Shown here one piece after another: positions 1-44,308 of a stretch of 44,308 nt of DNA. A model generated the notes under the pieces. That model saw only the letters and a program-made list of their open reading frames with translations, did no database searches and was not told the DNA's origin. Source of the stretch: a virus; the IMG/VR virus record IMGVR_UViG_3300008113_000153, positions 1 through 44,308 of that record; one strand, written 5' to 3'. Both the position numbers and the translations under genes were made by a program. Each line of letters opens with the position of its first letter. Positions within the stretch are counted from its first letter, which is position 1.

Positions 1-1
1 T

Positions 2-829
2 AAATTATTTGCTGCCCTTAAGGTGCCTAAAGCATTTATGGGTTACGAAAAAGATTTGACAGGTAAAGCTACATTAGCTGCTGAAGATATTCGATTTGCA
101 CGTACAATTGAGCGCATTCAACGTATTGTTGTATCTGAATTGACTAAAATTGCTTTGGTTCACTTGTATTCTCAAGGATACCGTGACGAAAGTATGACAA
201 ACTTTGAATTGTCATTAACTACACCTTCAATCATTTACGATCAAGAAAGAGTAGCATTGATGAAAGAAAAAGTTGATCTAGCCACTCAGATGATGGAAAA
301 TAAAATTCTACCTACTGACTGGATCTATGAAAACTTATTCCATTTGAGTGAAGATCAATATGATGAATATAGAGACTTGCTTTTACAAGATGCTAAACGT
401 AAATTCCGCATTGCACAAATTGAAAACGAAGGTAACGACCCTCTTGAAACTGGAAAATCTTATGGTACACCACATGATCTAGCTTCTTTGTATGGTAGAG
501 GTAGATATGAAGCAACTAATGTGCCTTTAGGATATGATGAGGATAAAGATTTAGGTCGCCCTGAAGAAAAAGTAACTGATAAAAATACACAAGACAATGC
601 ACTTGGAAAAGATAGACTTGGAACAGACGGCGTTAAAAAAGACGGAGACGAATCAGATTCAATTAGACCTCAATATAAAGGTGGTAGTCCATTAGCGCTT
701 GAAACCAAAGGCAAACCAAATCCTAACAAGAGAATGTTCAACAATATCAAAAATCAACATAAACAAATGATATTTGAATCAGACATTAGAGGGAATTCAT
801 TATTAGATGAATCACAGATACGAGAGTAA
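2..829 (+). CDS. gp20: Portal protein gp20, C-terminal part (5' end outside window)
   Basis: The frame is open from base 2 and runs 275 codons to a stop, so this is the C-terminal part of a longer gene; the GTG at 23 is not a real start. The stretch reading KVPKAFMGYE, then TLAAEDIRFARTIERIQ and a helical segment with SELTKIALVHLYSQGY, is the pattern of the T4-type portal, the dodecameric head-vertex ring through which DNA is packaged. From about residue 150 it becomes a polar, Gly/Asp/Lys-rich tail, typical of a flexible portal C-terminus. It is followed by the prohead genes, protease, scaffold and capsid, the classical T4 order 20-21-22-23. The family call is from sequence pattern and synteny; confidence is high. 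Confidence 0.88.
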   Translation, partial: KLFAALKVPKAFMGYEKDLTGKATLAAEDIRFARTIERIQRIVVSELTKIALVHLYSQGYRDESMTNFELSLTTPSIIYDQERVALMKEKVDLATQMMENKILPTDWIYENLFHLSEDQYDEYRDLLLQDAKRKFRIAQIENEGNDPLETGKSYGTPHDLASLYGRGRYEATNVPLGYDEDKDLGRPEEKVTDKNTQDNALGKDRLGTDGVKKDGDESDSIRPQYKGGSPLALETKGKPNPNKRMFNNIKNQHKQMIFESDIRGNSLLDESQIRE

Positions 830-840
830 GGAAATTCTAT

Positions 841-850
841 ATATTTATAA
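841..850 (+). promoter_or_regulatory. Candidate late promoter motif ATATTTATAA
   Basis: An exact copy of the recurring 10-base motif lies 19 bases before the ATG at 870, in the gap after the portal gene. It would drive the prohead-core/protease unit (870-4767). Promoter function is inferred from recurrence at unit heads. Confidence 0.6.
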
Positions 851-869
851 ATAAACAAATATTACAAGA

Positions 870-1733
870 ATGCAAGTTAAACATTCAAAGTATAAAAATA
901 CGGGTATCCTCTTTGAACTTTTGGTTCGCCAGATTACTACAGATACACTGGACGGTAAGGATTCCCCGGCTAAAGATATACTTAAAAAATATTTCGTTAA
1001 GTCGGAATTGGGTCGTGAGTATAAGTTATATGAAACGTTACTTAAAAGAACATCATTAACTGAAGGTAAAGCAAATGTTGTAATAGATACATTAATTGAA
1101 TCTTCTAAAACATTGAATAGAGGAGCTATTAAACGTCAAAAATATAATTTGATTAACGAGATTCAAAAACACTACGATTTAAACGAGTTTTTTAATCACA
1201 AGTTACCAAACTATAAAATGTTTGCTGCATTCTATACGTTGACTGAAATTGCTAGTGCTCAACATACTATTGATCCTGATCAAGCTATTACAAATAAAGT
1301 AACTATTTTAGAGCATTTAACTGCTGCTAAAATTGCTGAAAGTAAAGTACGTGATGAGGTAATGAGTGAATTTGAAAAGGCTGATAAAGACGTTCGCTTT
1401 TTAGCATACAAGATGGTATTAGAAAGTTTTAATACAAAATATAACGATTTACACCCACGTCAAAAAGAAATTCTTAAAGAATTTATTACTTCGGTTGACA
1501 ATAAACCACGTTTAAAAGAATTTTATACTGCTAAAGTAGTTGAAATCAAAGAAGAACTAGCTACATTAAATGCTAAAACCAAAAACGAAGTAACCAAGAT
1601 TAAAATCAACGAAATTATTAATATTATCCAGGTACCAGCTAAAACCGCTAAAATTACCGACAATGATTTGGTTGACTTGTTACAGTATTATGATTTAATC
1701 AACGAGTTAGAAACTGTAAATGGAAAAAATTAA
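870..1733 (+). CDS. Conserved T4-like head-cluster protein, 287 aa, function unknown
   Basis: A 287-residue, largely helical, charged protein. Its N-terminus reads MQVKHSKYKNTGILFELLVRQ, and I believe similar proteins occur between portal and prohead protease in marine T4-like phages, but I know of no assigned function. No membrane segment or enzymatic motif is visible. By position it corresponds to the place of the T4 prohead-core genes 67/68, so a role in prohead core or portal-scaffold assembly is a reasonable inference. It has an ATATTTATAA motif upstream, and the next gene starts 14 bases before its stop, so the two are probably translationally coupled. Confidence 0.6.
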   Translation: MQVKHSKYKNTGILFELLVRQITTDTLDGKDSPAKDILKKYFVKSELGREYKLYETLLKRTSLTEGKANVVIDTLIESSKTLNRGAIKRQKYNLINEIQKHYDLNEFFNHKLPNYKMFAAFYTLTEIASAQHTIDPDQAITNKVTILEHLTAAKIAESKVRDEVMSEFEKADKDVRFLAYKMVLESFNTKYNDLHPRQKEILKEFITSVDNKPRLKEFYTAKVVEIKEELATLNAKTKNEVTKIKINEIINIIQVPAKTAKITDNDLVDLLQYYDLINELETVNGKN

Positions 1734-2214
1734 AGGCATAATTCGTAAAAAACTTAAAGAAATGAATGCCACTAATGTAGGTGGCGCTACTGCTGTTCCT
1801 GGCAATAGTATAGGAATGTCAACTAAAAAAGCATTTAAAAAAGTAAACGAAGGTCCTGGAGCTAGTTTAGGAATGGGTCCAAGTGCTGGTTCCGAAGGTG
1901 TAAAAGATAATGCTTACGTAAAACAATTTAAATATAAACTAGTACCTAAAAAAATTAAAGGGTCTGGTCTAGAAGTTAAGCAACTTTGGGAAGACGATAC
2001 ATTAAACGAAATGAATGACGTTCAAAAAAGACGTATCGCTTCGTTGGATGAAATTGAGAACTTAATGAACGAAATTCAACCACTTGTTTCAAATGCAAAA
2101 AATGAAACTATTGAATTATATGGTGGAAATGCTGGTTCATATGATATCAATAAACCAATTGAAATAGTTTTAAGCTATTTAAAAGAAATAAAACAACTCT
2201 TATCAGAAAACTAA
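1720..2214 (+). CDS. Hypothetical head-cluster protein, 164 aa
   Basis: A 164-residue protein overlapping the previous gene by 14 bases and sharing TAATG stop/start bases with the next one, so it is part of a tight operon. The first 20 residues are Lys-rich and helical, residues 20-60 are Gly/Ala/Ser-rich and probably disordered, and the C-terminal half (about 95-164) is helical with EIENLMNEIQPLV and a Leu-rich last helix. The disordered N-terminus plus helical C-terminus suits a small prohead-core component. I do not recognise the family; function is inferred only from context. Confidence 0.55.
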   Translation: MEKIKGIIRKKLKEMNATNVGGATAVPGNSIGMSTKKAFKKVNEGPGASLGMGPSAGSEGVKDNAYVKQFKYKLVPKKIKGSGLEVKQLWEDDTLNEMNDVQKRRIASLDEIENLMNEIQPLVSNAKNETIELYGGNAGSYDINKPIEIVLSYLKEIKQLLSEN

Positions 2215-4133
2215 TGAAAAAGACATTACAAGATCAGTATTTGTTAATCAAAGAAGGTAAAGGACACGTTGGTGTTTTCCTTGCAGAGGCAAAACGCGAA
2301 TTCCCTCATATTGTACGCAATGCTGCTACATTTGATGAAGCAGTAGCATCACTCAAAACTAAAAATATCATCTCAGAAAATGTAATTTCTGTGATGCCTG
2401 CTATGATGGATCGTCCTAAAAAAGAATCTTATGAAACTGCTTTTGAAGCGTTTTTAGCTGAAGCTAAAAAGAAAAACGAAGACGAAAAAGTTAAAGCAGA
2501 AGAGAAAAAAGTTTCTAAGCCTGTAGAAGAAGATCTTGCCCATAACTATGATAACTCAGACGATAAAAATCCTGATAATATGATCTTTGATCAAATTATG
2601 ACAGGTTATTATACTGAAATGAAAGATCCTAAAAATGCTGATAAGACGATGCAAGAACTTAAAGACATCGTATTTAAAAACTTAGCAAAAGATCCAATTT
2701 ACTATACAAAAAATGGTCAATTTGGTGTTAAAGATTTAGGATATGTAGTTGACGCACCTGGTTTAGGTGAGCCAAAAGAAGCTAAAGGTAAATACAAATC
2801 ATCTGGATATGGTGATTTAAATGAATCCCAAATGTACTATACTGATGAAGATGATGAAGATGAATCAGATATCGTATCAAAATTAATGCAAATGGGGGTT
2901 AGTCCTTTAGTAATTGATTCTATTAAAAAAACTAAAGGCATAGAAGGATTAAGAGATAGACTTAAAGAAAAAGATGTACGTGATTATAGTTGGACAAAAG
3001 GCTTTAATGAAGAAGAAACTAAATTACGTGAAGTAATTCGCGAAATTATTGATTCTGAATTAGAAGAAGCATATCAATTAGTAAACATTAATCCTGTAAA
3101 AAGTGATAAAGAAAGAGGTGAAAGAGAACCTCAACCTTTCAAAATGTCTTATGTTGACCCTTCTATAGTAGACTCACTTACTAAAAACCAACACTTAAGA
3201 ATCCTTAGAAGCCCATCTGATCCAGAAAACATTACACTTGCTATTCGTGCTAGATTGGTTCCAACATCTGCTAAGAACATAGGAAAAACTACAGATAACT
3301 TAAATAAACTTAACCTAGATATCCCATCAGATTTTAAAAACTTTTTAACTGATGCAAACAATATCTCAGGAGAAAAACAACTTCCAACAAGAGAAGGTGT
3401 TGCTGAATTGTATAAAGTACTTAGCAATGCCACTTTAAATAAAAATGGTAGTCTTGTATTGAAGGTTCCTAACCCAAATTACGAAAAATTACCAAAAGAA
3501 ACAAATGAAGCTTCTCTTGGTGTTGTTGACAATGATATTGAAGTTAAATCTTTTCCTGTAGATCTTCCTATATCATATAGTGATGATAAAAATGTAGCTC
3601 ATTATTCTGATGATAATGAATATAGTGGTCAAGACGATCTTTTAGATGTTGAAGACTATTTAGATCAAATAAAAGGAATGTCTAAAGGAGATGCATTTGA
3701 TTATTTGAAAGAAATGGGACTAGAAAGAGATGAAATCTTAACCATTTTAAGAAATCATACATCTTTATCTTTGCGTGAAAGTGTTGAAAAAGATTTAGCT
3801 GATATCAATAAAGAAGCAGAACACGAAGTTCTACAAAATAAATTAGCTAAAATTGACGATCTAATTGACCATAAACGTTCTAAACTTACAAAACTTGACG
3901 AGGATGAGGATATGAAAGCCTTAACTGACAAGAAAAAAGTTAAAGAACTTGAAAAAGACATTAAAAAACTAGAGGTAGCTCGTAAAAAAGTTGAAAAAAT
4001 GATGGCTGAAAATCGTTACGACGCTGGAGAAAGCATTGATTCAATCCTTGACAACTATAACAACATTTCCCTAGACATGAAAAACATGTTACGCAATGAT
4101 CTAGAAGGTAAAATGGACGGAATGGATTATTAA
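2214..4133 (+). CDS. Large acidic helical head-cluster protein, 639 aa
   Basis: A 639-residue protein rich in Lys, Glu and Asp. Residues about 75-110 are a charged Lys/Glu segment, several stretches resemble degenerate acidic linkers, and about residues 520-615 form a strong predicted coiled coil (KLAKIDDLIDHKRSKLTKL followed by further Lys/Glu heptads). The composition and the place just before the protease gene suggest an internal core/scaffold protein that may be cleaved during head maturation. The length is far above T4 gp67/gp68, so it is not a simple orthologue. Its start overlaps the previous stop. No catalytic motif was seen. Confidence 0.55.
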   Translation: MKKTLQDQYLLIKEGKGHVGVFLAEAKREFPHIVRNAATFDEAVASLKTKNIISENVISVMPAMMDRPKKESYETAFEAFLAEAKKKNEDEKVKAEEKKVSKPVEEDLAHNYDNSDDKNPDNMIFDQIMTGYYTEMKDPKNADKTMQELKDIVFKNLAKDPIYYTKNGQFGVKDLGYVVDAPGLGEPKEAKGKYKSSGYGDLNESQMYYTDEDDEDESDIVSKLMQMGVSPLVIDSIKKTKGIEGLRDRLKEKDVRDYSWTKGFNEEETKLREVIREIIDSELEEAYQLVNINPVKSDKERGEREPQPFKMSYVDPSIVDSLTKNQHLRILRSPSDPENITLAIRARLVPTSAKNIGKTTDNLNKLNLDIPSDFKNFLTDANNISGEKQLPTREGVAELYKVLSNATLNKNGSLVLKVPNPNYEKLPKETNEASLGVVDNDIEVKSFPVDLPISYSDDKNVAHYSDDNEYSGQDDLLDVEDYLDQIKGMSKGDAFDYLKEMGLERDEILTILRNHTSLSLRESVEKDLADINKEAEHEVLQNKLAKIDDLIDHKRSKLTKLDEDEDMKALTDKKKVKELEKDIKKLEVARKKVEKMMAENRYDAGESIDSILDNYNNISLDMKNMLRNDLEGKMDGMDY

Positions 4134-4134
4134 T

Positions 4135-4767
4135 ATGAACAAGCAACTTTTAATAGAAACCAGACATTTTGATCCAAAACCAATGAAATTGGTTGAGGGG
4201 ATGAGCAAAAACGGTAACGTTTTTGTTGAAGGGATATTGGCTACTGTAGAGGTAAAAAATGGAAATGGTCGCTATTACAAACGTGAATTGTGGGAGCGTG
4301 AAATCGACAACTTTACACGCAAAATCCAAATGAAATCTACCGAAACGGTAGGTGAGTTGGACCATCCTGATTCACAAGTAATTAACCTTAAAAACGCATC
4401 ACATGCTATACGTGAAGTATGGTGGAGAGGAGATGAAATTTGGGGTAAAGTAGAAATATTCTCTGATATGGGCGACTTAGGTACTACATCAGGTCGCATT
4501 GCAGGTGCATTGGTTAAAAATGGCCTGATCATTGGTATTTCTTCTCGTGGAATGGGTTCACTTAAACAAATGGGTGAGGTAATGGAAGTACAAGACGACT
4601 TTGAATTACTTACTTGGGACTTAGTTTCTAATCCATCTAACCCAGATTCATGGATGAAAAATGGTGCTTTAAACGAATCAAGAACAACATATTTAAACGA
4701 ATACGCACGCACAAATTCAATTATTACCGAAATTTTATGTGCTAAAGGTTCGTGTCCTATACTATAA
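4135..4767 (+). CDS. gp21: Prohead core protease gp21
   Basis: A 210-residue protein matching the T4 gp21 prohead protease family, which degrades the scaffold and trims the capsid protein at (L/I)xE sites before DNA packaging. The family's conserved blocks are visible: NGNGRYYKRELWE near residues 42-54, GELDHP with the candidate catalytic His77, and GISSRGMGSL with candidate nucleophile Ser136 or Ser137. The histidine and serine fit the herpesvirus/HK97-type serine protease fold. The length is close to T4 gp21 (212). The start is 1 base after the stop of the previous gene. A strong terminator follows at 4792-4817. Confidence 0.9.
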   Translation: MNKQLLIETRHFDPKPMKLVEGMSKNGNVFVEGILATVEVKNGNGRYYKRELWEREIDNFTRKIQMKSTETVGELDHPDSQVINLKNASHAIREVWWRGDEIWGKVEIFSDMGDLGTTSGRIAGALVKNGLIIGISSRGMGSLKQMGEVMEVQDDFELLTWDLVSNPSNPDSWMKNGALNESRTTYLNEYARTNSIITEILCAKGSCPIL

Positions 4768-4791
4768 CGATTTGCAAACCGGTGAAAATTG

Positions 4792-4817
4792 GCCCTCTTT
4801 TTGAGGGCTTTTTTTTT
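4792..4817 (+). terminator. Intrinsic terminator after gp21
   Basis: A 6-bp perfect stem GCCCTC/GAGGGC (4792-4797 with 4803-4808) with a TTTTT loop is followed by nine Ts. This closes the portal-protease unit and separates it from scaffold/capsid. Confidence 0.9.
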
Positions 4818-4954
4818 CTCTGCGACTTTAACGTGTTTGCTACATACATATAATTCGAATATGCCACCCCCCTCACATCTTATGTGGCATCGATATAAAA
4901 AATTCTATTACGTTTCTTAATAAACGTACTTTCCCAACAAATAATTTAGGAAAA
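4818..4954 (+). promoter_or_regulatory. Structured leader of scaffold/capsid unit
   Basis: These 137 bases between the gp21 terminator and gp22 contain two inverted repeats. ATGCCAC at 4861-4867 pairs with GTGGCAT at 4884-4890; an inner CACAT/ATGTG pairing competes for part of the second arm. TACGTTT at 4909-4915 pairs with AAACGTA at 4922-4928 around a 6-base loop. No clear ATATTTATAA copy is present; a TATAAT at 4850-4855 is the nearest promoter-like sequence. A 19-codon ORF (4861-4920) starts inside the first hairpin and may be chance. The roles are unknown; the leader precedes the most highly expressed virion genes. Confidence 0.4.
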
Positions 4955-5977
4955 ATGGCAACAAACAGAGATTTGCTTAAAGAAGCAATCGCAGATGCTA
5001 AAGCTGTTAAAGAAACCGCTATCGCAAATGCAAAAGCAGCTCTACAAGAAGCCTTCACACCTCAAATGCATGCTATGTTTGCCGCAAAACTTCAAGAAAT
5101 GGAACTCGAAGAAGAAGAACTTGAAGAAACATATGGTAAATCTGAAGATGAAAAATCTAAACTTGAAGAAGAAGGATTTGGAAAAAGCAGAGCAGAAGGC
5201 AATGTTGGATTCAGCACGATGGACGAAAAAGCTCTTGACGAAACTGAAGATAACGACGCAGATGACATAAATGAACTTGATTTGGAAGAGCTTTTACGCG
5301 AGCTAGAACTAGAAGAAGAGGAAGATGTGGAAGAAGCCTTAAACGAAGCCGAAGAAGAGGAAGAAGAAGATGTTGAAGCATCTGAAGAAGAATCAGAAGA
5401 AGGTGAAGACGAAGGTGAACCACTTGACCTCGAAGACATGACCGATGAGGATCTTAAATCAATGATTGAAGATGTTATTAAGGACATGATCGAAGCAGGC
5501 GAACTCGAAGCTGGCCACGAAGGTGGTGAAGAAGAGGAAGCCGAAGAAGTAGGAGTTGAAGATGAAGAAGAAATTAATTTAGAAGAATTACTTCGCGAAA
5601 TCGAAGAAATGGAAGAAATTGATTCTTTAGAAGAGGCTAAAAAGTATGGTGGAAATAAAGGCGACGAAAAACGTGACGACATGAAAAAAGAAAAAGAAGG
5701 TCACGGTAAAGGTCCTAAGAAAAAAGACACCGCTGAAGACGAAAAAGAAACAGATTATAAGAAAAAGCTTAAAGAAGAACTCGAAGAAGCTTACTCTGCA
5801 ATCGAATCTTTGAAAGCCGAATTGAATGAAATCAATTTGTTAAATGCTAAGTTGCTTTATACAAATAAAATCTTCAAAGCTAAAAACTTAAACGAAAACC
5901 AAAAAGTGAAAGTGTTAAGTTCTTTTGACAAAGCAACAACTGTAGGTGAAGTTAAGATGGTGTTTGAAACTTTATAA
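4955..5977 (+). CDS. gp22: Prohead scaffolding core protein gp22
   Basis: A 340-residue, extremely acidic protein; residues about 45-235 are dominated by Glu/Asp runs. The C-terminal block is characteristic: ELNEINLLNAKLLYTNKIF followed by NLNENQKVKVLSSFDKATTV, a pattern I associate with T4-type gp22. gp22 forms the internal core on which the capsid protein assembles and is then digested by gp21. It lies between protease and capsid genes, as in T4, and is probably co-transcribed with gp23, which starts 26 bases after its stop. The long Glu tracts match a protein meant to be degraded into acidic peptides. Confidence 0.87.
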   Translation: MATNRDLLKEAIADAKAVKETAIANAKAALQEAFTPQMHAMFAAKLQEMELEEEELEETYGKSEDEKSKLEEEGFGKSRAEGNVGFSTMDEKALDETEDNDADDINELDLEELLRELELEEEEDVEEALNEAEEEEEEDVEASEEESEEGEDEGEPLDLEDMTDEDLKSMIEDVIKDMIEAGELEAGHEGGEEEEAEEVGVEDEEEINLEELLREIEEMEEIDSLEEAKKYGGNKGDEKRDDMKKEKEGHGKGPKKKDTAEDEKETDYKKKLKEELEEAYSAIESLKAELNEINLLNAKLLYTNKIFKAKNLNENQKVKVLSSFDKATTVGEVKMVFETL

Positions 5978-6003
5978 TTTTTAAACAAAAACAAAAACAG
6001 AAA

Positions 6004-7404
6004 ATGTCAAACATTAATTCTCTTTTAGAAAGCGCAGCTGGCAGTTGGAAAAACATGCAAAGCGACGCAGCTCGTATGGCCGCAAAATGGGGCAAAACGG
6101 GTCTCTTAGAAGGATTGAACAGCGAAGTTGAGAAAAACAACATGGCTTTGATCCTCGAAAACCAAGCAAAACAACTTGTTGTTGAGCAATCTTCTACCAA
6201 CATTAATGGTGGTACCTTCCAAGTAGGTCAAGGTGAGCAGTGGGCTGGTGTAGCTCTTCCATTGGTACGTAAAGTATTCGGTTCTTTGTCAACTAAAGAA
6301 TTCGTTTCTGTACAACCAATGAATTTGCCTTCTGGTCTTGTATTCTTCTTAGATTTCCAATATGGTGATCCTAGCGGTAAAGTTGCTCCTCTTGGAAACT
6401 TTGGTCCTGGTGGTGACACTTATGGTGCTACTTCATCTATGTATGGTAACACAAACCCAGGTGCTGCAAATGATCCTTCACAAGGTCTTTACGGTGCAGG
6501 TCGTTTTGCTTACTCAATCAACCAATTCTCTGCATCTATTACTAACGTAACTGTTGCTACAGCTTCTTGGGATGATTTACAATATGGTGCTGAATACTTA
6601 TTAACTTCTCAGTCATATACACGTGTTGATGTTCCATTAACAACTGTACTTAACTACGATTCTAAAGGTGTTCGTGCATTCGTTATCGCTTCAGGTTCAG
6701 CATTAACTGCTGCTACTAACGCGTTGTTGTTACCACAATTTACTACAGTTGCTAACAATACTGCATCATTTATCTTTAACGGTGCTGTAGGTGCAGCTAA
6801 TGTTCCATTTGGTGGTACTAACCGTTTGTACTACAACATCCAACCAGTTGATAACAACCGTGGTGATTTTGAAGATAGATTAAATACATCATCTCCTCAA
6901 GCTGGTGGTTATCCTAACGCTGATTCTACATCTGCTGATCAATTAGCAATTCCGCAAATCAATATCCAAATGAAATCTGAGGCTATTGTTGCTAAAACTC
7001 GTAAGTTAAAAGCACAATGGACACCAGAATTCGCTCAAGATTTGAACGCATACCAATCTTTGGATGCTGAAGCTGAATTAACTTCAATCATGAGCGAGTA
7101 TATCGCATTAGAAATCGATCTTGAAGTATTGGATATGTTGATCCAAGATGCATCTGCATGGGATGAGTACTGGAATGTACAAAACAACCAAGCATTAAAT
7201 GCTGCTAAAACAGGATACGATGATTTAGGTTTCTACAACACACAAGGTCAGTGGTTCCAAACTTTAGGTACTAAAATGCAGAAAGTTTCTAACAAAATTC
7301 ACCAAAAGACTTTACGTGGTGGTGCAAACTTCATCGTAACCTCCATATGTACCATTAATCATGACGCCTCTTGTGTACGATCCAGAAACATTTACTCCAC
7401 GTAA
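6004..7404 (+). CDS. gp23: Major capsid protein gp23, disrupted near 3' end
   Basis: A T4-type major capsid protein. The N-terminus reads WGKTGLLEGLNSE, with a probable gp21 cleavage site after LLE at residue 36. Other family blocks are QPMNLPSGLVFFLDFQYG, KTRKLKAQWTPEFAQDLNA, DAEAELTSIMSEYIALEID and GGANFIVTS at about residues 439-447. T4 gp23 has roughly 75 more residues between the last block and its PYVxL block. Here the sequence jumps straight into the PYVPL segment, but in the +1 frame, so this frame ends in about 20 unrelated residues. The true C-terminus is encoded at 7340-7489. Either a real deletion/frameshift or an assembly error is present; an essential gene favours the latter. 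Confidence 0.85.
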   Translation: MSNINSLLESAAGSWKNMQSDAARMAAKWGKTGLLEGLNSEVEKNNMALILENQAKQLVVEQSSTNINGGTFQVGQGEQWAGVALPLVRKVFGSLSTKEFVSVQPMNLPSGLVFFLDFQYGDPSGKVAPLGNFGPGGDTYGATSSMYGNTNPGAANDPSQGLYGAGRFAYSINQFSASITNVTVATASWDDLQYGAEYLLTSQSYTRVDVPLTTVLNYDSKGVRAFVIASGSALTAATNALLLPQFTTVANNTASFIFNGAVGAANVPFGGTNRLYYNIQPVDNNRGDFEDRLNTSSPQAGGYPNADSTSADQLAIPQINIQMKSEAIVAKTRKLKAQWTPEFAQDLNAYQSLDAEAELTSIMSEYIALEIDLEVLDMLIQDASAWDEYWNVQNNQALNAAKTGYDDLGFYNTQGQWFQTLGTKMQKVSNKIHQKTLRGGANFIVTSICTINHDASCVRSRNIYST

Positions 7405-7489
7405 AGGTCTCTTGACTCGTTACGCTAAGAAAATGATCCGTCCTGAATTCTTTGGTCGTATCTTTATCTCTAACTTAGGTCTTCTTTAA
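7340..7489 (+). pseudogene. gp23: Out-of-frame C-terminal segment of gp23
   Basis: In the +1 frame relative to gp23, these bases encode PPYVPLIMTPLVYDPETFTP, then a segment containing TRYAKKMIRPEFFGRIFISN and a stop at 7487-7489. This is the conserved gp23 C-terminus (in T4: APYVAL..., GFKTRYG...). The frame is closed by TAA at 7337-7339, so it cannot be read without a shift from gp23. It is directly followed by the capsid terminator, showing that it is the natural 3' end of the gene. Confidence 0.8.
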
Positions 7490-7514
7490 GATTTAAGTAA
7501 ATAGAAACACGAAG

Positions 7515-7541
7515 AGCCTGGCGAAAGCCAGGCTTTTTTAT
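7515..7541 (+). terminator. Intrinsic terminator after capsid gene
   Basis: An 8-bp perfect stem AGCCTGGC/GCCAGGCT (7515-7522 with 7527-7534) with a GAAA tetraloop is followed by a run of Ts. It is a strong terminator at the end of the scaffold-capsid unit. Confidence 0.93.
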
Positions 7542-7550
7542 TTTCTCTCA

Positions 7551-7560
7551 ATATTTATTA
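7551..7560 (+). promoter_or_regulatory. Candidate late promoter motif (ATATTTATTA)
   Basis: A one-mismatch copy of the recurring motif lies right after the capsid terminator and 14 bases before the PhoH start. Confidence 0.5.
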
Positions 7561-7574
7561 GCAAATATAGTTAT

Positions 7575-8273
7575 ATGACAGATTTTAACAGAACTCCTGA
7601 AGCGCAGGAAGTATTTAAAGCAAAAAGAAAACCAAAAGGTCCTATTAAATTCAATATTCAATTGAATGAAGAACAAAAATCCGCTAAATCTAAAATCTTA
7701 ACCAATACAGTAACCATATTACGTGGTAAAGCCGGTTCTGGTAAATCTTTATTAGCAGCTAACGTAGCACTTGATTTATTGTTTAGTCGTGAAATTGAAA
7801 AAATTATTATTACACGACCAACTGTAGTAGCAGGACAAGACATTGGTTTCTTACCAGGAGATGTTAACGAAAAACTCGCTCCATTTACTGCCCCAGTGTA
7901 TGAAAATATGCACCGTTTATACAATAAAGATAAAATCGAAAAATGTATAGCAGATGGTGAAATTGAAATTGTACCTGTATCATTTATGCGAGGTAGAAAC
8001 TTTACTGATTGTTTAGTTGTAGTAGATGAAGCACAAAACTTAACAGACAATCAAACAGAACTTCTTTTAACCCGTATTTGTTCAGGTAGTAAAATGATTT
8101 TCTGTGGAGATGGCGCCCAAATTGACTTAAGAGATAAGAAAACATCCGGTTTTGATGTAGTATGTAAACATATGAAAGAAGTGCCTGGATTTGAAGTAGT
8201 TACATTAGAAAAAAATCACAGACATCCAATAGTAGACGATATTTTAGAGGTATACAAATCATTTAGAGGATAG
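7575..8273 (+). CDS. phoH: PhoH-like ATPase
   Basis: A 232-residue P-loop ATPase of the PhoH family. The Walker A motif GKAGSGKS is at residues 51-58, followed by the family block TRPTVVAGQDIGFLPGD, and the Walker B motif VVVDEAQN is near residues 147-154. The length covers only the PhoH core domain. PhoH-like genes are common in marine T4-like phages; links to phosphate stress or RNA metabolism have been proposed, and the phage role is unresolved. It has its own motif and follows the capsid terminator, so it is probably an independent unit. Confidence 0.9.
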   Translation: MTDFNRTPEAQEVFKAKRKPKGPIKFNIQLNEEQKSAKSKILTNTVTILRGKAGSGKSLLAANVALDLLFSREIEKIIITRPTVVAGQDIGFLPGDVNEKLAPFTAPVYENMHRLYNKDKIEKCIADGEIEIVPVSFMRGRNFTDCLVVVDEAQNLTDNQTELLLTRICSGSKMIFCGDGAQIDLRDKKTSGFDVVCKHMKEVPGFEVVTLEKNHRHPIVDDILEVYKSFRG

Positions 8274-8275
8274 CC

Positions 8276-8285
8276 ATATTTATAA
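8276..8285 (+). promoter_or_regulatory. Candidate late promoter motif ATATTTATAA
   Basis: An exact motif starts 3 bases after the PhoH stop and ends 12 bases before the ATG at 8298; it would head the neck unit. Confidence 0.6.
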
Positions 8286-8297
8286 CAAAAACTAGAG

Positions 8298-8723
8298 ATG
8301 GCTAATCTATATGTAACTATAACAGAAGAAATTACTTTACCAAATTCCCCAACACAAAAAACAAATGTGTTTTCAACTCTTCCAAATATCAACTATGTTG
8401 ATACTAGAGTAATGAATTGTCCTTCTGGATCTCAAACTTCAATATTTAATTTAAGTGAAAACCCTGGGGCTGGTACTTTTACTACAAGTAGTCTTCAATA
8501 CGCTAGAATTACAAACGATTCATTAGTTCCTATAAAATTAATGGTATCTGCTTCTTTATCTAAAGCAAGCTTTATGGTAGCTACAGGTAGCTCATTTTAT
8601 ATATCTACTAGCCAATTTACAGGAAGTATAGACAATGCTCTTATTCTAGAAAATATATCAAGTGTTTCAATTATTCCATCAGGATCTGATGCTAAAATTG
8701 AATATTTTATAGCAACAACTTAA
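8298..8723 (+). CDS. Small virion-like beta protein, 141 aa
   Basis: A 141-residue protein rich in Ser, Thr and hydrophobic beta-forming residues, with no signal peptide or membrane segment. It reads like a small beta-sandwich virion protein: many short alternating strands and a C-terminus SVSIIPSGSDAKIEYFIATT resembling an edge strand. It starts the operon that continues with the neck proteins. It could be a decoration or head-tail accessory protein; I do not recognise a named family. Confidence 0.55.
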   Translation: MANLYVTITEEITLPNSPTQKTNVFSTLPNINYVDTRVMNCPSGSQTSIFNLSENPGAGTFTTSSLQYARITNDSLVPIKLMVSASLSKASFMVATGSSFYISTSQFTGSIDNALILENISSVSIIPSGSDAKIEYFIATT

Positions 8724-8733
8724 TTAAAATATT

Positions 8734-9882
8734 ATGAATATTCCAATATGGCCTGGATCTAGTTCATTCCAACCCGGAGATACTCCATTTGGGTTTTATG
8801 ATGCTGATCCTCAATTCCAATCCGATGCTGATAAATTTTCAAAATTTGCTGCACAGCGTTTGGGGTATCCTTTAGTTGAAGTTGAATTACAAGATATAAA
8901 CTTTTATACTGCACTTGAAGATGCTGTAACAACTTATGGAAATGAATTATATGCTTATCAAGTAGCAGAAAATTTATTATCTTTTCAAGGTGCTCCTACA
9001 ACTATCCAACCAGGAAATAACCAAGTTGTACAAGAAAACATGGCCTCTATTGTTCGCTTATCTCAACAATATGGAGAAGAAGCAGGTGTTGGAGGTACTG
9101 TAACATACAGATCAGGCTCAATCAGATTAACAGCTGGTCAACAAGAATATGATATGAATAAATGGGCTGTTGATAATGGAATTCAAGGCCGCATTGAAAT
9201 TAAACGCATCTATTATGAAGCACCACCTGCAATTATGCGATATTTTGATCCATATGCTGGTACAGGTACAGGTATGATGCAAATGCTTGATAGTTTTGGT
9301 TGGGGTTCATATTCACCTGCTATTAACTTTATGTTAATGCCAATCAACTATGACTTACAGAAAATTCAAGCAATTGAGTTTAATGATCAAATTCGTAAAT
9401 CACAATATACCTTTGAATTGGTAAACAACCAATTAAAAATCTTCCCAATTCCTATAGTACATTATCATGATTTATGGTTTCAATATATTCTAGAGTCTGA
9501 TAGAAATCAACCTTACCTAGATAGCCAGGGGCAAAGTTTAATTACTAATGCTTCTAATGTACCTTATGAAAACCCGGTTTATTCTCAAATAAATTCAATT
9601 GGTCGTTCATGGATATTTGAATATGCTTTAGCTTTAACAAAAGAAATGCTAGGATATGTCCGTGGAAAATATACTACAGTCCCAATTCCAGGATCTGAAA
9701 TTACATTAAATCAAGGAGATTTAATTGCAGCCGCAACCAGTGAAAGAACATCACTAATTGAACGTTTACGAGCATATTTTGATACAACTTCGCGTAAAAC
9801 TTTACTTGAAAACAAAGCAGCTGAAGCAGAAAGTCAAAGAAATATACTTGGAGATGTTCCAATGACAATTTTTATAGGATAA
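8734..9882 (+). CDS. gp13: Neck protein gp13-like
   Basis: A 382-residue protein with the N-terminal pattern LGYPLVEVELQDINFYTALEDAV and a C-terminal helical part (GRSWIFEYALALTKEMLGYV, then SERTSLIERLRAYFD), resembling the gp13-type head-completion/neck proteins of T4-like phages. gp13 and gp14 seal the portal after packaging and create the tail-docking surface. It is immediately followed by gp14- and gp15-like genes, the T4 order 13-14-15. It is longer than T4 gp13 (309), with an insert including GTGTGMMQMLDSFGWG. The gene starts 10 bases after the previous stop. Confidence 0.7.
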   Translation: MNIPIWPGSSSFQPGDTPFGFYDADPQFQSDADKFSKFAAQRLGYPLVEVELQDINFYTALEDAVTTYGNELYAYQVAENLLSFQGAPTTIQPGNNQVVQENMASIVRLSQQYGEEAGVGGTVTYRSGSIRLTAGQQEYDMNKWAVDNGIQGRIEIKRIYYEAPPAIMRYFDPYAGTGTGMMQMLDSFGWGSYSPAINFMLMPINYDLQKIQAIEFNDQIRKSQYTFELVNNQLKIFPIPIVHYHDLWFQYILESDRNQPYLDSQGQSLITNASNVPYENPVYSQINSIGRSWIFEYALALTKEMLGYVRGKYTTVPIPGSEITLNQGDLIAAATSERTSLIERLRAYFDTTSRKTLLENKAAEAESQRNILGDVPMTIFIG

Positions 9883-9883
9883 T

Positions 9884-10456
9884 ATGGCATTATTTGGTAC
9901 ACAACGTGATGTTTCCCTATTTAGAGGCCTTAGCCGTGAGCTAATGTGGGATATTATTTCCCAACAATGTGCCTATTACCAATTAATTTCAGAACAAACC
10001 AAAGTAAATATCTATGGTGAAGCAGCAGGTGCTAAATATTACAATGGTCCTGTTTTACTTAATGTTTTAATTGAAAGAGGTGACAATGCTTCCCCAGTAG
10101 ATGATTTTGGTGTAAGCTTTGATCGTCCTATGACATTTAGATTTTTACGTGATGATTTACGTGGTAAAAATCCTGTTAATTCTGGTGGTGGTCCTGATAT
10201 AGCTAATTATGATGGTACACCTTACGGAGCAGATATATTACCTGAAGTAGGAGATATAATAATGTGGAATGAATCATATTGGGAAGTTGATAATGTAAAC
10301 GATAACCAATTATTTGTTGGAAAAGACCCAGCATACCCATATGAACAAAATCCAATAAATCCAGGATTAGATAATTATGGTTCAAACTATTCAATTATTT
10401 GTACCGCACATTATGTTCCTGCAGATAAAGTACAGATTACAAGAGAAAGACTATAA
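9884..10456 (+). CDS. gp14: Neck protein gp14-like
   Basis: A 190-residue protein that I assign to the gp14 neck family from blocks such as LFRGLSRELMWDIISQQCAYY, PEVGDIIMWNESYWEVDNV and NQLFVGKDPAYPYE. In T4, gp14 works with gp13 to complete the head for tail attachment. The start is 1 base after the gp13 stop and the stop is 3 bases before gp15, so the three are tightly coupled. It is shorter than T4 gp14 (256 aa), but the core blocks are present. Confidence 0.75.
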   Translation: MALFGTQRDVSLFRGLSRELMWDIISQQCAYYQLISEQTKVNIYGEAAGAKYYNGPVLLNVLIERGDNASPVDDFGVSFDRPMTFRFLRDDLRGKNPVNSGGGPDIANYDGTPYGADILPEVGDIIMWNESYWEVDNVNDNQLFVGKDPAYPYEQNPINPGLDNYGSNYSIICTAHYVPADKVQITRERL

Positions 10457-10459
10457 AAC

Positions 10460-11725
10460 ATGCCATCAGCAAGAAAACCTAACCCAAAATCTCAATTAGA
10501 GATCCAAAATAGTCAGATAGAACCATATGTGTTCCCTGAATCGGGAGAGTCTTTAGGTAATCCTAACATACCTTCTCAATTTAATCAATTTACAGCAAAC
10601 GATCAAAGCGGAATACCATTCAATCGTTCTGAACAAATGTCTGTAAAAGATGATACTTACAAACAATTTGTTGTAGGATTACAGGATATTGATGAGGCAA
10701 TAATGTATTACTTTCAAAATGTAATACGTCCATTTGTATATCAAAATGGTACTAGAATTGAAGTACCTGTAATATATGGTTCACCTGAAAAATGGAAATC
10801 AGTACAAAAAGATGGATATTATAAAGATAAAAATGGTGCTATAATGGCCCCACTAATTATGTTTAAAAGAGATACATTAGAAAAAAATCGTTCTCTTACA
10901 AACAAATTAGATGCAAATCATCCAAATTTATATACTGCTTGGGCTAAAACATACAATCCAAAAAATGATTATTCGAATTTTAACGTATTAACAAATCGAA
11001 TTCCTGTAAAGCAATTTGTTGTTAATGTAGTACCTGACTACGTTAATTTAACGTATACGTGTGCTATTCAAACGTATTATGTTGAGCAGATGAATAAAAT
11101 AATTGAAGCAATTAATTACGCATCTGATTCATATTGGGGTGATCCTGAGCGCTTTAAATTTAAAGCCTCTATTGATTCATATAGTACCGCGATTGAAATG
11201 TCTGATAATTCAAATCGCATTATAAAAGGCACTTTTACTATCAAACTATTTGGTTATATTGTCCCAGATACAATTCAAAAAGACGTAACAGCAATAAAAA
11301 AATATAATAGTAAAGCTCAAGTAGTTATTGGATTAGAAACAGTTAATAGCCTATCAGAAATTCCAAAACCAATTAAAAAACTTTCTCCTATATTTATTGA
11401 TGACCAACAACTTGTAATAAATTATATAAACCCTGCCGTGCTTACTTACATAAATACCAACATACAAAAATTAGGAACTTATGTAGATCCAATTACAGTA
11501 ACATTTGCTAGTGGTTGGTTATCAGCCCCTTCAGGTCTTCCAGCAACATCAATAAATAATTTTTCTATATTTTGTAATGGTGCATTGATAGAAAATACAG
11601 CAATAGTTTCCTTTACCGTAAATGGTGCAAATAATTTAACAACTTTAGTAATTGATCCGAATGAACTAGGATATAGTTTTGACCTTCAAGACGAAGTTGT
11701 AGCAATTGGTAAATTTAATAGTTAA
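10460..11725 (+). CDS. gp15: Tail terminator / sheath stabiliser gp15-like with C-terminal extension
   Basis: A 421-residue protein. Residues about 60-290 match the gp15 tail-completion pattern: RIEVPVIYGSPEKWKSVQKD, then GAIMAPLIMFKRDTLEKNRS, a VNVVPDYVNLTYTCAIQTYY strand block and RIIKGTFTIKLFGYIVPD. gp15 hexamers cap the tail tube and sheath and connect to gp14. T4 gp15 is 272 aa; here about 110 extra residues from about 310 onward look like an added beta-sandwich, possibly exposed on the virion neck. There is a disordered polar N-terminus of about 50 residues. Confidence 0.75.
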   Translation: MPSARKPNPKSQLEIQNSQIEPYVFPESGESLGNPNIPSQFNQFTANDQSGIPFNRSEQMSVKDDTYKQFVVGLQDIDEAIMYYFQNVIRPFVYQNGTRIEVPVIYGSPEKWKSVQKDGYYKDKNGAIMAPLIMFKRDTLEKNRSLTNKLDANHPNLYTAWAKTYNPKNDYSNFNVLTNRIPVKQFVVNVVPDYVNLTYTCAIQTYYVEQMNKIIEAINYASDSYWGDPERFKFKASIDSYSTAIEMSDNSNRIIKGTFTIKLFGYIVPDTIQKDVTAIKKYNSKAQVVIGLETVNSLSEIPKPIKKLSPIFIDDQQLVINYINPAVLTYINTNIQKLGTYVDPITVTFASGWLSAPSGLPATSINNFSIFCNGALIENTAIVSFTVNGANNLTTLVIDPNELGYSFDLQDEVVAIGKFNS

Positions 11726-11741
11726 CGTAAAATAGTTTAAA

Positions 11742-11885
11742 ATGGCAAAAGCAAAAGCACAAGCAGCAGTTTCATTTATTAAAAAATCAAGAAAAAAAAG
11801 ACCAGGCATTCATGCAAAGTCTAAAACAAGTAAAAGTAAAAATAGTAAAAATTACGTTAAAAAATACGTAGCACAAGGAAAATAA
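11742..11885 (+). CDS. Small Lys-rich basic protein, 47 aa
   Basis: ATG at 11742, 47 codons, TAA at 11883-11885, one base before the next ATG. The sequence is highly basic (about 16 Lys/Arg), with a central KKSRKKRPGIHAKSKTSKSK and a C-terminus KKYVAQGK. Short proteins with a similar RPG(I/V)HAK...SKNY...GQG pattern are, as I recall, common near structural genes in phages of Bacteroidota, which supports it being real. Strong positive charge suggests nucleic-acid binding or packaging inside the head; this is inference. It is probably in one unit with gp15. Confidence 0.65.
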   Translation: MAKAKAQAAVSFIKKSRKKRPGIHAKSKTSKSKNSKNYVKKYVAQGK

Positions 11886-11886
11886 G

Positions 11887-13764
11887 ATGTCATTAATTAA
11901 ACCGGAACAGTTACGATCAGGATCATATAATATAACGGGTTCGTTATTTGGTACTTCATCCTTTGCTTTAACTGCTTCCTATGCTTTAAATGCTGGTGCT
12001 GGTAATGCAGATACAGGAAGTTTACTTATAACTGCTTCCTCTACTAATGCTGTTATTACCTTTACTAAAGGAGACGGATCAACATTTCCAATAACTATAA
12101 ATAATGTTGCTAGTGCTTCATATGCTATTTCTTCTTCATTAGCGTTAAATACTATATCAAGTTCATATGCTGCAACAGCATCATTTATTAGTAATTTATA
12201 TAGTAGTAATTATACACAATCATTTACAAATCAATCTACTTGGGTAGTAATTCATAATTTAGATACTCGTTACGTTCTTGTACAAGTATATGATACTAAT
12301 TTTGATGAAATGATTCCTCAAAATATAGATCTAACAAATGATACTACTGTTACTATAACATTCCCTACTTTAGAAAGTGGAACCGCAGTTGTATCTGTAG
12401 GAGGTGCTTTACAAAATAATGGATCTATATCTTCTTCATATGCATTTAGTTCTACTAGTGCTTCATTTGCTTTAACAGCCTCTTATTTTAGTGGAAGTAT
12501 TACAAATGCTATAAGCGCTATAAGTGCTTCATATGCATCAACAGCTTCATATGTTCAAAATACAATAAGTGCTTCATACGCATCAACAGCTTCATATGTT
12601 GACCCAACATTTATTTCATCATCAGCTGCTGCTGCTGGCTTTGGTTCAGGTGGTGGATCTGTTACTGTTCCTGGTAGCGACACTCAAATATTATTTAATA
12701 GTGCAAGTGCATTAGGAGCATCACCTGATTTTAAATACAATCATACTATTGCAAGTTTTCAACATGGGTATAATACAACAGCTTCAATTGATTATTCTCA
12801 TGCTGAAGGATACCAATCCCTTGCTTCAGGATATGCTTCCCATGCTGAGGGAAATACTAATACAACATTAGGTGCTTTTTCACATGCTGAGGGTGCTCAA
12901 ACACTAGCACTAGGAACTAACTCTCATGCTGAAGGTCAAAACACTACAGCACAAGGAGCAGGTTCCCATACTGAAGGCTCCTTTACTTCAGCCTCTGGTC
13001 TTTTCTCACATACTGAGGGTTTTCAAACTGCTGCTAAAGGTAATTCATCCCATGCTGAAGGATTAACTACTATAGCTTCAGGTAGTTATTCACATGCTGA
13101 AGGGACAGGTACAATTTCTATAGGTGAAAATTCACATGCAGAAGGTCAACAAACCCTTTCTCAAGGAGGATCGTCTCATGCTGAAGGGGTTAATACTATT
13201 TCTTCTGGTGATTTTTCTCATGCTGAAGGAAACAGTAATGAATCTATAGGATATGCGTCTCATGCTGAAGGATTTGCTACTATAGCATCAGGAAGTCATT
13301 CCCATGCTGAAGGATGGTTTACTATAGCTAGAGGAACATTTTCACACGCCGAGGGTCAACAATCTATATCCTCAGGTTCGTATTCACATGCTGAAGGTTA
13401 TCAAACAGTAGCTTTAGGTCAACATTCACATACCGAAGGTTATCAAACATATGCTTTAGGTCAAGCTTCTCACGCTGAAGGACTTGCTACTATATCCTCA
13501 GGTTCATTTCAGCATGTTCAAGGTCAATATAATAGACATGGAGATGCAACTTCTTTAATGATTGTAGGTAATGGTACTAGTGATAGTACTCGTAGAGATG
13601 CATTTAAAGTAAGAATGTCCGGCTCTATAGTACTCCCAACCACTCAATCAGCTGCTCCTTTATGGATAGGTACAGATGGAGAAATTGTTCCTGCAACTGT
13701 AGGAGGTCAATATCTCCTTTATATGTGGATGAATGGTGCCTGGAGATCAGGGTCATTTGTATAA
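11887..13764 (+). CDS. Tail-fibre/adhesin with SHAEG beta-roll repeats (copy 1)
   Basis: A 625-residue virion fibre. Residues 1-240 contain low-complexity Ala-Ser-Tyr repeats (TASYAL, SASYASTASYV) around a beta domain (about 110-175, WVVIHNLDTRYVLVQVYD). Residues 302-546 hold 17 copies of a 14-residue SH(A/T)EG unit plus one degenerate copy. The repeat resembles the YadA-head / Hep_Hag left-handed beta-roll of trimeric adhesins, so the fibre is probably trimeric. After it comes a block with IVGNGTSDSTRRDAF as in phage tail-spike tips, then a beta C-terminus. There is no signal peptide, which fits a virion protein. A receptor-binding role is inferred. Confidence 0.75.
   Translation: MSLIKPEQLRSGSYNITGSLFGTSSFALTASYALNAGAGNADTGSLLITASSTNAVITFTKGDGSTFPITINNVASASYAISSSLALNTISSSYAATASFISNLYSSNYTQSFTNQSTWVVIHNLDTRYVLVQVYDTNFDEMIPQNIDLTNDTTVTITFPTLESGTAVVSVGGALQNNGSISSSYAFSSTSASFALTASYFSGSITNAISAISASYASTASYVQNTISASYASTASYVDPTFISSSAAAAGFGSGGGSVTVPGSDTQILFNSASALGASPDFKYNHTIASFQHGYNTTASIDYSHAEGYQSLASGYASHAEGNTNTTLGAFSHAEGAQTLALGTNSHAEGQNTTAQGAGSHTEGSFTSASGLFSHTEGFQTAAKGNSSHAEGLTTIASGSYSHAEGTGTISIGENSHAEGQQTLSQGGSSHAEGVNTISSGDFSHAEGNSNESIGYASHAEGFATIASGSHSHAEGWFTIARGTFSHAEGQQSISSGSYSHAEGYQTVALGQHSHTEGYQTYALGQASHAEGLATISSGSFQHVQGQYNRHGDATSLMIVGNGTSDSTRRDAFKVRMSGSIVLPTTQSAAPLWIGTDGEIVPATVGGQYLLYMWMNGAWRSGSFV
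12790..13524 (+). repeat. SHAEG 14-residue repeat array, 17 + 1 copies
   Basis: In-frame 42-base units encode SH(A/T)EG followed by nine variable residues, usually with a central small-Gly pair. The last copy is degenerate (QHVQG). Units differ in codon choice, so the array is old rather than newly expanded. Confidence 0.85.
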
Positions 13765-13773
13765 TATTTATAA
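13764..13773 (+). promoter_or_regulatory. Candidate late promoter motif ATATTTATAA
   Basis: An exact copy overlaps the last base of the previous stop codon and lies 12 bases before ATG 13786. Confidence 0.55.
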
Positions 13774-13785
13774 CAAAATATATTA

Positions 13786-14037
13786 ATGAGATTATTTTCC
13801 CCTATCATAACCGGATCTTTAGATGTTACAGGCTCAGCATCTATAACTGGTTCTTTATTCGTAAAGAGTGATTCTAATGATATTTTTCTCATTAAAAATG
13901 CAAATAATACTACTGTTTTAGCAGTATCTCAAAGTGGGATAGTAATCTTCTCTACCCAATCTCAGGAGCTTGTAGGTCCTGCTCCAAACGGTGGAATTTA
14001 TTTCACATCTTCATCATTTTTTATTGGCCTTGATTAG
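13786..14037 (+). CDS. Small fibre-like beta protein, 83 aa
   Basis: An 83-residue protein opening MRLFSPIITGSLDVTGSASI, with the TGSLxVTGS motif that also occurs in the neighbouring fibre proteins. It then contains NDIFLIKNANNTTVLAVSQS, a pattern seen in head/shaft parts of phage fibres. It may be a stand-alone fibre domain or a partner of the flanking fibres. It has its own motif at 13764. Function is inferred from motif sharing and context. Confidence 0.55.
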   Translation: MRLFSPIITGSLDVTGSASITGSLFVKSDSNDIFLIKNANNTTVLAVSQSGIVIFSTQSQELVGPAPNGGIYFTSSSFFIGLD

Positions 14038-14044
14038 AGGTAAC

Positions 14045-14054
14045 ATATGTATAA
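14045..14054 (+). promoter_or_regulatory. Variant late promoter motif (ATATGTATAA)
   Basis: One mismatch from ATATTTATAA, followed by TAAAAC as in strong copies (TAAAAT). It lies 25 bases before ATG 14080. Confidence 0.45.
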
Positions 14055-14079
14055 TAAAACAACTAAATAAAAAAATAAT

Positions 14080-15432
14080 ATGGCAACTTGGAAAAAAGTC
14101 ATTGTCTCGGGTAGTGCAGCAAATCTATCATCTTTACAAGTAGACAATTTAACTTCCGGTCAGGTAGTAATTGGTGGTGGTACAGGTAACTTATCATCTA
14201 CAGCAGTTAATGGTACCGGAAACATCGTAGCAACTACTGCTGCATCAGGATTATCTCACTCTGGTTCATTTAGTGGTTCATTTACAGGTACTTTTGTTGG
14301 TACTACTAATTTACCTGATTTAACCCAAGGTACTGGTATTACAGCATTTACTTATGATGGTGGTGCTACCGCAACAGTAGCAGTAAGTGGTGCATCTGCT
14401 TTAAGTACTAATGCTCTTACAAAATGGACAGGTACAGCATTTGCAAACTCCTCATTAACTGATAATGGCACAGCAATTACAGGTACTACATCATTACAAT
14501 TATCAGGAGCTAACTCAAGCCTTTCAGGATCATTTAGTGGTTCATTCTTTGGTAATGGTGCTGGCTTAACAGGTGTTACCGCAACTCCTATATTCCCAAC
14601 CACTGCTAAAACTGATTTAACTAGTACTGATCAATTCTTTATCAATGATGGTGCTAACAAATATGTTACTTATGGTAACTTATTAACAGATTTAGCTGGT
14701 ACTAATTTAGCGGTTGAAGGTACTGATAGTTTAACATTAGCTACTACTATTACAGGTATTACTTCAATTTCATCAACTAACTTTACAGGTTCATTACTTG
14801 GTAATGTTAATGGTACTGCAAGTTGGGCTAGTAATGCTGTAAGTGCTTCGTTTGCTACTACTGCTACATCTGCTACTACTGCTACTACAGCATCATATGT
14901 TTTAAATGCAGTAAGTGCTTCATTAGCAGCTACTGTTTCAAGTATTGCTAACAATGTTACTAATAATACTAACAATTACGTATTAACAGCAACAGGTGGT
15001 GGTTCAATTAACGGTGAATCTAATCTACAGTTTGATGGTACCACTTTAACAGTAACAGGTAACCAAGTATTAACTGGTAATTTAGTAGTACAAGGTACAG
15101 CTTCATTCCAACAAACAACTAACTTAGAAGTAGCAGATAGATTCGTATTGTTTGCTTCAGGCTCAACAACAGCTGGCGATGGTGGTATTGTTGTTCAACA
15201 AACTACTCAAAACGTAGGTGAATTATTTGCATATGAAAACTCAATTAACCGTTGGGGTTTCACATCATCATTCAACGCCTCTTCTCCTTCATATACAGCA
15301 GCAGCTTTTGTAACCACAACCGAAACATCAACATCTGCTCCATCAGCCGCTCCAATATATGGTGGTGCAAGTAATGGATTTGGTAATATTCATGTTAATA
15401 CATCAACAGGAGACATATTTATCTATTCTTAA
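14080..15432 (+). CDS. Tail fibre/virion protein with [10 protein letters not shown]-terminal module
   Basis: A 450-residue, Thr/Ser/Gly/Ala-rich beta protein. Its first residues, [19 protein letters not shown], are nearly the same as the start of the collagen-like fibre at 16008, suggesting a shared attachment module. A second shared block near residue 299 ([19 protein letters not shown]) recurs in the collagen-like protein at about residue 1188. There are repeated GSFSGSFxG and Ala-Ser-Ala-Thr tracts. The C-terminus (EVADRFVLFASGSTTAGDGG and after) resembles tips of marine phage structural proteins. It is ended by a strong terminator at 15450. Likely a fibre or base of a fibre; the exact role is unknown. 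Confidence 0.65.
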   Translation: MATWKKVIVSGSAANLSSLQVDNLTSGQVVIGGGTGNLSSTAVNGTGNIVATTAASGLSHSGSFSGSFTGTFVGTTNLPDLTQGTGITAFTYDGGATATVAVSGASALSTNALTKWTGTAFANSSLTDNGTAITGTTSLQLSGANSSLSGSFSGSFFGNGAGLTGVTATPIFPTTAKTDLTSTDQFFINDGANKYVTYGNLLTDLAGTNLAVEGTDSLTLATTITGITSISSTNFTGSLLGNVNGTASWASNAVSASFATTATSATTATTASYVLNAVSASLAATVSSIANNVTNNTNNYVLTATGGGSINGESNLQFDGTTLTVTGNQVLTGNLVVQGTASFQQTTNLEVADRFVLFASGSTTAGDGGIVVQQTTQNVGELFAYENSINRWGFTSSFNASSPSYTAAAFVTTTETSTSAPSAAPIYGGASNGFGNIHVNTSTGDIFIYS

Positions 15433-15449
15433 TAAAAATATAATTAAAT

Positions 15450-15479
15450 GGGGTAGACTAAGGTCTACCCCTATTTTTT
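15450..15479 (+). terminator. Intrinsic terminator after fibre gene
   Basis: A 9-bp perfect stem GGGGTAGAC/GTCTACCCC (15450-15458 with 15463-15471), loop TAAG, is followed by TATTTTTT. Confidence 0.92.
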
Positions 15480-15492
15480 AAAATTAATTGTT

Positions 15493-15681
15493 ATGAGCAT
15501 TCTAGACAGAATTACCCCAAAACCTCAACAACCCGAAGTATCTCCAAATCAACTTTCTAAACAAGAAATAGAAGTTTTACTTTCTATGATTAAACGTACA
15601 ACTTTCCTTGGAGAAGATTTAGAATCTTTATATAATTTAGTCATTAAATTGCAAGAACAATATCTAGAACTGACTAAATAA
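15493..15681 (+). CDS. Small conserved hypothetical protein, 62 aa
   Basis: A 62-residue helical protein with a Pro/Gln-rich first third, then LSKQEIEVLLSMIKRTTFLG and DLESLYNLVIKLQEQY. As I recall, short proteins of this pattern are common in marine T4-like phages with no known role. It begins 14 bases after the terminator T-tract and is followed by another small gene. There is no recognisable promoter between the terminator and this gene, so read-through or a weak promoter would be needed. Confidence 0.6.
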   Translation: MSILDRITPKPQQPEVSPNQLSKQEIEVLLSMIKRTTFLGEDLESLYNLVIKLQEQYLELTK

Positions 15682-15687
15682 TAAAAT

Positions 15688-15927
15688 ATGAACTTATTTT
15701 CTGTAGATTTTTCCCACGCCGAATTAAATTTTATTCGACAAGCACTTGAAACCGTTCCTATTCAAGGACGTGATGCTAAATTTTGTGCTTCTATTCAGAT
15801 AAAACTAGAACAGGAGTTAGATGAAATTACCCAAATGATTAAAGCTGAAGAAGAAGCAAAAATATTGGGTCTCCAACAAATGATTCAACATGAAGACGCA
15901 AAAACTTTAACCAGGAAAAAACAATAA
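15688..15927 (+). CDS. Small hypothetical helical protein, 79 aa
   Basis: A 79-residue protein, mostly helical and charged: an N-terminal FSHAELNFIRQALETVPIQG block, then Glu/Gln-rich helices and a basic C-terminus. It starts 6 bases after the previous stop, so it forms a pair with the 62-residue gene. The family is not recognised. The chance SHAEL string is not part of the SHAEG repeat family. Confidence 0.55.
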   Translation: MNLFSVDFSHAELNFIRQALETVPIQGRDAKFCASIQIKLEQELDEITQMIKAEEEAKILGLQQMIQHEDAKTLTRKKQ

Positions 15928-15928
15928 T

Positions 15929-15938
15929 ATATTTATTA
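15929..15938 (+). promoter_or_regulatory. Candidate late promoter motif (ATATTTATTA)
   Basis: A one-mismatch motif copy right after the previous stop, but 69 bases before the collagen-like fibre start, much further than other copies. The intervening leader contains a small inverted repeat CACAG/CTGTG at 15968-15983. Confidence 0.4.
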
Positions 15939-16007
15939 CTGTATTATAGGCCCAAAAGGGAAGTGGACACAGCATATTCTGTGCAACCAACCGTAATAAA
16001 CATATAA

Positions 16008-19000
16008 ATGCCAAATTGGAAAAAAGTCATAGTATCGGGCTCTAATGCTGCCCTAAATTCTTTAAATGTAACAACTAGCATTACAGGCTCTACAGCCCTT
16101 TTTACTTCAATCCCTTCAGGAACAACAGAAACCAATATTGTTGTATTAACAGCAGATGGTGATTTAAGATATAGAAATAATTTAAGTTTACAAGGTGCAC
16201 AAGGTACAACTGGAACCCAAGGAACTACAGGAACTACTGGTGCTCAAGGTACTACTGGTACACAAGGTACAGTAGGAACACAAGGCGCAACTGGAGCTCA
16301 AGGAACCACAGGTGCACAAGGTATAACTGGAACACAAGGTACTACTGGAGCACAAGGAGTAACAGGAACCCAAGGTACAACTGGAACAACTGGTGCACAA
16401 GGTACAACTGGTGCTACTGGTTCACAAGGTACAACTGGTGCTACTGGTTCACAAGGTGCTACTGGTGCTACTGGTTCACAAGGAGCTACTGGAGCACAAG
16501 GATCAACAGGTACACAAGGAGCTGTTGGTACACAAGGAGTTACTGGAACACAAGGTGCTACTGGTTCACAAGGCGCAACTGGAGTACAAGGAACAACAGG
16601 TGCTACTGGAGCTCAAGGTACTACTGGTGCAACAGGATCTCAAGGTGCAACCGGAGCTACTGGTTCACAAGGAGCTACTGGAGCACAAGGAACTACTGGT
16701 ACTCAAGGTGCTGTAGGTTCACAAGGAACTACTGGAGCACAAGGAACTACTGGAGCACAAGGAACAGTTGGTACACAAGGAACAACCGGAAACACTGGAG
16801 CACAAGGAACAACAGGAGCAACAGGATCTCAAGGTGCAACCGGAGCTACTGGTTCTCAAGGTACAACTGGAGCTCAAGGTACAACAGGAACTCAAGGAAC
16901 AGTCGGTACACAAGGTACAACTGGAGCACAAGGAGCTACTGGGTCACAAGGAACCGTCGGTACACAAGGTACAACTGGTGCTACTGGTTCACAAGGAACT
17001 ACCGGAGCACAAGGTATACAAGGTGGTACTGGAGCAACCGGCTCACAAGGTACAACTGGAGCCCAAGGTACCGTTGGTACTACTGGTGCACAAGGAACTA
17101 CTGGAACACAGGGTACACAAGGCGTTACTGGTGCACAAGGAGGAACAGGAGCACAAGGAACTACTGGAACACAGGGTGCAGTTGGTACACAAGGTACAAC
17201 TGGAGCACAAGGAATTACAGGAACACAAGGTACAACTGGTGCACAAGGTACAACAGGAACACAAGGAAATGATGGTTCATTTGGTGGTGCTACGTTTGAT
17301 TACACCTACGATACTTCCACAGCAGCATCAGATCCTGGTACTGGTAAAGTACGATTAAATAACGCAACTGAAAACGTTGCTACTGCGATGTATATTGATT
17401 CTACTACGGATCAAGGTGCAAATATAGATTCATTTTTAAATACAATTAATGCTGTATCATCAGCTATAAAAGGATATGTTAGAATTGCAAATAGAACAGA
17501 TGCAACTCAATTCCTATTATTCCAGATATCAGCATTAACTAATAATACAGGTTGGTGGACATTAACTGTCACTAACCAAGCATTTTCTGCTGCATCACCA
17601 TTTACAAATGCTGAAGACATTATAGTATCTTTTGTAACTACTGGTGATAAAGGTGCACAAGGAACAACAGGTACACAAGGCGTTACTGGTGCACAAGGAA
17701 CAACTGGAACACAAGGTACAGTTGGTACAACAGGTGCTCAAGGTACTACTGGAACACAAGGTACAGTTGGAGCTACCGGATCACAAGGTGCTACTGGAGC
17801 ACAAGGTACAACAGGAACACAAGGAGTTGTTGGTACACAAGGTACAACCGGTGCACAAGGCGCAACAGGTGCACAAGGAACTACTGGTACAACAGGTGCA
17901 CAGGGTGCTACTGGAGCTCAAGGAACTGTAGGTACTACTGGTACACAAGGAACAACTGGAGCTACTGGTTCGCAAGGAGCTACTGGAGCACAAGGAACAA
18001 CTGGGAATACGGGTGCTCAAGGAACTACAGGTACACAAGGAACTGTAGGTGCAACAGGATCTCAAGGTGCAACCGGAACAACAGGTGCACAAGGAGCAAC
18101 AGGTACACAAGGAGCTGTTGGTACCCAAGGTACTACTGGAGCAACAGGAGGAACTGGAGCACAAGGTGCTACTGGAGCACAAGGTACTACTGGTAACACT
18201 GGAGCACAAGGTACAACTGGAACACAAGGAACTGTAGGTGCAACAGGATCTCAAGGTACTACTGGAACTACTGGAGCCCAAGGAACAACAGGTACACAAG
18301 GAGCTGTTGGTGCTACTGGAGGAACAGGTACTCAAGGTGCTACTGGATCTCAAGGAGTAACAGGAATACAAGGAACTACTGGAAATACTGGTGCACAAGG
18401 AACAACTGGAGCACAAGGAACTGTAGGTGCTACTGGTGCACAAGGAACTACTGGAACTACTGGAGCCCAAGGAGCAACAGGTACACAAGGAGCTGTAGGT
18501 ACTCAAGGTGCTACTGGAACGCAGGGTGCAGTTGGTACACAAGGTACTACTGGTGCACAAGGAACTACTGGAACACAAGGCATCCAGGGTATTACAGGTG
18601 CTACTTCTTATGCACTACCCGAAACCGCAGGATCAGCTTCTTGGATCAAACTTGGTACTTGGTCTACATCGCAACAAGGACAATCACTTTACATTCAAAT
18701 TGTAGCTAAAAGTGGTTATAATGCTGATACTACTCAAAACCAAGTTACTGAATTATATTTTAAAACATCTAATGGTTCTAGTAATCAAGGTGGTTTTTAT
18801 GGTGATGGATTAGCCTTTAGAAATACATCATTAGGAACTAACAGTGCGTCTCCTTCTACAATCAGAGTTGTCCAGGTTAGTACTACTTCATATGAAGTCT
18901 ATGGAAACTTCAGTACATATACTGGTTATGGTTCATTATATGCAGTTTTAAACTCACCAAGTACAACTTGGACAAATAGCTCAACAACAGTATCTACTCC

Positions 19001-20237
19001 AACCGGTACTTACATAGATATATCTCCTAGTACCGCAATAGGTCCTCAAGGTATAACTGGAGCACAAGGTACTACTGGAACACAAGGTGCTGTAGGTACT
19101 ACTGGAAATACTGGTGCACAAGGAGCAACAGGTGCACAAGGTACTGTTGGTACAACTGGTACACAAGGAGCAACAGGTGCACAAGGAACTGCTGGTACTA
19201 ATGGTACTCAAGGAACTACTGGAGCACAAGGTATAACTGGAGCACAAGGGGTACAAGGTAGACAAGGTATTACTGGTACAAATGGTACTCAAGGTGCTAC
19301 TGGAGCACAAGGAACAGTAGGTACAACAGGAACTCAAGGAGCAACTGGAGCACAAGGAACAACTGGAGCAACAGGAGGAACAGGTACCCAAGGAGCAACA
19401 GGTGCACAAGGAACAACTGGAGCAACAGGAGCAACAGGTGCACAAGGAACTACTGGAGCAACTGGATCTACCGGAGCACAAGGAACAACTGGAGCCCAAG
19501 GTACAACAGGAACTGGTACCCAAGGAACAACAGGTGCACAAGGTGCAACTGGAGCGGCATCAATTACAAATAATACAGATAATTATGTTCTTACAGCAAC
19601 AGGTGGCTCATCAATTAATGGTGAAGCTAATTTAACATTTGATGGTAGCACTCTTGCATTAGTTGGTAATACTGAATTAAATGGAAATTCAAATTACCTT
19701 AGATGGATGAGTAGTGGAACAACTTTTTATGCTGGTGGTGTTGATATCAGTGCAATAAGTGGTGGCCCAGTCGTTAGACAAGGTGTAAGTTCAGTTAATA
19801 GATACCCAGATTTACAAAACTGGACTGATCAAGTTTATTTTAATGGGTTAATAATTGGCCAAGTTGATGTTTCTGCAGCAGGTGCTGTATCCCCAGGCCA
19901 ACTTTTACATTTAACTACAGGTAATACATGGGAAGCTGCAGATGCAGATACCCAATCTGCAACTAAGTTATTAGGCATATGTGTTGAAAGCGCTGGTGCT
20001 GAAGGTATAACTACTGTTTTATTAAACGGTATATATTCAACAGTATACCATGACCAATTAGGTACAGCAACCTCAGGTACTCCTTTATATGTTTCTACAA
20101 CAAATACTGGATATGTAACTGAAACTGCTCCAACACAAACCGGTGATTTTGTTAGATTAATTGGACATAATATTTTCGACGCATCTGATGCAGTAATTGT
20201 AAGATTTGACCCTGATAATACTTGGATAGCATTATAA
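16008..20237 (+). CDS. Giant collagen-like tail fibre, 1409 aa
   Basis: A 1409-residue fibre. Residues 1-12 carry the WKKVIVSGS module shared with the 14080 gene. Three Gly-X-Y blocks follow at about 63-423, 546-864 and 1012-1184, made mostly of [12 protein letters not shown] and GTV triplets, almost without proline or charge. They are separated by two globular beta domains (about 424-545 and 866-1011). The C-terminal 225 residues contain the [13 protein letters not shown] block and a beta tip (about 1285-1409) with DNTWIAL at the end. Such proteins form trimeric triple-helical shafts in phage fibres. Thr-rich triplets could be O-glycosylated, as known for Bacillus BclA; that is only inference here. 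Confidence 0.85.
16194..17277 (+). repeat. Collagen-like Gly-X-Y block 1
   Basis: About 120 in-frame Gly-X-Y triplets, based on [12 protein letters not shown] units. The DNA repeats at 9 and 18 bases with synonymous variation, so replication slippage and assembly errors are possible here. Confidence 0.9.
17643..18600 (+). repeat. Collagen-like Gly-X-Y block 2
   Basis: About 105 in-frame Gly-X-Y triplets in the same style, with recurring [10 protein letters not shown] and GTVGATG sub-units. It ends in [10 protein letters not shown] before the second globular domain. Confidence 0.9.
19041..19558 (+). repeat. Collagen-like Gly-X-Y block 3
   Basis: About 57 triplets. Includes [10 protein letters not shown] units and one positively charged triplet region ([10 protein letters not shown]), rare in the other blocks. 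One GTG step near 19514 breaks the strict triplet register. Confidence 0.88.
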
Positions 20238-20248
20238 TAATATAGATT

Positions 20249-20584
20249 ATGCCTTCAATTAACGGAATAGATTTTAATAACATTAGTTTATTAAACGGAG
20301 TTTCTTGGAGCTCCGTTTCGAACATTGGTGGTGTTCCAGTTACCCATGCCCCAACTTGTACACCTATAGCATTAGGTTACTCAGATGGAAGAAGAGATCC
20401 AATGGAAGCAGCATGTACTAATTTTCCTATTGTTTGGGACCAAGATTCTTCTACTGGAGCATTATATATCCCTGGACAATGTGGTGTTACTTATGCCCCT
20501 ACAGGATTTTATTCAGATGGTACAACAATCTATTTTTATGATGGGGCAAATAGTTTTTTTCCTGTTGGTTCGTGTCCAAGATAA
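20249..20584 (+). CDS. Small Cys-containing virion-like protein, 111 aa
   Basis: A 111-residue protein 11 bases after the giant fibre, probably co-transcribed with it. The N-terminus MPSINGIDFNNISLLNGVSW has the INGxxFxxIS style of short phage fibre modules. A CTPIALGYSDGRRDP segment and four or five cysteines follow, with strand-rich DGTTIYFYDGAN near the end. It might be a fibre tip, chaperone or accessory protein of the collagen-like fibre. A perfect inverted repeat (AAACGGAG/CTCCGTTT) at 20293-20318 lies inside the coding region. Family not recognised. Confidence 0.55.
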   Translation: MPSINGIDFNNISLLNGVSWSSVSNIGGVPVTHAPTCTPIALGYSDGRRDPMEAACTNFPIVWDQDSSTGALYIPGQCGVTYAPTGFYSDGTTIYFYDGANSFFPVGSCPR

Positions 20585-20598
20585 TTTGGATATTTAAA

Positions 20599-20608
20599 AT
20601 ATTTATCA
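20599..20608 (+). promoter_or_regulatory. Candidate late promoter motif (ATATTTATCA)
   Basis: A one-mismatch motif copy 12 bases before ATG 20621, the standard spacing; heads the fusion-enzyme/TPR unit. Confidence 0.5.
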
Positions 20609-20620
20609 TACATTCAACGT

Positions 20621-23152
20621 ATGAATTCAAATTTTGTTAAAAAGGTTTTAAAAAATAATGGTTCTATCCATCCCATTATTATCCCCGCTGATCAAACAAA
20701 TGGAACAGGGTTAATGAATCCCTCTATTTACAATGACAATGGCAAACTTATAATGAATTTACGCCATGTAAATTATACATTATACCATTGTGAAGGAGAA
20801 CAATTATATATCAATCGTTGGGGCCCATTAGCATACCTAAATCCCGAAAATGACCTACATTTACGTACAACAAATTATTTTTGTGAAGTAACTGATGATT
20901 TAGAAGTTAAATCATTTACAAAAATTGATACTTCAAAATTAGATGTACCACCTATTTGGGAATTTGTTGGATTAGAAGATGGACGTTTAGTTCGTTGGAA
21001 CGATAAATTATATATCTGTGGTGTTAGACGAGATACTACCTCACATGGTGAAGGTAGAATGGAGATGTCTGAACTTGAAATAAAAGATGGTAAAGTTCGA
21101 GAAGTAAAACGTAGTCGTATTAAACACCCATATGATCAATCATCTTATTGTGAAAAAAATTGGATGGTTGTCAATGATATGCCTAACCATTTTATGAAAT
21201 GGACTAATCCTACTGAATTAGTAGAGGCAAATCCTGAAACACTTGAATGTTTTCAACGAGTTGTAAAACCCGGAACTGGACAACATCAAGATATGAGAGG
21301 TAGTTCACAAATTATTCCATATAAAGGAAAACGTATTTGTGTTATCCATGAAGTTGATTTATTTAAAAATAAACTTGGACAAAAAGATGGAAAATATACG
21401 CATCGCTTTGTAATCTGGGATAAAGATTGGAACATTGAACACATTTCAGAACCGTTTAGTTTTATGGATGGTGAAGTTGAATTTTGTTGTGGACTAACAG
21501 AACATAAAGATGATTTACTTATTACATTCGGATTTCAGGATAATGCTGCTTATATTTTAAGAATGCCTCAAACATTCTTTGATCAATATATTGAATCAGA
21601 AAAAAAATCACTTGAATTTAATTGGGGAGAAATTGCTGAAAATAAATGGTTTCAAGAAACAGTTACTGAAGAAATTTTTATTCGTGAAGACTATACAGAA
21701 AAATTTCCAATTGAAAAAGATGATATTGTTTTAGATATTGGAGCATCGGTGGGTCCATTTACATTTTCAATTTTAGATAAACAACCAAAACATGTTTATT
21801 GTTTTGAACCAAAGAAAACGCTATTTGATACAATGGTTCAAAATATTGGAAATAATCCCAATGTTACATTAATTAATAAAGGTATAAATAATGTAGATGG
21901 TGAAACCGAATTTAAAGGCTTATATTTTTCAGATGTTGTAGAAACTCATGGTAGAACTGCTATCGCAGATGCTATTACATTTGATACTTTTTTAGAAGAA
22001 TATGAAGTTTCACAAATTGATTTTATGAAAATTGATTGTGAGGGTGGTGAATATGATATTTTTACTACAGAACGTTTACCTTGGATCAAACAAAACGTTA
22101 AAAAGATTGTAGGTGAATGGCATTTAGCTACCCCTGAACTAAAAGAAAAATTCAGAACGTTTAGAGATACTTATTTAAAACAATTCCATACGTTTGATGT
22201 TTATTCATGGGATGGAGTAGATATTAAGTGGGATTTATGGAACGATCATTTTATTGATTACTATAACGAAATTACACTTTATATTGATAATCGTAGATCT
22301 GAGAAAAAAGAATATTGGCGATTAACTTCGTTACCAACCTTAGAGTTTACTACATCAATCCCACCAAAAGGATGTGTAATTGATTGTGCATTTTGTCCTC
22401 AACGAACATTGTTAAATGTTTACAAGGCAGATAAAACAATGACATTTGAAAACTTTAAAAAAGTAATAGATAAATTACCTAAAGAAGTACGTGTAACATT
22501 CTCCGGATTCACTGAACCATGGTTAAATAAACGCTGTACAGATATGCTTATTTATGCTTCACAACAAGGTCATCCTATAGCAGCATTTACTACAGGTGTA
22601 GGTATGACAGTTGAAGATGTAGAACGCATTAAAGATATTAAATTTGATGGTGGAGAAAATGGTGGTTTATGTTTACATATCCCTGACCAGGAACTTATTG
22701 CTAAACATCCAATTACACCTCGCTTAATTGAAGTATTTGAACGTTTTAAAGAACTTGAAAACCATATAGAAAACTTTTACGTTATGTGTATGGGAGAAGT
22801 TCATGAAAGTGTTAAACATTTATGGCCTGAAGTACATGTTCCTACATTTTGGTCTAGAGCAGGTAACCTATTAGGCGAAGCCATCATTAAACCCGAACTA
22901 GAAAAATATAAAGACCGATTCCAGCACATGGATCATGGTGATAAACCTATGACTTGTGGTTGTGTTGAAGATTTATACCATAATGTTGTATTACCTAATG
23001 GAGATGTTTCATTATGTTGTATGGATTACGGTTTAAAACATATTTTAGGAAATATATTTGAACAAGATTATGAAGATGTAATTCCTAGACCACTACAATG
23101 TTTTTCCTTATGTCAAGGATGTGAAAATGCAGTATCACCTGATAAAAAATAA
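20621..23152 (+). CDS. Three-domain fusion: GH130-like propeller + FkbM methyltransferase + radical SAM/SPASM
   Basis: An 843-residue soluble enzyme. Residues 1 to about 330 look like a five-bladed propeller of the GH130/GH43-like type: PSIYNDNGKLIMNLR, GLEDGRLVRWNDKLYICGVR, RGSSQIIPYKGKRICVIHEV and EVEFCCGLTEHKDDLLITFG. Residues about 345-560 are an FkbM-type SAM methyltransferase with DIVLDIGASVGPF near 367 and DFMKIDCEGGEYD near 467. Residues about 575-843 are radical SAM with CVIDCAFC (C-x3-C-x2-C) near 584-591 and a C-terminal Cys-rich SPASM-like part (CGC, LCC, CFSLCQGC). Substrates are unknown; FkbM enzymes usually O-methylate sugars. The surrounding fibre genes suggest glycan or fibre modification. 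The propeller call is the least certain. Confidence 0.75.
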   Translation: MNSNFVKKVLKNNGSIHPIIIPADQTNGTGLMNPSIYNDNGKLIMNLRHVNYTLYHCEGEQLYINRWGPLAYLNPENDLHLRTTNYFCEVTDDLEVKSFTKIDTSKLDVPPIWEFVGLEDGRLVRWNDKLYICGVRRDTTSHGEGRMEMSELEIKDGKVREVKRSRIKHPYDQSSYCEKNWMVVNDMPNHFMKWTNPTELVEANPETLECFQRVVKPGTGQHQDMRGSSQIIPYKGKRICVIHEVDLFKNKLGQKDGKYTHRFVIWDKDWNIEHISEPFSFMDGEVEFCCGLTEHKDDLLITFGFQDNAAYILRMPQTFFDQYIESEKKSLEFNWGEIAENKWFQETVTEEIFIREDYTEKFPIEKDDIVLDIGASVGPFTFSILDKQPKHVYCFEPKKTLFDTMVQNIGNNPNVTLINKGINNVDGETEFKGLYFSDVVETHGRTAIADAITFDTFLEEYEVSQIDFMKIDCEGGEYDIFTTERLPWIKQNVKKIVGEWHLATPELKEKFRTFRDTYLKQFHTFDVYSWDGVDIKWDLWNDHFIDYYNEITLYIDNRRSEKKEYWRLTSLPTLEFTTSIPPKGCVIDCAFCPQRTLLNVYKADKTMTFENFKKVIDKLPKEVRVTFSGFTEPWLNKRCTDMLIYASQQGHPIAAFTTGVGMTVEDVERIKDIKFDGGENGGLCLHIPDQELIAKHPITPRLIEVFERFKELENHIENFYVMCMGEVHESVKHLWPEVHVPTFWSRAGNLLGEAIIKPELEKYKDRFQHMDHGDKPMTCGCVEDLYHNVVLPNGDVSLCCMDYGLKHILGNIFEQDYEDVIPRPLQCFSLCQGCENAVSPDKK

Positions 23153-23154
23153 TT

Positions 23155-23706
23155 ATGACACTACAATATTGGTTACAAAAATATATAAAAGATCCTAAAA
23201 ATCAATCAATTAACTTTAATTTGGGGTGGAGTTATGAACAACAAGGTCAAACAGCATCCGCTGCTGGTTTTTATCTTCGTAGTACTGAATTTGGACATGA
23301 TAAAAATCTTCAATATGAAGCATTAATGCGAATGGCATTATGTTTTGAAAAACAAGGTAATCGTATATTTACTATTAAAGGTATTTTATTACGAGCTATA
23401 TCCATTTTACCTAAACGCCCAGAAGCATATTTTTTACTATGTAGAATATATGAACGAAATAAAGATTGGCAGGAAGGTTATACTATGGCTGTAACATCGC
23501 ACGAATTTGCTACTGATGAACCTAATACAGTAACCGATGTAGAATATCCTGGTAAATTAGGATTTACATTTGAAAAAGCCGTATGTGCATGGTGGATTGG
23601 GTTATGGAATGAATCATTAGATTTATTTAAAGAATTAAAAGATAAAGACTTACCAGAGATATATAAAACAGCTATTAATAGTAATTTGAATAATTTACAA
23701 GCCTGA
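23155..23706 (+). CDS. TPR-like protein, 183 aa
   Basis: A 183-residue all-helical protein starting 2 bases after the fusion enzyme stop, clearly its operon partner. Helical pairs such as NFNLGWSYEQQGQTASAAGF, EALMRMALCFEKQGN and PEAYFLLCRIYERNKDWQEG have tetratricopeptide-repeat spacing (W/L-G-Y-A-x-F positions). TPR proteins are scaffolds for protein-protein contact and are frequent partners of glycosylation enzymes. It likely binds the fusion enzyme or its target; this is inferred from coupling only. Confidence 0.65.
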   Translation: MTLQYWLQKYIKDPKNQSINFNLGWSYEQQGQTASAAGFYLRSTEFGHDKNLQYEALMRMALCFEKQGNRIFTIKGILLRAISILPKRPEAYFLLCRIYERNKDWQEGYTMAVTSHEFATDEPNTVTDVEYPGKLGFTFEKAVCAWWIGLWNESLDLFKELKDKDLPEIYKTAINSNLNNLQA

Positions 23707-23708
23707 CA

Positions 23709-23718
23709 ATATTTATAA
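23709..23718 (+). promoter_or_regulatory. Candidate late promoter motif ATATTTATAA
   Basis: Exact motif 12 bases before ATG 23731, right after the TPR gene stop. Confidence 0.6.
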
Positions 23719-23730
23719 TAAAATATTTAA

Positions 23731-25155
23731 ATGGCAAACACATTACAGAAAATATTTACTCCTACTGTAGATGAGGTAGTACAAAACTATACTATTCAAT
23801 CTTGGCATGTTTCTCAATCAGTAGATGCATTTACTGGAACTGAAGCTTATGATATTACATTATCCGGGTCTTTAGTTGTAACAGGTTCTGTTGCTATCAA
23901 TGGACTATCTAATGTACCTCAAAACAGTGTTTTATTATATGATGATGTTACTGGATTAGTATATTATACTGCATCATCTGCTTTTGCCGTTAATAACTTT
24001 TATACAAGTAGTATTACTCAAAGTATTACAAGCAGTACAGTAAACAATACTATTAACAACAGTACTATTAACCAAACTATTATCAGCAGTAGTGTAAACA
24101 ATGTTGCTCCTTCTGATCAATATGTCCAATATAATAGTGCAAGTGCTTTTGGAGCAAGTATAAGTTTCCAATATGTTTACCCAAGTGAAAGTTTACAGCA
24201 TGGTAGTGGACCATCAGCTCTTGGAAATTATTCCCATGCAGAAGGAAAAGATACCCGTTCAACTGGAGGTGCTTCTCATGCTGAAGGATTCGGTACTTTA
24301 GCTAGTGGTCTTTATTCACATGCTGAAGGATACTTTACAACAGCATCAGCTGAGCTTTCTCATGCTGAGGGATGGCAAACTAAAGCAATAGGTCATCATT
24401 CACATGCTGAAGGAAATGGTGCTAGAGCAACAGAATCTGGTTCACATGCCGAAGGAGCATCAACACAAGCAATAGCAAATGCTTCCCATGCTGAAGGAGG
24501 AGTTACTGTTGCCGCTGGGGGATTTTCACATGCTGAAGGATACCAAACAAGAACATCAGGAATAGCTTCACATGCTGAAGGACATCTTTCAATTGCACTT
24601 GGAAATTATTCTCATGCTGAAGGATATGCTACAACAGCATCAGCAGACTATTCTCATACTAATGGATTAGGAACTACAGCAGGTGGAACTTACCAACACA
24701 TTGCTGGAGCTTATAATTTATCTTCAGCAAATGCTTCGGCATTTATTGTAGGAAATGGAACAAATAATGCTTCAAGATCAAATTTAATATTTGCTTCTGG
24801 CTCTACATTCCAAGTTACTGGATCAGTAGCTCTTACTCAAAACTTAACTGTAGGTGGAGGATATAGACCAAATACCCGCCAAACAGACTCAGCATTAGAC
24901 CCAACACTTTTAGTTACTGATCATGTAGTATTTGTTGCTCCATCTTCACCTGGGGGAATTATTTATCTTCCAGCGTCACCAGTAGCAAATATGCAAATAG
25001 TAATAATGAGAACTGAACTCACACCTTCATTTACTGTTCAGCCATTAGGTGGATTCCTTATAAATGGTCTTTCATCTTATGCATTCCCAAATACAGCGTT
25101 TACTAGAAAAACATTTACTTTCTTTGGAAGTAGATGGTGGGTCGATTCAAATTAA
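23731..25155 (+). CDS. Tail-fibre/adhesin with SHAEG beta-roll repeats (copy 2)
   Basis: A 474-residue fibre related in plan to the 11887 gene. The N-terminal domain (about 1-100) is different (MANTLQKIFTPTVDEVVQNY), then an Asn/Thr/Ser-rich stalk (TINNSTINQTIISSSVNN) that could form a trimeric beta-helix. Eleven 14-residue SHAEG repeats follow at residues 166-312, then FIVGNGTNNASRSN and a C-terminal beta domain of about 110 residues ending WWVDSN. Different N-termini with similar repeat heads suggest attachment to different virion sites. Likely a receptor-binding fibre; trimerisation is inferred from the YadA-like repeat. Confidence 0.73.
   Translation: MANTLQKIFTPTVDEVVQNYTIQSWHVSQSVDAFTGTEAYDITLSGSLVVTGSVAINGLSNVPQNSVLLYDDVTGLVYYTASSAFAVNNFYTSSITQSITSSTVNNTINNSTINQTIISSSVNNVAPSDQYVQYNSASAFGASISFQYVYPSESLQHGSGPSALGNYSHAEGKDTRSTGGASHAEGFGTLASGLYSHAEGYFTTASAELSHAEGWQTKAIGHHSHAEGNGARATESGSHAEGASTQAIANASHAEGGVTVAAGGFSHAEGYQTRTSGIASHAEGHLSIALGNYSHAEGYATTASADYSHTNGLGTTAGGTYQHIAGAYNLSSANASAFIVGNGTNNASRSNLIFASGSTFQVTGSVALTQNLTVGGGYRPNTRQTDSALDPTLLVTDHVVFVAPSSPGGIIYLPASPVANMQIVIMRTELTPSFTVQPLGGFLINGLSSYAFPNTAFTRKTFTFFGSRWWVDSN
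24226..24666 (+). repeat. SHAEG 14-residue repeat array, 11 copies
   Basis: In-frame 42-base units with SHAEG or, in the last copy, SHTNG. Units are about as different from each other as from those at 12790-13524. Confidence 0.85.
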
Positions 25156-25182
25156 TTTGTAATTTATTAAACTATATAATAC

Positions 25183-25446
25183 ATGTCAATCGTTTCAGAA
25201 AAAAAGTTCTTAACAGAAGAAGAATTAACAACATTAAAAGAAATTCAATCAAATACCCGTGCTCTTATTTCTGAGTTAGGTGAAATTGAATTAATTAAAA
25301 TTCAAGTAGAAAATCGCCACAATAATGCAAAACAATTTTTAAACGACTTATCTGCTAAAGAAAAAGAATTTACTGATTCTATGCTTACTAAATATGGACG
25401 AGTTAATATCAACCCAGAAGACGGTGAAATTACCTTGATTAATTAA
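25183..25446 (+). CDS. Small coiled-coil protein, 87 aa
   Basis: An 87-residue charged helical protein, with heptad-like LTEEELTTLKEIQSNTRALI and IQVENRHNNAKQFLNDLSAK, ending YGRVNINPEDGEITLIN. Short coiled-coil proteins with this acidic C-terminus are, as I recall, frequent in T4-like phages, without assigned function. It lies between the second SHAEG fibre and the sheath genes, and no separate motif copy precedes it, so it is probably read with the fibre gene. Confidence 0.6.
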   Translation: MSIVSEKKFLTEEELTTLKEIQSNTRALISELGEIELIKIQVENRHNNAKQFLNDLSAKEKEFTDSMLTKYGRVNINPEDGEITLIN

Positions 25447-25464
25447 TCTGGGTTGAAATACACC

Positions 25465-25474
25465 ATATTTATAA
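25465..25474 (+). promoter_or_regulatory. Candidate late promoter motif ATATTTATAA
   Basis: Exact motif followed by TAAAAT, 14 bases before the first sheath gene. Confidence 0.62.
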
Positions 25475-25488
25475 TAAAATAATTTATA

Positions 25489-27522
25489 ATGGCAGAAACA
25501 ATTGTCTCACCTGGTGTATTAGCAATAGAGAACGACCAATCATTTGTAACTCAACAACCTGTACAAGCAGGTGCTGCTATCATTGGCCCAACCGTTAAAG
25601 GTAAAGTAGGAATTCCTACTCTAGTAACTTCATATAGTGATTATTTAAATAAGTTTGGTGCTACTTTTTTAAGTGGAAGTACTACTTATACTTATTTTAC
25701 TTCTATTGCTGCTTATAACTATTTTAATAGTGGTGGAACTTCACTTTTAGTAACTCGTGTTGTAACTGGATCATTTACTTCTGCTACTTCATCTTTAATT
25801 CCTTCATCAACAGCAGCTACTTCAGCATCTGCTACTCTTGATTTAACTAATGCAGTAACAGTTGCTTATACAGCTTCATTTAATGGTATAGATGTAATCC
25901 TTTCAGGATCAACAACTCAAGAAGTATTTAATAATGCTACATCTTCAGGTGTAATTCCATCCAACCCAACTAACTTTTACACAAATACAACTATTAATAG
26001 TAGTGCTTCATTTAATGCTCCTACTATGACTATAACTTCCACTAACCCAAATGGTTTAGCTGGAAATTCATCTTACTACATTTCAGGAAGTACAATTGTG
26101 TATTATACTGGTGGTACAAACACTGAAGCATTTATCCTAGAGACCATATCTGAAGGAGAAATCATGAATAGTACTGGCCCAGTAGGTCAAAACAATACCC
26201 TTCTTTCAGGATCAAGTGAAAACTATAGATGGCAGATTACTTCTCCTAATGTAAATGATGGAACATTTTATCTTTTAATTCGTCAAGGAAATGATACTGT
26301 TATTTCTCCGTCTGTTTTAGAATCATGGGGTCCATTATCTTTAGATACGAACTCACCAAACTATATCGAAAAAGTAATAGGTAATCAAGTTGAAACAATT
26401 CAATTTGATCCTTCAACAGGTGAATATTATGTTGAATTGGTTGGAAATTATGCCAATGTTTCAAAATATGTTAGAGTAAAACAAGTAAATACTCCAACAC
26501 CAAATTACTTTGACAATAATGGAATCCCTAAACCAGAATTTACAGGTTCAATTCCATATTTTTCAAGTGGTTCTTTTGGTGATGCTACAGGAAAATTATT
26601 CTATGGAGGTGACAACAAATATTATGAAACTATCACAACTACCAATAATATCCAAGGTATCCCAGCTAGTGCATATACTGAATCTATTTTATTATTAGCT
26701 AATAAAGATGCATATAACTATAATTTATTAGTTGCTCCTGGGTTAATATCTAGTATGGGTGGTGTAGCTGCTTCTGCTATTACTTCTATGATTGACACTG
26801 CTCAAAATAGAGGTGATATGATGGTAGTATTTGATTCTTCATTATATAACTCTCAAATCGGTAGTGTATTATCTAATGTTGCCGGGTATGATACTTCATA
26901 TGCTGCTACTTACTGGCCTTGGGTTAAAACAATTGATCCAAATACAGCTAATCAAGTTTGGGTACCTGCGTCTGCTGTAGTTCCTGGAGTATATGCTTTT
27001 AATGATAATGTTGCTGCTCCTTGGTTTGCTCCTGCAGGTATTAATAGAGGAGTATTAACTACTACTATTCAAGCAGAACGTGTATTAACTCAAAATAATA
27101 GAGATACATTATATCAAGCAAATATTAATCCTATTGCTACTTATCCTAATACTGGTATAGTAGTATTTGGACAAAAGACATTACAAAAGAAAAAAAGTTC
27201 TTTAGACCGTATTAACGTACGTCGTTTATTGATTGAACTTAAAAGCTATATTTCTCAAGTTGCTGATACATTTGTATTTGAACAAAATGATGCTGTTACT
27301 CGTAGTAATTTTTCATCTATTATCAGTTCATATTTAGCATCTGTTCAACAGCAACAAGGTTTAACCGCGTTTAGAGTGGTAATGGATGAATCTAACAACC
27401 CACCTCAAGTAGTAGATAATAATCAAATGGTAGGACAAATTTATTTACAACCTACTAGAACAGCTGAATTTATCATACTTGATTTCAATATATTACCTAC
27501 TGGTGCAACATTTCCTGTTTAA
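25489..27522 (+). CDS. gp18: Tail sheath protein gp18-like, long paralogue
   Basis: A 677-residue contractile tail sheath protein. The N-terminus has the sheath pattern SPGVLAIENDQSFVTQQPVQ and a GPTVKG block. The C-terminal 200 residues are highly characteristic: APWFAPAGINRGVLTTTIQA, INVRRLLIELKSYISQVADT, FRVVMDESNNPPQVVDNNQM and QPTRTAEFIILDF. Compared with the next gene it carries about 115 extra residues (roughly 105-215), Ser/Thr/Asn-rich and beta-like, in a part of sheath proteins that generally faces outward. The two sheath genes are closely similar at both ends and so are paralogues. It has its own late motif. Confidence 0.88.
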   Translation: MAETIVSPGVLAIENDQSFVTQQPVQAGAAIIGPTVKGKVGIPTLVTSYSDYLNKFGATFLSGSTTYTYFTSIAAYNYFNSGGTSLLVTRVVTGSFTSATSSLIPSSTAATSASATLDLTNAVTVAYTASFNGIDVILSGSTTQEVFNNATSSGVIPSNPTNFYTNTTINSSASFNAPTMTITSTNPNGLAGNSSYYISGSTIVYYTGGTNTEAFILETISEGEIMNSTGPVGQNNTLLSGSSENYRWQITSPNVNDGTFYLLIRQGNDTVISPSVLESWGPLSLDTNSPNYIEKVIGNQVETIQFDPSTGEYYVELVGNYANVSKYVRVKQVNTPTPNYFDNNGIPKPEFTGSIPYFSSGSFGDATGKLFYGGDNKYYETITTTNNIQGIPASAYTESILLLANKDAYNYNLLVAPGLISSMGGVAASAITSMIDTAQNRGDMMVVFDSSLYNSQIGSVLSNVAGYDTSYAATYWPWVKTIDPNTANQVWVPASAVVPGVYAFNDNVAAPWFAPAGINRGVLTTTIQAERVLTQNNRDTLYQANINPIATYPNTGIVVFGQKTLQKKKSSLDRINVRRLLIELKSYISQVADTFVFEQNDAVTRSNFSSIISSYLASVQQQQGLTAFRVVMDESNNPPQVVDNNQMVGQIYLQPTRTAEFIILDFNILPTGATFPV

Positions 27523-27546
27523 TAGCACATTTTAAGGAAATTTTAG

Positions 27547-27556
27547 ATATTTATAA
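27547..27556 (+). promoter_or_regulatory. Candidate late promoter motif ATATTTATAA
   Basis: Exact motif 11 bases before the second sheath gene, showing that the two sheath copies have separate promoters. Confidence 0.62.
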
Positions 27557-27567
27557 TAAAAAATACG

Positions 27568-29280
27568 ATGGCAAATTTCACAACTTCTCCTGGAGTAGCA
27601 ATTAGCGAAATAGACAACACTTTCTTAACTGGCCAACCAGTACAAGCAGGTGCTGCTATTATAGGCCCTACAGTTAAAGGCCCATATGAAAAACCAGTAC
27701 TTGTAACAACTTATTCAGACTTTGTAACATTGTTTGGAGATACTTTTATTAGTGGTGGTAACTCTTATTCTTATTTAACTTCAATTGCTGCTTACAATTA
27801 TTTTAATTATGGAGGAACTTCATTATTAGTTGCTCGTGTAGCAAGTGGTTCTTATTCGTCTGCAGTTAGCACCCCAATTCCTAATATTTTTACCTCTTCA
27901 TCTTTTTCTTTAGAAACGATTTCTGAAGGAGTTCTTATGAATAACTCAGGTTCAAATACACTTGGAGCTTCAGGATCATTAAACTCAGGATCAGTTGCTA
28001 ATATTCGTTGGGAAATTACAAATGCTAACACTGGTTCAGGTACATTTAACGTATTAATTAGACGTGGTAATGATATTGAGTCTAATAAAGTAGTATTAGA
28101 GGCATGGAATAATTTAACATTAGATCCAAATTCAAACCGCTATATTTCTAGAGTAATTGGTGATCAAAAACTTCAATATAATTCTACTACACAACAAATG
28201 GAATTATCTGGAAGCTTTCCAAATAATTCAAAATATGTTCGTGTAAAATCAGTTAATTATCCTACACCAAATTATTTTGATGCAAATGGTGTTGCAATAG
28301 TAGCCTATACAGGATCTATCCCAGTAAATGGTAGTGGTTCAGCTGGTGGGTCATTTAGAAATGCTGGAGGAGATGTAAGTGGTTCAATTAAATTATATGA
28401 TGAAATTGGTGTTAATACACAAGGATTAATAGGTGATGATTATAATAATATGATTACACTTTTAGGTAATCCTGAAGAATATCAATTTAACGTATTATTT
28501 ACTCCTGGTCTATTAAACGATACTCATACAGAACAAGTTACAAATATTATCTCAAATACAATTGCAAGAGGTGATAGTATGTATGTGATGGATTTAGGAA
28601 TATACGGTACTAAACTTCCAGAAGCAGTAACACAAGCTCAAATGCGTGATACTTCATATGCTGCTACTTATTGGCCTTGGGTTCGCATCATTGACCCAGG
28701 AACAGGAAAACATGTTTGGGCTCCAGCTTCAACCGTAATTCCAGGTGTATATGCATTTAATGATAAAGTAGCTGCTCCTTGGTTTGCACCAGCAGGTATT
28801 AACCGCGGTGGATTAAGCACAGTTCTTCAAGCTGAATATAAACTTACACAAGGTAATCGCGACACATTATACAGCAATAATATTAACCCAATTGCAACAC
28901 TCCCTCAACAAGGTGTAGTAGTATATGGTCAGAAAACACTACAAAAAGCTCAATCTGCTCTTGATCGTGTAAACGTACGTCGTTTAATGATTGAATTGAA
29001 AGCTTATATCAAACAAATTGCAGATACAATTGTATTTGAACAAAATACTATTTCTACAAGAAATTCATTCTTATCAAGAGTTAACCCATACCTAGAAGCA
29101 ATTCAACAAAAACAAGGATTGTATGCCTTTAGAGTTGTAATGGATGATTCAAATAATGGACCAGCAGTAATTGATCAAAATCAATTAGTAGGACAAATTT
29201 ATATTCAACCTACCCGCACAGCTGAATTCATTTCGTTAGACTTTATTTTACAACCAACAGGTGCTCAATTCCCTGTATAA
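27568..29280 (+). CDS. gp18: Tail sheath protein gp18-like, short paralogue
   Basis: A 570-residue sheath protein, parallel in order and motif to the previous gene (SPGVAISEIDNTFLTGQPVQ; GPTVKGPYEKPVLVTTYSDF; APWFAPAGINRGGLSTVLQA; NVRRLMIELKAYIKQIADTI; QPTRTAEFISLDF). It lacks the 115-residue insertion, so it is nearer the minimal sheath. In contractile tails the sheath polymerises around the tube and shortens to drive it through the envelope. It is followed by the tail tube gene as in T4 (18-19). Whether both paralogues enter one tail is not visible from sequence. Confidence 0.9.
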   Translation: MANFTTSPGVAISEIDNTFLTGQPVQAGAAIIGPTVKGPYEKPVLVTTYSDFVTLFGDTFISGGNSYSYLTSIAAYNYFNYGGTSLLVARVASGSYSSAVSTPIPNIFTSSSFSLETISEGVLMNNSGSNTLGASGSLNSGSVANIRWEITNANTGSGTFNVLIRRGNDIESNKVVLEAWNNLTLDPNSNRYISRVIGDQKLQYNSTTQQMELSGSFPNNSKYVRVKSVNYPTPNYFDANGVAIVAYTGSIPVNGSGSAGGSFRNAGGDVSGSIKLYDEIGVNTQGLIGDDYNNMITLLGNPEEYQFNVLFTPGLLNDTHTEQVTNIISNTIARGDSMYVMDLGIYGTKLPEAVTQAQMRDTSYAATYWPWVRIIDPGTGKHVWAPASTVIPGVYAFNDKVAAPWFAPAGINRGGLSTVLQAEYKLTQGNRDTLYSNNINPIATLPQQGVVVYGQKTLQKAQSALDRVNVRRLMIELKAYIKQIADTIVFEQNTISTRNSFLSRVNPYLEAIQQKQGLYAFRVVMDDSNNGPAVIDQNQLVGQIYIQPTRTAEFISLDFILQPTGAQFPV

Positions 29281-29296
29281 AAAAATAAAAAACGGA

Positions 29297-29306
29297 ATAT
29301 TTATAA
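29297..29306 (+). promoter_or_regulatory. Candidate late promoter motif ATATTTATAA
   Basis: Exact motif 20 bases before the tail tube start. Confidence 0.6.
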
Positions 29307-29326
29307 TAAATTAAAATAGAAGCAAA

Positions 29327-29815
29327 ATGCCAATTCTAAATCCAAACGAAATATTTTTCACAGCGTTTGAACCTAAACAATCCAACCGTTTTATCCTTTA
29401 TATGGATGGTGTCCCTGCATACTTAGTAAAAGGAGTAGGTGCTGTATCTTTAACACAAACTGCAGTTGCTCTTAACCATATCAACATCCAACGATATGTA
29501 AAAGGAAAAACTATTTGGAACACGATTCAATTTACATTATATGAATCAATTACTCCAAGTGGTGCACAAGCAGTAATGGAATGGGTACGTTTAGGTCACG
29601 AATCAGTAACAGGCCGTGACGGTTACTCAGATTTCTATAAAAAAGATATCCGATTCAACGTATTAGGTCCTGTAGGTGATATCGTTTCTGAATGGGTAAT
29701 TAAAGGAGCAGTTATTACAGAAGCTAACTTCGGTGATTATAGCTGGGATGATGATGGTCAAGCAGTAAATATCCAAGTAACTGTACAACCTGACTACTGT
29801 ATCTTGAACTACTAA
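29327..29815 (+). CDS. gp19: Tail tube protein gp19-like
   Basis: A 162-residue protein, the same size as T4 gp19 (163). It begins MPILNPNEIFFTAFEPKQSN followed by RFILYMDGVP, a common start of T4-type tube proteins, and ends in strand-rich AVNIQVTVQPDYCILNY. gp19 forms hexameric rings that stack into the tube delivering DNA. It directly follows the sheath genes and is closed by an intrinsic terminator at 29841-29868, so it is a single-gene unit with its own motif. Confidence 0.87.
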   Translation: MPILNPNEIFFTAFEPKQSNRFILYMDGVPAYLVKGVGAVSLTQTAVALNHINIQRYVKGKTIWNTIQFTLYESITPSGAQAVMEWVRLGHESVTGRDGYSDFYKKDIRFNVLGPVGDIVSEWVIKGAVITEANFGDYSWDDDGQAVNIQVTVQPDYCILNY

Positions 29816-29840
29816 GAACAAAACAACAAAGTATATAAAA

Positions 29841-29868
29841 GCTCCAAAGAAATTTGGGGCTTTTCTTT
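29841..29868 (+). terminator. Intrinsic terminator after tail tube
   Basis: An 8-bp stem GCTCCAAA/TTTGGGGC with one G-T pair (29841-29848 with 29853-29860), a GAAA loop, and a T-rich tail. Confidence 0.85.
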
Positions 29869-29884
29869 TTCTTTTATATATTGT
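29853..29884 (+). promoter_or_regulatory. Host-type promoter TTTG-N20-TATATTGT before T9SS-type gene
   Basis: TTTG at 29853-29856, then exactly 20 bases, then TATATTGT at 29877-29884, which fits 6 of 8 positions of the Bacteroidota -7 element TAnnTTTG. The -33 box lies in the 3' arm of the tail-tube terminator. The ATG is 4 bases after the -7 box, so the message would be leaderless or nearly so. Confidence 0.5.
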
Positions 29885-29888
29885 ACTT

Positions 29889-31853
29889 ATGAAAAAATTA
29901 ATTGCACTTTTATTATTAGCTAATATAGGATATAGCCAATATTGTCCATCTTTAGGACCTGATCAAATATTACCTTGTGGTATAGGATCAACTACTTTAA
30001 CCGCAAATTTAAGTCAATGTGGTACAGGAACAAACCCTAATCAAACAACAAATTATAGTGCAAGCCCAATTGCATATACAAATCAAACCAATACAGGAAC
30101 TCAGTTATTCATGACTGATGATTCTCAGCAAGGCCCATTTAATATTGGATTTACATTTTGCTTTTTTGGACAAACATATACACAATTTTATGTAGGTTCA
30201 AATGGGTGGATTTCATTTTCCCCAGGCCAACCAACAACATTTACTACTCAAACAATTCCTACAGGTAATTTTTTAGTGCCTAAAAATTGCATTATGGGTC
30301 CTTGGCAAGATTGGCATCCTGGTGTTGGAGGACAAATTAGATATCAAACTAGTGGGGTTGCACCTTGTAGAAAGTTAACAGTAAGTTGGACAAATATGCC
30401 AATGTTTAGTTGTACAGGAAACCAAGGTACATTTCATATTATAATTTATGAATCATCTAACTACATCGAAAACTATATTCAAAATAAACCAGCTTGTTTG
30501 CAATGGCAAGGAGGCACAGCAACTCAAGGAATTCATAATGCTGCAGGTACTATAGGAATTGCTGTGCCTGGTAGAAATTCAACTGCTTGGACTGCAACAA
30601 ACGACGCATATAGATGGACACCAACAGGTCCTGTAGTTGTACCTACTTTAACATGGTATCAAGTAGGTAATCCAAATCCAATTGGAACAGGTCCTACTAT
30701 TAATGTAACTCCAAATGGACCAACTCAATATACTTGTCATTTAACATACCCAATTTGTAATGCTGGTTGGTCTGCTTGTAATGGAGGAGCTAGTTTAGGT
30801 CCTGATACTGTATTAGTTGTACCTGGTCCTCCAATTCCGTCAACTGGACCTATTAGTGGATTAGATACTATATGTTATTTAAGTTCATATGAAATGTATA
30901 GTGTTCCCTCTCAACCTACTTACAATTACCTTTGGAGTAGTGTTGCTCCTATCACTTCAGGACAAGGAACTAATATCATTACAGTAGATTTTAGCTCATT
31001 TCCTGGAGGATTTATTCCTGGAGCTATTCAAGTAACTCCTGAAGAAAATGGATGTACTGGATTGCCTGTAACTATTGATTTATTTATTTTAAATGTTTTA
31101 CCTACAATTGATCCTATAGGACCATTTTGTGAATACGACGAATTTGTTACTTTAAACGTAAATCCTGTTGGAGGAATACTTAGTGGTGTAGGTATTACAG
31201 GTAATGATTTTTACCCTTCAAACGCAATAGGAACTAATGTTATTAATTATGAATATACTTTAAGTGGATGTACATTTGATACAACAACAACAGTAATAGT
31301 TAACCCTCAACCAACTCTTGATTCAATTTCTCCATATAATCCATTTTACCAAGTTTGTGAAGGTGATTCTATTGTAACTCTATTTACTGCTTTATCAAAT
31401 TTACCTGGATATAACGAATGGACATTCATGGGAACAACATATCAACAAGATGATATTTCTATTTCATTTGAAACCCCAGGAATGTTTCCTTTATCAGTAA
31501 TTCATTATTCAAATGGGTGTGTTTCACCTGTTCAAGAAACAATAATTACAGTAGCACGTTGTCCTGAATTATTATTTTATGTTCCTAATTCATTTACACC
31601 TGATGGAAATGAACATAATAATGTTTTTCAACCTGTATTTACAAATGGATTTGATCCATATGATTTTTATTTAGTAATATTTAATCGTTGGGGAGAATTA
31701 ATATATGAATCATATAATTCTGCAGAATATTGGGATGGAACATATAATAATATACCATGTCCTGTAGGATCATATACATATAAAATCCAATTTGGTTTTA
31801 AAGAAACGGATAATGATCAAGTAATAATAGGAAATATCAATCTTGTTCGATAG
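29889..31853 (+). CDS. Secreted T9SS-type protein with gliding-motility C-terminal (type B) sorting domain
   Basis: A 654-residue exported protein. Residues 1-16 (MKKLIALLLLANIGYS) are a clear Sec signal peptide. About residues 20-260 are a beta domain with FGQTYTQFYVGSNGWISFSP and several cysteines, followed by Ig/PKD-like repeats (about 260-555). The last 95 residues match the gliding-motility-associated C-terminal domain: FYVPNSFTPDGNEHNNVFQP, then FNRWGELIYES, WDGTYNN and PVGSYTYKIQF. In Bacteroidota this domain directs export through T9SS and surface attachment. The gene sits alone between the tube terminator and the baseplate genes with a host-like promoter, like an acquired 'moron'. 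An infected-cell surface role is inferred. Confidence 0.85.
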   Translation: MKKLIALLLLANIGYSQYCPSLGPDQILPCGIGSTTLTANLSQCGTGTNPNQTTNYSASPIAYTNQTNTGTQLFMTDDSQQGPFNIGFTFCFFGQTYTQFYVGSNGWISFSPGQPTTFTTQTIPTGNFLVPKNCIMGPWQDWHPGVGGQIRYQTSGVAPCRKLTVSWTNMPMFSCTGNQGTFHIIIYESSNYIENYIQNKPACLQWQGGTATQGIHNAAGTIGIAVPGRNSTAWTATNDAYRWTPTGPVVVPTLTWYQVGNPNPIGTGPTINVTPNGPTQYTCHLTYPICNAGWSACNGGASLGPDTVLVVPGPPIPSTGPISGLDTICYLSSYEMYSVPSQPTYNYLWSSVAPITSGQGTNIITVDFSSFPGGFIPGAIQVTPEENGCTGLPVTIDLFILNVLPTIDPIGPFCEYDEFVTLNVNPVGGILSGVGITGNDFYPSNAIGTNVINYEYTLSGCTFDTTTTVIVNPQPTLDSISPYNPFYQVCEGDSIVTLFTALSNLPGYNEWTFMGTTYQQDDISISFETPGMFPLSVIHYSNGCVSPVQETIITVARCPELLFYVPNSFTPDGNEHNNVFQPVFTNGFDPYDFYLVIFNRWGELIYESYNSAEYWDGTYNNIPCPVGSYTYKIQFGFKETDNDQVIIGNINLVR

Positions 31854-31857
31854 GCCA

Positions 31858-31867
31858 ATATTTATAA
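31858..31867 (+). promoter_or_regulatory. Candidate late promoter motif ATATTTATAA, close to start codon
   Basis: Exact motif only 4 bases before ATG 31872; other copies stand 11-20 bases away. Confidence 0.5.
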
Positions 31868-31871
31868 CCAT

Positions 31872-32243
31872 ATGAAACTAGATAGTTTACGTACGTTAGT
31901 TAAAGAGGAGCTTAGTAAGCGACTAAATGAGGAATACCAAGACAAATTCAAAATGGTAGGTATGCTCATTACCAACATTAAAAAACGCCCTCAAAAAGAA
32001 ATTTTCTCAGATATTCGTTCCATTCCAGGTGTTACAGTAGCATCTGTAAAAGAACCAATGGAATATAGTGAGCAAGATACAGAAAAATTTCAATCTATAA
32101 TGACCGTTAAAGTAGATGGTCATCCATGGATTGCATCTAGTGGATTCGACCGTTCAAAAATGGAAGATATCCGCAAAGCTATATTAAAAGTAGAAGGAGT
32201 ATTATCATTTAATGTGAATCCTGATAATATTTCTGCTCTTTAA
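31872..32243 (+). CDS. Hypothetical protein, 123 aa, ACT/ferredoxin-like pattern
   Basis: A 123-residue protein. The first 25 residues form a charged helix (LRTLVKEELSKRLNEEY). The remainder alternates strand and helix as in a beta-alpha-beta-beta-alpha-beta fold: KMVGMLITNIKK, EIFSDIRSIPGVTVASVKE, FQSIMTVKVDG, KMEDIRKAILKVEGVLSFNV. The two GV turns after the helices are typical of ACT/ferredoxin-like domains. It starts the baseplate group; the function is not known. Family recognition is by fold pattern only. Confidence 0.55.
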   Translation: MKLDSLRTLVKEELSKRLNEEYQDKFKMVGMLITNIKKRPQKEIFSDIRSIPGVTVASVKEPMEYSEQDTEKFQSIMTVKVDGHPWIASSGFDRSKMEDIRKAILKVEGVLSFNVNPDNISAL

Positions 32244-32262
32244 TATATGTATATAGGACAAT

Positions 32263-32272
32263 TAAGTTATAA
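32263..32272 (+). promoter_or_regulatory. Variant late promoter motif (TAAGTTATAA)
   Basis: Matches ATATTTATAA at 7 of 10 positions, keeps the TTATAATAAA part, and has the usual 12-base spacing to ATG 32285. Confidence 0.35.
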
Positions 32273-32284
32273 TAAATAAAAATT

Positions 32285-33013
32285 ATGAGCGAATTTAAGT
32301 TACCAACTGAAACTATCGAATTACCTTCTAAAGGTTTACTTTATCCTGAAGATTCTGAATTAGCAAAAGGTGTTATTGAAATGAAATACATGACTGCTAA
32401 GGAAGAAGATATCCTTACAAACCAATCATATATTCAAAACGGTACAGTACTTGATAAATTGATGAAATCATTAATTGTGTCTAAAATCAATTATGATGAT
32501 CTATTAATTGGTGACAAAAATGCAATCATGGTTGCATCTCGTATTTTAGGTTATGGTAACGAATATACTTTTACTTATGGTAACGAAGAACACACAGTAG
32601 ATTTAACTACTCTAGATAATAAACCACTAGATGAAAATCTATTTGCTTCCCGCACAAATGAATTTGAATTTGTTCTTCCTAAATCAAAAAATACAATTAC
32701 CTTTAAACTTTTAACCCATAAAGACGAACAAGAAATTAATCGTGAACTAGAAGGTTTAAAGAAAATTAATAAAGATTCCTCTCCTGAACTCTCAACTCGA
32801 TTAAAACACATAATCCTCTCAGTAAATGGAGAACGAGATCGAAAAGTAGTTCGAGAATTTGTAGACGGGTTTTTACTCGCACAAGATTCTCGAGCATTAA
32901 GAGAATATATTCGCGAGATTCAGCCCGATGTTGATCTAACTTTTTTTCCCAACGGCAGCGACACTAGAGTCAATCTCCCAATTGGGCTTAAGTTTTTTTG
33001 GCCTGACATATGA
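32285..33013 (+). CDS. gp26: Baseplate hub/tail assembly protein gp26-like
   Basis: A 242-residue protein with the T4 gp26-type pattern: TIELPSKGLLYPE near the N-terminus, EMKYMTAKEEDILTNQSY, a central beta region, helices with DGFLLAQDSRALREYIREI, and the family-style end NLPIGLKFFWPDI. T4 gp26 takes part in baseplate hub assembly. The gene has two 7-T runs near its end, at 32941-32947 and 32993-32999, the second 14 bases before the stop. An out-of-frame partner gene overlaps its end, and the tape measure gene follows, the same arrangement as tail-assembly chaperone pairs (lambda G/GT). Confidence 0.75.
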   Translation: MSEFKLPTETIELPSKGLLYPEDSELAKGVIEMKYMTAKEEDILTNQSYIQNGTVLDKLMKSLIVSKINYDDLLIGDKNAIMVASRILGYGNEYTFTYGNEEHTVDLTTLDNKPLDENLFASRTNEFEFVLPKSKNTITFKLLTHKDEQEINRELEGLKKINKDSSPELSTRLKHIILSVNGERDRKVVREFVDGFLLAQDSRALREYIREIQPDVDLTFFPNGSDTRVNLPIGLKFFWPDI

Positions 33014-33296
33014 TATAGTTCCTCAAGTCAGAGCTAATCTATTTAAACAAATCCACGAAATAGTTTTCCACGGAAAAGGAGGCTATGATTGGAATACAAT
33101 CTACAACATGCCTATTTGGCTTCGTAAATTTACTTTTAACGAAATAAGGAATTATTACGAAGAACAAAAAGATGCCGCTGAAGGAAAACAAAGCAGCGGA
33201 GGAAGACAAACTGTAATCGGTTCTGATGGTAAAGTAAAAGTACCTGAATTATTACAACAGGTTAAAAATGCTAAAAAACCACCTAAGTACGGCTAA
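32982..33296 (+). CDS. Overlapping gp26 partner, probably made by -2/+1 frameshift
   Basis: A 104-codon frame starting from TTG at 32982; no ATG occurs in frame until 33108, which would remove the conserved-looking part LTYDIVPQVRANLFKQIHEI and GYDWNTIYNMPIWLRKF. It lies in the +1 (or -2) frame relative to gp26 and overlaps it by 32 bases. The T7 run at 32993-32999 sits exactly where gp26 reads LKFF, so a -2 or +1 slip would give LKFF(F)GLTYD. A possible stem CTGAC/GTCAG (33003-33007 with 33027-33031) follows. The C-terminal 40 residues are polar. I interpret it as the T-type half of a tail chaperone made as a gp26 fusion; an independent TTG start is the alternative. Confidence 0.65.
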   Translation: MGLSFFGLTYDIVPQVRANLFKQIHEIVFHGKGGYDWNTIYNMPIWLRKFTFNEIRNYYEEQKDAAEGKQSSGGRQTVIGSDGKVKVPELLQQVKNAKKPPKYG

Positions 33297-33311
33297 AAAT
33301 ATTAATCTTTA

Positions 33312-33321
33312 ATATTTATAA
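33312..33321 (+). promoter_or_regulatory. Candidate late promoter motif ATATTTATAA
   Basis: Exact motif followed by CAAAAT, 13 bases before the tape measure start. Confidence 0.6.
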
Positions 33322-33334
33322 CAAAATATTCTGA

Positions 33335-35713
33335 ATGGCTGAAAAGGACGAAATACAAAAACGCATAAAGGAAGAAATTGCTAGACTTGACAAAGCAAGT
33401 GCTAAATCCTATCAAGATCAATTAAAAGGATTAGATGCTATAAATGCTAGTTTAGATACATATCAAAGTCTTTTAAACAACATCAAAAATGATGTTGCTG
33501 ATATGAATAAAGGTTTTTCTGGGATATTAGGTGAAATTAAAGCAATAGTTGGTGAATTAGAGAAAGGAAATAAATCTACAAAAGATGCTACTAAAGCATT
33601 TAAAGGACTTGAATCTATAGCCTCAAAACTCAAATATGACCAGCAAGGGTATAATGATTTAAATATAGATCAATTAAAAACAGAAAAAAGTAAACTTAGT
33701 ATATTAGAAAACCAAGCAAGAGCTGCTGCAAAACAATTAGCCCAAGATAAAGGTATTGTAGATCTTGCTCATACAAATTTATCTTTTAGACGTGATTTAT
33801 CTGAAGAAGAAAGAGCTATTCTTGAAGCTGCTAAAGAAGGTTTTACTGTATACGAACGAACAAATAAACTTCTTAAAGAACGAATTAAAGAAGAAAAAGA
33901 AATAAATAAAAAATTAGGTGTTACTGGTGCTTTACTTATGGGAATGAGTAAAATTCCTATAGTAGGACCATTACTTAAAACTAATGAAGCATTAGACATT
34001 GCTAGAGAAAAAGCTAAAGCCGGAGGTAATGCTTTCCAAGTAATGGGTGCTGGTTTAGCAAGTGTAGGTAAAAGTTTATTATCATCTTTAACAGATCCTT
34101 TAGTAGTAATTGGTTTAATGGTAAAAGCATTCCAAGAACTACTTAAGTTAGGTTTTAAACTTGACAAACAAACAACATCTCTCCAAAAAACGCTTTATCT
34201 TAGTAGAACTGAAGCTGAGATGATGCATAAATCGTTTGGGGCAATGAATAGAACCCAAACACAATTAGTTGATGGTTATGAGGCTGCATTATCTACTTTA
34301 CAAAATCAAACAGATGCTGCTAATCAATTAGGTGTTTCTTTTGGTGCCGTATCTAGAGTTACTAATGAAGAAATTCAAAACCAAATCAAATTAACTAAAC
34401 AACTTGGTTTATCTGTTGAAGAAAGTCAAGCTTTATATGTTTTAGCTCGTCAAAATAATATGACTCAAGATGATATTACTAAAGAAGTAGTATCACAAGT
34501 AAATACCTTTAAAAAACAATCAGGAACACTTTTAGATTCTAAAAAAATATTACAAGATGTTTCTAAAATTTCAGGTCAATTACGCTTACAATACGGAAAT
34601 AACGTTAAACAATTAGTTGCTGCTACTGTTCAAGCTAATAAATTAGGATTTTCATTAGAAAAAACTAAACAAATAGCTGAAGGATTATTAAATTTTGAAG
34701 AATCAATTGAGAATGAATTATCAGCAGAATTATTAATTGGTAGAGACCTTAACTTAGAACAAGCACGTTTACTTGCATTAAATGGTAAATCTGCAGAAGC
34801 TACAGCTTTAATTGCAGAAAATATGGGTGGCTCAGCAGGATTTGCTGCTATGAATGTTATCCAACAAGAATCATTAGCTAAAGCATTAAATATGAGTGCT
34901 GATGAATTGGCTAATTCAATCATGCATCAAGAAAACTTAAAAAGATTAAGTGTAGAAGATAAAAAACGTTTAGAAGAAAAATTAGCATATTATAAATCAA
35001 TTGGAGAAATAGAAAAAGCTCAGCAATTAGAAAGAGCTGCAGCTAATGAAGGTAATATAAGTGCTGCTCTTGAAGCAGTAGATGCTGAAACTAAATTTCA
35101 AGCTGCTGTAGAATCTATTAAAGATTCACTAGCTTCTCTTGTAGAAGGACCTGCTATGAAATTAGCAAATGGATTAGCTGAAATGTTAGTTAATGGAACT
35201 GGATTAGCTAGAGTCATTACAAATATTGGTCTTACTTTAGCGGCATTAAGCATGGCATCTTTTCTTAGACAATTAGTATTAGCAGGTGTTGCTGCTGGAA
35301 CACTAGCAGCAGGAACCGCAACCACAGTCTCAGCACTTACCCTTGGTGCAGGCGCTGTAGCAGTTATTGCTGGTCTAATGGGGATTATGAGTGCTTTTAA
35401 TAGTGCTTCTGAAGCTGCTGAAAGAAAAGCTACTAAAACAAATTATGCTTCTGGTGGTATCGTTGGAGGTAATTCATTAGTAGGAGATAATGTTAAAATT
35501 AATGCCAATTCAGGTGAAATGGTATTAAATAGAAGACAACAAGCTAAACTATTTAGCTTAATAAATAATGGTGGTGGCGGTGGAGATACTCAATTAAATG
35601 CTAATTTAATATTAGATGGTCAAGTGTTAGCTAATGCTATAACTAAAATTGAAAAAACGTATTCTAATAAATTAGGTAGTGCTCGACAAGAAGCAAACAG
35701 ACTTCTACAATAA
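33335..35713 (+). CDS. Tape measure protein
   Basis: A 792-residue protein. Residues 1-190 are coiled coil (IKEEIARLDKASAKSYQDQL and further). A hydrophobic GALLMGMSKIPIVGPLL segment is near 197-213, a long helical centre follows, and a strongly hydrophobic Ala/Gly-rich region covers about 625-690. It ends with the typical tape-measure tail: YASGGIVGGNSLVGD, NANSGEMVLNRRQQAKL and a Gly run, then a helix. Tape measure proteins set tail length and fill the tube before ejection. It follows the chaperone-like pair, as usual in long-tailed phages. It is longer than T4 gp29 (590), so a longer tail is possible. Confidence 0.82.
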   Translation: MAEKDEIQKRIKEEIARLDKASAKSYQDQLKGLDAINASLDTYQSLLNNIKNDVADMNKGFSGILGEIKAIVGELEKGNKSTKDATKAFKGLESIASKLKYDQQGYNDLNIDQLKTEKSKLSILENQARAAAKQLAQDKGIVDLAHTNLSFRRDLSEEERAILEAAKEGFTVYERTNKLLKERIKEEKEINKKLGVTGALLMGMSKIPIVGPLLKTNEALDIAREKAKAGGNAFQVMGAGLASVGKSLLSSLTDPLVVIGLMVKAFQELLKLGFKLDKQTTSLQKTLYLSRTEAEMMHKSFGAMNRTQTQLVDGYEAALSTLQNQTDAANQLGVSFGAVSRVTNEEIQNQIKLTKQLGLSVEESQALYVLARQNNMTQDDITKEVVSQVNTFKKQSGTLLDSKKILQDVSKISGQLRLQYGNNVKQLVAATVQANKLGFSLEKTKQIAEGLLNFEESIENELSAELLIGRDLNLEQARLLALNGKSAEATALIAENMGGSAGFAAMNVIQQESLAKALNMSADELANSIMHQENLKRLSVEDKKRLEEKLAYYKSIGEIEKAQQLERAAANEGNISAALEAVDAETKFQAAVESIKDSLASLVEGPAMKLANGLAEMLVNGTGLARVITNIGLTLAALSMASFLRQLVLAGVAAGTLAAGTATTVSALTLGAGAVAVIAGLMGIMSAFNSASEAAERKATKTNYASGGIVGGNSLVGDNVKINANSGEMVLNRRQQAKLFSLINNGGGGGDTQLNANLILDGQVLANAITKIEKTYSNKLGSARQEANRLLQ

Positions 35714-35717
35714 CACA

Positions 35718-35727
35718 ATATTTATAA
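35718..35727 (+). promoter_or_regulatory. Candidate late promoter motif ATATTTATAA
   Basis: Exact motif followed by TAAAAT, 14 bases before ATG 35742; heads the baseplate unit 35742-42273. Confidence 0.62.
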
Positions 35728-35741
35728 TAAAATAAATTACT

Positions 35742-36038
35742 ATGGGACTATATGACATGCTAACTACTCAAGGCTCTGCATTAACAGCCTACAACGGAAC
35801 TACACCACCAGTTAACCCGCTAGCAACTCCACAATCAAAACTACATGCTGATGGAGACCAACCAGGATATTCATTGGATGGAGCAAATGCTACGTTGGTA
35901 AATAGCCAATATAATGCTTATCTTGATGGTGTAGGTAACCAAATTCCACAACCTTCATTACTAGATACAAATGGAATTGTACCACCTGTATCACCTGGTG
36001 GACAAGGCTTACCTTATTTGAATAATTTACCTCAATAA
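35742..36038 (+). CDS. Small virion-like protein, 98 aa
   Basis: A 98-residue, Pro/Gly/Asn-rich protein (PPVNPLATPQSKLHADGDQP; PPVSPGGQGLPYLNNLPQ), probably extended rather than globular. It starts MGLYDMLTTQGSALTAYNG. The following gene starts with a similar MGLFTLLTNPGNF, so the two may share an N-terminal interaction motif. It lies between tape measure and tube-cap genes, which makes it a candidate small baseplate peptide. Function unknown. Confidence 0.55.
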   Translation: MGLYDMLTTQGSALTAYNGTTPPVNPLATPQSKLHADGDQPGYSLDGANATLVNSQYNAYLDGVGNQIPQPSLLDTNGIVPPVSPGGQGLPYLNNLPQ

Positions 36039-36047
36039 GTTAATTAA

Positions 36048-37931
36048 ATGGGGTTATTTACACTTTTAACCAACCCGGGGAACTTTGAATTTTATTGGCA
36101 AAATCAATATGTAGGAAGTTATTCCCCTAATAACATTAATCCTAGGGAAATCCCCTTTGGAAATGACCGAGCTAACGGTGGTTCAAGTAAACAACCCTAT
36201 ATTGTAAAAAATCCTCTTCCATTAAATGAAAATAGTAAGGAAACCCCTTTCTATAATGACTTTATTCTAAGAGGTGGTATTTTAGGCCCAATAGCAGCTG
36301 CTGAAGATGTTTCTCGCTTAACTAAATACCTTACAGATATTGACAATCCAGTAGGTGCTTTATTTGTTACAAAACAAAATATTTTATCTAGAACAGGTAC
36401 TAAAACTGAAGCATCTTTTGGAGCAGCATATTTAGGTAGTGCAGTAAATGAAGGAGTTTATACACCATTATCTACTTTAACTCAAGCAGGTATTGGATTT
36501 TTAGGAAACCATGTTAACAAACAAGGACTTGATCCTACAGGTGCTTTTCCTGGTGCTAATATAAAAACTTATCAAGGAGTAATAACTGAAAAAATTGATA
36601 ATTGGGATATTAATGGTTCTATATCTGATAGGTTAACCAATCTCCAAAAACTTATCATTAATCCTCCAACAAACCCGTTTTTAGAATACGGATCTGTTAA
36701 TGGATATAGTATGGCCCCTGATGAATCTACATTAATGAGATACACAGGAGGACCAGGTTCAGTATTAGGTGTTGGAAGTACTAGTATAGGGTTTGCAACA
36801 ACTAATACCGGTGTTCCATTAAAAACATTAAATAATAATGCTCAAAGTAACACCCCTAAAAACCCATTCAGAACTTGGGGTGCAGAATTGATTTTAAACC
36901 CACCTACAGGATCAATAGATACTTTAAGTTTAACTAGAAAAGATTTTAGACAAGAATTAAATCCGACAGGAGGACCTCAAAATCGTTTTTTAAGTTTAGC
37001 TCCAAATTATGTAACTCAAAATATTGAAAGAAAATTAGGTCTTAGTAATCCTGGTGGAATATCAAGAGACAGATCAAATTATGATATAGGGAGCAGGATT
37101 AACGGTGTTTCAACAGCAGTAGATAAAGTAAATGCTTCTTATATTTACAAAAATGCAGTTAATGCCGAATCAGAATACGGTAGAGCCCCAGAATTAAATG
37201 ATATACTTCCGTTTTATATTGCTATTTTAAATAATGATTTACAAAATGGAGGCCCATTTAAAAAATACATGCATTTTAGAGCATTTATAGATTCATTCTC
37301 AGATAATTACAGTGCTGAATGGAATCCTATAAATTACATGGGACGTGCTGAAAAATTTTATAAATATAAAGGGTTTGATAGAACTATTAATATGTCATTT
37401 ACTGTTGCTGCCCAATCTAAACAAGAGATAACAGCAATGTATGATAAATTAAATTTCCTTGCCTCCTCACTTGCTCCTGAATACCTTGACAGTGTAACTT
37501 CAGGATATATGGCTGGAAATATTGCATACTTAACATTAGGTGGATATGTCCATGAACAACCAGGAATTATTACTCAATTAACATATGATGTTCCTGAAGA
37601 ATCACCTTGGGAAATTGGAATAAATGTAGAGGGTGATCCCGCAGACCCAAAATCTGTTCGCCAATTACCTCATATTATTCGAGTAACCAATTTCCAATTT
37701 ACTCCTATTCATACATTCCGACCAGAAAAACAATCATTTACAAATGATCAACTTGGAACAAACAGTGAACGTTTACTTCAACCAGGAAATCAAAAATTCA
37801 TTGATCAACTACGTCCTGATGTAACAAATTATGATGAAGAAGGCAGAAATTCAATTGCTAGTAATAATGCTGGATCTACAAACATTTCATTAAATACCCT
37901 TCCACAAAGTGATGAATTATTATTATCCTAA
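36048..37931 (+). CDS. Baseplate tail-tube cap/initiator protein, gp48/gp54-like candidate
   Basis: A 627-residue protein. The N-terminal 350 residues are Asn/Pro/Gly-rich loops and beta structure. The C-terminal part (about 395-560) has a compact block: HFRAFIDSFSDNYSAEWNPI, NYMGRAEKFYKYKGFDRTIN, MYDKLNFLASSLAPEY, then GYVHEQPGIITQLTYDVPEE and LPHIIRVTNFQFTPIHTF. This resembles the tube-like domain of baseplate tube-cap/initiator proteins. Its stop overlaps the next start by one base. The T4 gene equivalence is my inference; a general baseplate role is more secure. Confidence 0.6.
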   Translation: MGLFTLLTNPGNFEFYWQNQYVGSYSPNNINPREIPFGNDRANGGSSKQPYIVKNPLPLNENSKETPFYNDFILRGGILGPIAAAEDVSRLTKYLTDIDNPVGALFVTKQNILSRTGTKTEASFGAAYLGSAVNEGVYTPLSTLTQAGIGFLGNHVNKQGLDPTGAFPGANIKTYQGVITEKIDNWDINGSISDRLTNLQKLIINPPTNPFLEYGSVNGYSMAPDESTLMRYTGGPGSVLGVGSTSIGFATTNTGVPLKTLNNNAQSNTPKNPFRTWGAELILNPPTGSIDTLSLTRKDFRQELNPTGGPQNRFLSLAPNYVTQNIERKLGLSNPGGISRDRSNYDIGSRINGVSTAVDKVNASYIYKNAVNAESEYGRAPELNDILPFYIAILNNDLQNGGPFKKYMHFRAFIDSFSDNYSAEWNPINYMGRAEKFYKYKGFDRTINMSFTVAAQSKQEITAMYDKLNFLASSLAPEYLDSVTSGYMAGNIAYLTLGGYVHEQPGIITQLTYDVPEESPWEIGINVEGDPADPKSVRQLPHIIRVTNFQFTPIHTFRPEKQSFTNDQLGTNSERLLQPGNQKFIDQLRPDVTNYDEEGRNSIASNNAGSTNISLNTLPQSDELLLS

Positions 37932-38245
37932 TGGCTAGATACACTAACATACCAGTTATTTCTACAGTTGAAGATCCTAAAAGAAGATATATTGTAGTAA
38001 AATATCCTTCAATTCCCCTTGGAGAAACAGATCTTTATGTTTATACTACCCGAGGAGATAGATTTGATATTTTAGCTTTAAATTATTATGGTGATTCTTC
38101 ATTGTGGTGGATCATAAACAGAGCAAATTCAAGTCAACCATCTGATTCACTTTATCCAAGAGTAGGAGCTCAAATTAGAATTCCTGCTCCACAAAGAGTA
38201 GCAGATATTTTATCTCAATACAATGCACTAAACGGAACAGTATAG
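37931..38245 (+). CDS. LysM-like baseplate protein (gp53-like)
   Basis: A 104-residue protein with a single LysM-like unit: YTTRGDRFDILALNYYGDSS, then LWWIINRANS and LYPRVGAQIRIPAP. LysM domains bind peptidoglycan, and LysM-like modules occur in tail proteins such as gp53 of T4 and P2 gpX. Start and stop overlap or touch its neighbours, so it is translationally coupled with the two large baseplate genes. It probably links the hub to the wedge or central spike. Confidence 0.75.
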   Translation: MARYTNIPVISTVEDPKRRYIVVKYPSIPLGETDLYVYTTRGDRFDILALNYYGDSSLWWIINRANSSQPSDSLYPRVGAQIRIPAPQRVADILSQYNALNGTV

Positions 38246-38248
38246 GTT

Positions 38249-41200
38249 ATGGGAAATATAATAGGGCAACCTTTAGATGGATATGTAATTGATCAAATAA
38301 ACGCTAGGCAAGCACTTCATGGAAGTGGGGTTAGATTTAATGAAAATGAGCGAAATCCTGATCAAATCAATATATTAAATTCCAATACAGCATGGATTAA
38401 GTTAGCTTCTGGAGTTTCCATTGACCCCGATGGACCAGGAATGCAAAAATTAAAAGATTTAGGTTTTACTGAATCTGAAAGAAGTAACCTAAGTGGGATA
38501 GGTCTAGCTAAAAAATATGTTTTACATGCTGGAATATCCCAATACAATAATGGAACTTTATCTCAACGAGAAGGTTTTAACCCACCCTCTTTTGGTAATG
38601 ATTCTATAGCTCGAGATGCTGAAGATAGTTCTTACATATATAGTAGAAACTTAAACTCTCTAGGTTTACACACAGCTGATGCTGGATATGCTCCTATGCC
38701 TGGTATTATAAGTGCTGAAATAAAAGCATTAAACCGTGGTTCATTAGAAAAAGCATTTATTAAAATTAAAGCACAAAATCGTCAACAACTTGATATTTTA
38801 GATATTTTGTATATGAGATTAGGTTATACTGTTCTTTTAGAATGGGGTAATAGTCTTTATACAGATGATGGAGTAAATAAAAAAATTGTTCGCAATACTA
38901 TCATTGAAGATAAATTCTTTAAACTTGAAGGTAAACGCTCATATTTAGACTTCATAGGAGGCACCACTAACCCCCTTATTAAATCTTATAAAAGAAAATA
39001 TTCAGGGAACTATGATGGGATGTTAGCAATAATATCCAATTTTAGTTGGACATTTAACCCTGATGGTTCTTATGATATTGATTTAACACTAATTAGTTTA
39101 GGTGATGTTATTGAGTCCCTTAAAACTAACCTTTCTATTAGTCAAGGTCTTACTAAATATATTGCAACATATAATGTTCCTGAAGATGCTGAAGAAGGCA
39201 ATGAATCTGGGGATTTAATTGAAACCAATAAAAAATCAAACATTATATCTTCAATGTTATGGTTATTTAAACGTTTTGGTCCTACATCTAGAAAACTTAC
39301 TATTAGTCATGAAAATACAAATACCGTAGATGTAGGAAATTTTTTAGCCAATGGTGATTCTACTTTAACAACATACACTAAAATATATAACTTTAGGAGA
39401 AGAGATGTTTACGATCCTTCTACAGGAGAATACTCATGGATAGAACAAACTAAAACATTTTCAGGTGAAGACCCGGATAATGAAGCAGATCAATTTTTAA
39501 TATCCCAATACTTACTCGTATTTCCCGAAGCTAATGGTTTTGTTAGTACAGATGATATTCAAAGATCAGGTAAAAAATCATATCTAGGACCTAAAGATTG
39601 GGTAGCTGAATATATTATTAAAGATAGTAGCAAAAACATCGTATCTAACCCAATTGATAATGCTCCTTTTAATACTGCTTTTGTTTTTAATACAAAAACA
39701 CCTCAATATTACTTGCGCTTTCAATATCTACTAGAATACATTCAAGAAAGAGTAATCCCAACAATTACATCAGATAATGGAGATGTACCTTTATTTAATA
39801 TAGATATTGGTCTTTGGTCTAATAAAATGTATTCTCTCCCTAATCAAATTTCAGTAGATCCTAAAGTTTGTTTAGTTAGAAACAATAATTTTTTAAAAAA
39901 GAGTGGTAAATACGATAAAGTATTAAGTGAATTACCATATTTTAGGGTAGCTGATAAAGGGGCAAGTGAAAACCCCAATTATGCTTACCTTATGAATATT
40001 TATCTGAATTTTGAATTTATAATTAATTCATTAGATTCAAATATTAATGATAGAGGAGATGTAAACATATATGGATTTATATCCACTATTTGTACTGGAT
40101 TAAATAAAGCTTTAGGAGGAGTTAATAACCTTGAACCTGTCTTGGATAAAGATGAAGTTACTTTAAAAATTATCGACTCCACTCCTATCCCAGGAGTAAC
40201 AGCTCCCGATAGTGGAGATTACCAATTAATGTTATATGGTTATAAAGGATCAAAATACCGATCAAATCTTCAATCATTCTCTGAATATGATTCAAACTTT
40301 GTTCGCAATATAGACCTTAAAACTACAATAACCCCCGAATATGCTACAATGGTTACTGTTGGAGCAACAGCAAATGGATATGTAAAAGGAACAGAAGCAA
40401 CAGCATTTTCTATATGGAATAGAGGTTTAACTGATAGATTTAAACAAGAATTAATCTCCCCAGACCCTGATTATGTTGCATCTACAAACCCAAATGAAGC
40501 AGTATTTAACTATTCAGAACAATTTATAACTAAAACAGCTCAATGTTATGGGTTAAATACTACTCATACTCCGTTTTTAGATGGTGAGTTAGGAGATTTT
40601 GATAAAGAAATTATTTCTAAAAATATTTCTGTTGTTACTGAATATTACAAGTATTTAGTTGCTGAAAAAGGAAAAACAACTCAACAAGCTGGAACTGTTG
40701 GTTTTATTCCGTTTAAACTTGGAATAACCATGGATGGTATTTCTGGTATTAAAATCTACAATAAATTAAGAGTAAATTCTGAATTTTTACCTCCACGATA
40801 TGGTGATACTTTAGATTTTATTATTACTGGGGTAAACCATAAACTACAAAACAACGATTGGGAAACAACATTAGATACTATCGTAATTCCTAAAACAAGT
40901 GAGATAAAATCTTTAGATATTAATTTTACTGCAATTTCTAATACTATTAATAATAACACTCCATTTACTACACCACATAACCCAACAATATTTACTACAG
41001 GAACTGGAATATATCCTATTAAAAACCTTATTGCATTGTATGAAAGTCAAGGGGGAAGTAGTTCAAATACTGCTGTAGCTGGATCATACCTTATATACAA
41101 CTATGGACCTAATGGTTCATCTATAAGATCCGCTGCCCCAGATAATAAAAAGTATAGTCCAAAAGCTATAAACTTAACTACTACTAAAATTAGCACTCTA

Positions 41201-41674
41201 ACTAAACCATATAAAGGAACAGGAACCCAAAATTTAAATATATTTGCTATGGGAAGATACCAAACTATCCCAACTACTTTAAAAAGTATAGCTAATGCTA
41301 AAGGAATATCTAATCAAAATTATACTAAGGCAAATCAAGAAATTGTAGTAGATTACTTATTACTTGAATCCTCATACGATAGTGTAAAAAATTATTTAAA
41401 CGGAACTAATGGTGGTAGTATGAGTGAACTAGCAAAAGCTGTAAATGATATAGCCAAAATATGGGCAGCAATGCCAACAGTATGGTTGTCAAATGGCACC
41501 CAAGTCGGCACAGTTCAGTATGGTGGAGGTAATACTTCTTATTATGGTAATGTAGGTATAAATAGAAGTTCAGTTACCATACATGTAGCAGATGTAGTTC
41601 AAGCTTTAATTAAATCCCGAATCCAATACTCAGGAAAGACACCATCATTTATCCCAACTTATTATATACCATAA
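38249..41674 (+). CDS. Large baseplate hub protein with C-terminal lysozyme-like domain
   Basis: A 1141-residue protein. Residues 1-900 are a beta-rich multi-domain body with the hub-like segments GIISAEIKALNRGSLEKAFI, LYMRLGYTVLLEWGNS, SNFSWTFNPDGSYDIDLTLI and, near 820-890, GISGIKIYNKLRVNSEFLP with ITGVNHKLQNNDWETTLD, as in gp27/gpD-type tail hubs. After a Thr/Asn-rich linker (about 895-920), residues about 925-1141 look like a peptidoglycan hydrolase: ALYESQGG with a candidate catalytic Glu near 931 and MGRYQTIPTTLK near 1000, as in GRYQ-type muramidases. The fusion would combine hub and cell-wall hydrolysis as gp27 and gp5 do in T4. The enzyme class is inferred. Confidence 0.72.
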   Translation: MGNIIGQPLDGYVIDQINARQALHGSGVRFNENERNPDQINILNSNTAWIKLASGVSIDPDGPGMQKLKDLGFTESERSNLSGIGLAKKYVLHAGISQYNNGTLSQREGFNPPSFGNDSIARDAEDSSYIYSRNLNSLGLHTADAGYAPMPGIISAEIKALNRGSLEKAFIKIKAQNRQQLDILDILYMRLGYTVLLEWGNSLYTDDGVNKKIVRNTIIEDKFFKLEGKRSYLDFIGGTTNPLIKSYKRKYSGNYDGMLAIISNFSWTFNPDGSYDIDLTLISLGDVIESLKTNLSISQGLTKYIATYNVPEDAEEGNESGDLIETNKKSNIISSMLWLFKRFGPTSRKLTISHENTNTVDVGNFLANGDSTLTTYTKIYNFRRRDVYDPSTGEYSWIEQTKTFSGEDPDNEADQFLISQYLLVFPEANGFVSTDDIQRSGKKSYLGPKDWVAEYIIKDSSKNIVSNPIDNAPFNTAFVFNTKTPQYYLRFQYLLEYIQERVIPTITSDNGDVPLFNIDIGLWSNKMYSLPNQISVDPKVCLVRNNNFLKKSGKYDKVLSELPYFRVADKGASENPNYAYLMNIYLNFEFIINSLDSNINDRGDVNIYGFISTICTGLNKALGGVNNLEPVLDKDEVTLKIIDSTPIPGVTAPDSGDYQLMLYGYKGSKYRSNLQSFSEYDSNFVRNIDLKTTITPEYATMVTVGATANGYVKGTEATAFSIWNRGLTDRFKQELISPDPDYVASTNPNEAVFNYSEQFITKTAQCYGLNTTHTPFLDGELGDFDKEIISKNISVVTEYYKYLVAEKGKTTQQAGTVGFIPFKLGITMDGISGIKIYNKLRVNSEFLPPRYGDTLDFIITGVNHKLQNNDWETTLDTIVIPKTSEIKSLDINFTAISNTINNNTPFTTPHNPTIFTTGTGIYPIKNLIALYESQGGSSSNTAVAGSYLIYNYGPNGSSIRSAAPDNKKYSPKAINLTTTKISTLTKPYKGTGTQNLNIFAMGRYQTIPTTLKSIANAKGISNQNYTKANQEIVVDYLLLESSYDSVKNYLNGTNGGSMSELAKAVNDIAKIWAAMPTVWLSNGTQVGTVQYGGGNTSYYGNVGINRSSVTIHVADVVQALIKSRIQYSGKTPSFIPTYYIP

Positions 41675-42273
41675 TGTATTATCCGAAGTCCCAAATAAAA
41701 CCTAATTTATACACCAACGGTGGGGAATATCTTCTTTCTACTACAAATCAAGAATATACAGGATATTATTTTAAAACATCTACAGGTCAATTTTACTCTG
41801 GTAAAAACCCTAATCAAAAGCCTAATATTTTGCTTATTCCTTTTCCTGAAGATCCTATTACCGAAAAATTTGCTCCTCTTGAATTTGTCCAACAAATAAC
41901 AATCCAACCCTCTCTTACATATCAAATTCCTTCTTCATTTCAAACTAGAAATATTCCTCAATTTAACCCAAATGTTCCAACTCAACAGGAACAACAAAAC
42001 GGACAGTACACAAGATACTTTTGTAAACGAAATAACGAGTCAAAATATATTGAAATTGATTTAAACACTTTTACTCTCCTTTCTACTCAATCACCGCAAA
42101 TTGCTTGGGACCTTTATACTCCAGCTTCTGTACTTTGGCAAATTCAAGGTGATAAAAATACAGTATATGCTTCAAACCAAGCATCAGTATATTCAATTGA
42201 AAAAAATCTACAATGGTATGGATTTTCTCAATACTTTAAAGGTGATTTCTTAAAATATTACTTGGGTTCTTAA
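41674..42273 (+). CDS. Hypothetical baseplate-operon protein, 199 aa
   Basis: A 199-residue protein, start overlapping the previous stop. It begins with MYYPKSQIKPNLYTNGGEYL, contains TGYYFKTSTGQFYSGKNP and a Gln/Asn/Pro-rich middle (about 90-115), and ends in DFLKYYLGS. The NGGEYLL...YxGYYF pattern is common, as I recall, next to baseplate genes in phages of Bacteroidota and marine relatives, with unknown function. It is the last gene of the structural unit. Confidence 0.58.
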   Translation: MYYPKSQIKPNLYTNGGEYLLSTTNQEYTGYYFKTSTGQFYSGKNPNQKPNILLIPFPEDPITEKFAPLEFVQQITIQPSLTYQIPSSFQTRNIPQFNPNVPTQQEQQNGQYTRYFCKRNNESKYIEIDLNTFTLLSTQSPQIAWDLYTPASVLWQIQGDKNTVYASNQASVYSIEKNLQWYGFSQYFKGDFLKYYLGS

Positions 42274-42292
42274 AAATATGTTAGTATCTTTA
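42261..42292 (+). promoter_or_regulatory. Host-type promoter CTTG-N20-TATCTTTA before DNA polymerase
   Basis: CTTG at 42261-42264, 20 bases, then TATCTTTA at 42285-42292: 3 of 4 and 7 of 8 matches to the Bacteroidota TTTG / TAnnTTTG elements. The ATG lies 4 bases after the -7 box, so the transcript may be leaderless. Confidence 0.6.
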
Positions 42293-42296
42293 CAGC

Positions 42297-43547
42297 ATGT
42301 ACTGGCTGATAGAAGATCCCAAACATATTGAATTACTCGCAAGTTTAAAACATGATATAGCTTATGTTGAGGTAATACCCAACTCACATAACTTACATGC
42401 TGTTGAAAACGATGTGTGTGCTTTATATATTCGCCCAAAAAACGATACAAAAGGATATATTATTTCGGTAAACCATAGCGAAACAATAAATGCAACAATA
42501 GAGGATTGTTTAAAAATACTAAACAGTATAAAACACATTTACGTAAGAGATAGAAAAGAGTTTTTACATTATTTTGCTCTTAAGCATTGCTACCAACACT
42601 CACCCTCCCCCAATACGTATATACCTCAACCAACAACAGCTCACACACAAATTTACAACAGGTATCCGGAGATACAAAATCTAAACACAATTGTACCGAT
42701 CGTAAAACACTATGAGGTATGTGAACAGAACTATGCTAATTTTGATAGCTCAAAGGTAAATCCATTCTACAATAAGGCGGCATTGGTGTTTAATCAACTA
42801 GAACGAGCGGGTATAAAAATAGACCAAGAGTTATTTGAACAGTACTTTGACAAAGAAGCAAACGAGTTTATATACACGCACTATAACCTAAACACATTAA
42901 CAACAAGACCTTCAAATACTTTTAACAATATAAATTTTTCAGCATTACACAAATTCAATGGAGAAAGAAAATTTATTATACCGCGCAATGATTCGTTTAT
43001 CGAGATGGATATTTCTGCTTATCACCCTACCCTTCTTGCTAACTTACTTGACTATACTTTTGATAGTAGTGATATTCATGGGAGTTTCGCTAAAATGTAT
43101 AATGTGGATTACGCCAAAGCAAAAGAGATCACATTTAAGCAACTTTATGGTGGAGTTTGGAAAGAGTATAGGGAACTTCCCTTCTTTAAAAAAGTAGTAG
43201 CATATACGGACGATTTGTGGGAATCATTTAATTATGCGGGATATATCAAATGCCCAATTTCAGATTATAAATTTTACAACAACGAACTGGAAAATATGAA
43301 TCCACAAAAGTTGTTAAATTACGTGTTACAAAACTTGGAGACCGCAACTAACGTTAATATATTATATGAAATATTTAAAATATTGCGGGGGAAAAATACT
43401 AAACTCGTATTATATGTGTACGATTCGTTTTTGTTTGATTATGATAAAAGTGAGCCGGACGTAATGCTTCAAATATTAGGAATATTTAACAAATATAAAT
43501 TACAAGTCAAAATTAAAAAAGGCACAAATTACGATAATATTGAATAA
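42297..43547 (+). CDS. Compact family-A DNA polymerase
   Basis: A 416-residue protein with family-A polymerase motifs in order: AALVFNQLERAGIKID (as before the Pol I palm), TTRPSNTFNN (Arg of TGRxS), motif A EMDISAYHPTLLANLL with the metal-binding Asp, SSDIHGSFAKMYNV followed by motif B KEITFKQLYGG (K-x3-F-x3-YG), and motif C VYDSFLFD in place of VHDE. The N-terminal 170 residues stand where a 3'-5' exonuclease would be but show no DxE motif, so proofreading is probably absent. It is much shorter than Pol I (928) or T7 Pol (704). T4 itself uses a family-B polymerase; whether another polymerase exists lies outside the window. Confidence 0.82.
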   Translation: MYWLIEDPKHIELLASLKHDIAYVEVIPNSHNLHAVENDVCALYIRPKNDTKGYIISVNHSETINATIEDCLKILNSIKHIYVRDRKEFLHYFALKHCYQHSPSPNTYIPQPTTAHTQIYNRYPEIQNLNTIVPIVKHYEVCEQNYANFDSSKVNPFYNKAALVFNQLERAGIKIDQELFEQYFDKEANEFIYTHYNLNTLTTRPSNTFNNINFSALHKFNGERKFIIPRNDSFIEMDISAYHPTLLANLLDYTFDSSDIHGSFAKMYNVDYAKAKEITFKQLYGGVWKEYRELPFFKKVVAYTDDLWESFNYAGYIKCPISDYKFYNNELENMNPQKLLNYVLQNLETATNVNILYEIFKILRGKNTKLVLYVYDSFLFDYDKSEPDVMLQILGIFNKYKLQVKIKKGTNYDNIE

Positions 43548-43552
43548 AAGTT

Positions 43553-43687
43553 ATGTATAGCACTTTGGAACAACCCCGTCATATGTATAATCAATTCGAC
43601 TATGATTTTACATTTGATACGTTATTGATGAACAATAGATTGTTTTGCACATTTACTTCCTTGGATGATTTAGATTATGTACAATAA
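43553..43687 (+). CDS. Small hypothetical protein, 44 aa
   Basis: ATG at 43553, 44 codons, stop at 43685-43687, overlapping the next gene by 11 bases. The sequence is MYSTLEQPRHMYNQFDYDFT continuing to a DDLDYVQ end. It is too short to classify. Position between polymerase and the next gene, with overlap, supports coding, but weakly. Confidence 0.4.
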   Translation: MYSTLEQPRHMYNQFDYDFTFDTLLMNNRLFCTFTSLDDLDYVQ

Positions 43688-43979
43688 AATGTTTGTGTTG
43701 CATGTTAAAAGCAATAATGAATATGTTATTACATATAATGTTGACCAAGGCAACGTAAACGACATTCCCGATAATACCATTTTGGTACACAGAAAAAAAG
43801 AATCAAACACACTATATACAATAAATGCCCTAAACGAGTTAATTAAAAAACTCAATGGAGGAGCAGTTGACACAAATTTCCCAGTAAACTGGCAACATTA
43901 CAGAAATTGTATATTGTTAACTCAACACAATGAGATAAAGCAACTAAACACAAAGATTTTCAAGATAGTTGAAATCTAG
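43677..43979 (+). CDS. Conserved hypothetical protein, 100 aa
   Basis: A 100-residue protein with a beta-rich first half (MFVLHVKSNNEYVITYNVDQ) and TLYTINALNELIKKLNGGAV, VNWQHYRNCILLT, KIFKIVEI. The LYTINALNELI...NW..YRNCI pattern is, as I recall, found in small proteins near replication genes of phages of Bacteroidota; no function is known. It starts in the end of the 44-codon ORF and ends just before the gp32 promoter. Confidence 0.58.
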   Translation: MYNKMFVLHVKSNNEYVITYNVDQGNVNDIPDNTILVHRKKESNTLYTINALNELIKKLNGGAVDTNFPVNWQHYRNCILLTQHNEIKQLNTKIFKIVEI

Positions 43980-44011
43980 TTTGGTTTAGTAAATAAAGGT
44001 TATTATATTTA
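43980..44011 (+). promoter_or_regulatory. Host-type promoter TTTG-N20-TATATTTA before gp32
   Basis: TTTG at 43980-43983, exactly 20 bases, then TATATTTA at 44004-44011, which matches the Bacteroidota -33 element fully and the -7 element TAnnTTTG at 7 of 8 positions. The start codon is 28 bases downstream. Confidence 0.65.
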
Positions 44012-44039
44012 AGTTGTAAACAAATAAATTAGTTATATT

Positions 44040-44308
44040 ATGAATCTTGATGCTATTAAGAAAAAGCTTGAGTCCATGCAAAAACAACCCTCATCAGGTG
44101 GTGGCTCAAACAACCAAACAAAGCGCTTTAAACCGCAAGTTGGTAAACAAACGGTTCGTGTTGTTCCTTTCAAATACAACAAAGAGTTTCCATTTACGGA
44201 AATGAAATTCTACTATGGTATTGGTAGTAAAAAGGTAATCGCTTCTCCTTTGAACTGGGGCGAAAAAGATCCAATTGCTGAATTTGCAAAACAACTTCGT
44301 GGTACAAA
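44040..44308 (+). CDS. gp32: Single-stranded DNA-binding protein gp32-like, N-terminal part
   Basis: ATG at 44040; 89 codons are visible and the gene runs off the window. The first 30 residues are a helix plus a Ser/Gly/Gln linker. Then RFKPQVGKQTVRVVPFKYNK, EFPFTEMKFYYGIGSKKVIA and ASPLNWGEKDPIAEFAKQLR fit the gp32 pattern, with an RxxP strand, PF..., and the zinc-region DPI segment. gp32 coats single-stranded DNA and coordinates polymerase, helicase and recombination in T4. Its place beside the polymerase gene and a host-like promoter suggests early/middle expression. Confidence 0.8.
   Translation, partial: MNLDAIKKKLESMQKQPSSGGGSNNQTKRFKPQVGKQTVRVVPFKYNKEFPFTEMKFYYGIGSKKVIASPLNWGEKDPIAEFAKQLRGT

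What the first reader, a model, noticed from the sequence alone, without database searches (positions are those of the whole stretch)
20621..23152. Three-enzyme fusion: GH130-like propeller, FkbM methyltransferase and radical SAM/SPASM in one phage protein
Seen: motif I DIVLDIGASVGPF and a second FkbM block, a CxxxCxxC radical SAM motif with a C-terminal Cys cluster, and an N-terminal region with propeller-type repeats. I know of no described protein with this exact three-part order in a T4-like phage. It is coupled to a TPR-like gene and lies between fibre genes, under a late motif. Inference: a late-made enzyme that acts on a sugar or on fibre residues.
Basis: partly seen in the sequence, partly recalled or inferred. 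Interest (0 to 1): 0.8.

Follow-up and report, generated by a model that had tools for sequence, protein, structure and literature searches.

The report
Phage multi-enzyme sugar-decorating fusion protein
A T4-like phage carries one protein made of three linked enzymes (a mannose-handling propeller, a methyltransferase and a radical-SAM oxidase-like domain); it is one version of a widespread, undescribed phage gene cassette that probably builds and decorates sugars, most likely on the phage's own collagen-like fibres.

Summary
ORF 20621..23152 (843 aa) holds, in order, a GH130/GT108-type propeller (AlphaFold pLDDT 89.6; best solved match a GH130 mannoside phosphorylase, Z 23.4), an FkbM methyltransferase and a radical SAM domain with one auxiliary Fe-S site (Twitch, closest to BtrN, a sugar-like-alcohol dehydrogenase), not a full SPASM. 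The active-site residues shared by GH130 enzymes are conserved, including the published mannose-recognition triad, and all three domains are under strong purifying selection. The fusion is one arrangement of a large, nearly virus-only family: a propeller gene followed at once by a specific TPR gene (78 of 86 clusters), with interchangeable modules (FkbM, radical SAM, DUF6445, GT2, GT17, GT25, WavE). The propeller-level fusion state changed at least 12 times on a tree of 82, and the triple fusion appears in two separate places. Collagen-like fibre genes lie within 6 kb upstream in 24 of 45 loci, against 8% of control genes. Best explanation: a modular glycan-assembly cassette, probably acting on the collagen-like fibre; the substrate is inferred. 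I found no description of it in the papers searched.

The parts
20621..21598 (+). residues 1-326: GH130/GT108-like beta-propeller with conserved N33, R48, E119-D120-x-R122, K179, Y259, D267, F288, D307
   Evidence: AF2; Foldseek/VIA; residue comparison with 11 GH130 proteins; profile hit to 1,2-beta-oligomannan phosphorylase
21632..22291 (+). residues about 338-557: FkbM-family methyltransferase (motif I DIVLDIGASVGPF, residues 368-380)
22307..23149 (+). residues about 563-843: radical SAM domain (C585-x3-C589-x2-C592) with C-terminal Twitch domain (C779, C799, C831, C834; C800 also invariant)
20621..23152 (+). whole three-enzyme gene, 843 aa
23155..23706 (+). 183-aa TPR protein, the constant partner of the propeller family; starts 2 nt after the enzyme's stop
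16008..20237 (+). 1409-aa collagen-like fibre protein (GTTGAQG repeats; 45% Thr and no Pro at X/Y positions): proposed substrate
   Evidence: substrate role inferred
20249..20584 (+). 111-aa protein of unknown family between collagen-like gene and enzyme; role unknown
20600..20607 (+). TATTTATC 21 bp before the ATG, a variant of the window's recurrent TATTTATA upstream motif (possible late promoter)

Best explanation
The protein is a late-gene-region, multi-activity glycan-assembly enzyme. Proposed mechanism: the propeller transfers (or reversibly phosphorolyses) beta-mannose on an acceptor, using mannose-1-phosphate or GDP-mannose with D120 as the catalytic acid; the radical SAM/Twitch domain oxidises a sugar hydroxyl in the manner of BtrN; the FkbM domain O-methylates a sugar hydroxyl; the TPR partner holds the protein substrate or scaffolds the enzymes. 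The most likely substrate is the Thr-rich collagen-like fibre encoded just upstream. Shown: the fold, the conserved catalytic and cluster residues, the fusion and its shuffling, purifying selection, the constant TPR partner, the enrichment of collagen-like genes, and exchange with glycosyltransferase domains. Inferred: the donor, the acceptor, the order of steps, the fibre as substrate and the benefit (fibre stability, or masking or tuning of host binding).
For: Propeller fold best matched by GH130 (Z 20-23) and then GT108 (Z 17-18), with the best GH43 rows at 17.5 and below. All three GH130 mannose-recognition residues reported in PMC4264767 (Asn28/Asp92/Asp281 of Teth514_1788) have counterparts N33/D120/D307, invariant in 66 family members, along with R48, E119, R122 and K179. 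Radical SAM domain: BtrN is its best solved match (Z 17.4, 218 aa; profile E 0.002-0.006), and the family keeps the Cys pattern of a single auxiliary cluster; BtrN oxidises the aminocyclitol DOIA (PMC9012708). Module exchange with GT25 in L032 (propeller 72-73% identical), GT17 + methyltransferase in L107, and GT2, GT17, GT25, WavE in TPR proteins. Related propellers in giant viruses lie in proteins named fucosyltransferase, LicD or pyruvyl transferase. Collagen-like gene within 6 kb upstream in 24/45 loci against 60/727 control genes; within-genome distance test, Fisher p 3.4e-4 over 11 contigs. Near-absence from cellular genomes (6 loci in 84,980 genomes; L251 is clearly phage).
Against: No biochemical evidence. 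S-SCSM2R has no collagen-like gene near its copy, one 62-kb contig has it 43 kb away, and one 64-kb contig shows none. Fibre genes and glycan genes may cluster only because both lie in the variable host-recognition region. The Pfam GH130 model does not reach its cut-off on any family member tested. Donor and phosphate-binding residues could not be read. Whether Thr richness exceeds that of collagen-like tracts in phages without the cassette was not properly controlled.
Confidence: 0.55

Rival explanations
1. The cassette modifies the host cell surface (lipopolysaccharide, O-chain, capsule), for instance to block superinfection, and lies beside fibre genes only because both belong to the variable host-recognition region.
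For: Glycosyltransferases and radical SAM cassettes in the host-recognition cluster of T4-like pelagiphages: the glycosyltransferases were interpreted this way (PMC7029224); WavE, GT25 and GT9 modules are often lipopolysaccharide enzymes.
Against: The constant TPR partner points to a protein substrate or scaffold (inference); physical link to collagen-like genes; position among late structural genes in the window.
Confidence: 0.25
2. The propeller is a degradative or metabolic GH130-type phosphorylase or hydrolase that recycles host mannosides, and the other domains are loosely related auxiliary functions.
For: Fold and active site match GH130 phosphorylases.
Against: Repeated fusion to methyltransferase, radical SAM and glycosyltransferase modules and the TPR partner argue for synthesis and decoration.
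Confidence: 0.1
3. The enzymes act directly on the fibre polypeptide (radical peptide chemistry, methylation of side chains), with the propeller as a binding platform rather than a mannose enzyme.
For: Many SPASM/Twitch enzymes modify peptides (PMC6231123); DUF6445 proteins often neighbour the cassette.
Against: The propeller keeps the GH130 active-site residues without exception in 66 sequences; the radical SAM domain is closest to the small-molecule dehydrogenase BtrN; modules interchange with glycosyltransferases.
Confidence: 0.1

Closest known systems
GH130 mannoside phosphorylases (RaMP1 5ay9, BfMGP 3was, Teth514_1788 9fj8)
   Same: beta-propeller fold over 270-280 residues; N-P-x13-R, G-x-E-D-x-R, Lys and C-terminal Asp motifs; mannose-recognition triad
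   Different: 9-14% identity; below the Pfam cut-off; fused to a methyltransferase and a radical SAM domain and paired with a TPR gene; nearly virus-only
GT108 mannosyltransferase/phosphorylases of Leishmania (6q4w, 6q4x, 6q50)
   Same: same fold (Z 17-18); family with transferase activity
   Different: less similar than GH130 in structure; no shared architecture; donor use untested here
BtrN (radical SAM Twitch dehydrogenase of butirosin biosynthesis, 4m7t)
   Same: CX3CX2C plus four-Cys single auxiliary cluster; best solved match
   Different: 19% identity over aligned residues; BtrN acts on a free aminocyclitol and is not fused to such domains
Mimivirus L230 (glucosyltransferase-lysyl hydroxylase fusion acting on viral collagen; PMC4691112)
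   Same: viral fusion enzyme that glycosylates collagen-like viral proteins: closest working analogue
   Different: different domains; eukaryotic giant virus; hydroxylysine acceptor, whereas the fibre here has essentially no Lys or Pro in its repeats
Host-recognition cluster of T4-like pelagiphages (PMC7029224)
   Same: variable region of fibre genes, glycosyltransferases and radical SAM cassettes
   Different: the propeller-TPR core, the fusions and a fibre-modification role were not found in the passages of that paper that I read

Membership tests
GH130 | five-bladed beta-propeller | tested here: met
   AF2 all-beta propeller; Z 23.4, rmsd 3.2 A, 280 residues to RaMP1; blades not counted separately
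GH130 | catalytic Asp in G-x-E-D and mannose-recognition Asn/Asp/Asp | tested here: met
   N33, D120, D307 invariant in 66 members and aligned with 11 GH130 proteins; hmmsearch alignment to Teth514_1788
GH130 | sequence over the Pfam PF04041 cut-off | tested here: not met
   no hit for the window protein; 21.4 bits against a cut-off of 26 for the S-SCSM2R propeller. So it is called GH130/GT108-like, not a GH130 member
GH130 | phosphate-binding basic residues / phosphorolysis | not testable with these tools
   needs coordinates with ligand or an assay
GT108 | same fold, GDP-Man-dependent transfer | tested here: inconclusive
   Z 17-18; donor use not testable
FkbM methyltransferase | profile match over curated cut-off with motif I | tested here: met
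   PF05050 47.6 bits (cut-off 22.7), TIGR01444 68.7 bits (cut-off 37.7)
Radical SAM superfamily | CX3CX2C cluster motif and family profile match | tested here: met
   C585, C589, C592 invariant in 23 members; PF04055 30 bits (cut-off 29.5)
Radical SAM Twitch (BtrN-like) | CX9-15GX4C ... CX2C, one auxiliary cluster | tested here: met
   C779-x14-G-x4-C799 and C831-x2-C834; no further Cys motif before the C-terminus; Z 17.4 to BtrN
SPASM | seven-Cys motif for two auxiliary clusters | tested here: not met
   CX5CX3C...C half is missing, although PF13186 scores 25.4 bits over its cut-off of 21.5
BtrN dehydrogenases | two-electron oxidation of a secondary alcohol | not testable with these tools
   needs anaerobic assay

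The most novel reading that the evidence does not exclude
Phages carry a modular protein-glycosylation factory: a TPR subunit brings a collagen-like fibre to a GH130/GT108-type mannosyltransferase, and plug-in radical SAM, methyltransferase, oxygenase-like and glycosyltransferase domains, swapped between phages, write a strain-specific sugar code on the fibre. The radical SAM module would be a BtrN-like oxidase acting on protein-bound sugar.
Probability: 0.35. Interest if true: 0.87.

Novelty: new variant of a known kind. Interest (0 to 1): 0.68.

Why it matters
Glycosylation by phages of their own fibres is little explored. This cassette is common in environmental phages (at least 591 propeller loci in IMG/VR) but present in only 3 of 50,697 public phage records, so it has escaped notice. 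If it decorates fibres, it gives phages a quickly shuffled layer of surface chemistry that bears on receptor binding and on evasion of host defence, and it supplies new carbohydrate enzymes, including a possible sugar-oxidising radical SAM enzyme.

Tried and rejected
Direct Pfam, NCBIfam, PHROGs and phmmer searches did not identify the propeller; the larger 66-row profile lost even the weak GH130 hit of the 6-row one, so the structural route was needed. The automatic hhalign of propeller against GH130 gave only local support (E 1.5e-4, probability 51%); the residue mapping therefore rests on the MAFFT merge and the shared motif spacings. A Thr-enrichment test of the fibre failed for lack of independent control tracts. 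A PHROG annotation of beta-1,4-glycosyltransferase on the TPR protein was discarded: the match covers only its TPR-like part, and the same profile hits all 14 control genomes. The T4 late promoter TATAAATA upstream of the gene was looked for and not found. Papers: nothing describing the cassette was found in the held library; this is not proof of absence from the literature. One fetch from genomes failed on a region size, one alignment call was malformed, and the BtrN structure paper is not held.

Full report
1. What is there. The ORF at 20621..23152 is real and intact, 843 aa. Pfam and NCBIfam place an FkbM methyltransferase at residues 372-515 and a radical SAM domain at 581-676 with a C-terminal iron-sulphur domain at 783-822. 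The first 330 residues match no family model in the window protein, but two cyanophage relatives give weak, sub-threshold GH130 hits. AlphaFold on a 66-sequence alignment gives a confident all-beta model (pLDDT 89.6, pTM 0.90). Foldseek against solved structures lists GH130 and GT108 mannoside enzymes almost alone at the top. VIA-align gives Z 23.4 over 280 residues at 3.2 A to the GH130 enzyme RaMP1, Z 17-18 to the Leishmania GT108 enzymes, and 17.5 or less to GH43.

2. Active sites. Aligned with 11 GH130 proteins taken from genomes of one bacterial phylum, the propeller family keeps N33, R48, G117-x-E119-D120-x-R122, K179, Y259, D267, F288 and D307 at positions that are also conserved in GH130. 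PMC4264767 names Asn28, Asp92 and Asp281 of Teth514_1788 as mannose-recognition residues; the hmmsearch alignment pairs D120 and D307 with the latter two, and N33 matches the N-P-x13-R motif of GH130. All three are invariant in 66 members. In the radical SAM domain, 23 members share C585-x3-C589-x2-C592 and, at the C-terminus, C779, C799 and C831-x2-C834 (window spacing C779-x14-G-x4-C799), with no further Cys motif after it. By the definitions in PMC6231123 this is a Twitch domain (one auxiliary cluster), not SPASM. Its best solved match is BtrN (Z 17.4, 218 residues; profile E 0.002-0.006), which carries out a two-electron oxidation of an aminocyclitol (PMC9012708). Each third of the protein is under purifying selection (dN/dS 0.04-0.13 against seven relatives).

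3. Family and architecture. One of these, L251, lies among phage structural-type genes and a run of radical SAM genes; most of the others are on small MAG contigs. Profile mapping of the fetched loci shows a fixed core: propeller gene, then at once a gene beginning with a specific TPR domain (78 of 86 clusters). Around it the modules move. Examples: propeller-FkbM-radicalSAM + TPR (window and close relatives); propeller-radicalSAM + TPR-FkbM2 (L031, L034, L059, L065); propeller-FkbM + TPR (L033); propeller + TPR-FkbM-radicalSAM + DUF6445 (DSL-LC02); propeller + TPR-FkbM2-FkbM-radicalSAM + DUF6445 (L070, L092); propeller-TPR (L093); propeller-TPR-FkbM2 (L124). On a tree of 82 propellers the fusion state changes at least 12 times and the triple fusion sits in two separate places.

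4. What the exchanged modules say. In L032, whose propeller is 72-73% identical to the window's, the FkbM-radicalSAM part is replaced by a GT25 domain; in L107 by GT17 and a methyltransferase. TPR proteins and the long neighbours carry GT2, GT7C, GT17, GT25, WavE, several methyltransferase families, radical SAM and DUF6445. Structural relatives of the propeller in giant viruses lie in proteins annotated as fucosyltransferase, LicD or pyruvyl transferase. Together this places the propeller among glycan-building enzymes.

5. Substrate. In the window the gene follows a 1409-aa collagen-like fibre gene whose repeat X/Y positions are 45% Thr and 21% Gln and contain no Pro. Across 45 clusters with enough upstream sequence, 24 have a collagen-like ORF within 6 kb upstream, against 60 of 727 control genes (8%) in twelve large contigs. 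In eleven large contigs the propeller lies nearer to a collagen-like tract than random positions do (Fisher p 3.4e-4, six within about 1.1 kb), with clear exceptions (43 kb away in one; no tract at all in a twelfth contig; none near it in S-SCSM2R). The link fits fibre modification but could also reflect common residence in a host-recognition region (PMC7029224).

6. Best reading. A modular glycan-assembly cassette with a mannose enzyme as its core and a TPR subunit as substrate holder, with oxidation by the BtrN-like domain and O-methylation by FkbM, most likely on the collagen-like fibre. Fold, residues, fusions, selection and gene linkage are shown by computation; donor, acceptor, order of steps and benefit are inferred. 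The main rival is modification of host surface glycans.

7. Novelty. Each domain belongs to a known kind; Mimivirus L230 shows that viruses can glycosylate their collagens with fusion enzymes (PMC4691112). The propeller-TPR core, its module exchange and the BtrN-like partner were not found described in the searched library. I rate it a new variant of a known kind.

Limits: collection searches are capped and biased to close relatives; six-frame ORFs stand in for gene calls; the control for collagen linkage uses contigs chosen because they carry the cassette; the tree is a quick one; no assay exists.

Noticed in passing
window, upstream of genes starting at 870, 7575, 8298, 13786, 20621, 23731, 25489, 27568, 29327, 31872, 33335, 35742: TATTTATA (or one-letter variants) about 13-29 bp before the start codon on the coding strand, usually followed by A-rich sequence: a probable late-promoter-like element of this phage, the reverse complement of T4's TATAAATA.
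   Followed up: partly
window 25489..27522 and 27568..29280: Two tandem, related tail-sheath-like genes (677 and 570 aa).
   Followed up: no
window 11887..13764 and 23731..25155: Two proteins sharing phrog_25468, the second with repeated SHAEG motifs like YadA-head repeats; possible fibre or adhesin parts on either side of the cassette region.
   Followed up: no
L251:675-6820: A run of five radical SAM-like genes, followed by 2OG-oxygenase-like genes, directly upstream of a propeller + TPR-FkbM2 cassette in a T4-like phage contig binned as Rhodobacteraceae.
   Followed up: no
L024:2769-5522, with copies in L025 and L026: 918-aa GT9-FkbM-SDR fusion near a very regular collagen-like repeat (G-T/S-S/N units), without the propeller: a possible second route to fibre decoration.
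   Followed up: no
BFVD proteins of pithoviruses, Solivirus, Indivirus and Satyrvirus: Giant-virus proteins with the same propeller fold, some in large proteins named for sugar-transfer enzymes; a shared viral glycan enzyme across phages and giant viruses.
   Followed up: no
L114:6425-8870: The three-enzyme ORF is split into two frames (propeller-FkbM and FkbM-radicalSAM), a frameshift or sequencing error.
   Followed up: no

Follow-up and report, generated by a model that had tools for sequence, protein, structure and literature searches.

A conserved phage-encoded T9SS type B cargo protein, host-derived and probably displayed on infected Bacteroidota cells

Results

Domain architecture of the cargo protein

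The window analyzed here, a 44,308-base linear IMG/VR fragment, carries portal, capsid protease, major capsid, two sheath, tube, hub and tape-measure genes, a set that identifies its source as a contractile-tailed phage. The two sheath genes are tandem paralogues (25489-29280), and a gene at 16008-20237, with raised GC (0.44-0.47), encodes a collagen-like fibre of 1409 aa. Downstream of the tube gene, the window encodes a 654-aa protein, referred to below as the cargo protein. The features at the locus are as follows.

29327..29815, + strand: tail tube gene (PHROG tail tube), directly upstream of the cargo gene
29837..29864, + strand: intrinsic-terminator-like hairpin between the tail tube gene and the cargo gene (12 pairs, -14.6 kcal/mol, T-rich tail)
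29875..29883, + strand: TATATATTG immediately 5' of the cargo start codon, where neighbouring tail genes have ATATTTAT
29889..31853, + strand: CDS of the phage-encoded T9SS type B cargo protein, 654 aa (open reading frame with PF13585 and TIGR04131 matches)
29889..29936, + strand: Sec signal peptide, residues 1-16, predicted cleavage before Gln17 by the Bacteroidetes Q-rule (pattern and conservation; rule from PMC5837995)
29940..30830, + strand: N-terminal beta-rich domain (N-domain), residues 18-314 (conservation, weak Nidogen-like similarity, confident model)
30834..31562, + strand: tandem Ig/PKD-like domains, with PF19408 PKD_6 at residues 318-390 (domain match, likeness to the GhpA Ig repeats)
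31581..31844, + strand: T9SS type B C-terminal sorting domain (CTD), residues 565-652 (PF13585/TIGR04131)
31872..32243, + strand: conserved 123-aa gene without assigned function, immediately 3' of the cargo gene; it carries an ATATTTAT start motif of its own and precedes the baseplate hub gene

The type B sorting domain that the preliminary description had placed in the last 95 residues was confirmed by profile comparison: PF13585 (CHU_C) matches residues 565-640 at 45.2 bits (cut-off 27, E = 1e-11) and TIGR04131 matches residues 565-652 at 42.8 bits (cut-off 35, E = 4e-11), putting a type B domain above the curated cut-offs at the extreme C-terminus. The Sec signal peptide that it had proposed at the N-terminus also held. 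The leader, MKKLIALLLLANIGYS followed by Q, begins with a short basic stretch, continues with a leucine-rich core and ends in GYS just before the glutamine, and the rule applied (charged start, hydrophobic core, small-x-small-Gln; an assignment by pattern and conservation) was passed by the cargo protein only among the 36 window proteins tested. Glutamine at +1 is a trait of most Bacteroidetes signal peptidase I substrates (PMC5837995).

A full-length structure prediction was poor over the N-domain, which was modeled confidently (pLDDT 94) after a rerun that included bacterial relatives. A PDB search with this model returned no match at E ≤ 0.001; at the sequence level the domain shows weak Nidogen-like (NIDO) similarity and a few matches to uncharacterized viral proteins. 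The middle domains resemble, by both sequence profile and fold, the Ig repeats of the Aureispira grappling-hook protein GhpA (PDB 9fls and relatives), their best match, with the difference that GhpA is 5898 aa long and contains no match to the N-domain. The cargo protein matched none of the PADLOC defence families.

Conservation of the family and its sorting signals

A scan of viral contigs found relatives of the cargo protein encoded on at least 155 viral stretches, and an N-domain profile gave 193 viral matches. In INPHARED, tblastn matched only two huge phage genomes (LR745206.1 and LR756502.1); phages larger than 634 kb have predicted Bacteroidetes hosts (PMC7162821). All 81 phage homologues inspected (81/81) carry a signal peptide with Gln at +1, a constant residue although leader identity among them averages only ~42%. 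All full-length phage homologues inspected retain a type B C-terminus, and nearly every one of 59 distinct full-length copies has the type B motifs, whose equation with motifs A-E of PMC12618676 was judged from position. The preservation of both sorting signals in relatives indicates that they did not arise by chance.

Pairwise dN was lower than dS in both the CTD and the N-domain among phage copies (L026, whose dN is inflated by an indel, was left out of this reading). Mean column identity in the N-domain among phages is 83%, and in all five phage pairs compared (5/5) the N-domain is 77-95% identical, versus 56-77% for the major capsid protein. Between the window and L019 and L022-L025, dN in the CTD (residues 559-654) is 0.34, against about 0.05 in the rest of the protein; because the CTD is so much more divergent than the remainder, the sorting domain seems to have been exchanged between phages by recombination.

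Cellular origin of the cargo gene

Bacteroidota genomes also encode the N-domain, with identities reaching 66%. The signal peptide, the N-domain and the Ig-like repeats are common to most of the full-length bacterial relatives, and many of these also have the type B CTD; some loci are truncated at contig boundaries, and some distant ones have no type B end. The Bacteroidota cargos L082-L093 have the same layout, with N-domains 52-66% identical and, in L090 (Flavobacteriales UBA6165), a CTD 49% identical to that of the window protein; unlike it, they are chromosomal in bacteria and mostly longer (about 815-1430 aa). In an N-domain tree of 141 rows (quick method, midpoint root), all 62 phage rows group together as a single clade (SH-aLRT 99) within the bacterial diversity. 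Since the phage copies form a single clade nested among same-layout Bacteroidota T9SS cargos, the simplest reading is one ancient acquisition from hosts, followed by vertical or horizontal spread among phages.

Genomic location and transcriptional context

Among the best 80 of the 155 loci, 45 have the cargo gene between the tube gene and the 123-aa gene or hub, as in the window, and within the window's phage group it keeps the tube-hub position in all syntenic relatives. Across these 45 records, drawn from many metagenomes, protein identity to the window copy ranges from about 50 to 100%. The preliminary description had named a chimeric assembly joint with host DNA as a way in which its reading could fail. 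The closest non-phage relatives are indeed host T9SS cargos, as a chimera or host contamination would predict; the recurrence of the same junctions in 45 records of the best 80 of 155, over so wide a range of identity, shows a genuine phage arrangement and leaves such an artefact a negligible probability.

That the gene is inserted among tail genes, as the preliminary description had it, is correct for this phage group and does not generalize: at 31 of the best 80 of 155 loci no recognizable window tail gene lies near it, and the neighbours differ, including GroEL, a metallophosphoesterase, a peptidase and an ATP-dependent protease. Cargo and sheath genes lie 85 kb apart in G002 and are separated by about 140 kb in LR745206. 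In one distant relative, a phage-encoded GroEL-like chaperonin (L035:803-2431) lies several kb upstream of the cargo gene.

The position of the terminator-like hairpin between tube and cargo genes is conserved in syntenic phages while its stem sequence is replaced in some, L041 having an unrelated stem at the same place, and hairpins followed by T-runs precede the gene in several distant phages (judged by eye). The motif ATATTTAT lies upstream of the tube gene at 44/45 loci, of the 123-aa gene at 41/41 and of the sheath genes at 59/59, but of the cargo gene at only 8/55, these 8 being distant lineages; other distant lineages have a TATTTAT variant there, and TATATATTG in the window is possibly a variant of the same start motif. 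Given the upstream hairpin and the rarity of ATATTTAT before it, the cargo gene may be a separate transcription unit of the moron type, with a terminator and promoter of its own inside a foreign operon; the terminator-like hairpin is conserved, and the promoter is a putative one suggested by a motif. The TATTTAT-like sequence in distant relatives means that the timing of expression may not differ from that of the structural genes; a reading in which no lineage has the start motif before this gene does not hold, as TATTTAT precedes it in those relatives. Matches to the Bacteroidota sigma promoter (TTTG...TAnnTTTG) were no more frequent than expected by chance, and none was properly placed.

Within the window, ATATTTAT occurs 16 times on the + strand and once on the - strand. 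The strand-biased sequence ATATTTATAAYA, which contains the reverse complement of the T4 late box, lies at 841, 8276, 13764, 23709, 25465, 27547, 29297, 31858, 33312 and 35718, each time just 5' of a gene start, and is probably a phage promoter or translation signal.

These observations bear on whether the protein belongs to the tail or baseplate and merely has Ig-like domains that resemble a T9SS CTD. Ig-like domains are common in phage virions, and the tube-hub position in 45 records of the best 80 of 155, lasting in all syntenic relatives, could hint at a virion role and to that extent counts against display at the cell surface. Linkage to tail genes, however, is split across phages (45 linked versus 31 unlinked among the best 80 of 155), the protein matches no tail family in a PHROG search, and it nests among bacterial secreted proteins. 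Together with the Q-rule Sec signal peptide in all homologues inspected, the TIGR04131 score above cut-off and the terminator upstream, this makes a tail protein very unlikely. With a location that is not general and a terminator that sets it apart, the gene is not to be counted among the tail genes; on the strength of the export signal, the conserved terminator and the variable location, its product is probably not a tail protein.

Export and candidate functions

Secretion by a type B CTD depends on all five motifs and on cognate PorP/SprF shuttles present in approximately stoichiometric amounts (PMC12618676), and the PorP/SprF shuttle anchors type B cargo (PMC9143113). No PorP/SprF family member was found in any of the 26 phage records searched (0/26), a set of fragments plus two records over 630 kb, whereas each of 8 bacterial genomes that carry relatives, searched as a positive control, has 3-22 copies. 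A cognate shuttle gene next door, a usual but non-obligatory type B trait, was thus not encountered in the phage records. Orphan type B cargos that rely on a shuttle encoded elsewhere have been described (PMC12618676), and so the missing gene is no defining failure for the type B class. Like them, the phage protein would have to borrow a host shuttle. Since a dedicated cognate partner is the norm for type B cargo, export on a borrowed one could be inefficient.

The maintenance of both signals, the host-derived family and the failure to find a phage shuttle together argue strongly for export by the host T9SS, as the preliminary description had suggested; its wider interpretation is supported in part, with a role in blocking co-infection or in altering adhesion or gliding plausible for each. 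We consider it probable (about 0.68) that the protein is an adhesin-like, host-derived surface protein, exported through the host T9SS and displayed on the infected cell. Here we go beyond what is read directly at these loci, namely the sorting signals, their maintenance, the cellular origin, the layout and the lack of a PorP hit in the records searched, and we infer the export itself, anchoring at the surface and a benefit to the phage. An ancestor of large Bacteroidota phages would have acquired an adhesin-like cargo gene from a host. Made in the infected cell, the protein would cross the inner membrane by Sec and be cut before Gln17; its type B CTD would then take it through the host type IX translocon and across the outer membrane, where a PorP/SprF-family shuttle of the host, the phages apparently bringing none, would hold it on the cell surface. 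The conserved N-domain, extended on the Ig-like stalk domains, would act outside the infected cell. As the preferred outcome, the cargo protein would take the place of host adhesins on their shuttles and at the cell surface, altering the range of phages or surfaces bound by the cell.

Superinfection exclusion or receptor masking, in which the exported protein covers, binds or replaces a receptor adhesin and so blocks other phages, is possible, if on balance unlikely. Gliding and surface components are thought to be receptors for Flavobacterium phages (PMC7345892), the strong conservation of the N-domain suggests a fixed partner, and the same idea has been put forward for Cryophage type A cargos (PMC7468147). 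Such factors often diversify fast, however, whereas in the phage pairs examined the N-domain shows stronger conservation than the capsid protein.

If the surface-display reading is correct, a broad set of uncultivated large phages would rewrite the surface of infected Bacteroidota through host type IX secretion, with one conserved cargo protein retained over long evolution. This suggestion makes phage steering of the T9SS, of gliding and of surface adhesins during infection a testable question.

Relation to known systems and other phage T9SS cargos

SprB and other type B adhesins of Flavobacterium johnsoniae (PMC12618676, PMC9143113) share with the window protein a signal peptide, a repeat or Ig region and the type B CTD motifs; the phage protein is far smaller, has a different N-domain and lacks a linked porP/sprF gene. 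The Cryophage cargos (PMC7468147) are likewise phage-encoded, with a T9SS sorting domain and presumed use of the host machine, but they are type A and variable accessory enzymes of one phage, in contrast to one conserved type B protein in many large-phage lineages. The T9SS-domain proteins of crAss-BACON cluster 2 (PMC6949934) also have the sorting domain beside phage structural genes; they contain BACON domains and belong to a different protein family. No prior report of this type B phage family or of CTD-only phage proteins was found in the open-access papers searched, and both appear to be new, phage type A cargo having already been published.

A type B domain is present in 26/26 phage records searched, nearly all of which were selected as carriers of the type B cargo family, and a type A domain exceeds the cut-off in 8/26. 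In LR756502.1, L252:379-5388 codes for a protein of 1670 aa that resembles a gliding adhesin, combining 13 SprB repeats with a CHU_C type B domain.

Several phage records encode mini-proteins of 110-126 aa that are essentially a signal peptide and a type B CTD (L287:3001-3333, + strand; also L285, L288, L297 and L319), with further examples at L257:1012-1359 (- strand) and L258:838-1215 (+ strand); one is encoded on a 176-kb record that also carries a terminase. These are candidate T9SS competitors and would be simple natural probes for shuttle recognition. The corresponding idea for the window protein is that a flood of CTDs uses up scarce PorP/SprF shuttles or the translocon, so that gliding and the export of host adhesins stop. 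Shuttles are in limited supply and do not seem to be recycled (PMC12618676), the phages bring none, and the mini-proteins fit such a role; the conserved 300-aa N-domain and the Ig domains would, however, be superfluous, and the mini-proteins themselves could have a small passenger function, so that we regard competition as doubtful for the cargo protein. A broader and still speculative proposal, possible though on balance unlikely, is that phage T9SS type B 'hijackers', with an adhesin head or as nearly the CTD alone, seize PorP/SprF shuttles and remodel or shut down the cell surface; if true, they would represent a phage strategy directed at a host secretion system.

A conserved phage type A cargo with a cohesin-like domain was also observed (L259:3668-5569; L328:9001-10825, the latter in Flavobacterium phage immuto). 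In immuto, a cultured phage of Flavobacterium sp. LMO8, this cargo is divided between two genes, both of which encode a signal peptide.

Follow-up and report, generated by a model that had tools for sequence, protein, structure and literature searches.

A conserved recoding site, most likely of the +1 type, in a gp26-like, probable tail assembly chaperone gene of a contractile-tailed phage

A real and strongly conserved recoding site, most likely of the +1 type, lies within a gp26-like, probable tail assembly chaperone gene of a contractile-tailed phage. The phage is represented by the IMG/VR virus record IMGVR_UViG_3300008113_000153, of which positions 1-44,308 were analyzed; this whole stretch of 44,308 bases is referred to below as the window. 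The gene very probably gives rise to a short and a long form of the chaperone through a programmed ribosomal frameshift, for which +1 is the most likely direction. Phage tail length control relies on a tuned ratio of two such chaperone forms, and the UUU_Y site in question would stand out among natural +1 shift sites by its unusually strong conservation. We know of no general motif for the class of +1 shift sites on UUU_Y.

The locus and its overlapping reading frames

The locus comprises the following features, in the order of their position in the window:

29327-29815: tail tube gene (PHROG_4542, E 3.8e-22)
31872..32243, + strand: possible tail terminator gene upstream of the pair, with weak matches (PHROG_3907, E 0.025; Pfam tail terminator, E 0.065)
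32285..33013, + strand: gp26-like gene, 242 aa, stop codon at 33011-33013; the short tail assembly chaperone (TAC-N) if read to its own stop
32940..33296, + strand: overlapping +1-frame ORF, given from stop to stop, with its first ATG only at 33108 (from the sequence and the ORF lists)
32993..33001, + strand: slip site TTT TTT TGG (0 frame); proposed +1 slip of tRNA-Phe on UUU_U with UGG as the A-site codon
32993..33007, + strand: conserved 15-mer TTTTTTTGGCCTGAC, covering the slip site and the doubly read codons
33000..33293, + strand: T domain, 98 aa, in the +1 frame; C-terminal extension of the putative long form (TAC-NC), with no start of its own
33335..35713, + strand: tape measure gene, 792 aa (PHROG_24676 tail length tape measure protein, E 2.8e-8)

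The gene order is sheath, tube, chaperone and tape measure, and the pair formed by the gp26-like gene and the T domain, which lies after the tail tube gene and immediately before the tape measure gene, occupies a G/GT-type position. The seven-T run (T7; 32993-32999) falls at the FF of LKFFW in the gp26-like protein, and the sequence in which the two ORFs overlap reads AAG TTT TTT TGG CCT GAC ATA TGA. The +1-frame ORF, which closes with a stop at 33294-33296, also holds a TTG at 32982. The coordinates given in a first-pass annotation of this DNA for the gp26-like ORF, the T7 run, the second ORF and its ATG at 33108 are all correct on the sequence.

From the sequences and by analogy, we infer that a fusion protein is produced here in minor amount, by a +1 rather than a -2 slip, and that the products act as chaperones. 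Most ribosomes would finish at the gp26-like stop codon (33011-33013) and release the 242-aa TAC-N. A minority would slip +1 at TTT TTT TGG, the peptidyl-tRNA-Phe moving from one UUU to the overlapping UUU before the A-site UGG is decoded, and would then read GGC CUG ACA in the +1 frame to yield a TAC-NC fusion of ~336 aa (238 + 98, ~38 kDa). By analogy with lambda G/GT, the abundant short form would coat the tape measure protein, and the scarce long form would bring in the tail tube protein via the T domain.

Several other genes of the region show features of their own. Two adjoining tail sheath genes (25489-27522 and 27568-29280; PHROG_23, E ~1e-72 each) appear as if duplicated. Between the tail tube and terminator-like genes stands a 654-aa ORF (29889-31853) with a type IX secretion sorting domain (TIGR04131, E 4.4e-11, and PF13585, both over the cut-off) as well as a PKD-like domain; homologues of at least a part of it are present in 25 related loci, and a host-type secretion signal inside a phage tail operon is odd. 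Further upstream, an 843-aa protein (20621-23152) combines an FkbM methyltransferase domain with a radical SAM/SPASM domain within the structural gene region, and a 1409-aa protein (16008-20237) consists largely of collagen-like repeats (PF01391, E 7e-118).

Conservation of the overlap, the slip site and the extension

Two IMG/VR scans yielded a first homologue set of 160 loci, and the second ORF lies in the +1 frame in every one of the 159 sequences, window included, in which both parts could be placed. Wider scans, seeded from Microcystis phage Mel-JY01, giant phage LR756508, Listeria phage LIS04 and Rhodothermus phage RM378, recovered the same +1 layout. Altogether, the second ORF occupies the +1 frame in nearly all scorable related loci (258, drawn from several reference groups), which include phages of Flavobacterium, Microcystis, Rhodothermus, Bacillus, Listeria and Streptococcus. 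The layout is seen in the isolated phages Flavobacterium phage immuto, Mel-JY01, RM378, Bacillus phage SP-15, LIS04 and Streptococcus phage GXN1, in the annotations of which the second part figures as an ATG-started fragment, as a hypothetical gene, or not at all; many phage genomes, that of the immuto phage among them, are annotated with the second form truncated or missing.

A codon alignment of 154 gp26 genes (<90% identity) contains 78 columns that combine a conserved amino acid with a synonymous choice. The three most codon-invariant of these are Phe238 (TTT in 147/147), Pro240 (CCT in 98.7%) and Phe237 (TTT in 149/151), as compared with a background of 1174 TTT vs 254 TTC among the Phe codons of the alignment, it being understood that the ~150 genes share ancestry and do not amount to that many independent events. 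Double coding offers no explanation for the invariance of the third base of Phe237, which the +1 frame does not read. The slip 12-mer is TTTTTTTGGCCT in 141 of 153 genes and a close variant in the remainder; the variants TTTCTTTGG (the slip sequence of phage immuto), TTCTTTTGG, CTTTTTTGG and TTTTTTTAC all retain +1 re-pairing, and the slip-less silent form of the slip sequence, i.e., its control version, is TTCTTCTGG. The 15-mer TTTTTTTGGCCTGAC occurs once in the window, and an exact IMG/VR scan for it returned at least 80 loci, and in each of those listed the 15-mer is preceded by gp26 in the 0 frame and followed by the T domain in the +1 frame. The T7 run by itself proves nothing, since its 24 matches in the window are fewer than in shuffled sequences.

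The overlap is confirmed as standing far above chance. The first-pass annotation had suggested a shift at the T run that joins the gp26-like protein to the next ORF, in the style of the TAC pairs found upstream of tape measure genes, and had looked to an alignment of homologues as a check. At the level of sequence the suggestion is borne out, with overlap and slip site conserved, the frame constant in 159/159 and the slip codons the most invariant of all. Two of its subsidiary proposals fared differently: the CTGAC..GTCAG stem after the slip is present in only 4 of 144 relatives, and the second T7 run at 32941-32947, put forward as a further slip site, in 47 of 154, such that neither is conserved, the latter showing no sign of use.

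A conserved downstream structure or a Shine-Dalgarno-like stimulator was looked for at the slip site in the relatives, and none was found; the folding z-scores 3' of the slip (-0.4 to -1.0) are as at some other gene positions. A GGG located 9 nt before the second slip codon corresponds to a Gly in just 71% of relatives, encoded by GGG in 59% of those. A rare A-site codon was considered as the cause and rejected, since UGG occurs in the window at 9.1 per 1000 and is not especially rare.

Conservation of the T domain, which has the core HGxGGY..YNMPIWLR, sets in at the very first codon after the slip (G in 98%, L in 99%). Its codon-position heterozygosity is 0.43/0.32/0.55, i.e., the second position varies least and the third most. 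The gp26-like part and the T domain were modelled separately; the predicted structure of the latter is made up mostly of confident helices with a loose tail, and no structural match to it was found in BFVD or among the solved chains compared. Profile comparison relates it to the short 'hub assembly catalyst' of the marine cyanophage-type loci (hhalign E 5e-7), and a scan of 60 family members recovered PHROG_634 in 5 only, with weak scores (best E 0.0022). Additionally, the clade comprising loci L250-L259, in which the slip sequence is TTC TTT TGG, has a T domain without the GG of the HGxGGY motif (HGKVTF or HGKVSF).

Direction of the proposed shift and alternative readings

Re-pairing of the P-site tRNA at both slip codons, after a +1 or a -2 movement, was scored at every +1-frame locus. 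Perfect +1 re-pairing is seen in every scorable +1-frame relative; the site of one locus (L163) was taken by hand reading as TTT CTA, in which the slip from TTT to TTC is likewise a perfect +1. The foremost alternative is a -2 shift, as used by phage Mu (PMC5009743), in which the ribosome would step two bases back on TTTTTTT and enter the same frame with one extra Phe. In the window itself, with its run of seven Ts, a -2 slip gives re-pairing as good as that of a +1 slip, and at the commonest site, which accounts for 237 of the 258 loci, -2 re-pairing is perfect. However, it is imperfect in the other 21: in five loci with TTTCTTT it is achieved only via a G-U pair, and in 16 it is impossible even though +1 is perfect, namely in the 14 loci that make up a clade with TTC TTT TGG, in Streptococcus phage GXN1 (TTC TTT CGT) and in LR756508 (TTT CTA TTC). 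A Mu-type shift would require re-pairing two bases back in all relatives, which is not what these loci display, and we regard a -2 shift as unlikely. Nor does the locus have the form of a canonical -1 site, in which X_XXY_YYZ would be followed by the domain in the -1 frame, as the domain is in the +1 frame both in the window and in its clade. Because variants of the TTC TTT TGG type permit a perfect +1 but no -2 slip, +1 is favoured over -2, and the simplest mechanism common to the relatives is most likely a +1 slip of tRNA-Phe on UUU_Y. The '-2/+1' shift of the first-pass annotation is hence retained as a programmed frame change at the T run, with its direction narrowed to most likely +1.

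A second alternative treats the second ORF as an independently started gene, which would begin at the ATG at 33108, at the TTG at 32982, or by reinitiation past the gp26 stop. The annotation of phage immuto, with a 36-aa ORF from the first ATG, is of this kind; further, in 53 of 144 relatives (about a third) an in-frame ATG of the +1 frame precedes the slip, which makes initiation possible in some members, and the cyanophage-type relatives have an ATG two bases beyond the gp26 stop. However, a start at 33108 would lose a large conserved piece of the T domain, the conservation of which begins at the slip, and in several relatives the +1 frame opens just two nucleotides 5' of the first slip codon, leaving no space for an upstream start. 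Two relatives, L260 and L265, do carry a separate version of the domain, in another frame and with its own ATG after the gp26 stop. Both are without the slip site (TTC TTG TAT and TTC CTT TGG CCA, respectively), and in the tree both are nested within the +1 clade, beside immuto. Within the clade, an own start goes together with lost slip codons and a different frame, and the two loci constitute a natural control, in which the slip site is lost where the domain has its own ATG. Homologues with a proper ATG and ribosome site for the second ORF had been named in the first-pass annotation as an argument against a shift; the two loci with the ATG have lost the slip site. We consider an independent start in the window to be highly improbable.

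Least probable of all, if by little, is transcriptional slippage on the T7 run, which would make an mRNA one U shorter or two longer from which normal translation gives the fusion; the usual site is indeed a seven-T run, but the TTTCTTTGG and TTCTTTTGG relatives possess the same overlap and domain with runs of only three or four Ts.

The gp26 family and comparison with known systems

The protein in which the +1 slip is proposed matches PHROG_150 'baseplate hub' (E 3.4e-8, residues 4-169), as do T4 gp26, T4 gp51 and cyanophage gp26. It is named 'gp26-like' because it falls short of the gathering score of Pfam PF12322 (18.7 vs 24.5 bits), a family matched at E <= 0.01 by 56 of 75 relatives. A profile of the window's gp26 set matched cyanophage gp26 weakly and T4 gp51 alone without significance; the family link to T4 gp51 and cyanophage gp26 is drawn from their common membership of PHROG_150/PF12322, not from direct profile comparison. 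The AlphaFold2 model of the gp26-like protein (pLDDT 91.7) finds T4-like hub or hub-assembly proteins in BFVD, e.g., that of SP-15 (E 1.8e-15). The best solved structure is the HK97 tail assembly chaperone 2ob9, a weak match (Z 4.5 over 92 residues, the next being 2.4) in the range of Z <8 that may be due to chance. Taken together, the gene order, the short/long design and the match to 2ob9 point to a tail assembly chaperone gene. Two gp26 relatives (L361 and L363) lie on contigs of MAGs labelled Winogradskyella and Flavobacteriales, a hint at Bacteroidota hosts.

Other arrangements are found elsewhere in the family. All 80 marine cyanophage-type loci have a U_UUU_UUC heptamer at both Phe codons (TTT TTC; 32 of 32 non-redundant loci, against a background of 257:112) and the domain in the -1 frame; with the ATG two bases past the gp26 stop, both a frameshift and an own start are possible in these loci. 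The domain of Stenotrophomonas phage RAS14 and giant phage LR756511 is also in the -1 frame, behind U-rich heptamers. T4 gp26 ends in EFFELL without an extension, and T4 gp51, which matches PF12322 over residues 1-201 and PHROG_634 ('hub assembly catalyst') over 147-246, looks on this basis like a second copy of gp26 that has incorporated the extension. Six changes are needed to place the four states on a tree of 57 sequences, the deep joins of which are unsure owing to long branches.

These patterns lead us to favour, with some reserve, a scenario in which one conserved Phe-Phe site serves as the shift point family-wide in T4-like gp26 genes: +1 on UUU_Y in Bacteroidota-type, giant and some Firmicutes phages, and -1 on U_UUU_UUC in the marine cyanophage-type, with an own start taking its place in some lineages, and duplication into gp26 and gp51 in T4. 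The frame of the extension would then be seen to change at one site during evolution. Further, the T4 exception to chaperone frameshifting would represent a secondary loss, and the T4 'hub' proteins gp26 and gp51, the function of which is unclear, would be two forms of one once-frameshifting chaperone gene.

The window's arrangement resembles lambda gpG/gpGT in pairing a short protein with a rarer frameshifted long form between the tail tube and tape measure genes, and in a T-like domain that would be translated only after the shift. It differs in that the lambda shift is -1, whereas here it would be +1, with a UUU_Y slip and a protein of the gp26-like family (PHROG_150). A 2016 review describes G-T frameshifting as conserved in long-tailed phages 'except T4' (PMC5009743). 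T4 gp26 belongs to the same family as the window protein (PHROG_150), but in T4 gp26 and gp51 are separate genes on opposite strands with no shift, whereas in the window both forms would come from one gene. Vladimirov et al. (2022, Virology 566:9) reportedly ascribed a chaperone role to such T4-like genes. The T4 gp26 family bears a conserved shift site in its relatives and T4 gp51 resembles the duplicated long form; if gp51 is such a duplicate, this would explain the T4 exception, and it makes the puzzle of the gp26/gp51 'hub' testable. The marine cyanophage-type gp26 with its short gp51 shares with the window the two Phe codons at the same place and a T-type domain in the next ORF, and differs in the -1 frame, the U_UUU_UUC heptamer and the ATG after the gp26 stop.

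A 2025 paper describes a TAC locus of the Vandenendeviridae (phage Adele) with a -1 shift at GTTTTT, the domain of which had earlier been annotated as a hypothetical gene or as intergenic, and notes that the TAC-N genes of T4-like phages are known to carry -1 signals of the poly-T type (PMC12846349). The statement of the first-pass annotation that such shifts are not described for gp26-type genes was accordingly too strong. In Adele, as in the window, the 3' end of TAC-N carries a conserved poly-T slip sequence; Adele differs in its -1 direction and in belonging to other phage families. Other +1 shifts include E. coli prfB on CUU_U, the tail gene of Listeria phage PSA/A118 on CCC_U and, very likely, the tail chaperone of halovirus HSTV-2, and UUU_U is described as less shift-prone than CUU_U (PMC5009743). 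The likeness of prfB, PSA/A118 and HSTV-2 to the window lies in a P-site slip one base forward. In prfB, the slip is accompanied by an A-site stop codon and by an element resembling a Shine-Dalgarno sequence, placed three bases upstream. The slip site of the window is not of this type, having UGG rather than a stop codon in the A site and no conserved Shine-Dalgarno-like element just upstream. A partial literature search found no description of a +1 site in T4-like gp26 genes; chaperone frameshifting itself is known, and it is the +1 mode at the T4-like gp26 site that appears new.
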